Shown: in pieces, positions 1 through 64,000 of the stretch
Position numbering within the stretch: position 1 is the first letter of the stretch
How the letters are laid out: each line of letters begins with the position of its first letter
Notes under the pieces: generated by a model
Told to the model about the DNA's origin: nothing
Database searches by the model: none
Seen by the model: the letters and a program-made list of their open reading frames with translations, nothing else
DNA from: Flavobacteriales bacterium
GTDB taxonomy: Bacteria > Bacteroidota > Bacteroidia > Flavobacteriales_F > PHOS-HE28
Assembly: GCA_026129465.1 (NCBI GenBank)
Contig: JAHCIA010000001.1
Coordinates: 2,055,964 to 2,119,963, forward strand
DNA: 64,000 bases
Reading direction: 5' to 3'
Made by a program: the position numbers and the translations under genes

Positions 1-2
1 GC

Positions 3-695
3 GACATCCACACCACCTGGGCCAATGACCTGCCCTACGCCAACTACAACCCATCGTCCGGTGCGGGTTCGGCCGGGGTGGAGTTCGTCACCACCAGCAT
101 CACCTCCACCAGTTTCGACCTGCCGATCCCCAGTGCGCTGATCCAGATCCTGAACCCGCACATGAAATACGTGAACCTGAGCCAGCGCGGCTATCTGGTG
201 ATCGACGTGAACCACCAGCGCGTGCAGGGCGACCGGTGGTTCGTGCCCGACGTGTCTCAGCCCAACGGTCAGGAAAGTTTCGCGGGGGCGCACTTCACGG
301 TGGACATGAGCCGGCACCTGATGAGCGCGGCAGGTCCCAGCGTGGCGAGTCCCGCCATCATCGGCGTTCCAGCCCCTTTGATGCCGCGCCCCTTCCTGGT
401 CACGGGGCTGCCGCAGGAGATCAAACCCCTGCTCATCGGCGCCTACCCCAACCCCTTCCTCGACCACATCGACCTGCAGCTCGCCATCGCGGAGCGCGGG
501 CCGCTGACCATGCGCCTGCTCGATGGAGCGGGCCGCATCGTGCTGGAACAGGGCTTCCTGGTGCCACAAGCGGGCTTGCACAACCTGCGCATCCCCGCGC
601 CCGGACTGGCGAGCGGTGCGTACCTGCTGCACATCGTGCAGGGCGATCGGGCCGTGGCGCACCGGATGATCAAGGTGGACCACGGCGCGCGCTGA
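3..695 (+). CDS. PhoD-like alkaline phosphatase, C-terminal part, with T9SS sorting domain
   Basis: The reading frame is open from the window edge, so the N-terminus is missing. The first visible residues, DIHTTWANDLP, followed by GVEFVTTSITS and the segment NPHMKYVNLSQRGYLVIDV, are characteristic of the C-terminal half of PhoD-type metallophosphatases, which hydrolyse phosphodiesters and monoesters outside the cell. The last about 85 residues, beginning AYPNPFLDHIDLQL and ending in a short basic tail, look like a type A T9SS sorting domain, so the enzyme is probably exported by T9SS and anchored at or released from the surface. Family assignment comes from remembered motifs; the active-site metal ligands lie upstream of the window except for the DIH segment. 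Confidence 0.8.
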   Translation, partial: DIHTTWANDLPYANYNPSSGAGSAGVEFVTTSITSTSFDLPIPSALIQILNPHMKYVNLSQRGYLVIDVNHQRVQGDRWFVPDVSQPNGQESFAGAHFTVDMSRHLMSAAGPSVASPAIIGVPAPLMPRPFLVTGLPQEIKPLLIGAYPNPFLDHIDLQLAIAERGPLTMRLLDGAGRIVLEQGFLVPQAGLHNLRIPAPGLASGAYLLHIVQGDRAVAHRMIKVDHGAR

Positions 696-738
696 AGCCG
701 AACCATCGGAAGGGTGTGGCGTTCCTTTGCCACCGTCC

Positions 739-1449
739 ATGGAGCGCTATCTCTACCTCCTGCTCGACCTTGGCAGCATCGCCTTTCCGTTGCTGGCCAG
801 TTTCGAGCCGCGCATCCGTTTCCACCGCAAATGGCCGGGTCTGTTCGCCGGTATCGCGGTGGCCGGCGCGGTGTTCATCGTGTGGGACGCGCTCTTCACC
901 GCGCACGGCGTGTGGGGCTTCAACGACCGCTATCTGGCCGGGCCACGACTCTGGGGCATGCCCATCGAGGAGTGGCTGTTCTTCCTGATGATACCCTACG
1001 CCTGCCTGTTCCTCTACGAGGTGATGCGGCATTTCGTGAAGCGTGACATCCTGGGCAGGGCCGCGCGCCCGTTGAGCATCGCGTTGATCGTGGTACTCAC
1101 CGCCATCGGTCTGCTGAACCTTGGCAGGCTCTATACCTCCATCACCTTCCTGGGCACGGCGGTCTTCCTCGCCTGGATCGTCTTCCTGCACAGGCCCGCC
1201 TGGCTGGGTCGTTTCTATGTGGGCTACGGCATCAGCCTCATCCCCTTCTTCCTCGTGAATGGCGTGCTCACCGGATCCGTGCTGCCCGAACCCGTGGTGT
1301 GGTACAATGATGCGCACAACCTCGGCATCCGCATGGGCACCATTCCCCTGGAGGACAGCATCTACCTGCTGCTGTTGCTGCTGATGGTGACGGTCTTCTA
1401 CGAGCGGCCCTTGAAGCGGCCTCACGGCGACCTTTCCTCCGCGGGCTGA
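739..1449 (+). CDS. crtYcd: Lycopene cyclase, fused CrtYc-CrtYd type
   Basis: This is a 236-residue protein with six or seven hydrophobic segments made of two tandem lycopene-cyclase domains. The first domain carries PIEEWLFF at residues 75-82 and the second carries PLEDSIYLL at about 203-211, the acidic PxE(E/D) motif that defines the membrane-embedded CrtYc/CrtYd family. The family cyclises the ends of lycopene to beta-ionone rings in carotenoid synthesis. Heterodimeric in actinobacteria, it is fused in many Bacteroidota, as here. ATG 739 is preferred over an in-frame TTG 12 bases upstream because a TTCCTTTGC promoter-like element ends 8 bases before it. No other carotenoid gene lies nearby. 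The 3' end overlaps the convergent pnuC-like gene by 28 bases. Confidence 0.85.
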   Translation: MERYLYLLLDLGSIAFPLLASFEPRIRFHRKWPGLFAGIAVAGAVFIVWDALFTAHGVWGFNDRYLAGPRLWGMPIEEWLFFLMIPYACLFLYEVMRHFVKRDILGRAARPLSIALIVVLTAIGLLNLGRLYTSITFLGTAVFLAWIVFLHRPAWLGRFYVGYGISLIPFFLVNGVLTGSVLPEPVVWYNDAHNLGIRMGTIPLEDSIYLLLLLLMVTVFYERPLKRPHGDLSSAG

Positions 1450-2036
1450 AGCGCCTGAGATGCGCGCCATTCCCGTTTCCAGCGCACCAGCGCCGCGATG
1501 GAAAGCCCCACGTACACGGCGTACAACGCGGCGTAGAAGTGCAGGCCCAGCAGCAGGTACAGCACGATCGCTCCACTGTCGGTGACGATCCACCAGGCCC
1601 AGTTCTCCAGTATCCTGCGCGCGAGCATCCAAGTGGCCAACAGGCTGAAAGCGGTGACCGTGGCATCCAGTTCCACATGCTGCGCATCCTGCCAGTAGCG
1701 CGCGGCGTGGACAAGGAGCAGCGTGGCCATGGCACCGGCGAGCAGGATGAGCAGATGGAAGAGCGGCCCACGCCGCGTGATGGGCAACTCGCCACCGCGG
1801 CCCTGGCCCCATTGCCACCAACCATAAGCGCCCATGAGCACATAGAAGGCGTTGAGGCCCACCTGCGCGTACACCTGCATGTGCCAGAACAACGCGCAAC
1901 CCAGTGCCGACGCCGCGATGCCGAACAGCCAGCCCAGGCGGCGGTTCAGCATCATCAGCACCGTGTAGGCCAGATTGCCCACCACGGCGATCGCCTCGAT
2001 CAGGGTCCAGCCTTCCATCAACTTCCAACCGATCAA
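1422..2036 (-). CDS. PnuC-family vitamin/nucleoside transporter
   Basis: This 204-residue integral membrane protein has about seven hydrophobic segments and the PnuC-family signatures WQWGQG near residue 72 and ENWAWWIVTDSGAIVLY in the C-terminal half. PnuC proteins are facilitators for nicotinamide riboside (PnuC), thiamine (PnuT) or riboflavin (PnuX/RibM). It follows ribF and an LRR gene on the same strand with only 18 bases of spacing, so it is likely cotranscribed with an FAD-synthesis enzyme, which makes riboflavin a reasonable candidate. There is no room for a thiamine pyrophosphate riboswitch directly in front of it. The family call is firm; the substrate is inference. Confidence 0.82.
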   Translation of the reverse strand: MIGWKLMEGWTLIEAIAVVGNLAYTVLMMLNRRLGWLFGIAASALGCALFWHMQVYAQVGLNAFYVLMGAYGWWQWGQGRGGELPITRRGPLFHLLILLAGAMATLLLVHAARYWQDAQHVELDATVTAFSLLATWMLARRILENWAWWIVTDSGAIVLYLLLGLHFYAALYAVYVGLSIAALVRWKREWRASQALQPAEERSP

Positions 2037-2054
2037 CTTCCCGCCATTTCAACC

Positions 2055-2654
2055 CTACATGCCACAATTGCAGGGCTGCGAGAAGAAGATCCTGGCCTTG
2101 GGCAGCAGTTCCTGGATGCGGTCCATCTCGTGCTGCTCGAACTGGATCGCGCGCAGATCGAAGAAGCGCAGCGCCTGCATGCCTTCGATCTCCTCGGGGA
2201 ACTCCATCAGATCGTTGCTCCACAGGTCCAGCGAGACCAGTTCGGTGAGCTTGCCCATGCACTTCGGCATGCTGCGGATCTTGTTCCGGCTCATGTCCAG
2301 CCGTTTCAAGTGCCGCATCTTGCAGATGCCCTTGGGGATCTCCACCAGCTTGTTGCGTGCGATGCGGAGTTCCTGCATGTTCTCCAGTTCTCCCAACCAG
2401 TCGGGCAGGTCGCGCAGCCGGTTGCCGGAGAGGTCCAGGGCGTTGAGGTCCTTCATGGCGCGGACCTCCTCGGGCACGGCCTTCAGCTTGCGGCCACTGA
2501 GATCGAGCCGGTAGACAGGGCCGTCATGCTTCAATGCCCGCTCCACGCTGCGAAAGGTGCGCACCGAATCCAAGCCCGACCGCGACAGCGGTTGCGCCCA
2601 GGCCCGCCCCCAGGGCAAGGTGGCCAGCAGCAGGATCGGCAGGAGCTTGTTCAT
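2055..2654 (-). CDS. Exported leucine-rich repeat protein
   Basis: The 199-residue product begins with a clear signal peptide (MNKLLPILLLATLPWGRAWA, cleavage after AWA). From about residue 45 to 180 it contains roughly six 23-residue leucine-rich repeats of the form LDLSGNRLRDLPDWLGEL, ending with a short CNCGM tail. Such proteins usually bind other proteins at the surface or in the periplasm; no enzymatic motif is visible. Its ATG overlaps the ribF stop codon by four bases (ATGA), so translation is probably coupled to ribF. The role of an LRR protein between a flavin kinase and a vitamin transporter is unknown. Confidence 0.75.
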   Translation of the reverse strand: MNKLLPILLLATLPWGRAWAQPLSRSGLDSVRTFRSVERALKHDGPVYRLDLSGRKLKAVPEEVRAMKDLNALDLSGNRLRDLPDWLGELENMQELRIARNKLVEIPKGICKMRHLKRLDMSRNKIRSMPKCMGKLTELVSLDLWSNDLMEFPEEIEGMQALRFFDLRAIQFEQHEMDRIQELLPKARIFFSQPCNCGM

Positions 2655-3610
2655 GGTGCCATGGGTCGTGCCAGCGCGGCTTCACGGTCGCGGGCCAATT
2701 GTTCCTTCAGGGCCTCCAGCCCGGTGAAGCGCATGTCGCCGCGTATCCGATGCATGAAACGCACGGTGATGGCCTCCCCGTACAGATCGCGTTCCCCGGT
2801 GCGATAGGCTTCGTCCAGGCCGAAGATATTGACCTCCACCACGCGCTTGCCAGCGCCGCCCGGCACGGTGGGCCGCTGGCCGATGTAGAGCATGCCCTGG
2901 AACGTTCCCGTCCGCAGTTCCACGGAAACCGCGTACACGCCGTCGCCCGGCACCAGCTTGTGCGGATCGATGGCACCGATGTTGGCCGTGGGGAAGCCGA
3001 GCGTGCGACCGAGCTGGTCGCCCTTCACCACCACCCCGCTCAAAGGGTAGCCGTAGCCCAGCAATTCCCTGGCGACGGCCACCTCGCCCTCGGCCAACGC
3101 ATGGCGGATCTTGGTGCTGCTCACGGTGATGTGGTCCACCTCGTGCGCGGGGATCTCCTCCACGCGGAACCCATGGTGCGGCCCCATACTCGCCAGCAGG
3201 GACAGGTCTCCGCTTCTGTCCCGGCCGAAGCGATGGTCGTGACCGATCACCACGGCATGGACCCCGATGGCCTTCACGAGGATCTCACGCACATAATCCT
3301 CCGCACTCAGATTCGAGAAGGCCCTGGAGAAAGGCGTCATCAGCAGGTGGTCCAGTCCGGCGGCCTCCAACAAGGCCGCCTTCTCCTGTGGGGTGTTCAG
3401 CAGTTTCAGGTCGGTATGCTCGGGGAACAGGACCATGCGCGGGTGCGGATGGAAGGTGAGCAGCACGCTCTCACCCTGCTCGCGCCGGGCCAGCTCCAAC
3501 AGCCGGTCCAACACCATGCGATGGCCACGGTGCACCCCGTCGAAGGTGCCCGTGGTGAGCACTGGCCGGCGCAGATCGCGGATCTTGGCGATGTCGGCGT
3601 GGACGCGCAT
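2651..3610 (-). CDS. ribF: Bifunctional riboflavin kinase / FAD synthetase RibF
   Basis: The 319-residue protein phosphorylates riboflavin to FMN and adenylates FMN to FAD in the cytoplasm. The N-terminal nucleotidyltransferase domain shows GTFDGVHRGHRMVL near residue 20 and SSTKIRHALAEGE near 165. The C-terminal riboflavin kinase domain shows LGRTLGFPTANI and GDGVYAV. Length and domain order match typical RibF. The chosen ATG gives the usual N-terminus; a longer frame upstream adds 60 residues unlike the family. A GACCTTTGC promoter-like element lies five bases upstream. It is the first gene of a minus-strand operon with the LRR and pnuC-like genes. Confidence 0.95.
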   Translation of the reverse strand: MRVHADIAKIRDLRRPVLTTGTFDGVHRGHRMVLDRLLELARREQGESVLLTFHPHPRMVLFPEHTDLKLLNTPQEKAALLEAAGLDHLLMTPFSRAFSNLSAEDYVREILVKAIGVHAVVIGHDHRFGRDRSGDLSLLASMGPHHGFRVEEIPAHEVDHITVSSTKIRHALAEGEVAVARELLGYGYPLSGVVVKGDQLGRTLGFPTANIGAIDPHKLVPGDGVYAVSVELRTGTFQGMLYIGQRPTVPGGAGKRVVEVNIFGLDEAYRTGERDLYGEAITVRFMHRIRGDMRFTGLEALKEQLARDREAALARPMAP

Positions 3611-3657
3611 GGGCGGCAAAGGTCGGTGTATGAACGCTTGGACAGCGGGAAGGCCGC

Positions 3658-5370
<1,713 letters not shown>

Positions 5371-5375
5371 TGCTT

Positions 5376-5430
5376 GGTTGTCATTTGTCCGGCAGCGGCA
5401 CTGACAACTGGCAACGAACAACTGACAACC
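5376..5430. repeat. Intergenic hairpin repeat, TTGTCAGTTG family (copy 1)
   Basis: The atpD-atpC gap is almost filled by an element with terminal inverted repeats: GGTTGTCA at its left end and TGACAACC at its right end. On the minus strand its right arm reads GGTTGTCAGTTGTTCGTTG and continues with one mismatch into the same sequence found at 48503-48530 between the degT-like gene and ugd. Two copies in opposite orientation, each inside an apparent operon, indicate a dispersed noncoding repeat family. Confidence 0.65.
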
Positions 5431-5434
5431 ACTC

Positions 5435-5668
5435 ATGCGCGTAGAGATCATCACCCCCGACAAGGTCCTGTACAAGGGCGAGGCCAGCTATGTGGGTGTG
5501 CCCGGCATCGATGGCGGCATGGGCTTCCTGGAGAACCATGCACCATTGATCACCGTGCTGAAGGCCGGAGAGGTGAAGGTGACCACCGCCGAGGGTGAGA
5601 AGACCTTTCCTGTGAACGGCGGCGTGGTGGAGGTGATGGGCAATACCGTGCTGGTGCTGGCGGAGTGA
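5435..5668 (+). CDS. atpC: F-type ATP synthase subunit epsilon, short form
   Basis: The 77-residue product consists only of the N-terminal beta-sandwich of the epsilon subunit (MRVEIITPDKVLYKGEA, then MGFLENHAPLITVLKAGEV). The C-terminal helical domain that inhibits ATP hydrolysis in enterobacterial and Bacillus enzymes is absent; the stop follows NTVLVLAE directly. A short epsilon is common in Bacteroidota, so this is probably not a truncation. It links the F1 central stalk to the c-ring. It lies downstream of atpD on the same strand. Confidence 0.93.
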   Translation: MRVEIITPDKVLYKGEASYVGVPGIDGGMGFLENHAPLITVLKAGEVKVTTAEGEKTFPVNGGVVEVMGNTVLVLAE

Positions 5669-5674
5669 TGGGTT

Positions 5675-5693
5675 CGCCGGACTCCGTCCGGCG
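5675..5693 (+). repeat. REP hairpin upstream of the transposase
   Basis: CGCCGGACTCCGTCCGGCG forms a perfect 8-bp stem with a TCC loop. The same hairpin in the opposite orientation lies downstream of the transposase gene at 6522-6538. Such paired hairpins are the expected substrate of REP-associated tyrosine transposases. It sits six bases after the atpC stop codon and could also terminate atpDC transcription. Confidence 0.75.
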
Positions 5694-5832
5694 TATACGA
5701 CCAACACAGCCAGCGCACATTTCCCTGACCAGGACTTTGACCAGCCCCCCGGGCTGGCTGCTGTTCGGCCCATTCTACCGGGAGGTGGGACCTTGCGCTT
5801 TTCACTGGACTTCATAGGACGAATGCTGCGGT

Positions 5833-5841
5833 TAGCTTCGC
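5833..5841 (+). promoter_or_regulatory. Putative -7 promoter element of the transposase gene
   Basis: TAGCTTCGC ends three bases before the ATG of the REP-associated transposase, so the transcript would have almost no leader. Confidence 0.4.
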
Positions 5842-5844
5842 TCT

Positions 5845-6477
5845 ATGCCCCGACCGCATGACCGCCGCCTGAACAGACCCGGTGTTGAACCCGGTGGACC
5901 CATCTGGTGGGACCGTGGCTACCATCCGCATTTGGAAAGCCAGAACCACATCCAGCACATCTGTGTGCATCTGGCGGACAGCCTCCCGAAACTACTGGTG
6001 GAACAAATGGCGAAGGCGTTGGAGGCGATCCCTCCCGCTCTGCGCGATGCGGAAAAGGAACGGCGCGTGAGCACCTACCTCGATGCCGGCCACGGCGACT
6101 GCGTGCTGCGCGAAACCGAGGTAGCCAACATGGTGCAGGAGAGTCTGCTCCATTTCGCTGGATCGCGGTATGTCTTGCATGAATGGTGCATCATGCCCAA
6201 CCATGTGCATATCCTCATGCGGCCCGCGAACGGCATTACGATGAGCACCAGCATGGCCTCGTGGAAGAAGTTCACGGGCCTGCGCATCAGCCGATGGCGT
6301 CAGCAGCATTGGGGCAGACCCCCCGCTCCGGTGTGGCATCGTGAATACTTCGATCGGTACATCCGGGATGAGGACCACTACCGCACGGTTGTCAACTACA
6401 TCCGGCAGAATCCCGTGAAGGCTGGGCTGGTGCGCGAGGCGAAGGCGTGGAAGTGGTCTTCCGCCTTTGAGGGATAG
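5845..6477 (+). CDS. REP-associated tyrosine transposase (RAYT, Y1_Tnp/TnpA_REP)
   Basis: The 210-residue protein is a single-strand DNA nuclease of the HUH/Y1 class. The HUH motif is HVH at residues 120-122 within CIMPNHVHILMRP. The C-terminal part, FDRYIRDEDHYRTVVNYI then RQNPVKAGLV, holds the candidate catalytic tyrosine (Y179 or Y185). These features and the length match RAYTs, domesticated relatives of IS200/IS605 transposases that cleave and join REP hairpins. REP-like hairpins in opposite orientation flank the gene at 5675 and 6522. RAYTs are generally single-copy and not self-mobile. The first about 25 residues are not conserved in my memory of the family, so the start could be slightly downstream. 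Confidence 0.88.
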   Translation: MPRPHDRRLNRPGVEPGGPIWWDRGYHPHLESQNHIQHICVHLADSLPKLLVEQMAKALEAIPPALRDAEKERRVSTYLDAGHGDCVLRETEVANMVQESLLHFAGSRYVLHEWCIMPNHVHILMRPANGITMSTSMASWKKFTGLRISRWRQQHWGRPPAPVWHREYFDRYIRDEDHYRTVVNYIRQNPVKAGLVREAKAWKWSSAFEG

Positions 6478-6521
6478 GGCGGTTGGCAGGCGGAACGAGC
6501 GGCGCTGCGCACTTTCAAAAA

Positions 6522-6538
6522 GCCGGACGGAGTCCGGC
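6522..6538 (-). repeat. REP hairpin downstream of the transposase
   Basis: GCCGGACGGAGTCCGGC forms a perfect 7-bp stem with a GGA loop. It is the reverse complement of the upstream REP at 5675-5693, so the pair flanks the transposase gene in inverted orientation. Confidence 0.75.
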
Positions 6539-6554
6539 GGACCGAGGGTTGTGC

Positions 6555-6604
6555 TTCGCATGAAAGTGGTATTGACCTGAGCGGGGTCCGGAACGCAGCT
6601 TCGC
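6555..6604 (+). promoter_or_regulatory. Composite promoter-like element (copy 1) upstream of a lipoprotein gene
   Basis: The 20-mer TTCGCATGAAAGTGGTATTG is found again, base for base, at 13555-13574. It ends in TTG, a possible -33 element. Exactly 21 bases later comes CAGCTTCGC, a variant of the recurring -7 element, and 19 bases after that the ATG of an exported lipoprotein. The second copy has the same 21-base spacing to CACCTTTG and also precedes an exported protein. Confidence 0.5.
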
Positions 6605-6623
6605 CCATCCTTCACAAAGCACC

Positions 6624-7199
6624 ATGCGCCACACGATCGCCCTACTCGCCCTGCTATCCTGCTTCTCCTGCGCCAAAGAAGACAGCCCTGCACCGCCCTC
6701 CGGAGGCAACGGTGGCGGAGGTGGCGGAGGCGGCACCTTCACACCGCCCACCACCAGCTACTGGCGCATCAACAACGTGGACAATGCCAGCAGCATGGAC
6801 GGGGTCAACGTGAACATCCTGGCCAACCAGATGGGCGTGAACAAGCCCTTCCCCGACCTGGGTTTTGGCTATTGCCAACTGCGTGTGTTCAACGACGACT
6901 CCAACTTGGATGTCAGGGCCGCGGTGGCGGAGGGCGGGTACAAGGCCTACTTCATCACCAAGAACACCACCGCACACCCGGATTCGATGCGGGTGCAGCT
7001 GGATGTGCAGGACCAGAACAGCAGCACCTTCGGCAACTACTTCTACCGGGCCACGGGTGGCAAGGTCTACGTATCGAAGTCCGGCGGCAAACTGCGCTTC
7101 ACCAGCGATGGCAACTTGTCCATGGAAGGTGTGAAGTACCCCAACATGCAGGACTACATCTACAACAGCCAGCTGACCTTCTCGCAGGTGGAGCCGTGA
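6624..7199 (+). CDS. Exported lipoprotein of unknown function
   Basis: The 191-residue product starts with a lipoprotein signal peptide (MRHTIALLALLSCFSCAKED, lipobox LSCFSC with lipidated Cys16). A low-complexity tether with eight consecutive glycines follows, encoded partly by two copies of a 9-bp unit at 6711-6728 that could slip. The mature domain from about residue 45 (SYWRINNVDNASSMDGVNVN) is predicted to be beta-rich and is not recognised. No catalytic motif is evident. The gene stands alone between the transposase and a delta-60 repeat protein and is preceded by the repeated composite promoter-like element. Confidence 0.7.
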   Translation: MRHTIALLALLSCFSCAKEDSPAPPSGGNGGGGGGGGTFTPPTTSYWRINNVDNASSMDGVNVNILANQMGVNKPFPDLGFGYCQLRVFNDDSNLDVRAAVAEGGYKAYFITKNTTAHPDSMRVQLDVQDQNSSTFGNYFYRATGGKVYVSKSGGKLRFTSDGNLSMEGVKYPNMQDYIYNSQLTFSQVEP

Positions 7200-7236
7200 G
7201 TCCAGACCCGTCCTGACCTACCTATCACACCCTCTT

Positions 7237-7263
7237 GAACGGCGCTCCACTGGGGCGCCGTTC
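7237..7263 (+). terminator. Stem-loop after the lipoprotein gene
   Basis: GAACGGCGC and GCGCCGTTC form a perfect 9-bp stem around a nine-base loop, 38 bases downstream of the lipoprotein stop codon. It is not followed by a clear T-run, so termination is plausible but not certain. Confidence 0.45.
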
Positions 7264-7348
7264 GTGCGTTCAGAGGGGTATAGAAATGGGTGACGCATGG
7301 CCAAGGCGGATCGGTCTTGCCTCGCAAGAAGCGGTAACTTCCATCTCC

Positions 7349-9865
7349 ATGAACCGCAGCGGCATGGTCCGGCATCGTTCCATCACCTTCACGATCGCAC
7401 TTGCTGGTGCATGCGGCACACATGCGCAGTATGGTGGTGTGGACCCCTCTTTCAATCCGTTGGATGATGGTGCTTTCGGAGCGGGCTTCCAGTATACCGA
7501 TCCCTTCTATGCGTGGGACGCTCCAAGCCCACATCGGATAGGTCTTAGTGCTACGGGCGATCTCATCGTTTCGGGCAAGTTCGACCGTTACAACTGCCAC
7601 CCCACCAACCATGTGGTTCGTATGGACATGGCCGGCCGGGTGGATATCTCATTCTCCACGCCCATCCACCAGCACACGCCGGTAACCGATATGGCCGTGC
7701 TGCCGGATGGCCGGATGATCGTAGTGGGCAACACCATGGGTATGGACGGGTTAGTGGTGAAGGGGGCCGCCCGATTGCTCCAGGACGGAAGCACGGACCC
7801 CGTGTTTTTGGCAGGTACCGAAGCCACAGGCAACGTGAGCCGGGTGGCCTTCTGGCCCGATGGCAGCATCGTGGTGGCCGGGTCGTTCACCAGTTACCAA
7901 GGCGTGCCAAGGGGTCGTGTCGCGAAACTTCATCCCAACGGGGCTCTGGACATGGACTACGCCACGGGGATCGCTGTGACGGAAGGTGTTGTGCTGGACA
8001 TTCTTCCGCTGGCGGACGGCTCCCTTCTCATGGCTGGAAGTTTCACGTCCTATGATGGCCACCCCGTGGGCCGCATCATACGACTGGACGCCTACGGCCA
8101 AAGGGACCCTTCCTTCGAAGCATTCGCGAACGGCACCGTGACCGCCATCGCCGCAAGCCTTGACGGCAGCCTTTGGATCGGAGGGCAGTTCAGCATCGTG
8201 AATGATGTTCCCATGCCAAGACTGGCCCGGCTGCAAAGCCATGGCGGGCTGGTGCCCGAATTCGCCTCACCCCTGGTCCCACCCGGGAGCATTGTCCGGA
8301 TCCGCGCCCTGCCCGATGGAAGCGCATACATCGCAGGCACGTTGAACCTCCCCGCAGGTGGACCTCCTGCCAGGATCGCGCGCATCGATCCGATCGGCGA
8401 TGTGGATCCCACCTTCCAACCGATCGTACAGGAATTCCTTGTGAATGACATGCTGCCCTTACCAGATGACAGACTCGCCGTATGTGGTTACTTCAACCAA
8501 TGGGAGGGCCAGCCCAGAAGCTGCATGGTGGTATTGCATGCCGATGGAAGCCTGGATACTGGCCACAATCCGGCACGCGGGGCAAGTGGCAAGGTGCATT
8601 CCATCGCCAGTCTGCCCGATGGCCGCTTGGTGATCGGTGGGACTTTTCGCGCATTCAATGACACATTGGTCCAGCGCCTGGCGATGCTCGGCCCCAACGG
8701 TGGCTTGCAGCATATCGGCTCCTGGGGAAGTGGAGCCAGCAATACGGTGAACAAGGTGGTGGTGGACGCCCAGGGCCGCATCCTCTTGGGCGGTTACTTC
8801 CAATCGATCCATGGGGTCCCGGCGAATTGTATCGCCAGGTTGCTTCCCAGCGGTGGGGTCGATCCAGGGTTCCTTTCGGGATCCGGCACCAGCCAAGTGG
8901 TATACGATATCATGGTTGACGATAAAGGCCGGATATTGATAGGGGGCTTGTTCGGTCTGTACAACGGCACCTATACACCACGCATCGCCCGATTGATGCC
9001 GGACGGGACGCTCGACCCGAGCTTCGATCCGGGCACCGGTGTGCCCGCTGGTGGAACCATCCAGAGCTTGGGGCTGCTACCGGAAGGGAAGATCCTGGCT
9101 GGAGGCAATTTCCATATGTACAACGGGACCACCACCCACAACCTTGTGCGCTTATTGCCCAACGGGAGCAGGGACCCCGACGTGCACCACCCTGCCGTAA
9201 CGGGCATGGTCCGGGCGATCGCTGTGCAACCCGATGGCGCAGCGCTGGTGGGTGGCTATTTCCAACACGTTGACATGCTGCCGGTGCCCTATCTGTTCCG
9301 TACCCTGCCCGATGGCACCCGCGATATGACCTTCGACATCGGGACCGGGCCGGATCTGTATGTGGAGACCATCGCGCTTGACCAGGATGGTAAGATCCTC
9401 GTAGGCGGTTGGTTCTCCTCCTTCGATGGGCTTCCCTATTCGGGACTGGTGAGGCTTCATCCTAACGGCAGTGTGGACACCACATTCCCCGTGAACGGCC
9501 TGGGGCCATACTCTACCAGAAGAACCGTCCACGCGATCACCGTGCTCCCGGAGAACGAGATCTTGCTGGGAGGCAGCATTTGCACTTACAGCGGCCAGTT
9601 GCGCCATGGGATCCTGCGCTTGACCGGGAACGCCACCACAGGCGTGTCCGATAGAACGGCAACGGGCACCACTACCCTTTTCCCCAACCCCACCTCCGGC
9701 ATGCTGCACTTCGGCCGGGACTTGTCAGGAAGCATTCACGATGTACAAGGCAGAATGGTGATGCAGGTGCCGCCTGGCGATCGGATCAGCGTGCAAGCCC
9801 TCGCGCACGGCGTGTACCTGCTGCGCACGGATGAAGGACAGGTGATGCGTTTTGTGCGGGAGTGA
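7349..9865 (+). CDS. Delta-60 repeat (DUF5122) exported protein with T9SS sorting domain
   Basis: The 838-residue protein begins MNRSGMVRHRSITFTIALAG with cleavage probably after THA. It contains about a dozen tandem repeats of roughly 55-60 residues with the cores LPDGRLVIGGTF, NG or YNGTPRNRIARL-like segments and LDPSFDPGTG, the delta-60 beta-propeller repeat. The last 80 residues (LFPNPTSGMLHFG to VYLLRTDEGQVMRFVRE) are a T9SS type A sorting domain. It is probably a surface or released protein of unknown ligand. The ATG chosen gives a signal peptide; the frame is open 114 bases further upstream without one. A paralogous but frameshifted repeat protein lies at 22.4-25.4 kb. Confidence 0.85.
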   Translation: MNRSGMVRHRSITFTIALAGACGTHAQYGGVDPSFNPLDDGAFGAGFQYTDPFYAWDAPSPHRIGLSATGDLIVSGKFDRYNCHPTNHVVRMDMAGRVDISFSTPIHQHTPVTDMAVLPDGRMIVVGNTMGMDGLVVKGAARLLQDGSTDPVFLAGTEATGNVSRVAFWPDGSIVVAGSFTSYQGVPRGRVAKLHPNGALDMDYATGIAVTEGVVLDILPLADGSLLMAGSFTSYDGHPVGRIIRLDAYGQRDPSFEAFANGTVTAIAASLDGSLWIGGQFSIVNDVPMPRLARLQSHGGLVPEFASPLVPPGSIVRIRALPDGSAYIAGTLNLPAGGPPARIARIDPIGDVDPTFQPIVQEFLVNDMLPLPDDRLAVCGYFNQWEGQPRSCMVVLHADGSLDTGHNPARGASGKVHSIASLPDGRLVIGGTFRAFNDTLVQRLAMLGPNGGLQHIGSWGSGASNTVNKVVVDAQGRILLGGYFQSIHGVPANCIARLLPSGGVDPGFLSGSGTSQVVYDIMVDDKGRILIGGLFGLYNGTYTPRIARLMPDGTLDPSFDPGTGVPAGGTIQSLGLLPEGKILAGGNFHMYNGTTTHNLVRLLPNGSRDPDVHHPAVTGMVRAIAVQPDGAALVGGYFQHVDMLPVPYLFRTLPDGTRDMTFDIGTGPDLYVETIALDQDGKILVGGWFSSFDGLPYSGLVRLHPNGSVDTTFPVNGLGPYSTRRTVHAITVLPENEILLGGSICTYSGQLRHGILRLTGNATTGVSDRTATGTTTLFPNPTSGMLHFGRDLSGSIHDVQGRMVMQVPPGDRISVQALAHGVYLLRTDEGQVMRFVRE

Positions 9866-9900
9866 TCTTGCAGGCACTTCCGCGAGGTCCTCCGTCCCAC

Positions 9901-9909
9901 TACCTTTCC
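9901..9909 (+). promoter_or_regulatory. Putative -7 promoter element of the sensor kinase gene
   Basis: TACCTTTCC ends five bases before TTG 9915, the start proposed for the sensor kinase, in line with other sites of this type in the window. Confidence 0.35.
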
Positions 9910-9914
9910 CGGGC

Positions 9915-12911
9915 TTGATCCGCCGCCTTTCTCCTCTCCTCTATCCGTTCGCCTTCACCGCTGCCGCGCAGCAGGCCGAAGTGACGCGCTACGACGTGGC
10001 CGACGGTCTGCCGCAGAGCATGGTGAACCATGTGCTGCAGGACCGCGACGGCTTCATCTGGCTGGGCACCGGCGATGGCCTGGCGCGCTTCGACGGGCAG
10101 CGTTTCGTGGTGTACAAGCATGACCCGCGCGACAGCACCACGCTCTCACACAACAGCATCTGGGGTCTGGCGGAAAAGGACGAGCGCCACCTGTGGGTTG
10201 GTACGCGCAGCGGATTGGACGTGCTGGACCGCCGCACGGGCCGTTCGAGCCGGCATGCCACGGGGCTGACACCTGATGAGGATGGCTGCTGGATGATGTT
10301 GGGCAACACGGGCAGTGTGCAGGTCTGTTACTCGCCGCTCAGTGGCCATCTGTTGTGGATCGGTCCACAGGGACAACGGCTGCGACGCTTGCGGCATCAG
10401 GCCTGTTACGCCATGCACCTCGATGGAACCAGCGGCGCCATCACCCAATTTCTCCTGCCGGACACCCTGCTCACCATCAAGGCCGATGGCCGGGAGCAGG
10501 TGGTGACACTGCCGAAACAGAAACAGGGTCGCACCATGGACCTCGTCCCACTAGGCGATCGCTGGCTGATGCTCTCGGACCAAAGTGCCTGGCTCTGGTC
10601 GCCCACCCGGGGCCGCGAGCCGCTGCCAGCCACCACCCAGGCCTGGATGGACCGTCCATCGGTGAAGAAGCTGGGGGCTATCGCGGGCGATGGCGGGATC
10701 TGGGTGGGCAGTTCCGGACATGGCGTAGCGGTGCTTGACACGGCCTTGCGCATCATCCGATCGTATCCGTTGCTGCCACCCACGGACCGGCCGCTGAACA
10801 TCACCATGGTCACACCCGACCGGCAGGGCAACATCTGGGTGGGCACGGACGGCAAGGGGGTGTTCAAGATAGCGCCGCAACGGATCAAGTTCGGCCGCGC
10901 CATGCCCGGGCAGGGCCTGCCATGGGAGCCTTTCTCCTGGTTCGTGCGTGGCTTCGCTCCCTGGGACGATCACCGCGTGCTGGTGAACTTCTACCAGGGT
11001 GGCTTCGCGCTTTTCGATGAACACACACACACGCTCGAGCCCCTGCATCTTCCAGCCGGTACGCGCCGCGCCATGGTCCACCACGACCTCATCGGTCCAT
11101 GGACCGACCGACATGGGACCATCTGGCTGCGCGATCCCTGGCGGGTGTTCGCCTTGGAGCCGGGCAGTGGCCGATCGCTCCTGGAGCCGGGCGCACTCCC
11201 AGGCAACGCGTTGGCGCGTGGCAGCGACGGCGACATGGTGCTGCTGGACCGCCATGGCCTTCGCGCCATGCGCCATGCGGCATCAGGTATCGAGGCCGAA
11301 GCCCTGCCTTCCATCCGTTTGGTACAATGGATGGACAGCATGGGCACCGTGCCCGATCACATGGCCATCGATGCTCGGGGACGCATCTTCCTGTGCCATG
11401 CCACGGCGCCCATCACCGTGTGGAGCCAGGATGCGCGCATACCGGCCGGACCCTTCCACCGCGATGTGCGCTTCACGATGGTCGCCATCGCAACGGACGG
11501 CGACGTGTGGATGACCGGCAACGACGGCCTCTATCTGTTGGACGGCGCCAGCCTTGCGGTGAAGCGCCACTACACCGTGCATGATGGACTGCCCGACCAA
11601 TACCTCTACGCCATGCTGCCGGCCGGCGATGGCACCTGGTGGATCTCCACGAATCGCGGCCTGTGCCACTTCGATCCGCGCCAGGAGCGCTTCGTCACCC
11701 ATGGCCCGCAGGATGGTCTCCAGAGCATGGAGTTCAACTCGATGGCCTGGCACCGATCGGCCAGCGGGCGCCTCTATTTCGGCGGCATCAACGGCTTCAA
11801 CCACTTCATGCCCGGCGGCATTCGCTTGGATCGGGACACGGCACACGTGGTGATCACCGGAATGGCCGCGCAGGACGAGACGATCGACATCACCACGCTG
11901 GCCGACAGCGAAACCCTGGTGCTGCCCCATGACCGCAACCACCTGCGCATCGACCTGGCCGTTCTGGAATTCACCGCGCCCGCGCGGAACCACTACCGAT
12001 ACCGGATCGAAGGCTACGCGGACTGGAGCACACATCCGGCCAGGCAGCCCATACAACTCACCAACATGCCGGCGGGCGCCTATGTGCTGGAGGTGGCCGG
12101 CATCAACGGCGATGGGCTGGGGTCCGCGCCTCGCGCGCTGCTGCGCATCAACGTACCATTGCCATTCACCGCGTCGCCGGTCTTCTTCGCACTGCTGGGC
12201 ATGCTCACGATCGCGGGCCTCGGCGGGGCGATCTTCCTGGGCTACCGCCAGCGGATCGAACGCCGGATGGAGCGCTCCGCACAGGAGGTGAAGGAATTGC
12301 GCATCCGGGCGCGCATCGCGCAGGACCTGCACGACGACCTCGGCAGTGGTCTGGCCAGGATCACCGCACTGGCCAGGCAGGCGGAGAAACGCGCGGATGC
12401 CGGTGAGGTCCCTTCGGAACCCGTGGGCCGCATGAAGGCCCTCTCGCAGGAACTGATGGACGGCCTGCGCGATGTGGTGTGGGTGAACGATCCGCGCGGC
12501 GGCGAGCTGGCCACACTGCTGATCCGCATCCGCGACCATGCACAGGACCTCTTCGAAGGCACGGAAACGCGCTGCTTGGTGGACTTCCCCATGCCTCCGC
12601 CGGAACGCCCCATCGGCCCTGTGGCGAAACGTGCGCTCTACCTCATCGCCAAGGAGGCGGCCCACAACGCCAGCAAATACAGCGGCGCCGCGGAAGTGGC
12701 CCTGCGGTTCAGGATCGCGGGGGATCGTTTCGAGCTGGTGGTGGAGGATGACGGGCGGGGCAAGGCCGATGCGGTGCAGGGTGGCGGCCATGGTCTGCGC
12801 AACATGCGCGAACGCGCGGCGGAACTGGGCTGCACGTGCGAGGCAGGGCCACGGATCGAGGGCGGATTCCGCCTGCTGCTTGCCGGGCCGGTCGCCGCGC
12901 TCGACCTTTGA
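9915..12911 (+). CDS. Hybrid-propeller sensor histidine kinase (Reg_prop, Y_Y_Y, HisKA_3)
   Basis: This roughly 998-residue membrane sensor has an N-terminal signal or anchor segment, a long periplasmic part of two-component propeller repeats (VLQDRDGFIWLGTGDGLARFDG is the classic first Reg_prop repeat), a Y_Y_Y-like domain near residues 670-735, one transmembrane helix at about 750-775, a dimerisation domain with phospho-acceptor His806 in RIAQDLHDDLGSGL, and a HATPase domain ending with DDGRGKADAVQGGGHGLRNM. It autophosphorylates and passes phosphate to the response regulator that starts four bases after its stop. No ATG fits near the signal peptide; TTG 9915 gives MIRRLSPLLYPFAFTAAAQQ and follows a promoter-like element. 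GTG 9852, overlapping the previous gene, is the alternative. The ligand is unknown. Confidence 0.88.
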   Translation: MIRRLSPLLYPFAFTAAAQQAEVTRYDVADGLPQSMVNHVLQDRDGFIWLGTGDGLARFDGQRFVVYKHDPRDSTTLSHNSIWGLAEKDERHLWVGTRSGLDVLDRRTGRSSRHATGLTPDEDGCWMMLGNTGSVQVCYSPLSGHLLWIGPQGQRLRRLRHQACYAMHLDGTSGAITQFLLPDTLLTIKADGREQVVTLPKQKQGRTMDLVPLGDRWLMLSDQSAWLWSPTRGREPLPATTQAWMDRPSVKKLGAIAGDGGIWVGSSGHGVAVLDTALRIIRSYPLLPPTDRPLNITMVTPDRQGNIWVGTDGKGVFKIAPQRIKFGRAMPGQGLPWEPFSWFVRGFAPWDDHRVLVNFYQGGFALFDEHTHTLEPLHLPAGTRRAMVHHDLIGPWTDRHGTIWLRDPWRVFALEPGSGRSLLEPGALPGNALARGSDGDMVLLDRHGLRAMRHAASGIEAEALPSIRLVQWMDSMGTVPDHMAIDARGRIFLCHATAPITVWSQDARIPAGPFHRDVRFTMVAIATDGDVWMTGNDGLYLLDGASLAVKRHYTVHDGLPDQYLYAMLPAGDGTWWISTNRGLCHFDPRQERFVTHGPQDGLQSMEFNSMAWHRSASGRLYFGGINGFNHFMPGGIRLDRDTAHVVITGMAAQDETIDITTLADSETLVLPHDRNHLRIDLAVLEFTAPARNHYRYRIEGYADWSTHPARQPIQLTNMPAGAYVLEVAGINGDGLGSAPRALLRINVPLPFTASPVFFALLGMLTIAGLGGAIFLGYRQRIERRMERSAQEVKELRIRARIAQDLHDDLGSGLARITALARQAEKRADAGEVPSEPVGRMKALSQELMDGLRDVVWVNDPRGGELATLLIRIRDHAQDLFEGTETRCLVDFPMPPPERPIGPVAKRALYLIAKEAAHNASKYSGAAEVALRFRIAGDRFELVVEDDGRGKADAVQGGGHGLRNMRERAAELGCTCEAGPRIEGGFRLLLAGPVAALDL

Positions 12912-12914
12912 GAC

Positions 12915-13541
12915 ATGCCGATCCGGGTGGCCATCGTGGAGGACGACGAGATCCTCGCAGCTTCCATCGCCGATGCGGTGGCGGACGATGAGGACTTGAC
13001 CATCGTTGGCGTGCATCAGCGTGCGGAAAGCTTCCTGGAGACCCTCGACCAGCAGCGGCCCGATGTGACGATCATGGACATCCACCTGCCGGGGATCGAC
13101 GGGGTGGAAGCGGTGCGGCAGGCCAAGGCGCGTTTCCCAGTGATGCAGTTCGTGGTCTGCACCGTACACGACGACGACGACCACCTCTTCGAGGCCCTTT
13201 GCGCGGGCGCCACGGGCTACCTGGTGAAGGACGCCGCACCCGAACGTATCGTGATCGCGGTGAAGGAGATCCACGTGGGCGGATCGCCCATGAGCCCCGG
13301 CATCGCACGCCGCGTCATCCAGGCCTTCCAACGCCAGCGCACGCCCAGCCCGGAGATCCACCGCCTCACCGACCGCGAACGCCAGGTGCTGGAACAACTG
13401 GCCCAGGGCTACCGCTATAAGGAGATCGCCGACCGGCTGCAGGTGAGCATGGACACCGTGCGCACCCACGTCCGCAACCTCTACGACAAGCTGCAGGTGA
13501 GCTCGCGCACCGACGCGCTCAACAAGCTCTATCCGCGCTGA
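12915..13541 (+). CDS. NarL/FixJ-type response regulator (REC-LuxR HTH)
   Basis: The 208-residue protein has a receiver domain (VAIVEDDEILAAS; phosphorylated Asp55 in IMDIHLPGIDG; Lys in GYLVKDAAPE) and a C-terminal LuxR-type helix-turn-helix at about residues 145-205 (LTDRERQVLEQLAQGYRYKEIA, then VSMDTVRTHVRNLYDKLQV). It starts four bases after the sensor kinase and is clearly its partner. It would bind DNA when phosphorylated; targets are unknown. The nearest candidate is the T9SS cargo gene 84 bases downstream. Confidence 0.95.
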   Translation: MPIRVAIVEDDEILAASIADAVADDEDLTIVGVHQRAESFLETLDQQRPDVTIMDIHLPGIDGVEAVRQAKARFPVMQFVVCTVHDDDDHLFEALCAGATGYLVKDAAPERIVIAVKEIHVGGSPMSPGIARRVIQAFQRQRTPSPEIHRLTDRERQVLEQLAQGYRYKEIADRLQVSMDTVRTHVRNLYDKLQVSSRTDALNKLYPR

Positions 13542-13554
13542 TCCGGGTGTCCGG

Positions 13555-13603
13555 TTCGCATGAAAGTGGTATTGCGGCCGGGTGGAACGGCCGCACACCT
13601 TTG
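13555..13603 (+). promoter_or_regulatory. Composite promoter-like element (copy 2) upstream of a T9SS cargo gene
   Basis: The 20-mer TTCGCATGAAAGTGGTATTG is identical to 6555-6574. After TTG come 21 bases and then CACCTTTG, a -7-like element, 22 bases before the ATG of the next gene. Sequence between and outside the two boxes differs from copy 1, so the shared parts may be functional. Confidence 0.5.
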
Positions 13604-13625
13604 GGGAACCTCACACACCCCCAAA

Positions 13626-14519
13626 ATGGTCCGAAATTCTACGCTGCTCCTCACCTGCCTGCTCGCCTCGCTCCAACTGGACGCCCAAGTGACGCTCACC
13701 TACGGCGACATCAGTCCCACCGGCGTGCAGACCAACATCTACCTGCTCACCTCGGGGGCGCCCTCCGTGCCGCCCAGCGATGGCATCAACCAGACCTGGA
13801 ACCTCACCAGCGCCACCTGGCAGCCCATCGGCACCATGCACTTCCGGCCGGCGACCGGCACCCCCTACGCGGCCAACTACCCAGCGGCCAATTGGGCCTG
13901 GGAGCTGAACATCACCGGCCTTGGCACCACATACATGTACCTGCAGATCGACAACAGCGGCATGTACGTGGTGGCCGACAAGGTGCCCACGGACATCCAG
14001 CTCTACACCAACACCAAGAAGGTGCTCCAGTTCCCCTTGGCCTTCGGCAACTCCTTCTCGGACGATTACGTGGACAATGACGGACCCGACAACGTCACCT
14101 GGTCCTACACCGGGCACGGCACCTTGCAGACCACCTTGGGCAATTATCCCGACCTCGCCAAGGTGTGGAGCGATGAAGGCGACATCCTCTTCTGGAACAA
14201 AGCCCCGCTTTATCCGGTCGTCCTGGCTTCCAGTTCCGGTGTACGCGCCTTCGTGGATGCGATGGTCGGCATCTCGGAGGTGAACGATGGCCGCACCGTG
14301 CTGGCCTACCCCAATCCCTGCACGAGCCATTTGATGGTGGACGGCCTCGACGCCGCTCCCTGGCGCATCACCGACCTGCACGGGCGCCTCGTGCGCACGG
14401 GTTCGTTCGCCTTCACCGGCGTGCAGACCCTCGATGTATCCGGTCTGGAAACAGGCAGCTATCTCTTCCTGAGCGACGCCACCAGCGGCACCCGCGTGGT
14501 ACGCTTCAGCAAGCAGTAG
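13626..14519 (+). CDS. Exported protein with T9SS sorting domain, unknown function
   Basis: The 297-residue product starts MVRNSTLLLTCLLASLQLDA, a signal peptide ending at DAQ. The body (TLTYGDISPTGVQTNIYLLT to about residue 225) looks like a beta-sandwich with many Thr, Asn and Trp residues and is not recognised. The C-terminal domain begins VLAYPNPCTSHLMVDGL and ends ATSGTRVVRFSKQ, a T9SS type A sorting domain. The start was chosen for the signal peptide; the frame extends 66 bases upstream into the promoter-like repeat. A degenerate copy of its last codons lies at 16141-16209. Confidence 0.75.
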   Translation: MVRNSTLLLTCLLASLQLDAQVTLTYGDISPTGVQTNIYLLTSGAPSVPPSDGINQTWNLTSATWQPIGTMHFRPATGTPYAANYPAANWAWELNITGLGTTYMYLQIDNSGMYVVADKVPTDIQLYTNTKKVLQFPLAFGNSFSDDYVDNDGPDNVTWSYTGHGTLQTTLGNYPDLAKVWSDEGDILFWNKAPLYPVVLASSSGVRAFVDAMVGISEVNDGRTVLAYPNPCTSHLMVDGLDAAPWRITDLHGRLVRTGSFAFTGVQTLDVSGLETGSYLFLSDATSGTRVVRFSKQ

Positions 14520-14636
14520 CACCTGGCGTCGGTATTCGCCATCGCACCGGTCCATTGGTGCACATCCGGGAGCGGGCCACCCGCGATCCGGTGACCACGC
14601 TTTATCCACGTAACACTTTCAAAACCAACATACATC

Positions 14637-16127
14637 ATGCACTTCCACCGATACACGTTCCGCTGCGCCTTGTTGATCCTGAACACGGCCTTGGGCGGTG
14701 CATACGCACAGGACCTCATGCGCTCCTGGCAGCTGCCCACACCATCCGGCGTCTATGGCATCCAGCCCGCCGATGATGGTGGCGCGTTCATCTCCATTCA
14801 TGCGGGTATCGCCTCATTGGCAAGGCTCGATGCGGCGGGGGACACCGTGTGGTGCCTGCGCCCGCTTATGGTGACCCACATGGGGCACAATCTGCACCGC
14901 CATGGCGACCATCTTTACCTGGTGGGCAATATCGGCGCGTCTGACGAGACGATGATGCGCGTGGTGCACAAGTACGACCTGGATGGCGGGCTGGTCTGGG
15001 CCAATGGGGTCACCGGGAACCACGACCAAACGGCATTGGTGAGCCGCGTGCTGGACGATGGGTCCCTGCTGTTGTGCGCCTCCATCTATACCGACCCCAG
15101 CAATGGGCCGTACCGGCCCGTATTCTCCAAGTTCAGCGCCGATGGCGACCTGCTATGGAGCCGGGAGCATCTGCTGCCCTCCGAAGCGACGATCTACAGC
15201 ATCGGGGTGGCAACCGATGGGACGATATGGTCTGTGGGAAAACACGATGGCGATGCCATGCTGATGCACCTTGACGCAACAGGGGGAATGATCGCCACCC
15301 ACCGTGTGCTGAGCGGCATTACAGGTGGCGCGATACTGCTTCAGCATGTGGCCCCGCAGCCTGACGGCACCGTGCAGATCTGGGCACGCATCCAGGGCGG
15401 GCCCCTCGGCACCCATTCCTTGGGCCGTTCCATCATTGGTACGGATGGCGAACCACAAGCCTGGAGCTTCTACGGAACGCCTGATAACGACGTTCCTGCT
15501 GGATGGGTGCAGCGCACGGACGGTTCATGGGTGCTCTTCGGAAACTTCAACAGCCAATGGGTGCTGGCATCCATTGGAGCGGATGGCGAGGTGGAGCAGG
15601 CCATGAGCGTTGGCGAAGTGAGTAATGTCAACCAAGGCATGTGCATCGCCTTGGATGGGGCGGGTCACGCTTGGCTGGGTGGCACACAAGGCACCGATCT
15701 CCCCATGGCCAGCTTTGCAAGGGTGGCACTCAACGGCAGCGACCTGTGCAACGTCGGTCCGATCGCTTACCAACACATCGTAGGTCCGACCCCTTCCTTT
15801 CAAACACTCGCACCCACCACTGGGCAATGGGGCAACCCGGAGGCACCCATGTCTTTCCCCTACCCCATGCATGAGGTCACCGTACTCGATCCCTGCGGCA
15901 TTGTGTCCGTCCCTATCCTCTCCAAGCCATCCCCAACCATTTGGCCCAATCCGGTCAGCGATGTGCTGCACTTCTCCGAGCCATTGGCCGGGCAGGTATA
16001 CAACGCCCAAGGCCAGATCGTGATGGACATGCCCAAGACCCCCACCCTCGACGTGCGCGCGTTGACGCCTGGTGTGTATGTGCTGCACACCATGAATGGA
16101 TCGGCTCTTCGCTTCGTGAAGGAATAG
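14637..16127 (+). CDS. Exported T9SS cargo protein, propeller-like, unknown function
   Basis: The 496-residue protein has a signal peptide (MHFHRYTFRCALLILNTALG, cleavage after AYA) and a repetitive body with segments such as DGSLLLCASIYTD, FSKFSADGDLLWSREHLL and DGTIWSVGKHDGDA, consistent with a seven-bladed propeller of about 40-50 residues per blade. The C-terminal domain IWPNPVSDVLHFSEPLAGQ to VYVLHTMNGSALRFVKE is a T9SS sorting domain closely similar to that of the delta-60 protein at 7.3-9.9 kb. No catalytic motif is visible. It follows the preceding T9SS cargo on the same strand after a 117-base gap in which I see only weak inverted repeats. Confidence 0.75.
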   Translation: MHFHRYTFRCALLILNTALGGAYAQDLMRSWQLPTPSGVYGIQPADDGGAFISIHAGIASLARLDAAGDTVWCLRPLMVTHMGHNLHRHGDHLYLVGNIGASDETMMRVVHKYDLDGGLVWANGVTGNHDQTALVSRVLDDGSLLLCASIYTDPSNGPYRPVFSKFSADGDLLWSREHLLPSEATIYSIGVATDGTIWSVGKHDGDAMLMHLDATGGMIATHRVLSGITGGAILLQHVAPQPDGTVQIWARIQGGPLGTHSLGRSIIGTDGEPQAWSFYGTPDNDVPAGWVQRTDGSWVLFGNFNSQWVLASIGADGEVEQAMSVGEVSNVNQGMCIALDGAGHAWLGGTQGTDLPMASFARVALNGSDLCNVGPIAYQHIVGPTPSFQTLAPTTGQWGNPEAPMSFPYPMHEVTVLDPCGIVSVPILSKPSPTIWPNPVSDVLHFSEPLAGQVYNAQGQIVMDMPKTPTLDVRALTPGVYVLHTMNGSALRFVKE

Positions 16128-16140
16128 GGGGCTCCTCGCC

Positions 16141-16209
16141 ATGCGCATCGACCGCTCCGTCAGCGACGCCACCAGCGGCACACGCGTGGTGGGATCCAGC
16201 AAGCAGTAG
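16141..16209 (+). pseudogene. Orphan T9SS sorting-domain tail
   Basis: A 22-codon frame with its own ATG ends VSDATSGTRVVGSSKQ and stop. The upstream gene ending at 14519 finishes LSDATSGTRVVRFSKQ with nearly the same codons. This looks like a detached 3' fragment of a duplicated sorting domain left between the T9SS cargo gene and mlaD. It lacks any cargo part and is unlikely to be functional. Confidence 0.55.
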
Positions 16210-16220
16210 AAGCGAACTTG

Positions 16221-16267
16221 GCGATGGCCGCACGTGGGACCGGTCGGTCACCGCGTGCGGCCATCGC
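16221..16267 (-). terminator. Strong hairpin at the 3' end of mlaD
   Basis: GCGATGGCCGCACG and CGTGCGGCCATCGC form a perfect 14-bp stem around a 19-base loop that contains the mlaD stop codon. No clear T-run follows. It is the strongest inverted repeat at a gene end in this region and probably ends or protects the mlaEFD transcript. Confidence 0.55.
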
Positions 16268-17240
16268 GCTTCAGTTCCTTCGCCTTCTCCTTCTCCTGTT
16301 CACGGAAGTATTTGCGGAAGAACCAATTGCGCTGCAAGGCCCGCAGGTTCTCTTCCAGCGTGGCGCTGCTCTTCTCCAGATTGGTGAGCGTGCGCCGCAC
16401 ATCGCCACCGGCCGTGGTGTCGCGCGTGAGTACCTCTCCCATGCCACCGGGCGTGTTCAAACCCTCGGCGAACTGGTCCAGCCGTGCCGAGGCATGGGCC
16501 AGGGTATCGGCCATGCGTTGCAGGGCGGCCAGCCCTTCGCGTACCTGTGCCTCCGTCGCGGGGTCGCTCACCAGCATGCCCAAAGCGCCGCGTCCGGCCT
16601 TCACATCGGCGAGCATGATGTCCACACTGGCGGTGGCGCTGCGCACATGCTCCACACTGCGCCGAAGGTCGACTATGGCCAGGCGCATGTCCATGGCCAG
16701 CAGGGTATCGCTGAGCATGTGCAGCACGCCGCCCGGCTGTGTCAAGCGTTCGGTCAATGCGCGCAGATCATCGGTGATCTCGGCCATGTTCACGTTGGTC
16801 CGGTCCAGCGTGCGCATCATCTGGTCGGTGTCCAGCGGCATGCTGCCGGCCAGTTCCACGCCGTCGCGGATCGGCGCACCCAGCCCCTCGCCCGGCCCGA
16901 TGTTCACCAGCTTGTTGCCCATCAACCCATCACTGCCCAGGCTCGCCACGGCGTTGTCCTGGATGTGGACGGCCTCCTTGGAACGGATCGACATCGTCAC
17001 CAGCACGGCGGTATCGCTCACGATGCGCACCTCGCGCACCGTGCCCACGTTGATGCCGGCGTAGCGCACGTTGTTGCCTGGCCTCAATCCACCGGCGTTG
17101 TGGAAGCGGGCATTGATCTCCACCGTGCTGCGGAACAGGTCCTGCTTGCTCCCGAGCATGTACAGGCCTACGATCAGCAACAAGGTACCCGCGAGCACGA
17201 ATAGGCCCAGTCGGATGTTGTCTCCTTTGGTGGTGGGCAT
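16248..17240 (-). CDS. mlaD: MlaD-family (MCE domain) lipid transport protein
   Basis: The 330-residue protein has one N-terminal transmembrane helix (residues 9-28, IRLGLFVLAGTLLLIVGLYM) and an MCE domain at about 35-115 with the typical LFRSTVEINARFHNAGGLRPG and VRYAGINVGTV. The rest is a long helical region with many Leu and Asp residues. MCE proteins form periplasmic hexamers that pass phospholipids between membranes and are anchored to the MlaE permease. It is the last gene of a minus-strand mlaE-mlaF-mlaD cluster. The ATG chosen starts just before the transmembrane helix; a longer Pro/Ser/Thr-rich extension from upstream is unlikely. Confidence 0.88.
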   Translation of the reverse strand: MPTTKGDNIRLGLFVLAGTLLLIVGLYMLGSKQDLFRSTVEINARFHNAGGLRPGNNVRYAGINVGTVREVRIVSDTAVLVTMSIRSKEAVHIQDNAVASLGSDGLMGNKLVNIGPGEGLGAPIRDGVELAGSMPLDTDQMMRTLDRTNVNMAEITDDLRALTERLTQPGGVLHMLSDTLLAMDMRLAIVDLRRSVEHVRSATASVDIMLADVKAGRGALGMLVSDPATEAQVREGLAALQRMADTLAHASARLDQFAEGLNTPGGMGEVLTRDTTAGGDVRRTLTNLEKSSATLEENLRALQRNWFFRKYFREQEKEKAKELKRDGRTR

Positions 17241-17267
17241 TGGGGGAGGTGATGATTGAGTGGTTGG

Positions 17268-17349
17268 GGATCGAGGAATTGGGGACCGAGGGGTTGAGGT
17301 CTGTGGCTCGTAAGGGGGCAAAGATCCCGGTCAACATTCAACCTTCAAC
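17268..17349. repeat. Degenerate intergenic repeat in the mlaF-mlaD gap
   Basis: The 135-base gap between mlaF and mlaD holds purine-rich GATCGAGGAATTGGGG and GGGGTTGAGGT on one side and CAACATTCAACCTTCAAC on the other, so it can fold back partly on itself. It resembles the better preserved hairpin at 62392-62427. A GATCTTTGC promoter-like element in the mlaD direction lies inside it at 17319-17327. Confidence 0.4.
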
Positions 17350-17375
17350 TTCCGACCGCATCAAGGACCATGGCA

Positions 17376-18137
17376 CTACATGAAGATGAAGAACTTGCGG
17401 ACAAGCTCGTCGTCGGAGGCGAGCAGGTCCTGGTAGGAGCCTTCGAGGTGATTGCGCCCCTCATGGAGCAGGGCGATGCGGTTGGCGGCGAGCTTGGCCA
17501 CATTGAGGTCGTGCGATATGATGACGGACGAGGTGCCGTAGGTGCGCTGCAACTCCAGGATCAGCTCCACGATCTCCTTGCCGCTGATGGGGTCCAGCCC
17601 CGTGGTGGGCTCATCATAGAGCACGATCTCCGGTTTCAGGATCAGCGTACGGGCCAGACCGATGCGCCGCTTCATGCCACCGCTGAGTTCGCTGGGGTAC
17701 ATGCCTCGCGTATGCGGCAGGCCCACGGCCGTGAGGACCTCCTCCACCAGCGTGTCCACATCCTGGCCTCCTTTGGTGATCCAGTGGCGGCGCAGCGGGA
17801 ACTCGAGGTTCTCCTGCACGGTCATGCTGTCGTACAAAGCGCTGCTCTGGAAGAGGAAACCGATCTTCACACGGGTGCGGTCCAGCGCCTCCTGGTCCAG
17901 GGCCAGCACATCCTGCCCCAGCACTTCGATGCTGCCCGTGTCGGGTTCCAGCAAACGCACGATGCACTTGATCAGCACGCTCTTGCCGCTGCCGCTCTTG
18001 CCCAGCACCATCACGTTCTCGCCGCGGTACACGTCCAGGTCGAAGCCCCGCAGCACGGCGTTGTCCCCGAAGGCCTTGCACAGCCCCCGGATGCGGATCA
18101 CGCTTTCGCGCTCGTTCGTTCGCTTCTCAGTGACCAT
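17376..18137 (-). CDS. mlaF: MlaF-type ABC transporter ATP-binding protein
   Basis: This 253-residue ATPase has Walker A GKSGSGKS (in VMVLGKSGSGKSVLIKCIVR), the Q-loop FLFQSSALYDSMTVQENLEFPL, the signature LSGGMKRRIGLARTL and Walker B EIVLYDEPTTGLDP. The QSSALYDSMTVQ segment is typical of MlaF. It powers phospholipid transport with the MlaE permease and MlaD. It lies 57 bases downstream of mlaE on the same strand. Confidence 0.92.
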   Translation of the reverse strand: MVTEKRTNERESVIRIRGLCKAFGDNAVLRGFDLDVYRGENVMVLGKSGSGKSVLIKCIVRLLEPDTGSIEVLGQDVLALDQEALDRTRVKIGFLFQSSALYDSMTVQENLEFPLRRHWITKGGQDVDTLVEEVLTAVGLPHTRGMYPSELSGGMKRRIGLARTLILKPEIVLYDEPTTGLDPISGKEIVELILELQRTYGTSSVIISHDLNVAKLAANRIALLHEGRNHLEGSYQDLLASDDELVRKFFIFM

Positions 18138-18194
18138 TCCGCATGCGACGCATCAACTTCCACCAGATCGACCCTCCCACATCCCGCAAGACCC

Positions 18195-18968
18195 TCAATT
18201 GATCCCCATCAGGTCGGTGATCTGCACGGCGATCAGATCGAGGATGAAGATGAGCAGCGAGGCCACCACCACCGCGCTGTGCGCAGCCTGGCCCACCCCC
18301 TCGGTGCCCTTCAAGGTGTGGTAGCCCTTGTAGCAGCCCACCACGCCGATGGCCAGGCCGAAGAAGTAGCTCTTGATGAAGGCCGGGATGAGATCCGAGA
18401 ACTCCAGCGACTCGAAGACCTGCCGGTGGAAGAGGTCCCAGCTCACCACGTCCTTCAGGTTCACGCCCACCCAGCTGCTCCAGATGGCGATGCCCATGGC
18501 CAGCACCACCAGGATGGGCAGGGTGAGGATGGTGCTCCAGATGCGCGTGACCACCAGATAGCGGAAAGGGTTGGTGCCGCTCACCTCCATGGCGTCGATC
18601 TGCTCGGTCACCTTCATACTGCCCAGTTCGGCGCCCATGCTGCTGCCCACCTTGCCGGCACAGATCAAGGCGGTGATCACCGGGGCTATCTCGCGCACCA
18701 TGCTGATGGCCACCATGGCCGGCAACATGCTTTCGGCACCGAACCGCGCCAGGGTGGGGCGGCTCTGCACGGTGAGCACCAGACCCATGATGAAGGCCGT
18801 GATCCCCACCAGTGGCAGCGAACGGTAGCCGTTGCTGACGCATTGCCGAAGGAGTTCGCGCCACTCGAAGCGCGGGTGGAAGGCATTGGTGAAGAAGCGC
18901 CCCGTGAAATACGCGATGCTTCCCACTTCATCGAGCAGGAGACGGGTGGCGGAACGCGAGGTGGACAC
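18195..18968 (-). CDS. mlaE: MlaE-type ABC transporter permease
   Basis: The 257-residue inner-membrane protein belongs to the MlaE family (VGITAFIMGLVLTVQSRPTLARFG; SMVREIAPVITALICAGKVGSSMGAELGSM; ATP-ase coupling segment EQIDAMEVSGTNPFRYLV). About five or six hydrophobic segments are visible. With MlaF and MlaD it forms the inner-membrane complex that maintains outer-membrane lipid asymmetry. It is first in the cluster and divergent from the Nat-type ABC ATPase gene across a 152-base region. Confidence 0.93.
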   Translation of the reverse strand: MSTSRSATRLLLDEVGSIAYFTGRFFTNAFHPRFEWRELLRQCVSNGYRSLPLVGITAFIMGLVLTVQSRPTLARFGAESMLPAMVAISMVREIAPVITALICAGKVGSSMGAELGSMKVTEQIDAMEVSGTNPFRYLVVTRIWSTILTLPILVVLAMGIAIWSSWVGVNLKDVVSWDLFHRQVFESLEFSDLIPAFIKSYFFGLAIGVVGCYKGYHTLKGTEGVGQAAHSAVVVASLLIFILDLIAVQITDLMGIN

Positions 18969-19096
18969 GAGGGCCGGGCTTGTGGCGGCGGAAGTTAACG
19001 GCCCCCCCGCACTGGGAGGATGACGGAACGCAGGGCACGATCACACCACCGGCCGCCAGGACCCACCAGCGGCGGTCCGCGCCACAGGCCCGCCGC

Positions 19097-19105
19097 TACC
19101 TTCGC
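19097..19105 (+). promoter_or_regulatory. Putative -7 promoter element of the Nat-type ABC genes
   Basis: TACCTTCGC ends 15 bases before the ATG of the ABC ATP-binding gene. No convincing TTG lies 19-21 bases upstream. Confidence 0.45.
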
Positions 19106-19120
19106 CCCCGATCACAGGAC

Positions 19121-20062
19121 ATGCTGCGACTGGAAGGCATCGAAAAACGGTTCGGCGACCATGTGGCGCTGGACGGCATCGACCTGGAGGTGCGCGCCGG
19201 CCGCATCTTCGGGTTGCTGGGGCCCAACGGCGCCGGCAAGACCACCCTGATCCGCATCATCACCCGCATCACCGGTCCCGACCGCGGCCGTGTGCTGCTG
19301 GAGGGGCGCGAGATGGGGCCCCAGGACGTGGCACGCCTGGGCTACCTGCCCGAGGAGCGGGGCCTCTACAAGAAGATGAAGGTGGGCGAGCAGGCCATGT
19401 ACCTGGCGCGCCTCAAGGGCATGTCCAAGGCCGAGGCCCAGCGCCGCTTGAAGGACTGGTTCGGCCGCTGGGAGATCGATGGCTGGTGGAACAAGAAGGT
19501 GGAGGAACTCAGCAAGGGCATGGCGCAGAAGGTGCAGTTCATCACCACTGTGCTGCACGAGCCCAGGCTGCTGATCCTGGACGAACCCTTCAGCGGCTTC
19601 GACCCCATCAACGCCGAACTGATCCGCGGTGAGATCCTGCGCCTGCGCGGCGAGGGCGTCACCGTGATGCTCAGCACGCACAACATGGGCAGCGTGGAGG
19701 AACTCTGCGACGACATCGGCCTCATCGACCAGGCCCGGCTGGTGCTGGAAGGCGGCGTGGAGGAGGTGCGTCGCCGCTACGCCACGGACACCTACCGCAT
19801 CGAGTACCAGGGCACTGCCGTGGCACTGGCCAATGCGCTGGCCTTCACCGGCGAACTGATGGACACGGTGGAGAAAGGACCCTACAGTGTGTCGCGCGTA
19901 CGCCTCACCAAAGGCTCCGACATGAACCAGGTTTTGCGGCAACTGCTGCCCGCCGTGAAGATCCACGGGGTGCAGGAGGAGATCCCGCGCATGCACGACA
20001 TCTTCATCCGCGCCGTGGGCGAAAGGGAACCCGGGCGCGTGGTGGCGGACATGACGGAATGA
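19121..20062 (+). CDS. ABC exporter ATP-binding protein, NatA/YhaQ type
   Basis: The 313-residue ATPase has Walker A GPNGAGKTT at residues 34-42, a variant signature LSKGMAQKVQF and Walker B LLILDEPFSGFDP. It carries the extra C-terminal domain of about 90 residues seen in the NatA/YhaQ group. Its partner is the ABC-2 permease that starts 10 bases after its stop. This family exports sodium, antibiotics or peptides; the substrate here is unknown. The start was chosen at MLRLEGIEKRFG; an upstream in-frame extension is not family-like. Confidence 0.9.
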   Translation: MLRLEGIEKRFGDHVALDGIDLEVRAGRIFGLLGPNGAGKTTLIRIITRITGPDRGRVLLEGREMGPQDVARLGYLPEERGLYKKMKVGEQAMYLARLKGMSKAEAQRRLKDWFGRWEIDGWWNKKVEELSKGMAQKVQFITTVLHEPRLLILDEPFSGFDPINAELIRGEILRLRGEGVTVMLSTHNMGSVEELCDDIGLIDQARLVLEGGVEEVRRRYATDTYRIEYQGTAVALANALAFTGELMDTVEKGPYSVSRVRLTKGSDMNQVLRQLLPAVKIHGVQEEIPRMHDIFIRAVGEREPGRVVADMTE

Positions 20063-20072
20063 GCATGGACAC

Positions 20073-21389
20073 ATGAACAAGATCCTCCTCATCCTCCAGC
20101 GCGAATTCATCACGCGCGTGCGCAAGCCCAGCTTCATCATCATGTCGCTGCTGGGGCCGCTGCTCATCGCCGGCGGCATCACGCTGATGATCTACCTGGG
20201 CATGCAGGGCCGCAGCGAGGAGCAGGTGCTGGTGATCGATCGCGAACAGGTGATCGGCCACAAGCTGCGCGGCAACGACAAGGTGAAGTTCCACGTGGAC
20301 AACAAGCTCTGGACGGACAGCGCCTTCCTGGAGAGTCCATTCACCGTGCGCGTGATCCTGCTGGAGGACATCCTCAACACGCCCCAGGCCGACCTCTTCT
20401 ACAAGGAACTGCCCGGCCCGCAGGCGCAGACGATCATCCGCAACGAATTGGAAAAGGCCCTCGAACTGGCCAAGCTGCAAAGCGAGGGCATCGACGAGGA
20501 GGCCTACCGACGCGTGCGCAAAGCGTTGGACATGCGCCTCTTCGACATCCGCAAGGTGGGCGAGGAATCGCTGGAACAGGAGCGCGCTGGCATCGGCTTC
20601 TTCTTCGGCTACTTCATGTTCATCTTCATCTTCCTCTACGGCATGCAGGTGATGCGCGGCGTGATGGAGGAGAAGCAGAACCGCGTGGTGGAGGTGATCA
20701 TCAGCAGTGTGCGGCCCTTCCAGTTGATGATGGGCAAGATCACCGGCATCGCGCTCGTGGGCTTCACGCAGTTCATCCTATGGATCGTGGTCACCACCGC
20801 GCTCGTCACCGCGGGCTCCGCCCTGCTGCTCAAGGACCGCTTCGATCCGGCCACCATAGCGGAAACGCCCATGACCGCCGGCGTGAAGCAGCAGTTGCAG
20901 GAGCAGGCCGTGGCCATGCCCGACGTGAACGACGTGAAGATCCTGAAGGCCCTGCGGCAGATCGATGTCCCGGTGGTGCTCGCCGTGTTCGTCTTCTTCT
21001 TCATCGGCGGCTACCTGCTCTACAGCTCGCTGCTGGCGGCCATCGGCAGCGCGGTGGACAGCGAGGCGGAGACCCAGCAGTTCATGTTCCCGGTGACCCT
21101 GCCGATGGTCCTGGCCATCGTGGTGGCGCAGATGGCCGTGTACAATCCCGGCGCACCGGCTGTGGTCTGGTGCAGCTTCATACCCTTCACCAGCCCCGTG
21201 GTGATGATGGTGCGTGTGGTGATGGGCAACGTGCCCGCCTGGCAGCTGTTGCTGAGCATGGCGCTCCTGGTCATCACCTTCATCGGCTCCACCTGGCTGG
21301 CGGGCCGCATCTACCGCACCGGCATCCTCATGTACGGCAAGAAGGCCAGTTGGAAGGAGATCGGAAAGTGGTTGTTCTACAAGGGTTGA
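20073..21389 (+). CDS. ABC-2 type permease, NatB/YhaP type
   Basis: The 438-residue membrane protein has one transmembrane helix near residues 20-42 (SFIIMSLLGPLLIAGGITLMIYLG), a periplasmic domain of about 130 residues, and a group of five helices from residue 180 onward. The segment GVMEEKQNRVVEVIISSVRPFQLMMGKITG is the family hallmark of NatB/YhaP (ABC2_membrane_3). It forms a two-gene operon with the ATPase upstream. Direction is probably export; substrate unknown. Confidence 0.88.
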   Translation: MNKILLILQREFITRVRKPSFIIMSLLGPLLIAGGITLMIYLGMQGRSEEQVLVIDREQVIGHKLRGNDKVKFHVDNKLWTDSAFLESPFTVRVILLEDILNTPQADLFYKELPGPQAQTIIRNELEKALELAKLQSEGIDEEAYRRVRKALDMRLFDIRKVGEESLEQERAGIGFFFGYFMFIFIFLYGMQVMRGVMEEKQNRVVEVIISSVRPFQLMMGKITGIALVGFTQFILWIVVTTALVTAGSALLLKDRFDPATIAETPMTAGVKQQLQEQAVAMPDVNDVKILKALRQIDVPVVLAVFVFFFIGGYLLYSSLLAAIGSAVDSEAETQQFMFPVTLPMVLAIVVAQMAVYNPGAPAVVWCSFIPFTSPVVMMVRVVMGNVPAWQLLLSMALLVITFIGSTWLAGRIYRTGILMYGKKASWKEIGKWLFYKG

Positions 21390-21456
21390 AAGGTTGGAGC
21401 ACGCCTGCCGGCAAGCAGGATCGAGGAGTTGGAGATTGGTGCGATACCATCCGCAC

Positions 21457-22389
21457 ATGACCACCCGCGCCGCCATCATCGATCTCGGCACCAACACCTT
21501 CAAGCTGCTGGTGTGCGAACCACATGCTGGCAAGCTGCGTGTGCTGCACCGCGAGGAGGTGCCAGTGTACCTGGGTCGCGGTGGCATCGAGCAGGGCGTG
21601 ATCGTTCCGGAAGCGTTCGCACGCGGGATCGCCGCCTTGCACGCGCTACGTGAAAGGGCCACCATCCTGGGCGCATCCGATGTGCGGGGCTTCGGCACCT
21701 CCGCGCTGCGCAATGCCAGCAACGGCGCGGAGTTCACACGTCACGCGCTGGAAGTGACGGGCATCGCCATCGGGATCGTACCCGGCGAGGAGGAAGCCGC
21801 ACTGATCATCGCGGGCGTTCGGCAGGCGGTGCCCTTCGGCGCGCGCCCGGCCCTGGTGATGGACATCGGCGGCGGCAGCACCGAGTTCATCCTCGCCACC
21901 GAAAAGGCGATCATCTGGAAACGCAGTTTCGAACTGGGTGTGACACGCCTGCGGGAACGCATCCCCAGCAGCGACCCGATGACGCTGGAGGAGGAAAGCC
22001 GCATCGCCGCGCATCTGGACGACCGCCTCGAGCCCCTCTACGCCATGATCGAACGCCACGAGCCGCACCTGCTCATCGGCAGTGCCGGAAGCTTCGACAC
22101 GCTCGCGGCGATCGTCTCCGCCGCGAACAACGACCCGATCGCCGCGGAGGACACCTCACTGGAATTCGATGCGGACAGCTTCGCGGAAATGAAGGACCGC
22201 CTGTTGCGCATGCCACGTGCGGAACGTCTTCAAGTGCCCGGCCTGCCGGAGCATCGCGTGGACACCATTCCCTATGCCCTGGTGCAGATCGACCGCGTGC
22301 TGCTGGCCGGCCGCATCCGCGAACTGGCGTGGAGCCGTTTTGCGCTGAAGGAAGGGGCGGCGGCGAGGATGCTGTTCGGTGTGCGCTAA
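21457..22389 (+). CDS. Ppx/GppA-family phosphatase
   Basis: The 310-residue protein has the actin-like ATPase fold of exopolyphosphatase/guanosine pentaphosphatase enzymes: phosphate-1 loop IDLGTNTFKLLVCE, DVRGFGTSALRNASNG and phosphate-2 loop VMDIGGGSTEFI. It has the short two-domain form without the C-terminal HD-like extension of enterobacterial Ppx. It may hydrolyse polyphosphate or pppGpp; the two cannot be separated from the sequence. The start at MTTRAAIIDLG is well supported. The stop overlaps that of the convergent delta-60 gene. Confidence 0.9.
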   Translation: MTTRAAIIDLGTNTFKLLVCEPHAGKLRVLHREEVPVYLGRGGIEQGVIVPEAFARGIAALHALRERATILGASDVRGFGTSALRNASNGAEFTRHALEVTGIAIGIVPGEEEAALIIAGVRQAVPFGARPALVMDIGGGSTEFILATEKAIIWKRSFELGVTRLRERIPSSDPMTLEEESRIAAHLDDRLEPLYAMIERHEPHLLIGSAGSFDTLAAIVSAANNDPIAAEDTSLEFDADSFAEMKDRLLRMPRAERLQVPGLPEHRVDTIPYALVQIDRVLLAGRIRELAWSRFALKEGAAARMLFGVR

Positions 22390-25356
22390 GGCAGCTGCTC
22401 CACCTTGACGTAGGTCGGTATGCCACCCACGGTCTCCAGGATGATATCCCGGTCGTTGTCCACACCCACATACTCGATGGTACCGTCCAGGTTCACGTCC
22501 TCGGTGGCGTATACACCCTGCACGGTGTTCGCCGGGGTACTGCCGCCCACGGCCACCAGGATGGCATCCCGGTCGTTGGCGGCGCCGACGTACTTCACAC
22601 GCCCGTCGAAGTTGGCGTCACCGGGCCAAAGCACCATGTCGCCGCCCACCTCGTTCCGGGCCTCCACACCGAAAGTGGGAACGAACGGGTCGGTGAAGTC
22701 GATGGTGACGGGCGCAGGCGAGAGCGCCACTGGTGCGGCGGTCATCACACCAAGGTGGTTGCGGTGGCGGAGGGCCACGTGGTACGCTGCGGACGGAAGG
22801 TCGAAGGCCAATTCCAATAAACCTTCCGAGGATACCACATCGCCATCGCGCTGCACCAGACCTGCGCGGGTGGCGAGCACGTTGCCCGGGGTGGCAGCTG
22901 CGCGCAATTCCACCACCACCCAGTCCACGATGGCGTCCGGTCCCGTGGTGATCAACAGGGCGGGATCGATGGTCTCACCGCCACCGTCACCAGCATGTGG
23001 ATAGCCCAGCGCGGTGTATGGTTCGGCCAGCGGGAGCAGATCCTGCACACGCAGATCATCGCGCAACAGTTCCAAGGACCCCTCGTACGCGCTGCCGAGC
23101 AACACCTTGGCCGAAACCAGCAAGGGTGGCTCGGGTTCACTGGCATTGAGGCGCACCACCCGGTTGCGGCCCACACCGTTCAACGCGATCAGATCACCAG
23201 CAACGAGCAGGCTGCCGTCGGACAGCACCACCAATTCCTCCACATCCCCAGTGGCCCCATTGCCGCTATTGAAGGATGCGTCCAAGCTGCCGTCCGGGAA
23301 CAGCCGAACGAGATCGTTCTGCGGTCCGCTTCCAGTGGTGGAGAAGGTGCCGCCCACCAGGAAGCGCCCCTCGTTGTCCATGGCCAGGGCACGCACTTCG
23401 CTGAACGGCGCCAACGGGGATGGGACGAACGATGGATCGAGGCTCCCGTTGGCGTTGAGCATGGCGAATCCGTTGCGTGCCACGCCGTTGAACTGGGTGA
23501 ACGCACCCCCCACCAGGATGCGACCATCGGGCAGGGGCAGAATGGTCCGCACCAAGGCATTGGCGCCACTCACTGGCGCGAAGGTGTTGTCCAGTGTCCC
23601 GTCGGCATTGAGGCGGGCGATGCGGCCCCTGGGGATACCGTTCACCTGCAGGAAGATGCCACCCACGAGGATCTTCCCATCCGCTTGAACGGCGACTGTC
23701 AGGACGAAATTCGCGAACGCGGCGGCACAGAAGGCGGGGTCGAGCGTGCCATCGGGCAGGAGCCTCGCGAAGTTGGACCGGGGTTGGCCATGTACCGTGG
23801 TGAACATGCCGCCGATCAAAATGCCATCGTCCGGCTGCACCACGATCGCGTCCAGGATGCCGTTGACGGCGCCCAAGGCGGGGGAAGGTGGGGTCGAACG
23901 CGCCATCGGGGAGTATGCGCGCGAAATGGGCCGCGCCAGCTGCACCTCCGTACCCGGTGAACATGCCCCCGACCAGGATCCGCCCATCGGACTGCACACC
24001 CATGCAAAGCACCGGGTTGTAGGACGATTGGTCACCCGCTGCGAAACCGGGATCGAATGAGGGGTCCGCCAGGCCATTGGGCAACAGCCGCGTGATGCGG
24101 TTGTGCGCTGTCTCGTTGTAGCGCAGCAGATCGCCGGCGATCAGGATGCGGCCGTCCGGCTGCACCACCATACTCTGTACGCGCCGGTCGGCCCCGGATC
24201 CCGGATGGAAGGTGAGGTCGAGTACACCATCCGTATCCAGGCGAGCGGCGTTGCGGCGCGTGATGCCGTTGTAGCGGGCGAACTCGCCTGCGATGATGAA
24301 ACCGCCATCGGGCAGTTCCAGGATCTGGTGGACGTTGTCATTCGTCGTAGCCACGGGGAACACCGGATCGAAAGCGCCATTGGGCAACAGACGGACCAGG
24401 TGCTTGCGTTCCTGCCCGTCGAATTGCAGGAATGTGCCCGAGATCCAGATGCGCTCCTGAAGGTCCACGTGCAGCATGCGCACACTGGCAGAGGCACCTG
24501 ACCCCGGATCGAACGTATCATCCAGCAGACCATCGGTCGTGAGGCGCGCCACCCTTCCCTGTGGCACACCGTCCACCGCGGTGAAATCGCCTCCGATGAC
24601 GATCCTGCCCTGCGCGTCCAACGCCAGATCGACGACCCTGCCTCCTGGGCCATTGGCAATGGAGTTGGACGGATCCAAGGCTCCATCCGGCATCAACCGC
24701 ATAAGATGTGGCGGTCCCGGAGCGGGACCGATCTGGTTGCCGCCGACCATGACGCGGCCATCGGATAGCAGCTGCAGGCATTCCACTTGGGCCAGCCCTT
24801 GTGTGGGCGGGACGAAGCTGTTGTCCAAGCTGCCATTCGGGTCCAGACGCACCAGTCCGGGGCGATAGGTCCCGTTGAAGAAGTCGAAGAAACCACCGAC
24901 CAGCACCTTCCCGTCGGGTTGAAGCGCCACGGTCCTTGTGCTGCTGTCGAACCCAGAACCCGTGCTGAAGGTGGCATCGTGGCTGCCATCGCTGTTGAAC
25001 CGCGCCACGCGGTTGAACGTGGTGAAGGTCCCTACCGCGATCAGCTTGCCGTCCGGCTGCAAGGCCAGATCGTACACGGCGTTGTTCATCGTCGGTGTGT
25101 TGAAAGTGGGGTCCACCGCGCCATTGGGCAATAGACGCACGATCCTGCTGCGGACGAGACCATTGTACGCCGTTATGGTACCGCCCAGATAGATGCGGCC
25201 ATCGGGCATGCGTGTGGCGCAATACACGAATCCAATGGCGCCATCGCCATGTCCGTGGCCCACATCGCTCGCATTGAACGTGGGATCCACCTGGACCGGC
25301 TGGGCGTGACAGAAGACAGCGCACAGACCCCAGAAAAGCAAAATGGATGAACGCAT
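22386..25356 (-). pseudogene. Delta-60 repeat exported protein with dockerin-like C-terminus, interrupted by a frameshift
   Basis: The N-terminal part begins MRSSILLFWGLCAVFCHAQP, a signal peptide, and runs through delta-60 repeats (LPDGRVMVGGN, LDNSFVPPTQG and similar) up to DGAFDPTF. The repeats then continue in another frame from ALGAVNGILDAIVVQPDDG. The switch is in a run of five G at 23880-23884, and removing one base restores one frame across both parts. The C-terminal 230 residues include ATRAGLVQRDGDVV and HVALRHRNHLGVMTA, then two calcium-binding-like repeats, GDANFDGRVKYVGAANDRDA and EDVNLDGTIEYVGVDNDRDI, resembling dockerin modules. It may be a real pseudogene or a homopolymer sequencing error. 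Confidence 0.8.
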
Positions 25357-25483
25357 GCGGATCGCCTGGATCAAGGTGGATAGGGAGCAACGGATACCGT
25401 CAAATATCACCATTCCTCGAATTGCGGAAACGATCCACAGGTAGAACCGGCAAGGTCCGGCTCGCGAGTACTGGTTGAAGACC

Positions 25484-25514
25484 GAGCGGGGCCGCCCTAT
25501 GGACGTCCCCGCTC
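25484..25514 (-). terminator. Stem-loop after the T9SS cargo gene
   Basis: GAGCGGGG and CCCCGCTC form a perfect 8-bp stem with a 15-base loop, 26 bases beyond the stop of the minus-strand T9SS cargo gene. There is only a weak pyrimidine tract after it. Confidence 0.4.
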
Positions 25515-25539
25515 CTTCACACGATGATATGGGAGATGA

Positions 25540-26370
25540 TCACTCCTTCACGAAGTGGCCGTGCACCCGGGTGCCATCCTGCAACAGGGCACGCGCCACG
25601 TATCGGCCCGCGGCCAGGCCATGCACCGACACGTCCATGCGGGTGGCAGCTGCACGTTGGGTGTGCACCAAGCGTCCATCCGCGCTCCAGAGTTCCACGC
25701 TGGCGATGGGCGCCTCGGCGGTGATGAAGAGCACATCCGTGGCCGGAGAGGGGTACATCGAGAGCGCCACGTCGGCGTTCTCCTCGATGCCCACCACATT
25801 GCCGAAGGCGAGATCGTCGAAGCCGCCGTAGTTGTTCAGCGTGGCTGTTCCACCACCGCTGGACAGAAGGATGATGTAGGCTGAATCGGGATCGACCAGA
25901 CTCTCATATTGGAAGGGCAGACTGAACTGCTGCCAGGCCATGTTGCTGCCGTTCCACTCCGTCTCCGCCACGCCGATGATATCGGGCTCGCCGGCACTGG
26001 CGTTCCACCGCGTGAGCAACACACCGGCCGACACCGGATCGTTGGCGTTGGACATGTATTGCACCCGGCCGTTGAAGGCCTGCGGCCGCTGGGTGTAGGG
26101 GAAGCCCAAAATGGCGAAGGCACCGAAGGGTTCGCCGAAGACATCCTTGGAGGTGAGCTTGATGTGGTAGGAACCCGCAGGTGCAGGCGAACCCTTTTCC
26201 ACGGTGGCCACGCCCATCAGGCCAGAGAGCAGGTTGGAGGTGAACCAACCCGTGGGGTCCTCGTAGCCTTTGGCGGGGGTCCAATTCTCAAAGCCGCCGT
26301 TGGGGATCTGTGCTTGCAGGTGCAGGGTACACAACACGGCTACGGATGAAAGGAGTATGCTTTTCTTCAT
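25540..26370 (-). CDS. Exported T9SS cargo protein with carbohydrate-binding-like domain
   Basis: The 276-residue protein has a signal peptide (MKKSILLSSVAVLCTLHLQA) followed by IPNGGFENWTPAKGYEDPTGWFTSN, a start commonly seen in Bacteroidota exported beta-sandwich domains of carbohydrate-binding type. The domain extends to about residue 190 (GGFDDLAFGNVVG). The C-terminal region ALSMYPSPATDVLFITAEAP to RVHGHFVKE is a T9SS type A sorting domain, with PSPA replacing the usual PNPA. No enzymatic domain is present. It lies upstream of the delta-60 gene on the same strand, with a hairpin between. Confidence 0.75.
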   Translation of the reverse strand: MKKSILLSSVAVLCTLHLQAQIPNGGFENWTPAKGYEDPTGWFTSNLLSGLMGVATVEKGSPAPAGSYHIKLTSKDVFGEPFGAFAILGFPYTQRPQAFNGRVQYMSNANDPVSAGVLLTRWNASAGEPDIIGVAETEWNGSNMAWQQFSLPFQYESLVDPDSAYIILLSSGGGTATLNNYGGFDDLAFGNVVGIEENADVALSMYPSPATDVLFITAEAPIASVELWSADGRLVHTQRAAATRMDVSVHGLAAGRYVARALLQDGTRVHGHFVKE

Positions 26371-26531
26371 GTGTCAGTTCTTGTTGAAGGCCACAAGATG
26401 CGGGGAACGATCATACGCCCGCACGCTTGCCGCGAACACTTGTCAACGAAATGATGCGGAGCACCATCGATCCAGCGCCATCGCGATGGACGGAATACCG
26501 GTCCGGCGGCTCGTCGTCCCATCGGGCCTTG

Positions 26532-26540
26532 CATCTTTGC
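26532..26540 (+). promoter_or_regulatory. Putative -7 promoter element of the NtrC-type regulator gene
   Basis: CATCTTTGC, one base off TANNTTYGC, ends 19 bases before the ATG. Confidence 0.4.
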
Positions 26541-26559
26541 CCCGCAACAAGCTCCCACC

Positions 26560-27735
26560 ATGGCCCACATCCTCATCATCGACGACGAAAAAGCGATCCG
26601 CTACGCCCTGAAGGAGATCCTGGAGCACGAAGGGCACAAGGTGGAGGAGGCCGAGGATGGCGCCGCAGGCCTGGACAAAGCGAAGAAGGGCCGCTTCGAC
26701 CTGGTGCTGTGCGACATCAAGATGCCCAAAATGGACGGCATCGAAGTGCTGGAGAAACTGCAGGCGCACAGCGAGGAGCTGCCTGTGGTGATGATCAGCG
26801 GCCATGGCACCATCGATACCGCCGTGGACGCCTTGAAGAAGGGCGCCTTCGACTTCATCCAGAAGCCGCCCGACATCAACCGCATCCTGGTGAGCGTGCG
26901 CAATGCGCTGGACCGGGGCAACCTGGTGCAGGAGACCAAGGTGCTGCGCAGCAAGATGGGCAAGGCCAAAGGCAATGGCGTGCAGATGGTGGGCGAAAGC
27001 AAAGCCCTGCAGGAGATCCGCGAGATGATCGACAAGGTGGCGCCCAGTGATGCCCGCGTGCTGATCACCGGCGGCAACGGGGCCGGCAAGGAGGGTGTGG
27101 CACGGCTCATCCACCAGAAGAGCCAACGCGCCACCGGCCCCTACATCGAAGTGAACTGCGCGGCCATACCCGGCGAGTTGATCGAGAGCGAGCTCTTCGG
27201 GCACATGAAAGGCAGCTTCACCAGCGCCATCAAGGACCGCAAGGGCAAGTTCGAGCTGGCCCATGGCGGCACTTTGTTCCTGGACGAGATCGGCGACATG
27301 GCCCTGGCCGCGCAGGCCAAGGTGCTACGCGCGTTGCAGGAAGGCCGCATCACCCCCGTGGGCGGCGACAAGGACGTGCAGGTCGATGTGCGCGTTATCG
27401 CCGCCACCAACAAGGACCTGAAGAAGGAGATCGCCGAGGGCCGCTTCCGCGAGGACCTCTTCCACCGCCTCAGCGTCATCCCCATCCACGTGCCCAGCCT
27501 CAGCGAACGGTTGGAGGACATCCCCCTGCTGGCCGAGCACTTCATCCAGCAGGTCTGCGGAGAACAGGGCATCGCCCCGAAGAAGATCGCCGACAAGGCC
27601 CTGGGCGCACTCCAGAAGCTGCCCTGGACGGGCAACGTGCGCGAGTTGCGCAACGTGATCGAGCGGTTGGTGATCCTCAGCGGGAAGGAGATCACCGAGG
27701 CCGATGTGAAGGCCTACGCCGTGCCCCGGGGCTGA
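26560..27735 (+). CDS. NtrC-family response regulator lacking a DNA-binding domain
   Basis: The 391-residue protein has a receiver domain (IDDEKAIRYALKEIL, Asp52 in LCDIKMPKMDG, Lys102 in FIQKPPD) and a sigma-54-type AAA+ domain with Walker A GGNGAGKE at 171-178, Walker B LFLDE at 239-243 and arginine-finger region FREDLFHRL. The loop that normally reads GAFTGA and touches sigma-54 is GSFTSA at 218-223. The sequence ends at residue 391, right after the AAA lid (GNVRELRNVIERLVI), so the usual Fis-type helix-turn-helix is absent. It may act on sigma-54 holoenzyme without binding an enhancer, or have another role. No histidine kinase is adjacent. Confidence 0.88.
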   Translation: MAHILIIDDEKAIRYALKEILEHEGHKVEEAEDGAAGLDKAKKGRFDLVLCDIKMPKMDGIEVLEKLQAHSEELPVVMISGHGTIDTAVDALKKGAFDFIQKPPDINRILVSVRNALDRGNLVQETKVLRSKMGKAKGNGVQMVGESKALQEIREMIDKVAPSDARVLITGGNGAGKEGVARLIHQKSQRATGPYIEVNCAAIPGELIESELFGHMKGSFTSAIKDRKGKFELAHGGTLFLDEIGDMALAAQAKVLRALQEGRITPVGGDKDVQVDVRVIAATNKDLKKEIAEGRFREDLFHRLSVIPIHVPSLSERLEDIPLLAEHFIQQVCGEQGIAPKKIADKALGALQKLPWTGNVRELRNVIERLVILSGKEITEADVKAYAVPRG

Positions 27736-27922
27736 TCACCTTATCTCCTCATTTACAGCGACTTGCACCCGCGGCCAGGGGTGGCCAGGCGGCCCATGCT
27801 TTCCTCCCGGTCCGTGTAGCTTTCCCCCTCACCCTCAGGCAACCTATGGGCTTGGGTGGCGTCATTGGGACGGAACCACTAGGACACAAGGAAACTGAAG
27901 CGTTGAACTCAAACCTGCCCCC

Positions 27923-28369
27923 ATGGACTTCCTGATCGAAATTCACGACTACTTCTACGGCAAGATGGGTGTGGCCTTCTACTACCTCCTGATGTTCCTG
28001 GGTGCCATCGCGGCGCTGGCCCAGTGGAGGTTGTATGAGAAGGCCGGCCAGCCGGGCTACACGGCCTTGGTCCCCGTCCTGAACATCATCGTCTTCCTGC
28101 GCATCGTGGGCCGCCCGGCCAAGGATGCTTGGCTGATGCTGATCCCCATCTACGGCCAGCTCTACTTCATCCCCAAGGTGTGGATCGAAGTGTGCCAGAG
28201 CTTCGGCAAGCGTACCACGGTGGACTATGTGTTGGTCATCCTGCTCAACGGCCTGTACATCCTGAACCTGGCCATGAGTGATGACACGCGCTACATGGGT
28301 CCGGTGCATGGCCAGCAGCAGTTGAAGCCGGCCAAGCCGCTACGCCCCCGCCCCAGCCTGGCCGCCTGA
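27923..28369 (+). CDS. DUF5684-type membrane protein
   Basis: The 148-residue protein has four hydrophobic segments, including FYYLLMFLGAIAALAQWRLY, the conserved core KAGQPGYTALVPVLNIIVFL and WLMLIPIYGQLYFIPKVWIEV. The KAGxPGW/Y..LVPxxN pattern is typical of the DUF5684 family, often found near or fused to signal peptidase I in Bacteroidota. Its function is not known. The 187-base gap upstream has no gene; it contains the direct-repeat-like CACTAGGACACAAGGAAAC, similar in style to other intergenic repeats here. A clear terminator follows. Confidence 0.7.
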   Translation: MDFLIEIHDYFYGKMGVAFYYLLMFLGAIAALAQWRLYEKAGQPGYTALVPVLNIIVFLRIVGRPAKDAWLMLIPIYGQLYFIPKVWIEVCQSFGKRTTVDYVLVILLNGLYILNLAMSDDTRYMGPVHGQQQLKPAKPLRPRPSLAA

Positions 28370-28395
28370 GCCGGAACATCGACAAGCACAACAGG

Positions 28396-28422
28396 GAAGC
28401 CGCCTTCGGGCGGCTTCTTCTT
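28396..28422 (+). terminator. Rho-independent terminator after the DUF5684 gene
   Basis: GAAGCCGCC, a TTCG tetraloop and GGCGGCTTC make a perfect 9-bp stem followed by TTCTT, 26 bases after the stop codon. Confidence 0.85.
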
Positions 28423-28440
28423 GGGCATAAGCCGCCAGCC

Positions 28441-28450
28441 TACCTTTCGC
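28441..28450 (+). promoter_or_regulatory. Putative -7 promoter element of the DUF6090 array
   Basis: TACCTTTCGC ends nine bases before the first DUF6090 ATG, directly after the terminator of the preceding gene. A TTG lies about 17 bases upstream within the terminator arm. Confidence 0.45.
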
Positions 28451-28459
28451 GGCACCTCC

Positions 28460-29194
28460 ATGAAGCTCTTCAACAAGGTCCGGCAGCGCTTGCTCGATGA
28501 AGGCCGCCTCAAGCGCTACCTGGTCTACGCGGCGGGCGAGATCGTCCTGGTGGTGGTCGGCATCCTCATCGCCTTGCAACTGAATGCCTGGAAGTCCGAT
28601 GTGAAGGACCGGAGCCTGGAACAGACCTACCTCTGGAACCTGCGGGACGACCTGGTCCTTCAGCAGGAGATCATCGAAGACCAGATCGCCCACGAAGCAA
28701 GCAAGGTGGTGCTGGCCGACTCCGCCATGGCCTGCTTCATGAGCGGCTGCCCGCTGGATGTCCTCGAGGACTTGTTGACCGGTGCCGGCAAACTTTACCA
28801 GCGCAAGACCTTCATCGCCAATCAACCCACCTTCAACGACCTGGTCTCCTCGGGGAACATGGCGCTCCTGCGGGACGTGAAGGTCAAGGCCGAGCTGATG
28901 CGCTATCATCAGGAACTGGAGCTGCAAGCCACCGTGATCAACACGAACAACCGCCTCCTCATCGACCAGCAGTTCGGCCAGAGCATGATGGGGAACGCGC
29001 TTGGCTTCGTCCTGAACGAGCATGGTGATGTGGACAACACCCAGCGCTTGAATGGCGCCCAGCGCTATTCGCTGCGCACGCTGTTGCGCATGCGCAAGCG
29101 GATCTCGGAACTGCATCGCGACCGCTGCATGGCGTTGCAGGAGCACACTGGGACGATGATAGCCTTGCTCGATATGTCGATCAAACAAGATTGA
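28460..29194 (+). CDS. DUF6090 family membrane-anchored protein (copy 1)
   Basis: The 244-residue protein starts with a basic stretch (MKLFNKVRQRLLDEGRLKRY) followed by one transmembrane helix, AAGEIVLVVVGILIALQLNAW, the hallmark of the DUF6090 family common in Bacteroidota. The rest is a predominantly helical domain facing the periplasm, by the positive-inside rule. Function is unknown. Its whole reading frame and the 20-base spacer behind it are repeated exactly as the next gene. It is the first gene of a three-gene array. Confidence 0.85.
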   Translation: MKLFNKVRQRLLDEGRLKRYLVYAAGEIVLVVVGILIALQLNAWKSDVKDRSLEQTYLWNLRDDLVLQQEIIEDQIAHEASKVVLADSAMACFMSGCPLDVLEDLLTGAGKLYQRKTFIANQPTFNDLVSSGNMALLRDVKVKAELMRYHQELELQATVINTNNRLLIDQQFGQSMMGNALGFVLNEHGDVDNTQRLNGAQRYSLRTLLRMRKRISELHRDRCMALQEHTGTMIALLDMSIKQD

Positions 29195-29214
29195 CAAGGT
29201 CATTGGATCGGCCC

Positions 29215-29949
29215 ATGAAGCTCTTCAACAAGGTCCGGCAGCGCTTGCTCGATGAAGGCCGCCTCAAGCGCTACCTGGTCTACGCGGCGGGCGAGATCGT
29301 CCTGGTGGTGGTCGGCATCCTCATCGCCTTGCAACTGAATGCCTGGAAGTCCGATGTGAAGGACCGGAGCCTGGAACAGACCTACCTCTGGAACCTGCGG
29401 GACGACCTGGTCCTTCAGCAGGAGATCATCGAAGACCAGATCGCCCACGAAGCAAGCAAGGTGGTGCTGGCCGACTCCGCCATGGCCTGCTTCATGAGCG
29501 GCTGCCCGCTGGATGTCCTCGAGGACTTGTTGACCGGTGCCGGCAAACTTTACCAGCGCAAGACCTTCATCGCCAATCAACCCACCTTCAACGACCTGGT
29601 CTCCTCGGGGAACATGGCGCTCCTGCGGGACGTGAAGGTCAAGGCCGAGCTGATGCGCTATCATCAGGAACTGGAGCTGCAAGCCACCGTGATCAACACG
29701 AACAACCGCCTCCTCATCGACCAGCAGTTCGGCCAGAGCATGATGGGGAACGCGCTTGGCTTCGTCCTGAACGAGCATGGTGATGTGGACAACACCCAGC
29801 GCTTGAATGGCGCCCAGCGCTATTCGCTGCGCACGCTGTTGCGCATGCGCAAGCGGATCTCGGAACTGCATCGCGACCGCTGCATGGCGTTGCAGGAGCA
29901 CACTGGGACGATGATAGCCTTGCTCGATATGTCGATCAAACAAGATTGA
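29215..29949 (+). CDS. DUF6090 family membrane-anchored protein (copy 2, identical to copy 1)
   Basis: This gene encodes the same 244 residues as the preceding gene, with no difference seen at the DNA level. Same layout: basic N-terminus, one transmembrane helix at about residues 23-43 and a helical extracytoplasmic domain. Because two identical copies are adjacent, the duplication is very recent or an assembly artefact. The ATG follows the previous stop by 20 bases; the in-frame start eight codons upstream would overlap that stop. Confidence 0.85.
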   Translation: MKLFNKVRQRLLDEGRLKRYLVYAAGEIVLVVVGILIALQLNAWKSDVKDRSLEQTYLWNLRDDLVLQQEIIEDQIAHEASKVVLADSAMACFMSGCPLDVLEDLLTGAGKLYQRKTFIANQPTFNDLVSSGNMALLRDVKVKAELMRYHQELELQATVINTNNRLLIDQQFGQSMMGNALGFVLNEHGDVDNTQRLNGAQRYSLRTLLRMRKRISELHRDRCMALQEHTGTMIALLDMSIKQD

Positions 29950-29969
29950 CAAGGTCATTGGATCGGCCC

Positions 29970-30698
29970 ATGAAGCTCTTCAACAAGGTCCGGCAGCGCT
30001 TGCTCGATGAGGGCCGCCTCAAGCGCTATTTGGTCTACGCGGCGGGCGAGATCGTCCTGGTGGTGGTCGGCATCCTCATCGCTTTGCAGCTCAACGCGTG
30101 GAAAGCGGACCAACGGGACCGCCGATCGGAAATGGCCCATCTGGAGAACCTTCGGGAAGACCTGCACTTGCAGCTGGAGGTCATATACGCCCAGATGGTG
30201 CACGACACCACCATGACCTTGAAAGCGGATTCCGCGATGGCCTTCTTTTCCGGCGGCATGAGCTTGGAGGACCTGGAGCGAAGGGTCTACGGCAGCCGCT
30301 CGTTGGGTTGGCGCAAGACCTTCGTGGCCAGCGATGCCACCTTCAAGGTGCTGCTTTCCACCGGCGGCATGAACCTGATCGGCGATCCCCGGCTGCGCAC
30401 CGACCTGATGCGCTACCACCAGCAACTGGAATACACCACCCAGGTGATCAACACGAACAACCGGCTGATCGATGATCTGTTCAGCCTGAACGCGGCCAGC
30501 AGCGCCCCGAGCTTCTCGCGCGATGCTCAGGGGCGGCTGGAGAACGATGCTGAACTGAGCGGCAAGGATCGGTATCGCCTCTACGAAAGCATCGAGCAGC
30601 GTCGTGTCCTCAGCCAGATCGCACTGGGCATCTGCGAGAAACAGCGGATCGCGACGAAGGAGATGATCGCCCGGCTGGACAAGGAGATCGATCCCTGA
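29970..30698 (+). CDS. DUF6090 family membrane-anchored protein (divergent paralogue)
   Basis: This 242-residue paralogue keeps the same N-terminus and transmembrane helix (GEIVLVVVGILIALQLNAW) and then diverges, with recognisable matches such as WRKTFVASDATFKVLLSTGGMNL against KTFIANQPTFNDLVSSGNMAL, and MRYHQQLEYTTQVINTNNRL. It is the likely original partner of copy 1 before the duplication. The stop lies four bases from the end of the convergent alaS gene. Confidence 0.85.
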   Translation: MKLFNKVRQRLLDEGRLKRYLVYAAGEIVLVVVGILIALQLNAWKADQRDRRSEMAHLENLREDLHLQLEVIYAQMVHDTTMTLKADSAMAFFSGGMSLEDLERRVYGSRSLGWRKTFVASDATFKVLLSTGGMNLIGDPRLRTDLMRYHQQLEYTTQVINTNNRLIDDLFSLNAASSAPSFSRDAQGRLENDAELSGKDRYRLYESIEQRRVLSQIALGICEKQRIATKEMIARLDKEIDP

Positions 30699-30702
30699 TC
30701 GC

Positions 30703-33309
30703 TCACCCCAGCAGCTCCACCGCCTTGTTCAGCGCCTCGGCCATGCCACCGGGTTCCTTTCCACCGGCCGTGGCGAAGTCGGGTTGGCCACCGCCACCGC
30801 CTTTGATCAAGGGACCGAGCTGCTTGATGAGCTCGCCGGCTTTCAGGCCCGTGGCTTCCATGAACGCCTTGCCGAGGGACACGGCGAGCAGCGGCTTGCC
30901 TTCGATCACCGAGCCGGCGATAAAGGCAAGATCGGGCTGCTGCTCGCGCAGTTGGTAGCCCAGGTCCTTCAGGCTTTGGGCATCGAGGTCCAAGCGTTCC
31001 ACCAGGAACCTGGCGCCTTTGCCGTTGGCCTTGGCGTTGGCAGGCAATGAAGCCGCCAGACCCTTCACCTTCTCCTTGGCGAACTTCTCCAACTCCTTGC
31101 CCATGGCGGCGTGTTGCTCCACGAGCTTCTCGACGGCCTGCACAATGTCGGCCGGGTTCTTCAGCAGGGTATTGAGGGCATCCAACTTGGCCAGCTTCTC
31201 GTCGATCATGCGCTCGGCCTCCACGCTGGTGACGGCCTCGATGCGGCGGATACCAGCGGCCAAGGCGCTCTCACTCACGATACGGAAGGGACCGATGACA
31301 CCGGTGCGTGGCACATGCGTTCCTCCGCACAGTTCAACACTGGGGCCGAACTTCACCACGCGCACGTTGTCGCCGTACTTCTCGCCGAAGAGCGCCATGG
31401 CGCCCATGGCCTTCGCCTCCGCGATGGGCATGTTGCGCTTGTCCTCGAACACGATGTCGTCGGTGATCATGGCGTTCACCTCGCGCTCGATGATGGCCAG
31501 CTCCTCGGGCGTCACCTTGGCGAAGTGGCTGATGTCGAAGCGCAGGCGGTCGGGCGCCACGAGCGAGCCCTTCTGCTCCACATGGGTGCCCAGGTGCTTG
31601 CGCAGGGCGTGGTGCAGCAGGTGCGTGGCGGTGTGGTTGCGCGCGGTGAGGCCGCGGCGCTGCGTGTTCACCTGCGCGGTGAGCGGCTGGGTCACGTCCT
31701 TCGGAAGCTCCTTCGTGAAGTGTACGATCAGCTGGTTCTCGCGCTTGGTGTCGATCACTTCGACCTGGTCCGCGCCCTGGATGAGCCAGCCCTGGTCGCC
31801 CACCTGGCCGCCGCCTTCCGCGTAGAAGGGCGTGCGGTCGAGCACGAGCTGGAACTGGTCGCCGCCCTTGCCGGAGACCTTGCGGTAGCGCAGGATGCGG
31901 GCCTCCGTGCTCAGTTCGTCGTAGCCGATGAAGGCGGTCTCGCCCTTGCCAAGCTCCACCCAATCACCCGTAGTGACGGCCGTGGCGGCGCGGCTGCGGT
32001 CCTTCTGCTTCTTCAGCTCGGCTTCGAAGCCCGCCATGTCCACATCGCGACCCTGCTCGCGGGCGATGAGCTGGGTGAGGTCGATGGGGAAGCCATAGGT
32101 GTCGAACAACTCGAAGGCGCGGTCGCCGGGCAATGTGCCTTTGCTTTCGGCGAGCGCTTGTTCGATGCGCTTCGTTCCCTGCTCCAAGGTGCGCAGAAAG
32201 GCTTTCTCCTCTTCACCCATCACACTCTCGGTCAGGGCTTGCTGCTTCCTCAACTCAGGGAATTGATCGCCCATCTGCTCGGCGAGCGCGGCAACAAGCT
32301 TGTGCATGAACGGCTCATTGAAGCCCAGGAAGCTGTAGCCATACCGAACGGCACGGCGCAGGATGCGGCGGATGACGTAGCCTGCCCCCGTATTGCTGGG
32401 CAACTGACCGTCGGCGATGGCGAAGGCGATGGCCCGCAGGTGATCGGCGCAGACGCGCATGGCGATGTCGGCCTTCCCGTCCCTGCCATACGCCTTCCCA
32501 CTCTGCTTCGCGAGAGCCTGGATCAGCGGCTGGAACACATCGGTGTCGTAGTTGCTGCGCTTGCCCTGCAGCACCATGCACAGGCGCTCGAAGCCCATGC
32601 CGGTGTCCACGTGCCGGGCGGGCAGGGTGTGCAGCGAGCCGTCGGCCTTGCGCTCGAACTGCATGAACACGTTGTTCCAGATCTCGATCACCTGCGGGTG
32701 GTCGCGGTTCACCAGTTCGCGGCCGGGCTTTGCGGCCTTCTCCTCCGCCGTGCGCACATCCACGTGGATCTCCGTGCAGGGGCCGCATGGGCCGGTATCG
32801 CCCATCTCCCAGAAGTTGTCCTTGCGGCTGAAGGGCAGGATGCGCTCGGCGGGCAGATATTTCAACCAGAGCTGGCGGGTCTCCTCATCGGCCTCCAGTC
32901 CATCCTTGGCGTCACCGCCGAAGTAGGTGACGTAGATGCTGTCCGTGTCGATCTTGTATTCGTCCACCAGCAACTCCCAGGCCCACTGGATGGCTTCGGC
33001 CTTGAAGTAGTCGCCGAAGCTCCAGTTGCCGAGCATCTCGAACATGGTGTGGTGGTAGGTGTCGATGCCCACCTCCTCCAGATCGTTGTGCTTGCCCGAG
33101 ACGCGCAGGCACTTCTGCGTGTCGGCGATGCGCTTGTGCTTCGCTTCGCGGTTGCCCAGGAACAGGTCCTTGAACTGGTTCATGCCCGCATTGGTGAACA
33201 TGAGCGTGGGGTCGTCCTTGATCACCATGGGGGCGCTGGGCACGATGGTGTGGCCGCGTTGGGCGAAATGGTCGAGGAACTTCTGGCGGATCTGTCGACT
33301 GGTCAGCAT
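30703..33309 (-). CDS. alaS: Alanyl-tRNA synthetase
   Basis: The 868-residue class II synthetase charges tRNA-Ala. Catalytic-domain motifs are intact (FTNAGMNQFKDLFLG; GDTGPCGPCTEIHVD). The editing domain has the zinc ligands HTATHLLHHAL and CGGTH, and the C-terminal DHHA1 domain ends the protein (LLAVSLGKAFMEATGLKAGELI, GGGGGQPDFATAGG). Length matches the family. The start MLTSRQIRQKFLDHF is the conserved one; an upstream extension of 20 codons is excluded by the promoter-like element inside it. Confidence 0.98.
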   Translation of the reverse strand: MLTSRQIRQKFLDHFAQRGHTIVPSAPMVIKDDPTLMFTNAGMNQFKDLFLGNREAKHKRIADTQKCLRVSGKHNDLEEVGIDTYHHTMFEMLGNWSFGDYFKAEAIQWAWELLVDEYKIDTDSIYVTYFGGDAKDGLEADEETRQLWLKYLPAERILPFSRKDNFWEMGDTGPCGPCTEIHVDVRTAEEKAAKPGRELVNRDHPQVIEIWNNVFMQFERKADGSLHTLPARHVDTGMGFERLCMVLQGKRSNYDTDVFQPLIQALAKQSGKAYGRDGKADIAMRVCADHLRAIAFAIADGQLPSNTGAGYVIRRILRRAVRYGYSFLGFNEPFMHKLVAALAEQMGDQFPELRKQQALTESVMGEEEKAFLRTLEQGTKRIEQALAESKGTLPGDRAFELFDTYGFPIDLTQLIAREQGRDVDMAGFEAELKKQKDRSRAATAVTTGDWVELGKGETAFIGYDELSTEARILRYRKVSGKGGDQFQLVLDRTPFYAEGGGQVGDQGWLIQGADQVEVIDTKRENQLIVHFTKELPKDVTQPLTAQVNTQRRGLTARNHTATHLLHHALRKHLGTHVEQKGSLVAPDRLRFDISHFAKVTPEELAIIEREVNAMITDDIVFEDKRNMPIAEAKAMGAMALFGEKYGDNVRVVKFGPSVELCGGTHVPRTGVIGPFRIVSESALAAGIRRIEAVTSVEAERMIDEKLAKLDALNTLLKNPADIVQAVEKLVEQHAAMGKELEKFAKEKVKGLAASLPANAKANGKGARFLVERLDLDAQSLKDLGYQLREQQPDLAFIAGSVIEGKPLLAVSLGKAFMEATGLKAGELIKQLGPLIKGGGGGQPDFATAGGKEPGGMAEALNKAVELLG

Positions 33310-33333
33310 GACGAAAGGCCCCTGTGAGGCGGC

Positions 33334-33342
33334 GCAAAAGTA
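33334..33342 (-). promoter_or_regulatory. Putative -7 promoter element of alaS
   Basis: TACTTTTGC on the minus strand ends 24 bases before the alaS ATG. Confidence 0.45.
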
Positions 33343-33420
33343 CCGGATGGCCCTGCCCATGATCCACATTCTTTAACAGGTAGCGCGCTGGATCATCCTA
33401 CCCCGGCCGGACATGGCGGC

Positions 33421-33429
33421 TATCTTCGC
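33421..33429 (+). promoter_or_regulatory. Putative -7 promoter element of the M23 peptidase gene
   Basis: TATCTTCGC ends 17 bases before the ATG of the M23 peptidase gene. Confidence 0.45.
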
Positions 33430-33446
33430 CTGCCTCCGCGTTCACC

Positions 33447-34418
33447 ATGGCCGAGCTCAAATACCGCTTCAATCCCGACACGCTCAATTTCGAGCGCATC
33501 CGGTTGTCGGCCTGGCAGAAGACCAAACGGGTGGCCCTGCTGCTCCTGCCGGGCCTGCTGGTGGGCATCATGGGCATCATCCTGGCCTACCAGTTCGTGG
33601 ACAGTCCGAAGGAGGCCGCCATGCGCCGCGAGAACCAGCAACTGGTGGTACAATATGAATTACTGAACCGCCGGCTCGCCGAACTCGAGCGCGTGATGGG
33701 CGATGTGCGCCGCCGCGACGACAACCTCTACCGCGTGATCTTCGAGGCGGACCCGCTGCCCGAGAGCATGCGCATGGCCGGTGCCGGTGGCGTGGACCGC
33801 TATCGTGGACTGGAGGGCTTCACCACCAGCGACCTGGTGATCGCCACCGTTCGCCGGCTGGACAAGCTGTCCCGCCAACTGGTGGTGCAGTCGCGCTCCT
33901 TCGACGAGGTGGCCGCCATGGTGTTGCGCAAGCAGGACATGCTCGCCAGCATCCCTTCCATACAGCCGGTGGCCAACCAGGACCTCACGCGCACGGCGGG
34001 CGGCTTCGGCTGGCGCATCCACCCCATCCACAAGATCAACAAGTTCCACGCGGGCATGGACTTCACCGCCAAGCCCGGCACACCCATCTACGCCACAGGC
34101 GATGGCACCGTGGTGGCCGCGGAATACACCACCAACGGCTACGGCCTGCATGTGGTGGTGGACCATGGCTACGACTACCGCACGCTCTATGCGCACCTGA
34201 GCAAGCTGGAAGTGAGAAGGGGCCTCAAGGTGAAGCGTGGCGACCTGCTGGGGCAGGTGGGCAATACCGGCCTGAGCGCCGGCCCCCACCTGCACTACGA
34301 GGTGCACAAGGGTGGTGAACCCGTGGACCCCGTGAACTTCTTCTTCAACGACCTGAGCCCGGCGGAGTACGCGCTCATGTTGGAGATCTCGCGCAACGCC
34401 GGACAGTCGCTCGACTGA
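33447..34418 (+). CDS. M23 family metallopeptidase, membrane-anchored
   Basis: The 323-residue protein has a cytoplasmic N-terminus of about 25 residues, one transmembrane helix at about 29-50 (VALLLLPGLLVGIMGIILAYQF), a coiled-coil-like stretch at 55-95 (RRENQQLVVQYELLNRRLAE) and a C-terminal LytM/M23 domain. Zinc ligands are visible in NKFHAGMDFTA (H-x3-D) and GPHLHYEVHK (H-x-H). Such enzymes cut peptidoglycan cross-links or regulate other hydrolases in the periplasm. It is followed 15 bases later by a MerR regulator. Confidence 0.93.
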   Translation: MAELKYRFNPDTLNFERIRLSAWQKTKRVALLLLPGLLVGIMGIILAYQFVDSPKEAAMRRENQQLVVQYELLNRRLAELERVMGDVRRRDDNLYRVIFEADPLPESMRMAGAGGVDRYRGLEGFTTSDLVIATVRRLDKLSRQLVVQSRSFDEVAAMVLRKQDMLASIPSIQPVANQDLTRTAGGFGWRIHPIHKINKFHAGMDFTAKPGTPIYATGDGTVVAAEYTTNGYGLHVVVDHGYDYRTLYAHLSKLEVRRGLKVKRGDLLGQVGNTGLSAGPHLHYEVHKGGEPVDPVNFFFNDLSPAEYALMLEISRNAGQSLD

Positions 34419-34426
34419 TACCTTTG
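34419..34426 (+). promoter_or_regulatory. Putative -7 promoter element of the merR-type gene
   Basis: TACCTTTG straddles the stop codon of the M23 gene and ends seven bases before the MerR ATG, so the transcript would be nearly leaderless. Confidence 0.45.
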
Positions 34427-34433
34427 GCGGAGC

Positions 34434-34793
34434 ATGCCCTTGAAGGAGAAGTCCATCACCAAGCTTTACTGGACCATCGGCGAGGTGGCCACCGAGTTGG
34501 GTGTGAACACCTCCACGATCCGCTACTGGGAAAAGGAATTCGACGGGCTGCGCCCCAAGCGCACCGGGCGCGGCGATCGCTTGTACACGGAGAAGGAGAT
34601 CGAGCGGCTGCGGCGCATCCAGCACCTGGTGAAGGAGCAGGGCTACACGCTGCAGGGCGCGCGCGAGCGGTTGCGCGACGGCGATGCGCCCACCCCGCCG
34701 CCGTGCCTGGACACACGGACCGAATTGCGCGACAGGCTCCTTGGTCTGCGTGAGGCCCTTGTGGCGCTGCGGGATTCGCTCCGATCCGCGTGA
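34434..34793 (+). CDS. MerR family transcriptional regulator
   Basis: This 119-residue protein has a winged helix-turn-helix of MerR type (YWTIGEVATELGVNTSTIRYWEKEF, then RPKRTGRGDRLYTEKEIERLRRI) followed by a short helix for dimerisation (TELRDRLLGLREALVALRD). The effector domain is very small, as in the short MerR proteins found next to M23 peptidase genes in many Bacteroidota. The inducer is unknown. Its stop codon directly abuts that of convergent hldD. Confidence 0.9.
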   Translation: MPLKEKSITKLYWTIGEVATELGVNTSTIRYWEKEFDGLRPKRTGRGDRLYTEKEIERLRRIQHLVKEQGYTLQGARERLRDGDAPTPPPCLDTRTELRDRLLGLREALVALRDSLRSA

Positions 34794-35762
34794 TCAGAGA
34801 TAACGGGCCCGCATCAGATACTCCCTGACGTAGTCCGCCACGCCTTCCTCCAGGGTGGTGAAAGGCGCCGCATAGCCGATGCCACGCATCTTGGACATGT
34901 CCGCCTCGGTGAAGTACTGGTACTTGTCGCGGATGTCGGCCGGCGTGTCGATGAAGGAGATGCGCTCCTCCTGCCCCATCGCGACGAAAGTGGCGCGGGC
35001 AAGATCAAGGAACGTGCGCGCCTGGCCGCTGCCCAGGTTGTAAAGGCCACTGTGCTTGCGGTGCTCCAGCAGGAACAGGCACACGGCGCACACATCCTTC
35101 ACGTACACGAAGTCGCGCAGCTGCTCGCCGTCCCGGAAGTCGGGCCGGTGACTGCGGAAGAGCTTCATGCCGCCCGTATCGCGGATCTGGTTGAAGGCGT
35201 GGAACACCACGCTGGCCATGCGGCCCTTGTGGTACTCGTTGGGGCCGTACACATTGAAGAACTTCAGACCGGCCCAGAAGAAGGGCCGGCTTTCCTGCGC
35301 CAGTGCCCAGATGTCGAAGTCGTTCTTGCTCTCGCCGTAGGGGTTGAGCGGTCTCAAACGTTGCGGCAGCGTGTCGTCGCGATCGCTGTAGCCCAGTTCG
35401 CCACCGCCATAGGTGGCCGCGCTGGAGGCGTAGACCAGGGGGATCCCGTACTTCACGCAGGCCTGCCACATGCGCTGGCTGTAGCCCAGGTTCAGTTCGT
35501 CGAAGATGCTCTTGTCGAACTCCGTGGTGTCCGTGCGGGCACCGAGGTGGAAGACGAACTGCACCAGCTTCTCGTTCGCATCCAACCAGGCGAAGAAGTC
35601 CCTGCGGTCCACCTTGGCGGTGAGCGGTTTGCCGTGCAGGTTGGGGGCCTTGTCCACGCGGGAGAAATCGTCCACCGCCACGATGTCCTGCCAGCCCTGA
35701 CGCGACAATTCACCCACCAGGGCGCTGCCGATGAAACCCGCCGCTCCGGTCACCACGATCAT
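34794..35762 (-). CDS. hldD: ADP-L-glycero-D-manno-heptose 6-epimerase
   Basis: The 322-residue NAD(P)-dependent epimerase of the extended SDR family makes the heptose precursor of the lipopolysaccharide inner core. It has the nucleotide loop VTGAAGFIGSAL, the family-specific HLGARTDTTEFD, the YxxxK pair in NPYGESKNDFD and the diagnostic GPNEYHKGRMASVVFHAF. Length is typical. It starts from a TACCTTCGC element only three bases upstream and is divergent from the PTPS gene. Confidence 0.93.
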   Translation of the reverse strand: MIVVTGAAGFIGSALVGELSRQGWQDIVAVDDFSRVDKAPNLHGKPLTAKVDRRDFFAWLDANEKLVQFVFHLGARTDTTEFDKSIFDELNLGYSQRMWQACVKYGIPLVYASSAATYGGGELGYSDRDDTLPQRLRPLNPYGESKNDFDIWALAQESRPFFWAGLKFFNVYGPNEYHKGRMASVVFHAFNQIRDTGGMKLFRSHRPDFRDGEQLRDFVYVKDVCAVCLFLLEHRKHSGLYNLGSGQARTFLDLARATFVAMGQEERISFIDTPADIRDKYQYFTEADMSKMRGIGYAAPFTTLEEGVADYVREYLMRARYL

Positions 35763-35765
35763 GCG

Positions 35766-35774
35766 GCGAAGGTA
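35766..35774 (-). promoter_or_regulatory. Putative -7 promoter element of hldD
   Basis: TACCTTCGC on the minus strand ends three bases before the hldD ATG, implying a leaderless or nearly leaderless transcript. A plus-strand element for the PTPS gene lies 22 bases away. Confidence 0.5.
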
Positions 35775-35796
35775 GATGCACTTGCTGACGCGCTCC

Positions 35797-35804
35797 TACC
35801 TTTG
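35797..35804 (+). promoter_or_regulatory. Putative -7 promoter element of the PTPS gene
   Basis: TACCTTTG ends six bases before the PTPS ATG. It matches the published Bacteroidota -7 consensus TAnnTTTG exactly. Confidence 0.5.
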
Positions 35805-35810
35805 ACCGGC

Positions 35811-36239
35811 ATGCCGATCGTCCACATCACGCGCCGCGAGCGCTTTTCGGCTTCCCACCGCCTGGCCCGCCCGGATCTGAGCGATGCGAAGAACCTGGAG
35901 ATCTTCGGCAAATGCTCCAACCCCAACGGCCACGGGCACAACTACGTGCTTTGGGTCACCGTGAGCGGCGAGCAGGACCCCGCCACCAGTTTCGTCACGG
36001 ACCTGGGCCTGCTGAGCCGCATCATCAAGGAGCATGTGATCGACCACCTCGACCACAAGAACATCGACGTGGACGTGCCCTTCATGAAAGGCCGGTACAG
36101 CAGCACCGAGAATCTGTGCGTGGCCATCTGGGAGCAGTTGGAAGGCCCCGTGCATGCCCTTGGCGTTACCCTGCGCACGGTGAAGGTGGAGGAGACCGAG
36201 AACAACTATGCCGAATACCATGGTGAGCAGGGAGCATGA
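35811..36239 (+). CDS. 6-pyruvoyl-tetrahydropterin synthase family protein
   Basis: The 142-residue enzyme shows the PTPS zinc site (His in [26 protein letters not shown] with catalytic Cys and two His) and the later [14 protein letters not shown] and PTSTEN-like SSTENL. The [11 protein letters not shown] form and the [13 protein letters not shown] segment are closer to animal-type PTPS than to enterobacterial QueD. It converts dihydroneopterin triphosphate to 6-pyruvoyl- or 6-carboxy-tetrahydropterin. Its 3' end overlaps folE, the enzyme that makes its substrate, by 32 bases. Whether the product goes to biopterin or queuosine cannot be told here. Confidence 0.88.
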
Positions 36240-36849
36240 GCCCTCCGGGGAAGGTTACGAGCGGATCGAGCAGTACGATCCCGCGTTGCTCGAACGCATC
36301 GCAGGACATTATGCCGGGATCCTGGAAGCCATCGGCGAGGATCCGCTGCGCGAGGGATTGAAGAAGACCCCCGAGCGTGTGGCCAAGGCGCTGCAATATC
36401 TCACCCACGGCTATGACCTCGATCCGGCTGCGATCCTGCGCAGCGCCCTGTTCACCGAGGATTACAGCCAGATGGTGCTGGTGAAGGACATCGAGGTCTA
36501 CTCGATGTGCGAGCACCACATGCTGCCCTTCTTCGGCAAGTGCCAGGTGGCCTACATCCCCAATGGCCGCATCACCGGGCTGAGCAAGATCCCACGTGTG
36601 GTGGACGCCTACGCGCGGCGGTTGCAGGTGCAGGAGCGGCTCACCAATGAGATCCGCGATTGCCTGCACGACACGCTGGAACCGCTGGGCGTGGCCGTGG
36701 TGATGGAATGCGACCACCTGTGCATGCGCATGCGCGGTGTGCAGAAACAGAACTCTGTCACGACCACTTCAGCATTCACCGGCATCTTCCTCACCGACAA
36801 CCGCACGCGCGAAGAATTCATCCAGTTGATCGGGAGGAGGTTGCATTAG
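36208..36849 (+). CDS. folE: GTP cyclohydrolase I
   Basis: The 213-residue enzyme converts GTP to dihydroneopterin triphosphate, the first step of folate and other pterins. Zinc ligands fit Cys101 and His104 in [10 protein letters not shown] and Cys172 in [14 protein letters not shown]. Residues 20-210 align with the usual family length. The start may be ATG 36208 or ATG 36220; both overlap the PTPS gene, implying translational coupling. Confidence 0.96.
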
Positions 36850-36902
36850 CCGCGAGGTTGTACGTCGATCGACCGTTCCACGAAAGCCAATAAAAGCGAA
36901 CC

Positions 36903-37778
36903 ATGACCGCATACGTATTCCCCGGCCAAGGCAGTCAGTTCCCCGGCATGGGCAAGGACCTGTACGATGCCGACCGCAACGCGCGCATCTGGTTCGAACA
37001 CGCCAACGATGTGCTGGGGTTCAACCTCACCCACGTGATGTTCACCGGCAGCGAGGCCGATCTGAAACAGACCAAAGTGACCCAGCCGGCGATCTTCCTG
37101 CACAGCGTGGTGAAGGCCAAGGTGCTGAACGACGCTTTCCGGCCCGCGATGGTGGCGGGCCATTCGCTGGGCGAGTTCAGCGCGCTGGTGGCCGCGGGAG
37201 CCATGGAGTTCGCCGATGGATTGAAGCTGGTGGCCGCCCGCGCCAACGCCATGCAGAAGGCCTGCGAGCTGGAACCCAGCACCATGGCGGCGATCCTGGG
37301 ACTGGAGGATGAAAAGGTGGAGGAGATCTGCAGGACGATCCCCGGTGTGGTGGTGCCGGCCAACTACAACTGCCCCGGCCAGCTGGTGATCAGCGGCACG
37401 GTGGAAGCCGTGAACGCCGCCTGCGAGGCCCTGAAGGCGGCAGGTGCCAAGCGTGCAATGGTGTTGCCTGTGGGCGGCGCCTTCCACAGCCCGCTGATGG
37501 AACCCGCCCGTGTGGAACTGGAAACGGCCATCGAATTCACGCCCATCGTGGACCCGCGCTGCCCCGTGTACCAGAACGTGGACGCCCGCCCGCACACCGA
37601 TCCCGCCCGCATCAAAGCCAACCTCATCGCGCAGCTTACCGCGCCGGTGCGCTGGACGCAGACCATGCGCAACATGCTGGCCGCCGGCACCAACAAGGTG
37701 GTGGAGGTGGGTCCCGGCAACGTGCTGCAGGGGCTCTTCAAGAAGATGGACCGGGAGTTGGATACGAGCGCGGCCTGA
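36903..37778 (+). CDS. fabD: Malonyl-CoA:ACP transacylase
   Basis: The 291-residue enzyme moves malonyl groups from CoA to acyl carrier protein in fatty acid synthesis. It has the N-terminal FPGQGSQFPGMGKDL, the nucleophile Ser88 in AGHSLGEFSAL, the helper region GGAFHSPLM with His, and ends at the expected length. It stands 53 bases after folE on the same strand. No other fab genes are nearby. Confidence 0.96.
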   Translation: MTAYVFPGQGSQFPGMGKDLYDADRNARIWFEHANDVLGFNLTHVMFTGSEADLKQTKVTQPAIFLHSVVKAKVLNDAFRPAMVAGHSLGEFSALVAAGAMEFADGLKLVAARANAMQKACELEPSTMAAILGLEDEKVEEICRTIPGVVVPANYNCPGQLVISGTVEAVNAACEALKAAGAKRAMVLPVGGAFHSPLMEPARVELETAIEFTPIVDPRCPVYQNVDARPHTDPARIKANLIAQLTAPVRWTQTMRNMLAAGTNKVVEVGPGNVLQGLFKKMDRELDTSAA

Positions 37779-37787
37779 GCTTGCGCA

Positions 37788-39059
37788 TCACGGGACCACG
37801 ATGCGCGACACTTCTCCGCGCACGCGTACCAGCAGCAGGCCTTTCAGGTCTCCGCGCAGTGGGATCGCCAACTGGTCCGAGCTCGTCCTTCGCGTGAGCA
37901 CGAGCCGCCCGGTGGTGTCCAGGATGACCACTTCACCCAACGGCCCACCATCGCCGGTGTGTATGTGAATGGCGCCGTACCCGAGCTCCACAACGAAGCC
38001 GGGCGCGGCAGCAGGCGCATGGATCCCTGTTCCGATGTCGGCACAAGGCGCATGGAAGCTGAACGGCAACAACACGGGCAGGCTCCAGCTCACGGGCAGT
38101 GACGGCCCAGGCATCATGCCCTCACCCGTGACGGAGTAGACCAGCGCTCCTTCGGTCGGTGGTTGCTGCGGCACTACATCGATGTGGTAGTCGCCCGGCG
38201 GCAGGCAGGCGGTGGCCCACACGTACTGCGCTTCCGAGGTGAGTTCGAACTGTCCCTGTGCCACCACCTCGTCAGGGCCGTATATCAGCCAATTGAAGGT
38301 GCCCAGGGCGATGCCGCCACCCGTGTTCATCAACTGGGGATGGATGGTGGCGCAGGGCGCCGGTGGGCAGATGGTGAACGGACCTTCCCAGGCACAGGCG
38401 AACTCCGTGGTGAACAAGGTCCAGAGCTCCAGGTGGCCCATGACCTCGCCCTCCGGCATGGACACACCATCCATGATCCGCATCACATGCCAGCTCTCCG
38501 GTCCGATGCCGAAGAAGTCCACGGTTTCCTTGGCCAGTGTGTCGCCTTGCAGGTTGAAAAGGATGAAACCGGGATAGTCGAAGAGCACGGCCCCATCATT
38601 CTGCACATGTACCACGAGCGCGGTGTCCGAGAAAGGATGCCAGCGCACCGAGATGAGCTCCAGCCCATCGCACGGCAGGCCGCCACCCGACACGCTGAAG
38701 AAGTGCTGTGGCACCGGGGCGAAGTCGCCCACGAACTGTCCGTCGATGATGATCTCGTACCCACCTGCAGGGAGTGGTCCGATCGGCACGTACTCCGTGT
38801 GCGGCACGATCACCGTGGCGCCTCCGGGGTCCGCCGCCGCGATGGAGATGGTCACCACGCCCGCCGAGACATTGGCCGTTGCCGAGACGACATACGCTCC
38901 CGTGCTCGCCAAACCGCCAGTGAGCGCGATGGTGATCGCGTCCTGCGTGGTCGGCGCCGGCGGGACCACGGCAATGGCGTCGATGTAGAAGAAGGTCTGG
39001 GCACTCAGGAACGAGGCCATGGACCAACTGATGATGGCGAGTAGGCTGCGGTGTACCAT
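37788..39059 (-). CDS. Large exported protein with possible sorting domain, unknown function
   Basis: The 423-residue protein begins with a signal peptide (MVHRSLLAIISWSMASFLSA). The body has segments TFFYIDAIAVVPPAPTTQDAITIALTGG and CDGLELISVRWHPFSDTALVVHVQNDG, consistent with two or three beta-sandwich domains. The last 70 residues (GFVVELGYGAIHIHTGDGG to LLVRVRGEVSRIVVP) resemble a degenerate T9SS sorting domain without the usual YPNP start. Function is not recognised. It is convergent with fabD and upstream in direction of a CpsB-type gene on the same strand. Confidence 0.65.
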   Translation of the reverse strand: MVHRSLLAIISWSMASFLSAQTFFYIDAIAVVPPAPTTQDAITIALTGGLASTGAYVVSATANVSAGVVTISIAAADPGGATVIVPHTEYVPIGPLPAGGYEIIIDGQFVGDFAPVPQHFFSVSGGGLPCDGLELISVRWHPFSDTALVVHVQNDGAVLFDYPGFILFNLQGDTLAKETVDFFGIGPESWHVMRIMDGVSMPEGEVMGHLELWTLFTTEFACAWEGPFTICPPAPCATIHPQLMNTGGGIALGTFNWLIYGPDEVVAQGQFELTSEAQYVWATACLPPGDYHIDVVPQQPPTEGALVYSVTGEGMMPGPSLPVSWSLPVLLPFSFHAPCADIGTGIHAPAAAPGFVVELGYGAIHIHTGDGGPLGEVVILDTTGRLVLTRRTSSDQLAIPLRGDLKGLLLVRVRGEVSRIVVP

Positions 39060-39116
39060 GGATGACGGGTCTTGCAGCCAAGACAGCGCGAGCGATGGGA
39101 ATGTTGCCTGCGAGGA

Positions 39117-39866
39117 TCAGAGCACGCTGTTCAAAAGCTTCCCGCTCGCGATCAATTTGTGCAGATGGGGCCGCATGAGCGTGTTCCGGATGGCCTGCAC
39201 ATGGTTCATGTTGTGGCAGTCGCTGCCCAGCAGTTCATAGTAGCCCGCGTCGATCATGCGTTCGGCGAGCTGCTTGGTCTGCGGGCCGTAGGCGCCGGAA
39301 AGCGCCACCAGATTCAACTGGAACAACACACCGCGCTCCTTCAATTCGGTGAACTTGCCGAAGTCGCTGTACCAGAAGCTGTATCGCTCGGGATGGGCCA
39401 GCACGGGCCGGTAGCCCTGGGTCTGCATCTGGAAGACCACCTGCCGCAACATGGCCGGTTCACCGATGAATGGCAGCTCGAACAGCAGCAGCTTGTCGCC
39501 GAAGGTGAGCACCGTGCCCTTGTTCACCTGCTCCTCCAGGGCGTGGTCCAGGTAGTACTCGGCCGCGGCGTCCACTTCGATGTCGAGCCCCACGAGGCGC
39601 ACCTCGGCACGCAGCTTCTCCAAGCCGCCCAGGATGATCTCCGGCGTGTTCTTGTAGCCGTCGGCCATGCTGTGCGGCGTGGTGATCACCTTGCGGTAAC
39701 CAAACTCCCGCATGGCGGTGAGCAGCTCGATGCTCTGCTCCAGGTTCTGGGCCCCATCGTCGATGCCCGGAATGAAGTGCGAATGCACGTCGCATCCCAG
39801 CACGGAAAGATCCGCCGGGCCAAGGACCGGTTCGCGCTTCCTGAAAAGGCTGCCCAAGAGGCCCAT
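39117..39866 (-). CDS. CpsB/YwqE-type tyrosine-protein phosphatase (PHP domain)
   Basis: The 249-residue metal-dependent phosphatase belongs to the PHP family: DVHSHFIPGIDDGAQ (metal ligands HxH and the aspartates), ITTPHSMADGY, LAHPERY and ELLGSDCHNM. This group dephosphorylates bacterial tyrosine kinases that control capsule and exopolysaccharide export; the kinase is not in this window. The ATG overlaps the rmlB stop codon (TGATG), which fixes the start and implies coupling. It closes a minus-strand polysaccharide operon. Confidence 0.87.
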   Translation of the reverse strand: MGLLGSLFRKREPVLGPADLSVLGCDVHSHFIPGIDDGAQNLEQSIELLTAMREFGYRKVITTPHSMADGYKNTPEIILGGLEKLRAEVRLVGLDIEVDAAAEYYLDHALEEQVNKGTVLTFGDKLLLFELPFIGEPAMLRQVVFQMQTQGYRPVLAHPERYSFWYSDFGKFTELKERGVLFQLNLVALSGAYGPQTKQLAERMIDAGYYELLGSDCHNMNHVQAIRNTLMRPHLHKLIASGKLLNSVL

Positions 39867-40930
39867 CAGCGTTGCGCGTAATGCGCCTGATAATACTGCT
39901 GGTAGGCCCCGCTGGTCACGTGCTCCAGCCATTCGGTGTTGGCCAGATACCAGTCCACCGTACGCTCCAAGCCAATCTCGAAGGTGATGCTCGGCTTCCA
40001 CCCCAGCTCACGCTCGATCTTGCCCGCATCGATCGCGTAACGCAGGTCGTGCCCGGCACGGTCGGTGACGTAGGTGATCAGTTTGGCGCTCTCCCCTTCC
40101 GCACGGCCCAGCTTCTTGTCCATGATGGAGCAGAGCAGGTGCACGAGATCGATGTTCTTCCACTCGTTGTGACCGCCGATGTTGTAGGTCTCGCCGTTCA
40201 CGCCGGCGTGGAATACCGTGTCGATGGCCGATGCATGGTCCTCCACCCACAGCCAGTCGCGCACGTTCTCGCCCTTGCCGTAGACCGGCAGCGGCTTGCT
40301 CGTGCGGATGTTGTTGATCATGAGCGGGATCAGCTTCTCGGGGAATTGGTGGCTGCCGTAGTTGTTGCTGCAATTGCTGACCACGAAGGGCAGCTTGTAG
40401 GTATTGCCATAGGCGCGCACGAAATGGTCGCTGCTGGCCTTGCTGGCGCTGTAGGGGCTCTGTGGATCGTAGGGCGTGGTCTCCAGGAAGAGGCTGTCAT
40501 CGTGGAGGGACCCGTACACCTCATCCGTGGAGACGTGGTAGAAGCGCTTGCCCTCGAAGGCGCCTTTCCAGGCTTCGCGTGCCGCGTTCAGCAGGTTCAC
40601 CGTGCCAATGACGTTGGTGGTGACGAAGCTCATCGGATCCGTGATGCTGCGGTCCACATGGCTCTCCGCGGCGAGGTGGATCACATCGGTGATGCCATGA
40701 TCGGCGAAGACCCTGCGCATGGCCTCCGCATCGCGGATGTCGGCACGAACGAAGACGTAGTTGGACGCGCCCTCCACATCGCGCAGGTTCTCCAGATTGC
40801 CCGCGTAGGTGAGCAGGTCGAGGTTGATGATGCGGCAGTGCGGGTACTTCGTCACGAAGCGGCGCACCACATGGCTGCCGATGAAGCCGGCACCACCGGT
40901 GATGAGGATGTTGCGGGAGGGGGAGTTCAT
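39866..40930 (-). CDS. rmlB: dTDP-glucose 4,6-dehydratase
   Basis: The 354-residue SDR enzyme converts dTDP-glucose to dTDP-4-keto-6-deoxyglucose. Motifs: ITGGAGFIGSHVV, AAESHVDRSI, HVSTDEVYGSL, the YxxxK in SPYSASKASSD, and NNYGSHQFPEKLIPLMI. Length is normal. The rmlA, rmlC and rmlD genes are not present in the window, so the dTDP sugar made downstream is unknown. It is followed by the CpsB-type gene with a one-base stop/start overlap. Confidence 0.95.
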   Translation of the reverse strand: MNSPSRNILITGGAGFIGSHVVRRFVTKYPHCRIINLDLLTYAGNLENLRDVEGASNYVFVRADIRDAEAMRRVFADHGITDVIHLAAESHVDRSITDPMSFVTTNVIGTVNLLNAAREAWKGAFEGKRFYHVSTDEVYGSLHDDSLFLETTPYDPQSPYSASKASSDHFVRAYGNTYKLPFVVSNCSNNYGSHQFPEKLIPLMINNIRTSKPLPVYGKGENVRDWLWVEDHASAIDTVFHAGVNGETYNIGGHNEWKNIDLVHLLCSIMDKKLGRAEGESAKLITYVTDRAGHDLRYAIDAGKIERELGWKPSITFEIGLERTVDWYLANTEWLEHVTSGAYQQYYQAHYAQR

Positions 40931-40948
40931 GGGGAATACCACAGCGGT

Positions 40949-41054
40949 GAGGAGACACAAAGTTCACAGAGAAGCGACCGGCGAGCTGCCATCGAACCAT
41001 CGAAGGACGCACGCACATTGCTCCGTGCTTCTCTGCGCCCCTGTGCCTCCGTGG
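40949..41054. repeat. Intergenic hairpin repeat, CAGAGAAGC family
   Basis: The 135-base gap between wbpA-like and rmlB carries GAGGAGACACAAAG and CAGAGAAGC at the left, and GCTTCTCTG and TGTGCCTCC at the right, which pair as inverted repeats (9 of 9 and 8 of 9 bases). The type with arms like CTTCTCTGxGCCxCTGTGCCTCCGTGG is one I recall as dispersed in other bacterial genomes; this could not be checked. Confidence 0.55.
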
Positions 41055-41065
41055 TCCTCATTCCC

Positions 41066-42367
41066 TTACAAGCTCCAATACCTCAAGTCCTTCACCTTGT
41101 TCCGGAACACGCCCTTCAGGTCCACCAGCAGGCCCTTGGGCTTCAGCATGCCCTTGAACCACTGTTCGTCCTTGGCGGCGTATTCGGCGTGGTTCACCGC
41201 CACGATGATGGCATCGTAGGGGCCATTCATCTCGGGCGCCAGGTCGTAGCCATACTCGTGCTTCACTTCGGCGGGGTCGGCATGCGGGTCGGTCACATCC
41301 ACCGTGCAACTGAAGCTCTTCAACTCGTTGATCACGTCGGTCACCTTGCTGTTGCGGATGTCGGTGACGTTCTCCTTGAAGGTGGCGCCCATCACCAGCA
41401 CACGCGCATCGGCGGGGTTGGTGCCACCGCTGATGATGCGCTTCACCGTCTGCTTGGCCACGTAGCCGCCCATGCTGTCGTTCACGAAGCGGCCGGCATC
41501 GATGATCTGCGCGTGGTAGCCCAGTTCCTTGGCCTTGTACACCAGGTAGTAGGGATCCACCCCGATGCAGTGGCCGCCCACCAGACCCGGCTGGAACTTG
41601 AGGAAGTTCCACTTGGTGCCCGCGGCCTCCAGCACATCGTAGGTGTTGATGCCCATGCGGTTGAAGATGATCGAAAGCTCGTTGATCAGGGCGATGTTCA
41701 CATCGCGCTGCGTGTTCTCGATGATCTTGGCGGCCTCGGCCACCTTGATGCTGGCGGCGCGGTGCACACCGGCCTTCACCACCAGCTCGTAAACTTTAGC
41801 GATCAGCTCGGCGCTCTCGGGATCGCACCCGCTGCTCACCTTCACGATGCTGCTCAGCGTGTGCTCCTTGTCGCCGGGGTTGATGCGCTCGGGGCTGTAG
41901 CCCACCTTGAAGTCCTCCACGAACTTCAGCTTGCTGAGCTCTTCGAGGATGGGCACACAGTCCTCCTCGGTGCAGCCGGGGTACACGGTGCTCTCATACA
42001 CCACGTAGTCGCCCTTCTTCAGCACCTGGCCCACGGTCTTGGAGGCACCGATCAGCGGTGCGAGGTCGGGGATGTTCTGGCTGTCGATCGGCGTGGGCAC
42101 GGCCACGATGAAGAACTCCACGTCCTTCAGGTCGTTCAGGTCCGCCGTGAAGTGGATGTCGCAGCCTTCGAACTCCTCGGGGCCTAGCTCGTTGCTGGGG
42201 TCCTCGCCGCGCCGCATCATGTCCACGCGCTGCTGGTTGATGTCGAAGCCCACCACCTTGATCTTGCGGGCGAAGGCCAGGGCGATCGGCAGGCCCACGT
42301 AGCCCAGGCCGATCACGGCCAGTTTGGCGTCCTTCTTCAGGAGCCGGTCATACAGACTGCTGCTCAT
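41066..42367 (-). CDS. wbpA: UDP-N-acetylglucosamine 6-dehydrogenase, WbpA-like
   Basis: The 433-residue nucleotide-sugar dehydrogenase oxidises the C6 alcohol of a UDP-HexNAc to an acid. It shows the NAD loop VIGLGYVGLPIALAFA, YESTVYPGCTEEDC, NTQRDVNIALINEL and the catalytic cysteine in GLVGGHCIGVDPYYL, a form seen in WbpA/TviB rather than UDP-glucose dehydrogenase. It overlaps the wbpB-like gene by 20 bases. With wbpB, wbpD and the degT-like gene it can build UDP-GlcNAc3NAcA. The TviB substrate alternative is not excluded. Confidence 0.85.
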   Translation of the reverse strand: MSSSLYDRLLKKDAKLAVIGLGYVGLPIALAFARKIKVVGFDINQQRVDMMRRGEDPSNELGPEEFEGCDIHFTADLNDLKDVEFFIVAVPTPIDSQNIPDLAPLIGASKTVGQVLKKGDYVVYESTVYPGCTEEDCVPILEELSKLKFVEDFKVGYSPERINPGDKEHTLSSIVKVSSGCDPESAELIAKVYELVVKAGVHRAASIKVAEAAKIIENTQRDVNIALINELSIIFNRMGINTYDVLEAAGTKWNFLKFQPGLVGGHCIGVDPYYLVYKAKELGYHAQIIDAGRFVNDSMGGYVAKQTVKRIISGGTNPADARVLVMGATFKENVTDIRNSKVTDVINELKSFSCTVDVTDPHADPAEVKHEYGYDLAPEMNGPYDAIIVAVNHAEYAAKDEQWFKGMLKPKGLLVDLKGVFRNKVKDLRYWSL

Positions 42368-43388
42368 CCCTCTTCTGGTAAATGCGTTCGATGATCTCCA
42401 CCACCTTGAGGCCCTCCAGGGCATTGGTGGTGAGGGTGGTGCGCCCCTTCAGGGTGTCCACCACATTGTCGATGATGTAGCCGTGGTTGTTGGCGCTGCC
42501 CTTGTAGGCCCCGTAGTCGTTGGCGGGGTTGGTGGGCGCCAGTTCCGGCATGGTGTATCCGTCGATGTGGCAGTACTCCACCTGGTCCATGTACTGCCCG
42601 CCCACCTTCACGCTGCCCTTGCTGCCGATGATGGTCATGCTGCTCTCCAGGTTCTTGTCCCACACCGCTGTGCTGTAGTTCAGGCAGCCCATGCCGCCGT
42701 TGCGGAAGCGGAAGGTGACCAGGCCGCTGTCCTCGAAGGCGGTGAGGTCCTGGTGGCTGAAGTCGGCGAACTTGCCCTGGATGTCGTTGATGTCGCCGAA
42801 CAGCCAGTACATGATGTCGATGAAGTGGCTGAACTGGGTGAAGAGCGTGCCGCCATCGAGATCGGCCGAGCCTTTCCAGCTACCCGGCTTGTAGTAACGG
42901 GCATCGCGGTTCCAGTAGCAGTTCACCTGCACCAGGTGGATCTCGCCCAGGGTGCCGTTCTCCACCACATCCTTCAGCCACATGCTGGGCGGGCTGTAGC
43001 GGTTCTGCATCACCCCGAACACGGTGCGGTGCACCTGCAGGGCCTTGTAGATCACCGCCTCACAATCGGCCTTGGTGAGGGCCATGGGCTTCTCGCACAC
43101 CACGTGCTTGCGGTATTCCAAGGCCTTCAAGCTCTGCGGAGCATGCAGGCCGTTGGGGGTGCAGACGTTCACCACATCGATGCCGGGCACCTCCTTCAGC
43201 ATGGTGTCCATATCGGCGAAGAGCGGCGCGTCCAGGCGCTCCAGACCAAGGTCCTCCCGGGGACGTGTGTCGCACAGGGCCACCAGTTCGCACTCGGGGT
43301 GTCGGCTCACCATTTCCGCATGGCGCTTGCCGATGTGGCCGCAGCCGACGACGGCGAAGCGGATCTTTTGTTCTGGAGGAAGCGCCAT
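42348..43388 (-). CDS. wbpB: Gfo/Idh/MocA oxidoreductase, WbpB-like
   Basis: The 346-residue NAD-dependent enzyme has the Rossmann loop AVVGCGHIGKRHAEMV, the family motif VVCEKPMALTKADCE and the catalytic region DLDGGTLFTQFSHFID. Next to a WbpA-like dehydrogenase and a WbpD-like acetyltransferase it is most likely the UDP-GlcNAcA 3-dehydrogenase. It starts four bases after the acetyltransferase stop and overlaps wbpA at its end, so the three are one operon. The name depends on context more than on unique residues. Confidence 0.8.
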   Translation of the reverse strand: MALPPEQKIRFAVVGCGHIGKRHAEMVSRHPECELVALCDTRPREDLGLERLDAPLFADMDTMLKEVPGIDVVNVCTPNGLHAPQSLKALEYRKHVVCEKPMALTKADCEAVIYKALQVHRTVFGVMQNRYSPPSMWLKDVVENGTLGEIHLVQVNCYWNRDARYYKPGSWKGSADLDGGTLFTQFSHFIDIMYWLFGDINDIQGKFADFSHQDLTAFEDSGLVTFRFRNGGMGCLNYSTAVWDKNLESSMTIIGSKGSVKVGGQYMDQVEYCHIDGYTMPELAPTNPANDYGAYKGSANNHGYIIDNVVDTLKGRTTLTTNALEGLKVVEIIERIYQKRDEQQSV

Positions 43389-43392
43389 GGTC

Positions 43393-43965
43393 TCAGGATA
43401 TGCGGGTCACTCGTCCTACGGCCAACCGATACCGCTGCCCGCTCTCCGGACATTCGGCCTCACCCGCCTCGTTGAAGGTGAGCTTGTGGCCGTACTCGCT
43501 CATCCAGCCGGTCTGGCGGGCGGGATTGCCCACCACCAGGGCGTAGGCGGGAACGGTCTTCGTCACCACGGCCCCGGCGCCGATGAAGGCGAACTCGCCG
43601 ATATCGTGCCCGCAGACAATGGTGGCGTTGGCTCCGATGCTGGCCCCGCGCCCCACCCGTGTCTTGGCGTATTGCTCCCGACGGGCCACGGCGCTGCGCG
43701 GATTGGTCACGTTGGTGAACACCATGCTGGGGCCCAGGAACACATCGTCCGCACACTCCACGCCGGTGTAAATGCTCACGTTGTTCTGCACCTTCACGTT
43801 GCGGCCCAGCTTCACGCCGGGACTCACCACCACGTTCTGCCCGATGTTGCAGTTCTCCCCGATCTCGCAGCCCGGCATGATGTGGCTGAAGTGCCAGATG
43901 CGGGTGCCGGCACCGATGGCGCAGCCTTCGTCGATGACGGCGGTGGGGTGGGCGGTGTACGACAT
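43393..43965 (-). CDS. wbpD: Left-handed beta-helix N-acetyltransferase, WbpD-like
   Basis: The 190-residue protein is built of hexapeptide repeats ([67 protein letters not shown]) of the acyltransferase beta-helix. The WHFSHIM segment with His is typical of WbpD, which acetylates the 3-amino group of UDP-GlcNAc3NA. It is the first gene of the wbpD-wbpB-wbpA group, starting 15 bases after a TACCTTCGC element. The C-terminal 35 residues form a small extra domain. Confidence 0.83.
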
Positions 43966-43980
43966 GCTTGAAAGCGGGCC

Positions 43981-43989
43981 GCGAAGGTA
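43981..43989 (-). promoter_or_regulatory. Putative -7 promoter element of the wbpDBA operon
   Basis: TACCTTCGC on the minus strand ends 15 bases before the wbpD-like ATG and 13 bases from a divergent element for the T9SS cargo gene. Confidence 0.5.
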
Positions 43990-44002
43990 CCGAAGGGGGG
44001 CG

Positions 44003-44011
44003 TACCTTGGC
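44003..44011 (+). promoter_or_regulatory. Putative -7 promoter element of a T9SS cargo gene
   Basis: TACCTTGGC, one base off TANNTTYGC, ends 45 bases before the ATG of the cargo gene. Confidence 0.35.
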
Positions 44012-44056
44012 AGGGCAGCGTTCTCGGCGCACCGCTCGTCCACAGGTCACCATGCC

Positions 44057-44899
44057 ATGACCCGTCAACGGAATTTCTTCCTTTCATGCTTGGCATTCCC
44101 CCTGCTGGCGGTATCGCAGGGTCTGACAAGAGGCGAAGTCTTTGACTTCGAGCCGGGCGATATGTTCCAAAGCCGGTTCCATGCTTATGGCCTTTCACCT
44201 ACTGGACCACCCACCTATTGGACGGATTCCGTGCTGAGCAAGACCTGGTCCATGGGATGGGATACGGTCTCCTATACCATCCATCGCCACACCTACACCC
44301 CGCCAGCAGGCCCTGGTCTGCCCCCATTCACGCATGACACGTTGATCACCCGCGCATACGGCGACCTCACCAGCTTGGCCGGCCACTTCCAACTGCCCTG
44401 GCCCTGCCTACCCATTCTGGACTCACTGGGGTCAGATGCCGCGCTCTGTGGGCAGGAAGTGTGGGTACAGTACGTTGCGGGAGACACATGTTTTGAATCC
44501 GACACCTGGACTACCACGCTGGTAAGAGGTTGCGGCGGCCCCTACTATTGGAGACTACAGCCCGCCGGTCCCTACCACATGGTCCATGAGCTGGTCTATT
44601 ACCACAAAAATGGTGTGGGGTGCGGGGAACTGCTCACCTCGGTCGGTGATCCCCATGGAGAGATCCGCTTGCCCATTACCCTCCACCCCAATCCCGGCAC
44701 CATCTTCCAGCTCACTGGGATCGGCCATCGACCAGCACTGATGCGCTTGCTGGATATGCAGGGCCGCACGATGCGCAAAGGCATACCCGTCACCGAATAT
44801 GCCCCGGTGGATGTTGGTGACCTTCGGCCCGGAACCTACTTGTTGGAGCTACGGCTGGCCGATGGGCGGCGCGAGGTGTTAAGGTGGGTGCGGGAGTGA
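44057..44899 (+). CDS. Exported T9SS cargo protein, unknown function
   Basis: The 280-residue product has a signal peptide (MTRQRNFFLSCLAFPLLAVS). The body has paired cysteines (WPCLPILDSLGSDAALCGQ; AGDTCFES; GCGG; GVGCGELL) that could form disulfides, and is not recognised. The C-terminal domain, ITLHPNPGTIFQLTGIG to YLLELRLADGRREVLRWVRE, is a T9SS sorting domain. The codon and base composition looks more AT-rich than the flanking polysaccharide genes, and it lies on the opposite strand. Together with the next gene it interrupts the nucleotide-sugar cluster. Confidence 0.72.
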   Translation: MTRQRNFFLSCLAFPLLAVSQGLTRGEVFDFEPGDMFQSRFHAYGLSPTGPPTYWTDSVLSKTWSMGWDTVSYTIHRHTYTPPAGPGLPPFTHDTLITRAYGDLTSLAGHFQLPWPCLPILDSLGSDAALCGQEVWVQYVAGDTCFESDTWTTTLVRGCGGPYYWRLQPAGPYHMVHELVYYHKNGVGCGELLTSVGDPHGEIRLPITLHPNPGTIFQLTGIGHRPALMRLLDMQGRTMRKGIPVTEYAPVDVGDLRPGTYLLELRLADGRREVLRWVRE

Positions 44900-44947
44900 G
44901 CATACATCAAGCTGGCTCGGAGCGGCAACCAACCTTCCCTGCAATTC

Positions 44948-44962
44948 TAAAGTTTAACTTTA
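44948..44962. promoter_or_regulatory. Palindromic operator-like site upstream of the DUF4143 ATPase gene
   Basis: TAAAGTTTAACTTTA is a perfect palindrome with 7-bp arms around one base. It lies in a 35-base AT-rich island 16 bases before the ATPase start, in an otherwise GC-rich region. This is the shape of a repressor binding site; the -7-like element used elsewhere is absent here. Confidence 0.5.
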
Positions 44963-44978
44963 CATTTACAGGGTTCAA

Positions 44979-46145
44979 TTGACCTACGTACGGCATATCA
45001 CCAACCTAGCCCTCGACCGCCTGCGCAACAGGCCGGTGGTGGCGATACTGGGTGCCCGGCAGGTGGGCAAAACAACGCTTTCCCACCAGTTGGTGAAGCA
45101 ACTGGGCATGCCCAGCGTGCGGCTCGACCTGGAGGACCCCGATGACCGTGCCGCGCTCCGCGACCCCAAGCAATACCTGCTGGCGCATGCGAACGATCTG
45201 GTGGTGATCGACGAGGTGCACCGCATGCCCGACCTGTTCCCCTTGATCCGCACCTTGGTGGACCGCGATCGCCGCCCGGGCCGATTCCTGCTGTTGGGGT
45301 CCAGCTCGCCAGTGATCATCCGGCGCGCTTCCGAATCCCTTGCCGGCCGGGTCGCCTACCTGGACCTCCTGCCCTTTTCGGTGCATGAGGTGCCTGCCAA
45401 GGGCACCGACCGGCTATGGCTGCGCGGCGGTTTCCCGGAGGCCTACCTTGCCGATGATGATGCCAAAGCCTTCCGCTTCCTGAACGAGTTGATCCGATCA
45501 TTCATAGAGCGCGACCTGCCCGAGCTGGGACTGCAGGCCAGGACCTCCAACACCGAGCACCTGCTCCGCATGCTGGCGCACATGCATGGCAACCCGCTCA
45601 ATATGGCGATTCTGGGGAAGTCGATCGGCCTGAGCACACCCACCATCAGGCACTATCTCGACTTCTTCGGGTCCTCCTACTACACGTTCACACTGCCGGG
45701 CTACTACACCAACCTGCGCAAGCGCCTCACCCGCGCACCAAAGATCTATCTCTCCGATAGCGGCGTCCTGCACAGGCTGCTCAGCATCCGTACTGCCGAG
45801 GACCTCTTCGTCCATCCCCAGCGCGGTCACTCCTGGGAAGGCTTTGTGATCCAACAGGTGCGTAGCTGGTTGATGGGCGAGGCCCAGCTTCACTACTTCC
45901 GCACCCAGGACGGGGCTGAACTGGATCTGGTGATCACCCAGAGCAACAAGGCCATCGCCGCCTTGGAGATCAAGACCACCAACAACCCCACATTGAGCAA
46001 GGGCAACCTGCTGGCCTTCGAGGCGGTGAACGCGCCGCTTCAATTGGTGGTCACACCCAGTGCCAAGGACCACCCCTATGGCGACGGCATCGAAGTGTGC
46101 TCGCTGGCCACGCTTTGGAAGAGGCTGGAAAAGGTGGTGAAGTGA
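44979..46145 (+). CDS. AAA ATPase with DUF4143 domain
   Basis: The 388-residue protein has a Walker A GARQVGKTT at about residues 25-33, Walker B DLVVIDEVHRMPDL, sensor-like FLLLGSSSP and a C-terminal DUF4143 domain (KIYLSDSGVLHRLLSI, WEGFVIQQV, YFRTQDGAELDLVI) with a nuclease-like core ending in EIKTTNNPTLSKG. This family is widespread as mobile, patchily distributed genes of unknown role. It starts at TTG 44979. The AT-rich palindrome upstream, the opposite strand and its place inside a polysaccharide cluster suggest acquisition by transfer. Confidence 0.88.
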   Translation: MTYVRHITNLALDRLRNRPVVAILGARQVGKTTLSHQLVKQLGMPSVRLDLEDPDDRAALRDPKQYLLAHANDLVVIDEVHRMPDLFPLIRTLVDRDRRPGRFLLLGSSSPVIIRRASESLAGRVAYLDLLPFSVHEVPAKGTDRLWLRGGFPEAYLADDDAKAFRFLNELIRSFIERDLPELGLQARTSNTEHLLRMLAHMHGNPLNMAILGKSIGLSTPTIRHYLDFFGSSYYTFTLPGYYTNLRKRLTRAPKIYLSDSGVLHRLLSIRTAEDLFVHPQRGHSWEGFVIQQVRSWLMGEAQLHYFRTQDGAELDLVITQSNKAIAALEIKTTNNPTLSKGNLLAFEAVNAPLQLVVTPSAKDHPYGDGIEVCSLATLWKRLEKVVK

Positions 46146-46156
46146 GCCCTCACTTC
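46139..46156. terminator. Bidirectional palindromic terminator between convergent genes
   Basis: GAAGTGAG, CC and CTCACTTC form an 18-base palindrome that contains the stop codons of both the DUF4143 ATPase gene and uxs. Confidence 0.4.
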
Positions 46157-47142
46157 CGCACATACCCCTCGAACGAGAAGTGCTCCTTCTCGTTCAACTC
46201 CTCCGGAGTGAGGCTCTTGAAGTATTCGTAGGTGATCTTCAGCCCTTCGGCGCGGCTCACCTTGGGCTCCCAGCCCAGCAGCTTCTTCGCCAGGGTGATG
46301 TCCGGCTGACGCTGCATGGGATCGTCCTTGGGCAGCGGCTTGTAGATCACCTTCTGCGTGGTGCCCGTGAGTTTGATGATCTCCTCGGCGAACTGCGCGA
46401 TGGTGATCTCGCCGGGGTTGCCCACGTTCACGGGGCCGGCGTAATCGCTGAGCAATAGTCTGTAGATGCCTTCCACCAGATCGTCCACATAGCAGAAGCT
46501 GCGCGTCTGTGAACCATCACCGAACACGGTGAGATCCTCGCCGCGCAGGGCCTGGCCGATGAAGGCGGGCAGCACGCGGCCATCGTTCAAACGCATACGC
46601 GGGCCGTAGGTGTTGAAGATGCGCACGATGCGCGTCTCCAGCCCGTGGTAGGTGTGGTAGGCCATGGTGATGGCCTCCTGGAAGCGCTTGGCCTCGTCGT
46701 ACACGCCACGCGGGCCGATGGGGTTCACGTGGCCCCAGTAGTCCTCCGTTTGCGGGTGTACCTGCGGATCGCCGTACACCTCGCTGGTGCTGGCCACCAG
46801 GATCCGCGCACCCTTGTTCTTGGCCAGGCCCAGCAGGTTGTGCGTGCCCAAGCTGCCCACCTTCAGCGTCTGGATGGGGATCTTCAGATAGTCGATCGGC
46901 GAGGCGGGTGATGCGAAGTGCAGGATGTACTTCAGCTCACCGGGCACATACACGAACTTGGAAACGTCGTGGTGGTAGAACTCGAACCGCTCCAGCTTGA
47001 AGAGGTGCTCGATGTTCTTGAGCCGTCCGGTGATGAGGTTGTCCATGCCGATGACATGGTAGCCCTCCTGGATGAAGCGGTCGCAGAGGTGCGAGCCGAG
47101 GAAACCCGCGGCACCGGTGATGAGGACGCGTTCGCGTGGCAT
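46150..47142 (-). CDS. uxs: UDP-glucuronate decarboxylase (UDP-xylose synthase)
   Basis: The 330-residue SDR enzyme decarboxylates UDP-glucuronate to UDP-xylose. It has [53 protein letters not shown], the YxxxK in [10 protein letters not shown] and [19 protein letters not shown], all typical of UXS. It starts 10 bases after ugd, which makes its substrate from UDP-glucose. Confidence 0.93.
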
Positions 47143-47152
47143 GTTCGGTACT

Positions 47153-48484
47153 TCAGGCGTTCACGGGCTTCTTCGCCCCCACGGTCTGCCGGCCCACGCT
47201 CACATAGGTGAAGCCGAGCTTATCCATCTCGTCGAGGTCGTACAGGTTGCGGCCGTCGAAGATGACCTTCTCCTTGAGCAGATCGGCCACACGCTTGAAG
47301 TCCGGCGTTCGGAACAAGGCCCACTCCGTGGCGATGATGAGCGCATCCGCACCCTTCAGCGCTTCGTACTCATCCTTCGCGAAGCCGATCGCGTCGCCCT
47401 TCAGCTTCTTCACGTTGGCCATGGCCTCGGGGTCGAAGGCGGTGACTGTGGCGCCTGCCTTCAACAGCTCGTCGATCACATACAGGGCTGGCGCCTCGCG
47501 GATGTCGTCCGTATCCGGCTTGAAGGCCAGCCCCCATATCGCGAAGTGTCTGCCTTTGAGATCGCCGAATTGGGCCTTGATCTTGGGGATGATGGAGGTC
47601 TTCTGACCTTCGTTCACATCCATCACGGCCTTGATGATCTGGAACTCGTAGCCGGCGTCATGACCGCTCTTGGCCAGGGCCTGCACATCCTTGGGGAAAC
47701 AGCTGCCGCCGTAGCCGATGCCGGGGAAGAGGAAACGCTTGCCGATGCGCGTGTCCGTACCGATGCCGATGCGCACCTTGTCCACGTCGGCACCCACCCG
47801 CTCGCAGAAGTTCGCGATCTCGTTCATGAAGGTGATCTTGGTGGCGAGGAAGGCGTTGGCGGCGTACTTGGTGAGCTCGGCGCTGCGCTCGTCCATGAAG
47901 ATGATGGGGTTGCCCTGGCGCACGAAGGGCTTGTAGAGGTCCTCCATCACCTTGCGGGCACGTTCACTGCTGGTGCCCACCACCACGCGGTCGGGTTTGA
48001 GGAAGTCGTCCACGGCGAATCCTTCGCGCAGGAACTCGGGATTGCTCACCACATCGAAGAGATCCTCCCTGGCATGCTTCGCCAGCGCGGCATGCACCTT
48101 CTCGGAGGTGCCCACCGGCACGGTGCTCTTGTCCACGATCACCTTGTAGTCGGTGATGATCCTGCCCAGATCATCGGCCACGCCAAGCACATATTTCAGG
48201 TCGGCGCTGCCGTCCTCGCCCGGTGGCGTGGGCAGGGCCAGGAAGATGATCCGTGCGTCCTTGATGGCGCTGGCGAGATCGGTGGTGAAGCTCAGGCGGC
48301 CCTGCCGGATGTTGCGCTCGAAAAGCACGTCCAGATGCGGCTCGTAAATGGGCACCTTGCCATCCTTCATCATCTGCACCTTGTTGGCATCGATGTCCAC
48401 ACAGACCACGTGGTTGCCGGTCTCGGCGAAGCAGGTGCCTGTCACGAGGCCCACATATCCGGTGCCTACTACTGCGATGTTCAT
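47153..48484 (-). CDS. ugd: UDP-glucose 6-dehydrogenase
   Basis: The 443-residue enzyme oxidises UDP-glucose to UDP-glucuronate with two NAD. It has [54 protein letters not shown], the catalytic cysteine in [16 protein letters not shown] and the C-terminal [17 protein letters not shown]. It forms a two-enzyme pair with uxs and follows the degT-like gene after a 119-base gap that holds an intergenic hairpin repeat. Confidence 0.96.
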
Positions 48485-48502
48485 TGATGGGGAAGTTGAG
48501 CG

Positions 48503-48601
48503 GTTGTCAGTTGTTCGTTGTCAGTTGTCGGTCATACTGCCGATCCGCGGGTGTGCCACGCGCGTGGGCACCGAGAACCGACAACCGGGAACTGACAACC
48601 C
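48503..48601. repeat. Intergenic hairpin repeat, TTGTCAGTTG family (copy 2)
   Basis: GGTTGTCAGTT (48503-48513) pairs with AACTGACAACC (48591-48601), and GTTGTCGGT (48525-48533) pairs with ACCGACAAC (48578-48586). The left arm contains the same GGTTGTCAGTTGTTCGTTG found, on the other strand, in the atpD-atpC gap. An inner inverted repeat lies around 48551-48572. The element fills the gap between two same-strand genes. Confidence 0.65.
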
Positions 48602-48603
48602 TG

Positions 48604-49731
48604 TCATGCGAAGAAGCTCTTCACCGAAGCGGTGATGTGCGTGAGTTGTTCGTGGTCGAGCTCGGTGCTCATGGGCAGGCTGAGCACCTCGTCCATCAGC
48701 CGTTCGGTGATGGGCAGGTCGCCGCGCTTGATTCCGTATCCCTCATAGGCCTTCTGCAGGTGCAGCGGCACGGGGTAGTAGATCATGGCGGGCACCCCAT
48801 GCTTCTCCAGGTGGGCACGCAAGGCATCGCGGTGGCCACCGGTGATGCGCAGCGTGTACTGGTGGAAGACATGCGTGCTATCAGCACTGCGTTCGGGGGT
48901 ATGCACATGCTCCATGCCTGCGAAAGCCGCATCGTATGCATGGGCCACGGCTTGGCGGGCCTTGCCATAGTCGTCCAAGCGGCGCAGCTTGATGCGCAGG
49001 ATGGCGGCCTGCATGCTGTCCAGGCGGCTGTTCACGCCCACCACATCGTGGTAATAGCGCACCTCGCTGCCATGGTTGCACACCTGGCGCAGGCGCTTGG
49101 CCAGCGCATCGTCATTGGTGAAGATGGCCCCGCCGTCGCCGTAGCACCCCAGGTTCTTGCTGGGGAAGAAGCTGGTGGTGCCGATGTGGCCGATGGTGCC
49201 GGCCTTCCTCACGGAGCCATCGGGGAAGGAGTAGTCGCTGCCCACCGCCTGGCAGTTGTCCTCGATCACATGAAGGCCGTGTTCACGGGCGATCTCCATG
49301 ATGGTGGCCATGTCGGCCGTTTGGCCGAAGAGGTGTACCGGCACGATGGCCTTGGTGCGCGGCGTGATCTTGCGGCGCACATCCTCCGGATCGATGTTGA
49401 AGGTGCCGGGCAGCACTTCGGCGAAGACCGGGTGCAGGCCCAGCAGCGCCACCACTTCCACCGTGGCCACGAAAGTGAAACTGGGGGTGATGACCTCATC
49501 GCCGGGTTTGAGGTCCAGCGCCATCATGGCGATCTGCAGCGCGTCGGTGCCGTTGGCGCAGCCGATGGCATGCTTGGCGCCCAGGTATTCCGCCAGCTCC
49601 TTCTCGAAGTTCTTCGTCTCCGGGCCGTTGATGAAGGCGGCGCTTTCCATCACGCCGAGCACGGCGCGGTCCACCTCTTCCTTGATCTTGTGGTATTGGC
49701 CGACGAGGTCGACCATTTGAATGGGCTTCAT
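48604..49731 (-). CDS. wbpE: DegT/DnrJ/EryC1 aminotransferase, WbpE-like
   Basis: This 375-residue PLP enzyme shows the sugar aminotransferase pattern: INGPETKNFEKELAEYLGAKHAIGCANGTDAL, PVHLFGQTADM and the PLP lysine in TSFFPSKNLGCYGDGGAIFTND. WbpE-type enzymes transfer an amino group to C3 of UDP-3-keto-GlcNAcA, and MVDLVGQY near the start resembles that group. It lies 5 kb from wbpDBA, beyond the inserted cargo and ATPase genes. The start MKPIQMVDLVGQ is favoured over a longer frame because a promoter-like TATCTTCGC lies in the extension. Confidence 0.85.
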   Translation of the reverse strand: MKPIQMVDLVGQYHKIKEEVDRAVLGVMESAAFINGPETKNFEKELAEYLGAKHAIGCANGTDALQIAMMALDLKPGDEVITPSFTFVATVEVVALLGLHPVFAEVLPGTFNIDPEDVRRKITPRTKAIVPVHLFGQTADMATIMEIAREHGLHVIEDNCQAVGSDYSFPDGSVRKAGTIGHIGTTSFFPSKNLGCYGDGGAIFTNDDALAKRLRQVCNHGSEVRYYHDVVGVNSRLDSMQAAILRIKLRRLDDYGKARQAVAHAYDAAFAGMEHVHTPERSADSTHVFHQYTLRITGGHRDALRAHLEKHGVPAMIYYPVPLHLQKAYEGYGIKRGDLPITERLMDEVLSLPMSTELDHEQLTHITASVKSFFA

Positions 49732-49773
49732 GCTGGGCGTGGGCCGCCGGCATGCGCCTTCCGCGGACCGGGC

Positions 49774-49782
49774 GCGAAGATA
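49774..49782 (-). promoter_or_regulatory. Putative -7 promoter element of the wbpE-ugd-uxs operon
   Basis: TATCTTCGC on the minus strand ends 42 bases before the ATG of the aminotransferase gene. Confidence 0.45.
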
Positions 49783-49853
49783 GCCACCTGATGCCGCCGC
49801 CTTCGGGCGTTCCCATCGCGCGGTGCAGCGCTTCCTGAGGGCCGGTGCCCGAT

Positions 49854-49862
49854 TAACTTCGC
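49854..49862 (+). promoter_or_regulatory. Putative -7 promoter element of the outer-membrane protein gene
   Basis: TAACTTCGC ends three bases before the GTG start of the outer-membrane protein gene, which helps fix that start. Confidence 0.4.
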
Positions 49863-49865
49863 CGC

Positions 49866-50627
49866 GTGCCGCGCCTTCTTCTCCTGCTTCTTTCCGCACC
49901 GGTCCTGCTGCTTTCGGGGCCGTGTTACGCACAGGGCAACATCCGGGATACGACCATCGCGCTGGTGGCGGTGAACGCCGGTTATGCCTACCAACTGCCC
50001 GGTGGCGACCTGGCCGATCGCTTCGGCCCCAACAGCAATGTGGGGCTGAACGCCTGGCGCAAGAACAAGCACAACTTCCTGTGGGGCCTGGAAGGCGGTT
50101 TCATCTTCGGCGACCAGGTGCGCGAGACCGGCCTGCTGCGCAACGTGATCAACAGCCAGGGACAGATCGTGGACCAGGACGGTGTGATGGCCGACGTGTT
50201 GCTCTATCAGCGTGGCTATACCATCATGGCCATCGGCGGCAAGATCATGCCCATCGCCGGGCCCAACCCCAACAGCGGCATCATGCTCAAGGTGGGTGCG
50301 GGCTACATGCGCCACAAGATCCGCATACAGACCCAGAAGAACGAGGTGCCCAACCTGCAGGACGACTACCTCGAGGGCTACGACCGCCTGGCCGCCGGGC
50401 CAGTGGCCATGCTCTACGTGGGCTACCAGCACTTCGGCAACAACCGCATGATCAACTTCCACGCGGGCTTCGAGATGACCCTGGGGGTCACACAGCCTCT
50501 GCGCGCCTACAACTTCGACACGCAACGCGCCGAGACCGACACGCGCCTGGACAATCTATCGGGCATCCGGGTGGGCTGGACATTGCCCATCTATAAGCGC
50601 GTGGACGACCGTTTCCATTTCTACTGA
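49866..50627 (+). CDS. Outer-membrane beta-barrel protein, unknown function
   Basis: The 253-residue protein starts at GTG with a signal peptide (PRLLLLLLSAPVLLLSGPCYA). Alternating hydrophobic strands (VAVNAGYAYQLPGGDLADRF; FLWGLEGGFIFGDQV; GIMLKVGAGYMRHKI; GPVAMLYVGYQHFG; INFHAGFEMTLGVTQPL) and a final aromatic pair HFY, a common C-terminal outer-membrane signal, suggest an eight- to ten-strand barrel. It lies five bases upstream of waaA on the same strand, so it may take part in envelope biogenesis. The precise function is unknown. Confidence 0.78.
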   Translation: MPRLLLLLLSAPVLLLSGPCYAQGNIRDTTIALVAVNAGYAYQLPGGDLADRFGPNSNVGLNAWRKNKHNFLWGLEGGFIFGDQVRETGLLRNVINSQGQIVDQDGVMADVLLYQRGYTIMAIGGKIMPIAGPNPNSGIMLKVGAGYMRHKIRIQTQKNEVPNLQDDYLEGYDRLAAGPVAMLYVGYQHFGNNRMINFHAGFEMTLGVTQPLRAYNFDTQRAETDTRLDNLSGIRVGWTLPIYKRVDDRFHFY

Positions 50628-50632
50628 GGCCC

Positions 50633-51919
50633 ATGCCGCTGTTCATCGACTTCGGCACGCGGCTCTATCACGCGGGCATCCGGTTGGCGATGCCCTTTTC
50701 ACCAAAAGCGGAACGGTGGGTCCATGGTCGCCGGGGCTTGTGGCATCGTTTGGAGGACCGGCGCGAGGAACTGGCAGGCTGCCTGTGGATGCACTGCGCG
50801 AGCACCGGCGAGTTCGAACAGGGGCGGCCCGTGCTGGAGGCCCTGATGGCGCAGCATCCGGAGATGCCCGTGCTGCTCACCTTCTTCAGCCCCAGCGGAC
50901 TGGAAGCGCGACGCGCCCTGCGGCGGGAATACCCGGAACGAAAGGCGCCGTTGATGGTGGAATACCTTCCGCCGGATGGGCCGCACAATGCGCAGCGGCT
51001 GGTGGAACTGGTGCGGCCGCGCCTGGTGCTATGGGTGAAGTACGAGTTCTGGTACCACCACCTGCATGCCATCGCACAAGCCGGTGTGCCACTTCATCTG
51101 GTCTCGGCGATCTTCCGTCCCGGACAACCCTTCTTTCGCTGGTATGGTGCGGCGTGGCGGCGGATGCTACGGTGCTTCACGCACATCTTCACGCAGGACG
51201 AAGCCTCGGCGGAACTGCTACGCGCGATCGGGATCGAACAGGTGTCGGTGAGTGGCGACACGCGCTTCGACCGGGTGGCCACCATTGTGGACCACGCGGC
51301 GCCATTGCCCATCGCGGAAGCCTTCCGGGGGGATGGACCCGTGCTGATCTGCGGCAGCACCTGGCCCGCTGATGAGGCCCTGCTGGAAAAGGCGCTCGCC
51401 GGTCTGGACACCCACCCCAAATGCCTGGTGGTGCCGCATGAGCCCGTGGAGGCGCATCTGAAGGCCGCGGAGCAACGCTTCCCCCGGCCGCTGGCCCGCT
51501 GGAGCGAATTGGAGGGCGCCACGACGGCGAACATCGCGAACATGCTGGGACCCGAACGGGGCAGCACCCTGCTGGTGGACCGCATGGGGCTGTTGGCACG
51601 CCTCTACCGCCATGGCGATGTGGCTTACGTGGGCGGCGGTTTCGGCGAGGGTGTACACAGCCTGCTGGAACCCGCGGCCTGGGGCCTGCCGGTGCTCTTC
51701 GGGCCACGCCACATCAAGTTCGCCGAAGCACGCGGACTGATCGAAGCCGGTGGCGGTTTCGAGGTGCGCGATGCGGAAGGATTGGTCATCGTGTTGCGAC
51801 ACCTGATGCAGGATGCCCATGCACGGCGGAAGGCGGGAGACGCTGCGGCGGCTTATGTGCGCGAGCAGTGTGGCGCCACAAGCAAGGTGGTGGAGGCGCT
51901 TCAGGGGTTGGCTTCCTGA
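50633..51919 (+). CDS. waaA: 3-deoxy-D-manno-octulosonic acid transferase
   Basis: The 428-residue membrane-associated glycosyltransferase adds Kdo to lipid A precursor. It has an N-terminal hydrophobic segment, the acceptor-domain signature MHCASTGEFEQGRPVLEAL with the catalytic Glu, FWYHHLHAIAQAGVPLHLVSAIF, and the donor-domain motif VSGDTRFDRV; the C-terminal region AYVGGGFGEGVHSLLEPAAWG binds CMP-Kdo. Length is usual. It is consistent with the hldD gene elsewhere in the window: this organism makes a Kdo/heptose core. Confidence 0.95.
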   Translation: MPLFIDFGTRLYHAGIRLAMPFSPKAERWVHGRRGLWHRLEDRREELAGCLWMHCASTGEFEQGRPVLEALMAQHPEMPVLLTFFSPSGLEARRALRREYPERKAPLMVEYLPPDGPHNAQRLVELVRPRLVLWVKYEFWYHHLHAIAQAGVPLHLVSAIFRPGQPFFRWYGAAWRRMLRCFTHIFTQDEASAELLRAIGIEQVSVSGDTRFDRVATIVDHAAPLPIAEAFRGDGPVLICGSTWPADEALLEKALAGLDTHPKCLVVPHEPVEAHLKAAEQRFPRPLARWSELEGATTANIANMLGPERGSTLLVDRMGLLARLYRHGDVAYVGGGFGEGVHSLLEPAAWGLPVLFGPRHIKFAEARGLIEAGGGFEVRDAEGLVIVLRHLMQDAHARRKAGDAAAAYVREQCGATSKVVEALQGLAS

Positions 51920-51925
51920 AGCGCC
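51895..51925. terminator. Stem-loop between convergent waaA and an exported-protein gene
   Basis: GGCGCTTCAGG and CCTGAAGCGCC form a perfect 11-bp stem with a 9-base loop that includes the waaA stop codon and lies four bases from the end of the convergent gene. It can serve both strands. Confidence 0.6.
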
Positions 51926-51929
51926 CCGG

Positions 51930-53492
51930 CTACTGCCCCAGTTCCAGCCGCAGCAATTGCGGGTTCTTGCCGTTCATGCGGATGGAACCCACGCCCACAT
52001 GATCGTTCGGGGCCATCGGCCAGAACCGGTCGCCAAGCAGGTACTCGGTGCCTTCCTTCCCCTGCAGGATGGCCTTGCTCTTGAAGCCGCCCTGTTCGTT
52101 GAAGAGCACGTAGGTGGAGTAGGGCGACTTGGTGTCCGTGTGCAGCAGTTTGCGGTCGTCCTTCTTGCGCTTCTCCATCTGCTGGTCGTTGTCCAGCATG
52201 AAGAGCATGAACTTGCCTTCGTACACCAGGGCGATCGGTTCATGCACCATGCGGTCGGGGCTGTAGAAGAGCCTGCGGAACACCGTGCTCCACGCTTCCT
52301 TCCCATCCTTGTCCACGTTGGTGATCACGAGCGGGCCATGGATCCACCGCAGGCCGGACATGGCGGTCTTGGCGTCCACTTTGTCGGTCTCCAGGTGGTA
52401 CTCGCGCAGCATGTAGAAACCACCATCGCCGCGTGGCAACACATCCACGATGCGCATACTGCCGTTGGTGTATGACGCATCGTCGGTCTCCATCTTGAAG
52501 ACGCGCTGGTAGACCACCTGCATCTTGTCCGCGCCTGGGGGGAACATGCCCAGGAACTCCCCGATGATGCGCTCGCCCTTGGGGTTGAGACCGCCGAAAA
52601 GACCGGCACAGGCGATACGGCCATCGTCCAACGGACGCAGCACGGCGCTCTTCACATGGCGGTCCTTGTCCAGCCCGAATTCAACCTCCTCGATGTCCTC
52701 CTTGTCGGCGCGGAAGAGCTTCAATCGGAAGGTGGTGCTGTCCTTCTTGGGATCGGCGGGCGTGAAACGGTGGCGCTCCAGCAACCAGGCGGTACCGTCG
52801 TTGGTGGCCTGCATGCCCACCAGCGGCGCCTTGCCTTCGATCTCGGGCGTATGGTACCACAGCAGTTCCATGCCGGGTCCGACCATGGCGAAGGGCCGCA
52901 TCAGGTCCCCATCGCCGGCCGTGATGCCCTGGCTGTAGATGACCATGTGTTTGCCGTCGGGTGAGAGGGAGGTCTCGAAACGATCGCGGTAGCCCTGGCC
53001 GGAAGAGACCTTGGCGCCACTGCCCCAGGTGCGCGTATCGAAGGCACAGAGTTTCTCGAACAGGCCGTGAGGCTTGGTGAGGTTGGGATCCACCCGCTGC
53101 CAGTACAGCTCCACCACGCCTTGCACCGTATCGCGCCGCATGGCGATCATCACCGGCTCACCGCCGAAGAGCGCGAGTTGCTCGAGAAAGAGTTCACCGG
53201 CTTTCACCTTCAGCACGGGATCCTGCCCCCGCAGCAGGGTGAGCTTGGTGCGGTCGTACAGTTCGAAGCGCGGCATCTGCTTCGAGTAGGATTGTACGGG
53301 ATCACTGCTCTGCGTTGAACGCAGCACCATCACGGTGCGGCCCAAGGGGAAGACGTTCACCGGCGGCCGCTTGTCGGGACTTTCCGCCTCGGGCAGCAGG
53401 CGGATCTTCATCTTCAGCTTGTCCTCCTGGGCATGCGCCGTGGAGACATGCAACATCAATAGGCAGCAGGGGATCGCGTGGAATGGCTTCAT
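51930..53492 (-). CDS. Exported protein of unknown function
   Basis: The 520-residue protein has a signal peptide (MKPFHAIPCCLLMLHVSTAHA). The body has repeated WD-like or propeller-like strands with Asp and Lys-rich turns (LSPDGKHMVIYSQGITAGDGD; AVLRPLDDGRIACAGLFGGLN; VLPRGDGGFYMLREYHLE; WIHGPLVITNVDKDGKEAWS). There is no T9SS sorting domain; the end SIRMNGKNPQLLRLELGQ is ordinary. No family is recognised with certainty. It is divergent from mazG and convergent with waaA. Confidence 0.68.
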   Translation of the reverse strand: MKPFHAIPCCLLMLHVSTAHAQEDKLKMKIRLLPEAESPDKRPPVNVFPLGRTVMVLRSTQSSDPVQSYSKQMPRFELYDRTKLTLLRGQDPVLKVKAGELFLEQLALFGGEPVMIAMRRDTVQGVVELYWQRVDPNLTKPHGLFEKLCAFDTRTWGSGAKVSSGQGYRDRFETSLSPDGKHMVIYSQGITAGDGDLMRPFAMVGPGMELLWYHTPEIEGKAPLVGMQATNDGTAWLLERHRFTPADPKKDSTTFRLKLFRADKEDIEEVEFGLDKDRHVKSAVLRPLDDGRIACAGLFGGLNPKGERIIGEFLGMFPPGADKMQVVYQRVFKMETDDASYTNGSMRIVDVLPRGDGGFYMLREYHLETDKVDAKTAMSGLRWIHGPLVITNVDKDGKEAWSTVFRRLFYSPDRMVHEPIALVYEGKFMLFMLDNDQQMEKRKKDDRKLLHTDTKSPYSTYVLFNEQGGFKSKAILQGKEGTEYLLGDRFWPMAPNDHVGVGSIRMNGKNPQLLRLELGQ

Positions 53493-53562
53493 GGATCGGA
53501 TGGTGAGGCGCGGCGCCGCGCAAGATAGATGCCATCCATCTGGTGGCCGCCGGTGGCGGCTC

Positions 53563-53928
53563 CTACCGCAACTTGGGGTTGTCCCGGTGCCGGTGGGCGT
53601 CTCGCTCGGACTTCTCCTTCATCCGCACTTCCCAGGCCGCCTGGAGGTCGGTGCCGGTCTGGTTGGCCAGGCACAGCACCACGAAGAGCACGTCGGCCAG
53701 TTCCTGCCCCAGATCTTTCGCTTTGTCGCTCTCCTTTTCGCTCTGCTCCCCGTAGCGGCGGGCCATGATGCGGGCCACCTCCCCCACCTCCTCGGTCAGC
53801 ATGGCCATGTTGGTGAGGGGGTCGAAGTAGCGCACACCGACACTCCGGACCCATGCGTCCACCTCATGCCGCAATGTGGAAATTGGGCTTGGCTCCTTAG
53901 GCCACCCGGGGCTATCTTGCTCGTCCAT
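53563..53928 (-). CDS. MazG-family nucleotide pyrophosphohydrolase
   Basis: The 121-residue protein is a single MazG-like domain: MLTEEVGEVARIMARRYGEQ provides the EExxE metal-binding part and DLGQELADVLFVVLCLANQTG the ExxD part. These enzymes hydrolyse nucleoside triphosphates to monophosphates and pyrophosphate. The short single-domain length fits the MazG-like proteins of about 110-120 residues in Bacteroidota. The ATG used follows an AACCTTTGC promoter-like element by two bases. It is divergent from the small exported-protein gene. Confidence 0.87.
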   Translation of the reverse strand: MDEQDSPGWPKEPSPISTLRHEVDAWVRSVGVRYFDPLTNMAMLTEEVGEVARIMARRYGEQSEKESDKAKDLGQELADVLFVVLCLANQTGTDLQAAWEVRMKEKSERDAHRHRDNPKLR

Positions 53929-53940
53929 AGGGCAAAGGTT

Positions 53941-54330
53941 ATGCACACCCCCTTGTTGTTGAGGTTGGCCATCATGGTGGGATCCACTTTGCTCCTGGGC
54001 ATGTGGCCTACTGATGCCTTGGCGCAGGAAGCCGCTCCCCGGCACTGGATCCAAGCGGTGGTGGAGGGTTCCATGGACGGCCATGTGGCCCGGCAGGCCG
54101 GGATCGCCCTCCGGGTGCGGAAGGATGTGCTGGAGGCCCGCTTCGACCCCATTTCGAGGAACATGCTGCTGACCGTGCTGGGCAGTAGTGATCTGGACAA
54201 GGCGAAGATCGATGACCTGCTCGCCCCCCTGGACCTGTTCGTGCGCTGCCTGCAGCGCAAGGTCGTGGACGACACGCCGGTCCAACTCCTGGATCCCGGC
54301 ACCTGCCAGGATGCCACGATGAACAAGTGA
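53941..54330 (+). CDS. Small exported protein A (paralogue of the one at 57.2 kb)
   Basis: The 129-residue product has a signal peptide (MHTPLLLRLAIMVGSTLLLGMW, cleavage after ALA) and a domain of about 95 residues with a beta-alpha-beta look (RKDVLEARFDPISRNMLLTVL, then DLDKAKIDDLLAPLDLFVRC). The tail DPGTCQDATMNK is also found, almost unchanged, in the second copy. The fold could resemble the heavy-metal-associated (HMA) ferredoxin-like domain but has no CxxC, so function is unknown. It lies 13 bases upstream of the large anchor-L protein and is probably cotranscribed. Confidence 0.7.
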   Translation: MHTPLLLRLAIMVGSTLLLGMWPTDALAQEAAPRHWIQAVVEGSMDGHVARQAGIALRVRKDVLEARFDPISRNMLLTVLGSSDLDKAKIDDLLAPLDLFVRCLQRKVVDDTPVQLLDPGTCQDATMNK

Positions 54331-54343
54331 GCGCCCTGCGATC

Positions 54344-57097
54344 ATGTCTTCCACCCCTCAACGGAACACGGAGATGGACCAGCCAGCCTGGACCGTGAGG
54401 TGTGCCTACTTCGGCATCTTGGGAATGATCACGCTGCTCCTGCTCGCCGGGCAGGCACAGGCACAGACAGGCCTCTGCTGCCAGGCCGGAGGCAATGGCA
54501 CGCCGGGCTGCAACAACGCCGCTTGCCAGGCCGCCGTGTGCGCACTTGACCCCTTCTGCTGCAATGTCACCTGGGACGGTTTGTGCTCCACAGCCGCGAT
54601 CAACAACGCCAATGGTGGCGGTGCTTGCGCCGGGGTGACGAGTTGCCCTGGCGGCGGCGGCGGTGGCCCGGTGAACAACCTCTGCGGCAACGCCACGGTG
54701 ATCTTCACCGGCACCACGCCTTTCAGCACCATCGGGGCAACAGGTACCGATATCTCCACTTGCGGCGCCAATGATGCCAATGACGTCTGGTACCAGTGGA
54801 CGGCCACCTGCACCGGCACGGCCACAGCCAGCACCTGCAACAATGCCACTTTCGATACGGTGTTGAGTGCCTGGAGCGCGTGTGGTGGCGCCCAACTGGC
54901 GTGCAATGATGATGCGGCAGGCTGCGGCCTCACCAGCACGATCACTTGGGCGGTCACCACCGGGGTCACCTACTGGATCCGCGTATCAGGCTACAACCTG
55001 GCCGTGGGTACAGGTAGTCTCACCATTTCCTGCTCGTCCTCACCACCTCCCGCGAACGCTTGCTGCTCGCCCAACGGCACACCGGGCTGCGACAACGCGG
55101 CCTGCCAAGCGGCCATCTGTGCGCTTGATTTCTTCTGCTGTGCTTTTCTCTGGGATGCCCTGTGTTCCGGTGCTGCCATCACCAACGCCAATGCGGGCGG
55201 TGTTTGCGCCGGCGTGAGCAACTGCCCGGGTACGCCTCCAACACCCAACACCTGCTGCACGGCCAATTCCACCCCCGGTTGCGAGAGCGCCGCCTGCCAG
55301 GTGGCCATCTGCTCGGCGGACCCCTTCTGCTGCAACAATGTCTGGGACGCGATCTGCGCCGCTGCGGCCGTGGCCAACGCCAATGCCAGCGGACCCTGCG
55401 CCGGCGTGAGCAATTGCCCGGGCACGCCAGGAGGTGGTGGCGGGTGCGCACCCGCCGTAGCCGGTGGTGCCCTGCCCGGTTCGGGCTCCATCCTCATTCA
55501 ACAGAACCTCACCCCCACGCAGCTGATCCAGGACGTGTTCCTGGGCGAATGTCTCACCGCCAGCAATGTGCAGTTCACCGGCTCCACCGCCGCCATCGGC
55601 ACCTTCACCAATGGCTGGCGCATCGGCATCAACAGTGGCATCGTGCTCACCACAGGCAATGCGGCACTGGCCGCAGGACCGAATTGGGCCGATGGTACAG
55701 GCCAGGACAATCTCCAACCGGGCTACAATTTGCTCACGGCCCTCGCTGGCATCCAGACCTACGATGCCGCGGTCTTCCAATTCACCTTCGTGCCACAGAC
55801 CAATCAGGTCACATTCAAATACGTGTTCGGCTCGGATGAGTATCCGGAGTATGTCTGCTCCAATTTCAATGACGTTTTCGGCTTCTTCGTCACCGGACCG
55901 GGCTATGCGCCCAACACCAACATCGCCACCATTCCCGGCTCCGCGCTGCCGGTGGCCATCAACACCGTCAACCCAGGGGTTTCCGGCATTTTCGGGTTCC
56001 CCGGGGGATGCGCGTCCCTGGCATATTCCAGCATGTATGTCAACAATCCGCTCTTCAGTCCCCACAACGAGTATGATGGCTTCACCGTGCCGCTGACCGC
56101 CTGCATCAACACGGTGCCCTGCGAGACCTACACCATCATCATCGCCGTGGCCGACGCCTTCGATGGTGTACTGGACTCGGCGGTGTTCCTCGAGGCCGAA
56201 AGCTTCTCCGCCGGGGTGGACCTGCAGATCGACGCCACCGCCGATCAGGTGACGGTGAGTGACGAGGACAATTGCGTGGACTATGGCTATTTCATCTTCA
56301 CCCTTGACCAGCCCTTGGGCCAGGATGTGACCCTCAACTACACCATCGACCAGATCGGTGATGCCGTGTACGATCCTCCCATTCCGTTGCAGGTGACCTT
56401 CCCCGCCGGGCAGACCACGGTGATCATCTCCGTGAACGCCATCCCAGCCTCCCTGGGTCCTGATGTCAGTTCCGTCACCATCAACCTGGACACCTCGCAG
56501 AACCCGCTGCTGGGCTGCAGTTGCACCAGCGAATACGTCTCCACCACGCTCTACTTCTGCGATAACAGCATTCTGCCCGTGACCTGGTTGGGCTTCGAGG
56601 CGAGCAACATCCATGAAGAGCGCGAGGTGCTCTGTGCCTGGAACACCGCCACGGAACTGAACAGCGACCACTTCACCGTGCAGCGCTCTGCGGACATGGT
56701 AAGCTGGATCGATATCGGCACCGTGCCCGGTGCGGGCACCACGGCCATGGCGCAGAGCTACGAGTTCGTGGACCGCGCGCCCTTGAGTGGCGTTTCGTAC
56801 TACCGCATCCGCCAGACCGACCATGACGGCACCAGTGCGCACTCGGAAGTGCGCTCGGTGAGCCGTGGCGCCACCACCCGGCTGGGGGTATACCCCAATC
56901 CAGGCGCGGGCCTGTTCCAACTCAGCGGGCATGAAGGCGGTGTCCTCACGGTATTCGACCCCCGCGGCCGGCGCATCCCCTTCACGCTGGGGCAGGCCGG
57001 GGAACTGGGCCTGCATGGCGTGGCGGCGGGGGTGTATCTGCTGGAGTTGCGCCGTGGCGGCGACCCGCCCGAGCGGTTGCGTTTGGTGGTGCGCTGA
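54344..57097 (+). CDS. Choice-of-anchor L protein with Cys-rich repeats and T9SS sorting domain
   Basis: The 917-residue protein has a signal segment, then Cys-rich repeat 1 (residues 45-102), a pre-peptidase-C-like beta-sandwich (113-230), Cys-rich repeats 2 (240-295) and 3 (304-360), a choice-of-anchor L domain (about 385-640, FGSDEYPEYVCSNFNDVFGFF and NEYDGFTVPLTACI), a linker with CxC, an FN3-like part (NSDHFTVQRSADMVSWIDIG) and a T9SS sorting domain from LGVYPNPGAGLFQL. Each Cys repeat has ten cysteines and the core ACQxAxCxxDxFCC, WDxxC, CAGVSNCPG. It is probably a surface adhesin or structural protein. The start may be ATG 54344 or 54374. Confidence 0.85.
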   Translation: MSSTPQRNTEMDQPAWTVRCAYFGILGMITLLLLAGQAQAQTGLCCQAGGNGTPGCNNAACQAAVCALDPFCCNVTWDGLCSTAAINNANGGGACAGVTSCPGGGGGGPVNNLCGNATVIFTGTTPFSTIGATGTDISTCGANDANDVWYQWTATCTGTATASTCNNATFDTVLSAWSACGGAQLACNDDAAGCGLTSTITWAVTTGVTYWIRVSGYNLAVGTGSLTISCSSSPPPANACCSPNGTPGCDNAACQAAICALDFFCCAFLWDALCSGAAITNANAGGVCAGVSNCPGTPPTPNTCCTANSTPGCESAACQVAICSADPFCCNNVWDAICAAAAVANANASGPCAGVSNCPGTPGGGGGCAPAVAGGALPGSGSILIQQNLTPTQLIQDVFLGECLTASNVQFTGSTAAIGTFTNGWRIGINSGIVLTTGNAALAAGPNWADGTGQDNLQPGYNLLTALAGIQTYDAAVFQFTFVPQTNQVTFKYVFGSDEYPEYVCSNFNDVFGFFVTGPGYAPNTNIATIPGSALPVAINTVNPGVSGIFGFPGGCASLAYSSMYVNNPLFSPHNEYDGFTVPLTACINTVPCETYTIIIAVADAFDGVLDSAVFLEAESFSAGVDLQIDATADQVTVSDEDNCVDYGYFIFTLDQPLGQDVTLNYTIDQIGDAVYDPPIPLQVTFPAGQTTVIISVNAIPASLGPDVSSVTINLDTSQNPLLGCSCTSEYVSTTLYFCDNSILPVTWLGFEASNIHEEREVLCAWNTATELNSDHFTVQRSADMVSWIDIGTVPGAGTTAMAQSYEFVDRAPLSGVSYYRIRQTDHDGTSAHSEVRSVSRGATTRLGVYPNPGAGLFQLSGHEGGVLTVFDPRGRRIPFTLGQAGELGLHGVAAGVYLLELRRGGDPPERLRLVVR

Positions 57098-57190
57098 GGT
57101 GGGCGATAACCGATCGATCCGGCCGGCAGGGTTTGGCGCATAGCGAACTCCGGGCTAAATTGTCCCACGTCCTTCAGCTTCTTTTTCCAC

Positions 57191-57577
57191 ATGGTATTGT
57201 CACTACGCCCCCTGTTGCTCCCCATCGTGTTGCTTGCCGCCTTCTTCCATGTCTCCCAGACGTTGAAGGCGCAGAAGCATACACCCCCCAACCAGATCAA
57301 AGCGGTGGTGGAGGGTTTGCAGGATGCCTTGCAGGCACGCCGGGCCGGTGAAGCGTTGCGCACACGAAAGGATGTCCTGAAGGTGTGGATCGACCCCGGC
57401 AACCGGAACATGTTGCTTCATGTGCTGCCCGAAAGCGATCTGGACAAGTCCGCCATCGATGCTTTGCTAGCGGACCTGGGCTTGACCGTGCGATGCATGC
57501 AACGGCGCGATGAAGTGGACAAGGAACTCCAGTGGCTGGACCCAGGCACCTGCCAGGACGCCACGCCCAACAAATGA
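57191..57577 (+). CDS. Small exported protein B (paralogue of the one at 53.9 kb)
   Basis: The 128-residue product has a signal peptide (MVLSLRPLLLPIVLLAAFFH, cleavage after LKA) and the same domain as small protein A: NQIKAVVEGLQDAL, RTRKDVLKVWIDPGNRNMLL, DLDKSAIDALLADLGLTVRC, and the tail DPGTCQDATPNK. About half of the residues of the mature part agree between the two. It is 35 bases upstream of the second large anchor-L protein. The conserved C-terminus with one Cys may be functionally important. Confidence 0.7.
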   Translation: MVLSLRPLLLPIVLLAAFFHVSQTLKAQKHTPPNQIKAVVEGLQDALQARRAGEALRTRKDVLKVWIDPGNRNMLLHVLPESDLDKSAIDALLADLGLTVRCMQRRDEVDKELQWLDPGTCQDATPNK

Positions 57578-57612
57578 ACCCGCCCTTGCACCGGAACCAT
57601 ACCCCGTGAACG

Positions 57613-60057
57613 ATGAACCGGCTGCTGCTCAAGGCCTTGTGCTGCCTCGCATTGCAGACCAGCACTGATTTGTTGGCCCAATGTGCCAACAACAACACAC
57701 CGATCGCTGGACCCGCCATCACGCCCAATTGCCCCGGCACCACCGTAGTGCCTTGTGTGATGGGCGGGCAATACGCGTTGGTGAACGTGGTGGCCGGAAA
57801 CACATACACCTTCAGTACCTGTGGAGCGCCATTCGACACGCAGATCACCCTTTACGACAATGCTGGAGGGGGTTCGCTGGGCTACAATGATGACAACTGG
57901 GCTTGTGGCATCTTCAGTCTGCAATCGTCCCTGACGTGGAACGCGAACTTTACCGGGCAGCTCCGTGTGCTCGTCGACCTTTACAACTGCGCCAGCAACG
58001 CCGTATGCGCACCGTTGACGATCGTATGCGTCGCACCTTTGACCAACAACACCTGCGCCACCGCCATCATCATCGGCGAGGGAACCACGGGCTTCAGTTC
58101 AGTGGGAGCCACTGGCACAGACGTTACGAACTGCGGCTTCTTGGACAACAATGACGTCTGGTTCCAGTACGTCGCCACCTGCTCTGGTATCGCCACGGCG
58201 ACCACCTGCGGAAGCGCCAACTTCGATACGGTGCTGAGCGCTTGGAGCACCTGCCCTGGTGCGGGTGGCGCCGAAGTGTCCTGCAACGATGATGCGCCGG
58301 GTTGTGGCCTCACCAGCACCATCACCTTCCCCGTGACGGAAGGGAACTCCTACTGGATCCGAGTATCGGGTTATTGGAACGCGACGGGGACAGGCAACCT
58401 GACGATCAGTTGCCAATCCTTGAACACAGGATGTGCGCCGGGGGTGGCCGGTGGTCAACTGCCCGGCTCGGGTTCGATCCAGATCCAGCAGAACCTCACC
58501 CCCACGCAGCTGGTGCAGGATGTTTTCCTGGGTGAATGTCTCACCGCCAGCAATGTGGCGTTCACGGGCACCACGGCGGCGGTGGGTACCTTCACCAACG
58601 GCTGGCGCATCGGCATCGAGTCCGGCATCGTGCTTACCACGGGCAATGCCAACTCGGCTGTGGGGCCCAACTCATTGACCAGCACCACCACCGCAAATGG
58701 GCAGCCTGACTATCCCTTGCTGACCACCTTGGCGGGCGCCCCAACCTATGATGCCACCGTGCTTCGGTTCGATTTCGTACCCCAGACCAATTCCGTGACC
58801 TTCAAGTACGCGTTCGCCTCGGAGGAGTATCCAGAATGGGTCTGCGCCACCTACAATGACGTCTTCGGCTTCTTCGTCTCAGGTCCGGGCTATGCGCCCA
58901 ATACCAACATCGCCACGGTGCCGGGCACGTTCTATCCGGTGGCCATCGACCATGTGAACAACAACGGCGGCTGCGCGCCCTTCTTCCCGGCCTACTACCA
59001 GGCCAATCCCGCCAATGCGCCGCACAACGAGTATGATGGCTTCACCGTGCCGCTGACCGCCTGCATCAATACGGTGCCCTGCGAGACCTACACCATCATC
59101 ATCGCCGTGGCCGATGCTGGGGACGCATTGTTCGATTCCGCGGTGTTCCTCGAAGCCGAAAGCTTCTCCGCCGGGGTGGACCTGCAGATCGACGCCACCG
59201 CCGACCAGGTGACCGTGAGCGATGAGGACAACTGTGTGGACTACGGCTACTTCATCTTCTCCATCGACCAGCCCTTGGGCCAGGACGTGACCCTCACCTA
59301 CACCATCACCCAGATCGGCAGCGCGGTATACGACCCGCCCATTCCGCTCCAAGTGACCTTCCCCGCCGGGCAGACCACGGTGATCATCTCCGTGAACGCC
59401 ATCCCGGCCTCGCTGGGTCCTGACGTGAGCTCCGTCACCATCGACCTGGACACTTCGCAGAACCCCTTGCTCGGCTGCAGTTGCACCAGCGAATTCGTGA
59501 GCACCACGCTCTACTTCTGCGACAACAGCATCCTGCCGGTGACCTGGCTGGGTTTCGACGCGCGTAACATCAACGAAGAGCGTGAGGTGCTCTGTGCCTG
59601 GAACACCGCCACGGAACTGAACAGCGACCACTTCACCGTGCAGCGCTCTGCGGACATGGTGCACTGGATCGATATCGGCACCGTGCCCGGCGCTGGCACC
59701 ACGGCCATGGCGCAGACCTACGAGTTCGTGGACCGCGCGCCCCTGAGTGGCATTTCCTACTACCGGATCCGGCAGACCGACCACGATGGCACCAGTGGTC
59801 ATTCGGAAGTGCGCTCGGTGAGCCGGGGCGGTCCAACGCGATTCGCGGTGTATCCCAACCCGGGCGCGGACCTGTTCCAACTCAGCGGACATGAAGGCGG
59901 CGTCCTCAAGGTGTTCGATCCCAGTGGCCGGCGCGTCCCCTTCACGCTGGGCCAGGCCGGGGAACTGGGCCTGCATGGTGTGGCCGCGGGTGTCTACCTG
60001 CTGGAGTTGCGGCGCGGCCAAGCGGAACCCGAACGGCTGCGCCTGGTGGTGCGCTGA
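57613..60057 (+). CDS. Choice-of-anchor L protein without Cys-rich repeats, T9SS sorting domain
   Basis: The 814-residue paralogue of the 54.3 kb protein has a signal peptide (MNRLLLKALCCLALQTSTDL), two pre-peptidase-C-like domains (about 40-135 and 140-272, DVWFQYVATCSGIATATTCG), a choice-of-anchor L domain (about 275-535, FASEEYPEWVCATYNDVFGFF), and a C-terminal half nearly identical to that of the first copy (SAGVDLQIDATADQVTVSD, then FCDNSILPVTWLGF and the sorting domain FAVYPNPGADLFQLSG). The three ten-cysteine repeats of the first copy are missing and replaced by a second beta-sandwich. The close 3' identity points to recent duplication or gene conversion. Confidence 0.85.
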   Translation: MNRLLLKALCCLALQTSTDLLAQCANNNTPIAGPAITPNCPGTTVVPCVMGGQYALVNVVAGNTYTFSTCGAPFDTQITLYDNAGGGSLGYNDDNWACGIFSLQSSLTWNANFTGQLRVLVDLYNCASNAVCAPLTIVCVAPLTNNTCATAIIIGEGTTGFSSVGATGTDVTNCGFLDNNDVWFQYVATCSGIATATTCGSANFDTVLSAWSTCPGAGGAEVSCNDDAPGCGLTSTITFPVTEGNSYWIRVSGYWNATGTGNLTISCQSLNTGCAPGVAGGQLPGSGSIQIQQNLTPTQLVQDVFLGECLTASNVAFTGTTAAVGTFTNGWRIGIESGIVLTTGNANSAVGPNSLTSTTTANGQPDYPLLTTLAGAPTYDATVLRFDFVPQTNSVTFKYAFASEEYPEWVCATYNDVFGFFVSGPGYAPNTNIATVPGTFYPVAIDHVNNNGGCAPFFPAYYQANPANAPHNEYDGFTVPLTACINTVPCETYTIIIAVADAGDALFDSAVFLEAESFSAGVDLQIDATADQVTVSDEDNCVDYGYFIFSIDQPLGQDVTLTYTITQIGSAVYDPPIPLQVTFPAGQTTVIISVNAIPASLGPDVSSVTIDLDTSQNPLLGCSCTSEFVSTTLYFCDNSILPVTWLGFDARNINEEREVLCAWNTATELNSDHFTVQRSADMVHWIDIGTVPGAGTTAMAQTYEFVDRAPLSGISYYRIRQTDHDGTSGHSEVRSVSRGGPTRFAVYPNPGADLFQLSGHEGGVLKVFDPSGRRVPFTLGQAGELGLHGVAAGVYLLELRRGQAEPERLRLVVR

Positions 60058-60067
60058 TGTGCGCACA

Positions 60068-60520
60068 TCACAGGTCCTGCCGACTGTCGATCACGATCGT
60101 CACCGGGCCATCGTTCACCAGCGAGACATGCATGTGCGCGCCGAACTCACCGGTGCGTACCGGGCGGCCAGCCAATTCGGTGAGTCGTTGCTTGGCGCGC
60201 AGGTACAGGGGTATCGCCTCATCGGGCCGGGCGGCGCGGATGTAGCTGGGCCGGTTGCCCTTGCGCGTGTCGGCATGCAGCGTGAACTGGCTCACCAGGA
60301 GGATCTCGCCCTGCATCTGCGTGATGTCGAGGTTCATCACACCGTCGGCATCGGGGAAGATTCGCATGCGCACCAGCTTGCCACAGAGCCATTCAAGGTC
60401 CTGCTCGGTATCCCCGGTCTCGATGCCGAGCAGCACGAGAATTCCTGGACCGATGCGCGCGTGTTCCGATCCACCGATGTGCACGGCGGCCTCGCCCACC
60501 CGTTGCAGCACCGCCCGCAT
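60068..60520 (-). CDS. dtd: D-aminoacyl-tRNA deacylase
   Basis: The 150-residue enzyme removes D-amino acids, and achiral glycine, from mischarged tRNA. It shows MRAVLQRVGEAAVHIGG, the active-site SQFTLHADTRKGNRPSY and the Gly-cisPro-like loop NDGPVTIVID. Length is exactly that of bacterial DTD. It starts one base after the acid phosphatase stop on the same strand. Confidence 0.95.
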   Translation of the reverse strand: MRAVLQRVGEAAVHIGGSEHARIGPGILVLLGIETGDTEQDLEWLCGKLVRMRIFPDADGVMNLDITQMQGEILLVSQFTLHADTRKGNRPSYIRAARPDEAIPLYLRAKQRLTELAGRPVRTGEFGAHMHVSLVNDGPVTIVIDSRQDL

Positions 60521-60521
60521 G

Positions 60522-61370
60522 TCAGTAGCTGTTCTCCTCGATCCAGCGCATGACCTTGTCGTGCCGCTCCGCATCGCTCCCCTTGCCGCGCACCACATCG
60601 CGATAGGCGCCATACATCGGATTGGGCAGCAGCACGAAGAAGCGGTGCAGGCTGTCTGCCAGTTGGTCCACCGTCCGGCGGCCATGGTCCACGCCGCGGT
60701 CGGCGAAACGCTCATCGAAATCGGTGAGTTGATCGCCCACGAGCAGCACCACATCATGCGTGGCCGCCACGGTCGCGCGGCGCGCGGTCTTGTCACCTGA
60801 TCCCGACATCAGCAGCAGGTGCGCGTCGTCCGCATCGGGGAATCCAAGGTCGGCGAGGTTCCGCAAGGTCGATCGGCGTTCACTCGTGTCGCGGTTGGTG
60901 ATGTAGAACACTTCGCAGCGTGCAGCGGCGGCATTCCGAAGGAAGTCGACCGCTCCGGGCGATGCCTTGGCGATGCCCCTGTCCGTCCAGTCCTTCCAAT
61001 CCTGCTTGTTGAAGGTGCGGCCGCGCCTGATCGCCGTGATCTGGTAGGGGCTGTTGTCCAGCACCGTTTCGTCGATGTCCACGATCACCGCCATCGGGCG
61101 GCGCGGGGCATCGTCCGCGTAGCTGTTGTTCAAAGCGGCGATGTTGCCTACGAGCTTGATCAACGCGTGCTCGTATGCCTGCTGGTAGATCCAATACACC
61201 TCGGCGCTCGCGTTCTGCCAGAGCACCGCATCGATACCATGTGCGGCCAGGCGCGCCTGAGGGTCGTTGGAGCTGCCGGCCGTGGGTCTCGTGGTGGAAC
61301 AGGCCGTGAAGAGGGCGGCCAGGGCGGCGAGGATCAGGGGGTGTGGTCGCATGTTCATTCCGTTGATCAT
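60522..61370 (-). CDS. Class C acid phosphatase lipoprotein, e(P4)-type
   Basis: The 282-residue protein is a lipoprotein: signal peptide ending in the lipobox FTACS, lipidated Cys at residue 24. The HAD-type domain has VDIDETVLDNSPYQ (nucleophile Asp and DxDxT), YITNRDTSERRS and a later LLVGDQLTDF segment. The e(P4)/class IIIB phosphatases hydrolyse nucleoside monophosphates such as NMN on the outer membrane and help take up nicotinamide riboside. A pnuC-like transporter lies elsewhere in the window. It overlaps the rsgA stop codon by four bases. Confidence 0.9.
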   Translation of the reverse strand: MINGMNMRPHPLILAALAALFTACSTTRPTAGSSNDPQARLAAHGIDAVLWQNASAEVYWIYQQAYEHALIKLVGNIAALNNSYADDAPRRPMAVIVDIDETVLDNSPYQITAIRRGRTFNKQDWKDWTDRGIAKASPGAVDFLRNAAAARCEVFYITNRDTSERRSTLRNLADLGFPDADDAHLLLMSGSGDKTARRATVAATHDVVLLVGDQLTDFDERFADRGVDHGRRTVDQLADSLHRFFVLLPNPMYGAYRDVVRGKGSDAERHDKVMRWIEENSY

Positions 61371-62341
61371 TCCAGCCGGTAGGGGCCATCGTCATCGACA
61401 CCCTCCAGCATGTCCAAATAACTGATGTAGCGGCTTGCGGCGATGGTGCCTTGCTCGACCGCGGCGCGCACCGCACAACCGGGCTCATCCTTGTGCAGAC
61501 AATCGTTGAAGCGGCATTGTCCCTTCAACTTGAACATCTCCGGGAACTGGTCGCCGATGTGCGCCTTGTCCAGGTCCACCAGGCCGAAACCCTTGATGCC
61601 GGGTGTGTCGATCAACAGGGTGGGGGGGTGGCCCTGTGCGCCCGGACGGTCCTCGATCTTCAACTCGAACATCTCGGCGTACGTGGTGGTGTGCTGTCCC
61701 TTTTCGCTGGACCGGCTGATCTCGGTGGTGTGGAGGTCCAGCGCGGGATCGATGGCGTTGATGAGCGTGCTTTTGCCGACCCCGCTGTGCCCGGCCACCA
61801 GCGTGACCTTCCCCAGCAGCAAGGCCTTCACTTCCTCCACGCCGGTGCCTTGCGCCGCGGAAGTGATCCGTGTGCGGTAGCCCGCTCCCTCATACACCTC
61901 CTGGTATTCCGCCAGCAGGTCCAGTTCCGCTTCCTGCTGCAGGTCGTCCACCTTGTTGAAGACGATCACCACGGGGATCTGGTAGGTCTCGGCAGTGACC
62001 AGGAAGCGGTCGATGAAGCCATACGAGGTGCGCGGCCTGGCCACGGTCACCATCAGCAGGGCCTGGTCCAGATTGGCGGCGATCACGTGCTTGTGGTGGC
62101 TCAGGTTCACACTGCGACGCACCAGGTAGTTGCGGCGGTCGTGCAGGTCGGTGATGGCCCCGGGCTGCTCCGCGTCCACCTGATGCTCGAAGTCCACCCG
62201 GTCGCCCACGGCCAGCGGGTTGGTGCTTTTCCAGCCCTTGATCCGCAAGGCCCCTTTGGCCACACAATCGTGCAGCGATCCGTCGTCGCCGCGCACGAGA
62301 TAGCGGCTGCCGGTGCTGCGCATCACTAGGCCGGTGGGCAT
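61367..62341 (-). CDS. rsgA: Ribosome small subunit-dependent GTPase
   Basis: The 324-residue circularly permuted GTPase assists late 30S ribosome maturation. The G motifs are permuted: VFNKVDD (G4) comes before GHSGVGKSTLINAI (G1), GQHTTT (G2) and DTPGIKGFG (G3). The N-terminal OB fold and the C-terminal zinc finger, CRFNDCLHKDEPGC, are present. A TACTTTGC element lies four bases before the ATG. The following gene, the acid phosphatase, overlaps by four bases. Confidence 0.97.
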   Translation of the reverse strand: MPTGLVMRSTGSRYLVRGDDGSLHDCVAKGALRIKGWKSTNPLAVGDRVDFEHQVDAEQPGAITDLHDRRNYLVRRSVNLSHHKHVIAANLDQALLMVTVARPRTSYGFIDRFLVTAETYQIPVVIVFNKVDDLQQEAELDLLAEYQEVYEGAGYRTRITSAAQGTGVEEVKALLLGKVTLVAGHSGVGKSTLINAIDPALDLHTTEISRSSEKGQHTTTYAEMFELKIEDRPGAQGHPPTLLIDTPGIKGFGLVDLDKAHIGDQFPEMFKLKGQCRFNDCLHKDEPGCAVRAAVEQGTIAASRYISYLDMLEGVDDDGPYRLE

Positions 62342-62345
62342 GGAG

Positions 62346-62353
62346 GCAAAGTA
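62346..62353 (-). promoter_or_regulatory. Putative -7 promoter element of rsgA
   Basis: TACTTTGC on the minus strand ends four bases before the rsgA ATG. Confidence 0.45.
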
Positions 62354-62391
62354 AGGGGTGGCAGGGTGGTCGGATGTTGAAGAAGTTGAGG

Positions 62392-62427
62392 GGTTGAAGG
62401 TCGAGTGACGTGGACCAACCTTCAACC
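62392..62427. repeat. Intergenic hairpin repeat, GGTTGAAGGT family
   Basis: GGTTGAAGGT and ACCTTCAACC form a perfect 10-bp stem with a 16-base loop in the divergent rsgA-gldA region. Weaker relatives lie in the mlaF-mlaD gap and downstream of the Nat-type permease. Confidence 0.6.
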
Positions 62428-62460
62428 GGCATAGGACCGTGCGGTGGCCCGACCTCCAAC

Positions 62461-62469
62461 TACCTTCGC
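62461..62469 (+). promoter_or_regulatory. Putative -7 promoter element of gldA
   Basis: TACCTTCGC ends four bases before ATG 62474, which supports that start and suggests a leaderless transcript. Confidence 0.5.
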
Positions 62470-62473
62470 CACC

Positions 62474-63391
62474 ATGTCCATCAGTGTCAGCCACATCACC
62501 AAGCGTTACGGCGCCCAAAAAGCGCTGGACGACGTCTCCTTCGAGATCGGCGCCGGCGAAGTGGTCGGCTTCCTCGGGCCCAATGGCGCGGGGAAGAGCA
62601 CGATGATGAAGATCCTCACCTGCTTCCTGCCACCTACCAACGGTGTGGCCACGGTCTGCGGTCACGACATCCGCACGCACAGCATGGAGGTGCGGCGCCA
62701 GGTGGGCTACCTGCCGGAACACAACCCGCTCTACCTGGACCTGTATGTGCACGAGTACCTGCGCTTCGTGGCGGGCATCCACGGCCTGCGCGACCGGGCC
62801 GAACGTGTGAAGCGCATGGTTGACATGGTGGGGCTCGGGCGCGAGCAGCACAAGCGCATCGGTCAACTGAGCAAGGGCTACCGCCAGCGCGTGGGCCTGG
62901 CGCAGGCCATGATCCATGACCCGCAGGTGCTCATACTCGACGAGCCCACCAGCGGCCTTGACCCCAACCAACTCGCGGAGGTCCGCACCTTGATCCGTGA
63001 CATCGGCCGCGAGCGCACCGTGATGCTCAGCACGCACATCATGCAGGAAGTGGAGGCCATCTGCGGCCGGGTCATCATCATCGACCGCGGGCGCGTGGTG
63101 GCGGATGAACAGGCCAGCACCCTGCGCGGCGGTCATGTGCAGCGGGCCGCGCTGGAAGTGGAATTCGATGGCGAGGTGCACGCCAACGACCTGCGTTCCA
63201 TCGCCGGCGTGCTTCAGGCGCAGCGTGGAGAAGGCGCCGCCTGGCTCCTGGCCCACGACGCCGCGCAGGACATCCGCCCGGCGGTGTTCCAATTCGCGGT
63301 GGACCGCGGCCGCAAGGTGCTGGGCATGCGCAAGGCCGAACGCGGCCTCGAAGAGGTCTTCAAGGAGCTCACCGCCAGGGGCCGCTCCTGA
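62474..63391 (+). CDS. gldA: Gliding motility-type ABC transporter ATP-binding protein GldA
   Basis: The 305-residue ATPase has Walker A GPNGAGKST, the Q-loop GYLPEHNPLYLDLYVHEYL, the signature QLSKGYRQRVGLAQAM and Walker B VLILDEPTSGLDP. The NPLYLDLYVHEYLRF and GLEEVFKELT segments are typical of GldA, which works with the GldF-GldG permease in Bacteroidota gliding and surface export. gldF and gldG are not in the window. ATG 62474 is preferred to one 30 bases upstream for its promoter-like context. A YhbG/NodI-type function is less likely. Confidence 0.85.
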   Translation: MSISVSHITKRYGAQKALDDVSFEIGAGEVVGFLGPNGAGKSTMMKILTCFLPPTNGVATVCGHDIRTHSMEVRRQVGYLPEHNPLYLDLYVHEYLRFVAGIHGLRDRAERVKRMVDMVGLGREQHKRIGQLSKGYRQRVGLAQAMIHDPQVLILDEPTSGLDPNQLAEVRTLIRDIGRERTVMLSTHIMQEVEAICGRVIIIDRGRVVADEQASTLRGGHVQRAALEVEFDGEVHANDLRSIAGVLQAQRGEGAAWLLAHDAAQDIRPAVFQFAVDRGRKVLGMRKAERGLEEVFKELTARGRS

Positions 63392-63401
63392 CCGGCCAGC
63401 C

Positions 63402-63974
63402 TTAGAATTTGTAGGACAGGCCCAGGTTGGCCGTGGCGATGCCGTAGCCGAGTTCCATATGCGCGCCAAGGCTTTCCGTGAAGTAGTAGCGCGCGCCGAT
63501 GAAACCCGTGAGCGCCATGCCACTGCCTGCGCTGGAGCGCACCACCGGGAAGCCTGATGGGTAGGTGGTGTTGTCCTTCCACTTCACACTGTTGTAGCTC
63601 AGCAGCAGACCGCCGTACAGGTCCAGCTGGTCCACATCGTGCCAGGTGTTGTAGTGCCAGGCGCCGCGCACACCCAGGATCAGGTAGGTCCAGCTCCAAT
63701 CGTACTCGAAACCCGGCCCCGAATAGCGGTTCGCCAGGGTCTTGTAGCCCAGGTAGCCACCCAGTCCCAATTCACCCGGCCCCAATCTGGTGATGCCCTT
63801 CTCGTAACTCAGTCCCAGGGCGGGTGTCTGCGAGGTGTAGGCGGAGGATGCGCCATAGTATCCCCCGATGCCCACGCTCGCACTGAGCACGTTCGTGCCC
63901 ACATCGAAACTCTGGGCCTGGGTCATGGCGGAGGCGAGGAACAGGGTCGCGCCAAGGATGCGGAGGGATCTCAT
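63402..63974 (-). CDS. Outer-membrane beta-barrel protein, unknown function
   Basis: The 190-residue product starts with a signal peptide (MRSLRILGATLFLASAMTQA) and then has eight or so amphipathic strands (VLSASVGIGGYYGASSAY; GLGGYLGYKTLANRY; DWSWTYLILGVRGAWHYN; QLDLYGGLLLSYNSVKW; GMALTGFIGARYYFTES; AHMELGYGIATANLGLSYKF). The terminal Phe and the strand pattern fit a small OmpA/OmpW-like barrel of the outer membrane. Function unknown. It is convergent with gldA and complete within the window. Confidence 0.8.
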   Translation of the reverse strand: MRSLRILGATLFLASAMTQAQSFDVGTNVLSASVGIGGYYGASSAYTSQTPALGLSYEKGITRLGPGELGLGGYLGYKTLANRYSGPGFEYDWSWTYLILGVRGAWHYNTWHDVDQLDLYGGLLLSYNSVKWKDNTTYPSGFPVVRSSAGSGMALTGFIGARYYFTESLGAHMELGYGIATANLGLSYKF

Positions 63975-64000
63975 CGGTGTCGGTGGTTGGTGGTCGGGGA

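Follow-up and report, generated by a model that had tools for sequence, protein, structure and literature searches.

The closest described counterparts of the arrays analyzed here are strings of immunity genes: esaG in S. aureus and tipC in Streptococcus are tandem T7SS immunity paralogues in which genes are added, lost, and rearranged by recombination via short blocks of highly similar DNA (Garrett et al. 2022, PMC9484751). By analogy, these strings appear to be the nearest precedent for arrays of DUF6090 genes, which likewise consist of non-identical paralogues (A1-A2-B and c1-c6 in the genome under study; about 16 genes in G117, the longest tandem run) and likewise contain short DNA blocks that are far more alike than the rest, with breakpoints located at these blocks. 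A block at the 5' end, as in the DUF6090 genes, is also present in tipC (PMC9484751). The two cases nevertheless differ: esaG and tipC are Firmicute genes whose cognate toxin adjoins the string and for which the evidence is at the strain level (PMC9484751), whereas the block of the DUF6090 genes encodes a membrane anchor and our data are between species only. The Pfam entry of the family, PF19578, has no function, structure, or paper attached, and our search found no literature naming DUF6090.

The window, a stretch of 64,000 nucleotides from a Flavobacteriales bacterium, corresponds to positions 2,055,964-2,119,963 of a 3.86-Mb contig in a genome of 3.88 Mb that is 99.7% complete. Its forward strand carries gene A1 (28460..29194, 244 aa), gene A2 (29215..29949, 244 aa with the same sequence as A1), and gene B (29970..30698, 242 aa), all of which match PF19578, as the initial annotation had proposed, with scores of 31.7 bits for A and 35.2 bits for B against a curated Pfam cut-off of 23.5. 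The upstream flank is formed by a single-copy DUF5684 gene in conserved synteny (27923..28369, + strand) and the downstream flank by the convergent alaS (30703..33369, − strand). A terminator-like hairpin (28394..28419, + strand) follows the DUF5684 gene and precedes the array: folding of the RNA of 28385-28430 yielded −23.8 kcal/mol (z −4.7), and a comparison of spacers revealed similar hairpins at the corresponding position in relatives whose site is empty. Ten bases before the first ATG, TACCTTTCG (28441..28449, + strand) is a possible −7-like element of a putative array promoter, read by eye from the Bacteroidota −7 consensus; similar strings occur in both relatives with a single gene at this site. 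Upstream in the window, a gene for a long delta-60-repeat-like protein (22386-25413, − strand) is present as two overlapping frames, split at a run of five C (23873-23895) by either a real frameshift or a one-base consensus error. Taken as a whole, our best explanation of the locus, in which a small tandem DUF6090 array between the convergent conserved neighbors DUF5684 and alaS duplicated gene A through an anchor block that recombination keeps alike among its members, is moderately probable.

A self-match of the DNA shows that 28458-29255 equals 29213-30010 over 798 bp at an offset of 755 with zero mismatches, which confirms the exact 755-bp tandem duplication that had been noticed initially. 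The match is composed of one 755-bp unit, present in two identical copies on the + strand (28458..29212 and 29213..29967), and a 43-bp arm (28458..28500, + strand), which also equals the 5' end of gene B and is hence identical in A1, A2, and B. Each unit comprises gene A and a 20-bp downstream spacer. The initial description of genes and spacers as identical holds for A1 and A2 and for their downstream spacers (29195-29214 and 29950-29969, respectively), but not for the DNA upstream of A1, which is unrelated to the spacers except for the two bases preceding the ATG. Together with these two bases, the 41 bases from the ATG constitute the unbroken identity between A and B. A DNA search of the whole genome recovered exactly two full copies of the unit, both at this locus. 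As no other full tandem duplication of at least 200 bp was found in the 877 kb of this genome that were read in blocks, where the tandem units otherwise seen were of 61 bp and 90 bp only, the duplication is not due to chance. A 494-bp exact direct repeat at an offset of 495, also in this genome (L180 9174-10162; C1:3309174), misses a full tandem copy by a single base.

The A-A-B geometry with a 5' segment common to A and B fits the unequal crossing-over that had been suggested: The 5' end of B would have recombined with the 5' end of A on the sister chromosome within the 43 identical bases, such that the common 5' block of neighboring genes would serve as the homology arm. Because A2 has the base of A at the first position at which A and B differ, the crossover is confined to 28458-28500, the sole possible site of a duplicating crossover or slippage. 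The geometry is, however, not specific to crossing-over: Slippage over the copies of the 43-bp repeat could have copied A to yield the same order, and an assembler loop would give the same sequence. An insertion sequence or transposon was rejected as the cause since the 43-bp arm accounts for the junction; the ends of the unit carry no inverted repeats and no transposase was seen among the neighboring genes read. In the case of an assembly artefact, which we consider unlikely, the true order would be A-B and the assembler would have traversed twice a loop created by the 43-bp repeat. The unit indeed starts exactly at the common 43-bp block, as a graph loop would give, but this position is equally expected from true recombination. 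An artefact would also agree with the lack of any other identical pair among the 177 same-locus pairs of DUF6090 genes in the loci read, in which the next closest bodies after A1/A2 are 58% identical, and with the imperfect consensus suggested by the split frame at the five-C run. It is opposed by the position of the locus inside a contig of 3.86 Mb in a nearly complete genome, which points to long reads spanning 1.5 kb, and by the 877 kb devoid of comparable duplications. On account of this long contig and the absence of other duplications, the second copy of A is likely to reflect a real event. The identity over 755 bp means that this event is recent, as had been claimed, or else an artefact of assembly. 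Exact tandem gene copies are common in bacteria, and the duplication, which is present in the sequence, is ordinary in kind and probably recent. The view of DUF6090 as a family that repeatedly amplifies in this way and responds to selection on dosage is not supported, A1 and A2 being the sole identical pair among the 177.

We compared the same site in a collection that contains one genome per species. In most members of the genus, the DUF5684 gene is bordered directly by a response regulator gene and by alaS, and no DUF6090 gene is present; the gap between DUF5684 and alaS at these empty sites measures 68-137 bp and often contains a terminator-like hairpin. One DUF6090 gene, an ortholog of B, occupies the syntenic site in G019 (L041) and G278 (L102), so that the copy number varies between 0, 1, and 3 among species, with three copies in the source genome. 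According to a tree of three flanking proteins, the nearest relatives G185 and G016 have no DUF6090 gene at the site, whereas G019 and G278, which are more distant, carry a single gene. This pattern implies that the site acquired or lost its gene on more than one occasion and that the gene is dispensable. Short remnants of the 3' end of alaS are located after the B ortholog in G278 (L102) and beside DUF5684 in G016 (L115); as alaS itself is absent there, the downstream region was rearranged in both genomes.

Within the array, A and B combine a constant anchor with a diverged body. The anchor module, codons 1-40 encoding a cytoplasmic helix and a transmembrane helix (28460..28579 in A1 and 29970..30089 in B, both on the + strand), is identical at 115/120 positions, i.e., differs at five (96% DNA identity), while 274 of the following 606 positions differ (55% identity), much as the initial annotation had it in stating that the third gene shares the first 41 bases and the anchor segment and then diverges. 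In comparison with the two B orthologs (G019 and G278), bases found only in A number 0 in codons 1-40 and 167 thereafter. The maximum chi-square test, which was run on variable sites and allows for rate differences along the gene, places a break at nt 102: A equals B at 23/26 variable sites before and at 69/345 sites after the break (0/2000 permutations), and on third positions only at 9/11 before and 39/147 after (10/2000 permutations). The agreement of A with B at fourfold sites is 20/21 in the anchor and 18/38 in the body (p 0.0002), the latter being lower than the agreement of B with its own orthologs in the body (44/72 and 46/75). With 5/120 differences, the anchor of A is nearer to that of B than the anchor of B is to those of its orthologs (17 and 20/120; Fisher p 0.012 and 0.002), although the body of A is far more diverged. 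In an AU test with the 117-nt anchor alone, the exclusion of A from B and its orthologs was not significant (p 0.061). When 395 genomes of the class were searched with the body of A, the best match was B itself (43%), followed by a gene of G387 (35%), and no donor for a horizontal transfer of A was found among these genomes.

The simplest reading of these figures is that A and B recombined at their 5' ends before the last duplication, and the 5' similarity itself looks like the outcome of such an exchange. Recombination of this kind would keep the first 35-40 codons alike in DNA among neighbors while the bundle-coding parts diverge. Alternatively, there may have been no homogenization at all: A sister relationship of A and B is not rejected by the body tree (AU test, p 0.288), and A might hence be a local copy of B that arose recently and evolves fast, with an anchor that stayed alike through constraint on protein and codon choice. 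Such constraint would agree with an anchor protein that is nearly invariant in all genera and with the observation that cross-type anchor pairs, too, share more codons than expected; it is difficult to reconcile with a fourfold agreement that is nearly complete in the anchor and falls below that of B and its orthologs in the body, with a breakpoint that is present on third positions alone, and with a further gene, c3, that has the wrong anchor for its body. We regard the absence of homogenization as rather unlikely and infer that the anchor DNA is kept alike by recombination and not by synonymous constraint.

The gene c3 belongs to a second array of six DUF6090 genes, c1-c6, located at 1,124,353-1,128,861 of the same contig. 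In c1-c4, the first 41 codons are 90-96% identical in DNA and the bodies 40-44%, which equals the background. The body of c3 groups with c5, c6, and a gene of G017 (41-45% aa identity), its anchor with c1, c2, and c4, with the break falling at nt 96-114 both overall and on third positions; as judged from these groupings, c3 is a mosaic gene. In the AU test with the anchor alone, c3 together with its body relatives gave p 0.226, which is not significant. A fifth, orphan anchor start of 14 codons between c1 and c2 (L042 8077-8118, − strand) is the relic of a lost array gene. At the level of such comparisons, the switch between anchor and body is stronger in the c1-c6 array than in that of the window. 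The same array harbors the 13-mer GTCCCTACGGGAC, of which four copies exist genome-wide, each immediately preceding c2 or c3 (L042 7095-8062; C1:1127094-1128061). Single copies precede DUF6090 genes in G019 and G010, and G185, which has no DUF6090 gene, contains 22 copies in clusters, one of them beside a Y1_Tnp (IS200-like) gene. The 13-mer is a REP/RAYT-like element, which in the source genome is restricted to DUF6090 genes.

How far the likeness of the anchors extends at the DNA level depends on the distance considered. Same-locus pairs with unrelated bodies within the genus share 76% of the synonymous codons of the anchor versus 46% expected, and pairs from different genomes of the genus share 67%; between genera, the sharing amounts to 33% versus 29% expected. 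Outside this genus, g68 and g112 show little or no synonymous excess, and large arrays from two genera (L088, L090, L092) have kept the protein motif but mostly not the synonymous sites. A universal constraint on the DNA of the anchor was rejected because of this small excess between genera, and the DNA-level likeness hence belongs to the genus and to single arrays. Even between gene types in one genome, however, anchor codons are more alike than the codon usage of the bodies predicts, from which it follows that some synonymous constraint is likely and that the expected value is too low. Three DUF6090 genes (L090 3968-5041, L090 7972-8784, and L095 6442-7296) carry the in-frame inserts LPTGKVG, LPAGKAG, and PTAGTNGRAG inside their anchors, which are conserved otherwise, perhaps a small intragenic repeat element.

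At the protein level, all 72 aligned relatives match PF19578 with E < 0.01; the Pfam match begins with the GE of the transmembrane helix, so that the conserved cytoplasmic helix falls outside it. Across 75 genes, the mean net charge of the N-terminus is +5.5, and a single hydrophobic helix comes next; none of the 75 has another hydrophobic 19-mer (mean > 1.6), and the protein ends after the bundle. Based on the positive-inside rule and this single hydrophobic helix, we infer that DUF6090 proteins are single-pass inner-membrane proteins with an N-in/C-out topology, which most likely places the variable four-helix bundle in the periplasm. The order along the protein would thus be a positively charged cytoplasmic helix, a near-invariant transmembrane helix with a buried glutamate, and the variable bundle. 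The consensus of the transmembrane helix is YAxGEIxLVxIGILIALQxNxW, in which G, E, G, I, and A are invariant in the 72-member alignment, the invariance of GE being partly by construction since the gene set was collected via this pattern (six hits lacked or varied it). The AlphaFold2 model of A is all-helical (pLDDT 91, pTM 0.82), and that of c1, whose body is unrelated in sequence to A, has the same helical topology (pLDDT 91.5): In both models, a long helix is predicted to run from the membrane into a helical bundle. A search for solved relatives by sequence found none, and Foldseek returned no E below 0.001 for the model, which says little for an all-helical model. Four-helix-bundle periplasmic sensor domains (NarQ, KinB, MCP ligand-binding) align to residues 34-244 of the A model with VIA-align Z of 8-9.4, which is within the range of any helical bundle, the best matches being designed bundles (13.8). 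Unlike MCP and histidine kinase receptors, moreover, DUF6090 proteins have neither a second transmembrane helix nor a cytoplasmic output domain.

Because the neighbors differ between arrays (cytochrome c, desaturase-like, pirin-like, hybrid two-component sensors), no function can be assigned by guilt by association, and a shared partner gene beside the arrays was rejected. In G142 (L090 9546-12920), a Reg_prop/HisKA sensor gene breaks up the array, which is flanked by further propeller sensors, a possible hint at a signaling link in the genus of G142. A defense system was likewise rejected, as PADLOC gave no match to DUF6090 proteins; no NCBIfam entry for them was found. Coming back to the esaG and tipC strings, each DUF6090 protein might protect against a different competitor toxin that acts in the periplasm, with copies gained and lost by recombination. 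Non-identical paralogues with common homology blocks and a patchy presence with losses are what esaG and tipC display as well (PMC9484751), yet no toxin or secretion gene was recognized by eye beside the arrays read, where unknown toxins are possible, as many as 16 genes follow one another with no toxin gene among them, it is the anchor that is conserved, and the PADLOC search was negative, so that we deem immunity strings improbable. We tentatively favor a different picture, in which the constant anchor would dock all members on one common membrane partner while exchangeable bundles bind different periplasmic ligands or proteins. DUF6090 arrays may then represent a recombination-driven repertoire, although this is put forward with reserve: a constant 5' anchor cassette for one partner combined with exchanged and diversified periplasmic bundles. 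If so, copying and cassette exchange would provide new receptor or protection specificities, and A1 and A2 would have been caught just after copying.

While the copying itself is ordinary, a gene family with a constant anchor and a variable outer part is undescribed. The main value of the locus thus lies in the pattern, in which one end of the gene is near-constant, the other is varied, and the boundary coincides with the end of the transmembrane helix. This pattern offers a handle on the family: It directs the search toward a common membrane partner of the anchor, toward the ligands of the variable bundles, and toward the turnover of the arrays in populations.

Follow-up and report, generated by a model that had tools for sequence, protein, structure and literature searches.

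Exported proteins with a predicted HMA fold precede type IX secretion cargoes in a Flavobacteriales genus and may act as cargo-dedicated partners

Introduction

Type A cargoes of the type IX secretion system (T9SS) are thought to share PorV, and we know of no report of a cognate small partner for such cargoes. A PorP/SprF-like shuttle is a beta-barrel protein of the outer membrane. Type B cargoes and PorP/SprF shuttles are encoded as cognate pairs of neighbouring genes (PMC12618676). SkpA is a small periplasmic chaperone homologue that is needed for T9SS transport and is assigned to an extended translocon (PMC10994853). The literature surveyed, with subscription journals mostly outside its scope, yielded no paper joining type IX secretion with the heavy-metal-associated (HMA) domain or with a dedicated cargo chaperone; a search for 'choice-of-anchor L' by name, in which coverage of subscription journals was thin, also found no paper.

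The locus described here lies in a window of 64,000 nucleotides of a Flavobacteriales genome (GenBank assembly GCA_026129465.1), the window being the whole stretch of DNA that was analysed. Two gene pairs stand in tandem, each consisting of a gene for a small exported protein (S) followed by a gene for a large T9SS cargo (B) with a choice-of-anchor L domain. An earlier note on this DNA proposed that the small protein works together with its anchor-L neighbour, for example as a secreted partner, chaperone or processing factor. The analysis below compares the module with related genomes of the genus and with other loci that carry similar pairs.

Results

All four open reading frames of the module are open and lie on the + strand in the order small, large, small, large, as the earlier note had described. 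The pairs are inserted between two flanking genes, which we take from sequence resemblance to be mazG and dtd (a phosphatase is named on the same assumption). Signal peptides were assigned by eye or by a simple rule. The features of the module are as follows.

53563..53925, - strand: left flank of the insertion site, MazG-like pyrophosphohydrolase (conserved sequence and order)
53941..54330, + strand: S1, small exported protein, 129 aa (open reading frame; HMA-like fold by homology to S2)
54025, + strand: predicted mature start of S1, Q29 (signal peptide by eye and Q after AxA, the Q-rule)
54344..57097, + strand: B1, T9SS cargo with choice-of-anchor L, 917 aa, starting 13 nt after S1
54493..54651, + strand: B1 ten-cysteine repeat 1
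54674..55021, + strand: B1 galactose-binding-like domain PF23759 (E 6e-7)
55072..55230, + strand: B1 ten-cysteine repeat 2
55264..55422, + strand: B1 ten-cysteine repeat 3
55523..56206, + strand: B1 choice-of-anchor L domain (NF038133, E 3.1e-70, 236 bits)
56888..57064, + strand: B1 T9SS type A sorting domain (TIGR04183, E 1.9e-4, 21.3 bits; cut-off 23)
57191..57577, + strand: S2, small exported protein, 128 aa (predicted beta-alpha-beta-beta-alpha-beta HMA fold without CxxC, pLDDT 86)
57272, + strand: predicted mature start of S2, Q28
57613..60057, + strand: B2, T9SS cargo with choice-of-anchor L, 814 aa, starting 35 nt after S2
58042..58398, + strand: B2 galactose-binding-like domain (E 9e-4, below the Pfam cut-off), preceded by an extra N-terminal sandwich
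58510..59166, + strand: B2 choice-of-anchor L domain (NF038133, E 1.6e-70, 237 bits)
59848..60048, + strand: B2 T9SS type A sorting domain (TIGR04183, E 8.9e-6, 25.6 bits; cut-off 23)
60068..60520, - strand: right flank, D-aminoacyl-tRNA deacylase-like gene dtd (conserved order)

S1 and S2, at 57-60% identity, have in common the motifs RKDVL and NMLL, the LDK..ID.LLA region and the tail DPGTCQDAT.NK, and the two large proteins share their anchor-L and sorting regions, again in agreement with the earlier description. NF038133 is matched by both cargoes at about 236 bits against a cut-off of 27, and the TIGR04183 tail scores above its cut-off in B2 and just under it in B1. The N-termini of both carry, by eye, a hydrophobic stretch ending in AQ. 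Upstream of the anchor-L domain, the three ten-cysteine repeats reported for B1 are present and have no Pfam or NCBIfam match; the sandwich of B2 (PPC-like, at a weak E of 0.035) is not, however, a mere replacement for them as had been supposed, PF23759 being found in both cargoes.

The duplication cannot be put down to chance or to an assembly error, the latter being a possible refutation that the earlier note had named, because the copies are too divergent: S1 and S2 differ by 40% at the protein level, and the fraction of four-fold sites differing between copies is 0.42-0.50 in S and in the N-terminal part of B. Both pairs lie on one contig of 3.86 Mb, and a relative (G040) apparently also has two such pairs in tandem, spread over two contigs. 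The C-terminal parts of B1 and B2 (55523-57097 versus 58510-60057) are much closer, with 0.15-0.26 of four-fold sites differing, and look as if they had been homogenised by gene conversion. B might be an orthologue of the cargo in the same slot with one module swapped, and the N-terminus of B2 does match a slot cargo (L033) at 43%. The N-terminal domains of B2 recur in many T9SS proteins of the genus, however, so that a replaced gene would look just like a swapped domain, and this reading was not adopted.

The mature S protein is about 100 residues long and alpha/beta in class, and is encoded upstream of its cargo. In the AlphaFold model of S2 (pLDDT 86) the order of elements is beta-alpha-beta-beta-alpha-beta, and the best PDB matches of this model are HMA domains (Foldseek E 1e-4; VIA Z 10.5 over 80 residues). 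The resemblance extends to sequence, since the S profile matches a profile built on seven HMA domains, of which six belong to this genome and one to a relative (G025), with an E of 2e-7. HMA family PF00403 is matched by one of the 19 S members, at an E of 0.16 and below the curated Pfam cut-off, and neither S nor the remote small proteins described below match any Pfam or NCBIfam family above its cut-off. The CxxC metal site is absent from all 19 aligned S proteins, in which the columns of the corresponding loop hold other residues, and all 19 carry two cysteines placed 19-20 residues apart in the last strand and the tail. Together these features point to a family that probably descends from HMA metallochaperones and has lost the metal site. 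No protease or sortase feature was found in S, which with the HMA-like fold speaks against the processing role suggested in the earlier note. S is under purifying selection, with dN/dS from 0 to 0.39 over the eight pairs that have synonymous changes. A glutamine directly follows the predicted signal peptide of S, as is expected for exported Bacteroidota proteins (PMC5837995).

Of 45 genomes of the genus, 18 contain S by a profile search, with matches at an E of 1.4e-38 or better; this count leaves out a weak match in G006 (E 0.007), which has no signal peptide and is not S. A limited first-pass search of 394 other Bacteroidota genomes, which may miss remote members, gave no orthologue. Run in the same way on all 395 genomes, this one included, a broad S-like profile matched this genome and gave six matches outside the genus, and all four of those that were read carry CxxC and are ordinary HMA proteins. 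A pattern scan of viral contigs gave no match.

Among the S genes of 18 relatives, 17 have readable downstream DNA (L049 lies at a contig edge and is left out of the counts), and all 17 are directly followed by a gene for a large secreted protein. The two genes overlap by the four nucleotides ATGA in 15 of the 17 and meet as TGATG in one, and in one they are separated by a gap of 3 nt; the window pairs have no such overlap and keep gaps of 13 and 35 nt. Every relative's cargo that is complete at its C-terminal end (15/15) has a tail that can be aligned to that of the window cargo. The order mazG, S, B, dtd is complete on one contig in 12 of the 18 genomes with S; in the others it is cut by contig ends, except in G011, whose pair, to judge by its contigs, lies elsewhere. 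S is missing from 27 genomes: in 21 of them no more than 153 nt separate mazG from dtd, two are rearranged and four have no mazG match. Because of this short spacing, neither S nor B can be present in any of the 21 intact sites that lack S, and no genome with an intact mazG-dtd site has one gene of the pair without the other. On a tree of the flanking proteins, seven gains or losses of the pair are needed, at least five of them forced by well-supported branches. S and B are thus gained and lost together. In G022, a decayed remnant of mazG lies beside the pair (L047, around 10633-10740), and an intact mazG is found on another contig.

The kind of cargo that follows S is not constant. The anchor-L profile matches both window cargoes and none of the 17 S-linked cargoes of relatives, of which 16 carry instead a module of 180 aa named 'DCPQAVN' and the 17th is cut short; conversely, S is missing beside six of the eight anchor-L genes found here. 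The association of S with choice-of-anchor L is therefore a local accident, unlike its pairing with a T9SS cargo, and the proposal that the anchor-L protein is its partner is not supported. Since the relatives' cargoes lack anchor-L, homologues of S lie away from anchor-L proteins, a finding that the earlier note had named as fatal to its proposal, but they lie beside a large secreted protein in 17 of 17 cases, and the expectation of a constant neighbour survives for T9SS cargoes generally. Tandem pairs without S are formed by further anchor-L genes of this genome (L146, 6807-13231; L149, 5487-8588). The strong form of the cargo module gives 16 matches of at least 312 bits, all at S loci, and weaker paralogues at eight loci (L168-L175, 198-222 bits) have no S. 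Upstream of four of these eight stands an unrelated small His-rich protein that ends in FHPP[KQ] and has no Pfam or NCBIfam match. The weaker paralogue of this genome (G000:C1:1609860-1610393) lies about 2 kb from a cluster with HMA and P-type ATPase genes. Profile comparison found no relation between the cargo module and anchor-L, and sequence searches of solved structures with the module and with B2 gave nothing useful; a structure prediction of the module, at pLDDT 47, was set aside.

Similar pairs occur at other loci. Weak matches of the S profile in G022 and G009 proved to be exported HMA-like proteins without CxxC, and the gene of each overlaps by ATGA with that of a T9SS-type cargo (533 and 889 residues, respectively). 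Including these two, a broad profile combined with a search by cargo N-termini, in which pairs were called by a simple signal-peptide rule, identified 28 remote small/large pairs at 20 loci after the removal of one spurious plus-strand pair in L246. The genes overlap in frame by four nucleotides in 13 of the 28 pairs and lie at most 20 nt apart in eight more, giving 21 of 28 together. One such pair, the third in this genome, has its small gene at 3457517-3457831 and a cargo of 654 residues. Several remote pairs form tandem arrays of two or three with one S per cargo; such arrays are common in the genus, as three pairs stand in a row at each of L211 (G010), L246 (G041) and L230 (G034). When cargoes were picked by their N-terminal domains alone, 16 of 25 had a small gene in front, and two of the nine that had none by the rule have an S-like match in front in another search. 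Control regions that had not been picked for remote pairs contained 26 large secreted open reading frames with a T9SS-like tail; six of these are the known S pairs, and under a like rule none of the other 20, which are not at S loci, has a small gene in front.

Among seven remote cargoes compared with TIGR04183, two score above the cut-off, three score just below it and two have no match. The profile of the remote small proteins matches S with an E of 3e-5 (prob. 73) and HMA weakly (E 0.0017, prob. 15). In many of these proteins (L231, L243, L245, L215 and others) the HMA-like part is followed by the C-terminal motif TGDPxxDxxxYxxxKxxWxxxHPxxY, a tail that is not in Pfam or NCBIfam.

Pairwise distances between S proteins track those between the cargo modules when the flanking genes are taken into account (partial rho 0.54-0.60, 0 of 1000 permutations), and they show no co-variation with the T9SS tail (partial -0.00). 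These tests were run without L039, which is the same as L038, and those on the tail without L035 and L046. The signal is weak when each of the two S subgroups is taken separately (60 and 61 of 1000 permutations), and shared ancestry may therefore account for part of it; with rows that are not independent, the correlation is a hint, not proof, of contact between S and its cargo.

Discussion

The pairing of S with a large secreted neighbour has been kept through duplication, through five to seven gains or losses and at unrelated loci, and a working partnership between the two, as the earlier note had proposed in general terms, is for this reason a good inference. The reading that we favour, at a probability of about 0.5, is that S is an exported family derived from HMA proteins, each member being translated together with one T9SS type A cargo, that of the gene immediately downstream, and serving that cargo alone. 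The members would be periplasmic partners of individual cargoes and make up a family at the level of the genus, their most likely roles being those of folding or holding factors or of subunits.

Under the favoured reading, S and B would be made from one message with S first, and ribosomes would re-initiate at the ATGA overlap in many pairs. Both proteins would enter the periplasm by Sec, S keeping its N-terminal glutamine. There S may bind the cargo with which it is paired, most probably at the beta-rich module that precedes the sorting tail and not at the tail itself, and would hold the cysteine-rich beta cargo or help it to fold until the T9SS moves the cargo across the outer membrane. Alternatively, S could stay with the cargo as a light subunit.

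In the stronger form of this last alternative, S would leave the cell bound to its cargo and pass through the T9SS without bearing a sorting tail. A C-terminal sorting domain is missing from S, which nevertheless stands one-to-one with an exported cargo; tandem arrays keep one S for each cargo; and overlapping gene pairs, in a study of them, reportedly often code for components of a single complex. The literature surveyed gave no case, however, in which the T9SS exports a tail-less partner along with its cargo, and we hold this version to be possible but rather doubtful. It is unlikely, in our judgement, that S and B merely travel as one inserted unit with a shared promoter and never touch, S having some other role in the envelope such as metal or redox homeostasis. 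Much of the joint presence and absence does come from one genomic site, where a single cassette could have been gained and lost whole; the fold of S is that of a metal carrier, and the paralogue of the cargo module in this genome is close to the HMA/P-type ATPase cluster. Such a cassette would nevertheless have to account for the same arrangement at unrelated loci with different types of cargo and for an ATGA overlap kept in most pairs, and a metal-related role for S is at odds with the disappearance of CxxC. That S serves choice-of-anchor L proteins specifically would fit the two window pairs, both of which have an anchor-L cargo, but is contradicted both by the relatives' cargoes and by the anchor-L genes of this genome that stand without S; it is highly improbable and was rejected on the relatives' cargoes.

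If the favoured reading is true, many type A cargoes would have a small exported partner of their own, which would add a layer to T9SS secretion, a metal-carrier fold would have acquired a new function, and a label would become available for many small proteins of these uncultured Flavobacteriales that are now called 'hypothetical'. A bolder proposal, which we put forward as speculation and think improbable as a whole, is that the genus turned a metallochaperone into many cargo-specific adaptors, metal-free light chains with an HMA fold, each produced, folded and perhaps exported along with its own type A surface protein, that arrays of such pairs diversify as units, and that the T9SS carries complexes of two chains, only one of which bears a sorting signal.

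Comparison with known systems

The choice-of-anchor L proteins (NF038133) share their domain with B1 and B2, but the majority of such genes in this genome stand without S, and S is mostly found without an anchor-L neighbour. HMA proteins (PF00403), among them CopZ, Atx1 and MerP, resemble S in predicted fold, in the length of the core and in a sequence that can be aligned. S differs from them in that it lacks CxxC, is exported, has a C-terminal extension with a conserved cysteine and is paired with cargo genes; in the remote members, the TGDPxxDxxxYxxxKxxWxxxHPxxY tail takes the place of the cysteine extension.

Like PorP/SprF and their cargoes, S and B are a dedicated partner and a T9SS cargo encoded by neighbouring genes as cognate pairs. 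In the PorP/SprF system the partner belongs to the outer membrane and its gene follows that of a type B cargo, whereas S is a small soluble protein with a predicted HMA fold encoded upstream of a type A cargo; at about 100 mature residues, alpha/beta in class and placed before its cargo, S is not a PorP/SprF-like shuttle. SkpA is comparable to S as a small periplasmic protein linked to the T9SS, and is a general, trimeric component of the machine (PMC10994853). The S-like proteins, in contrast, are many and diverse, with one for each cargo.
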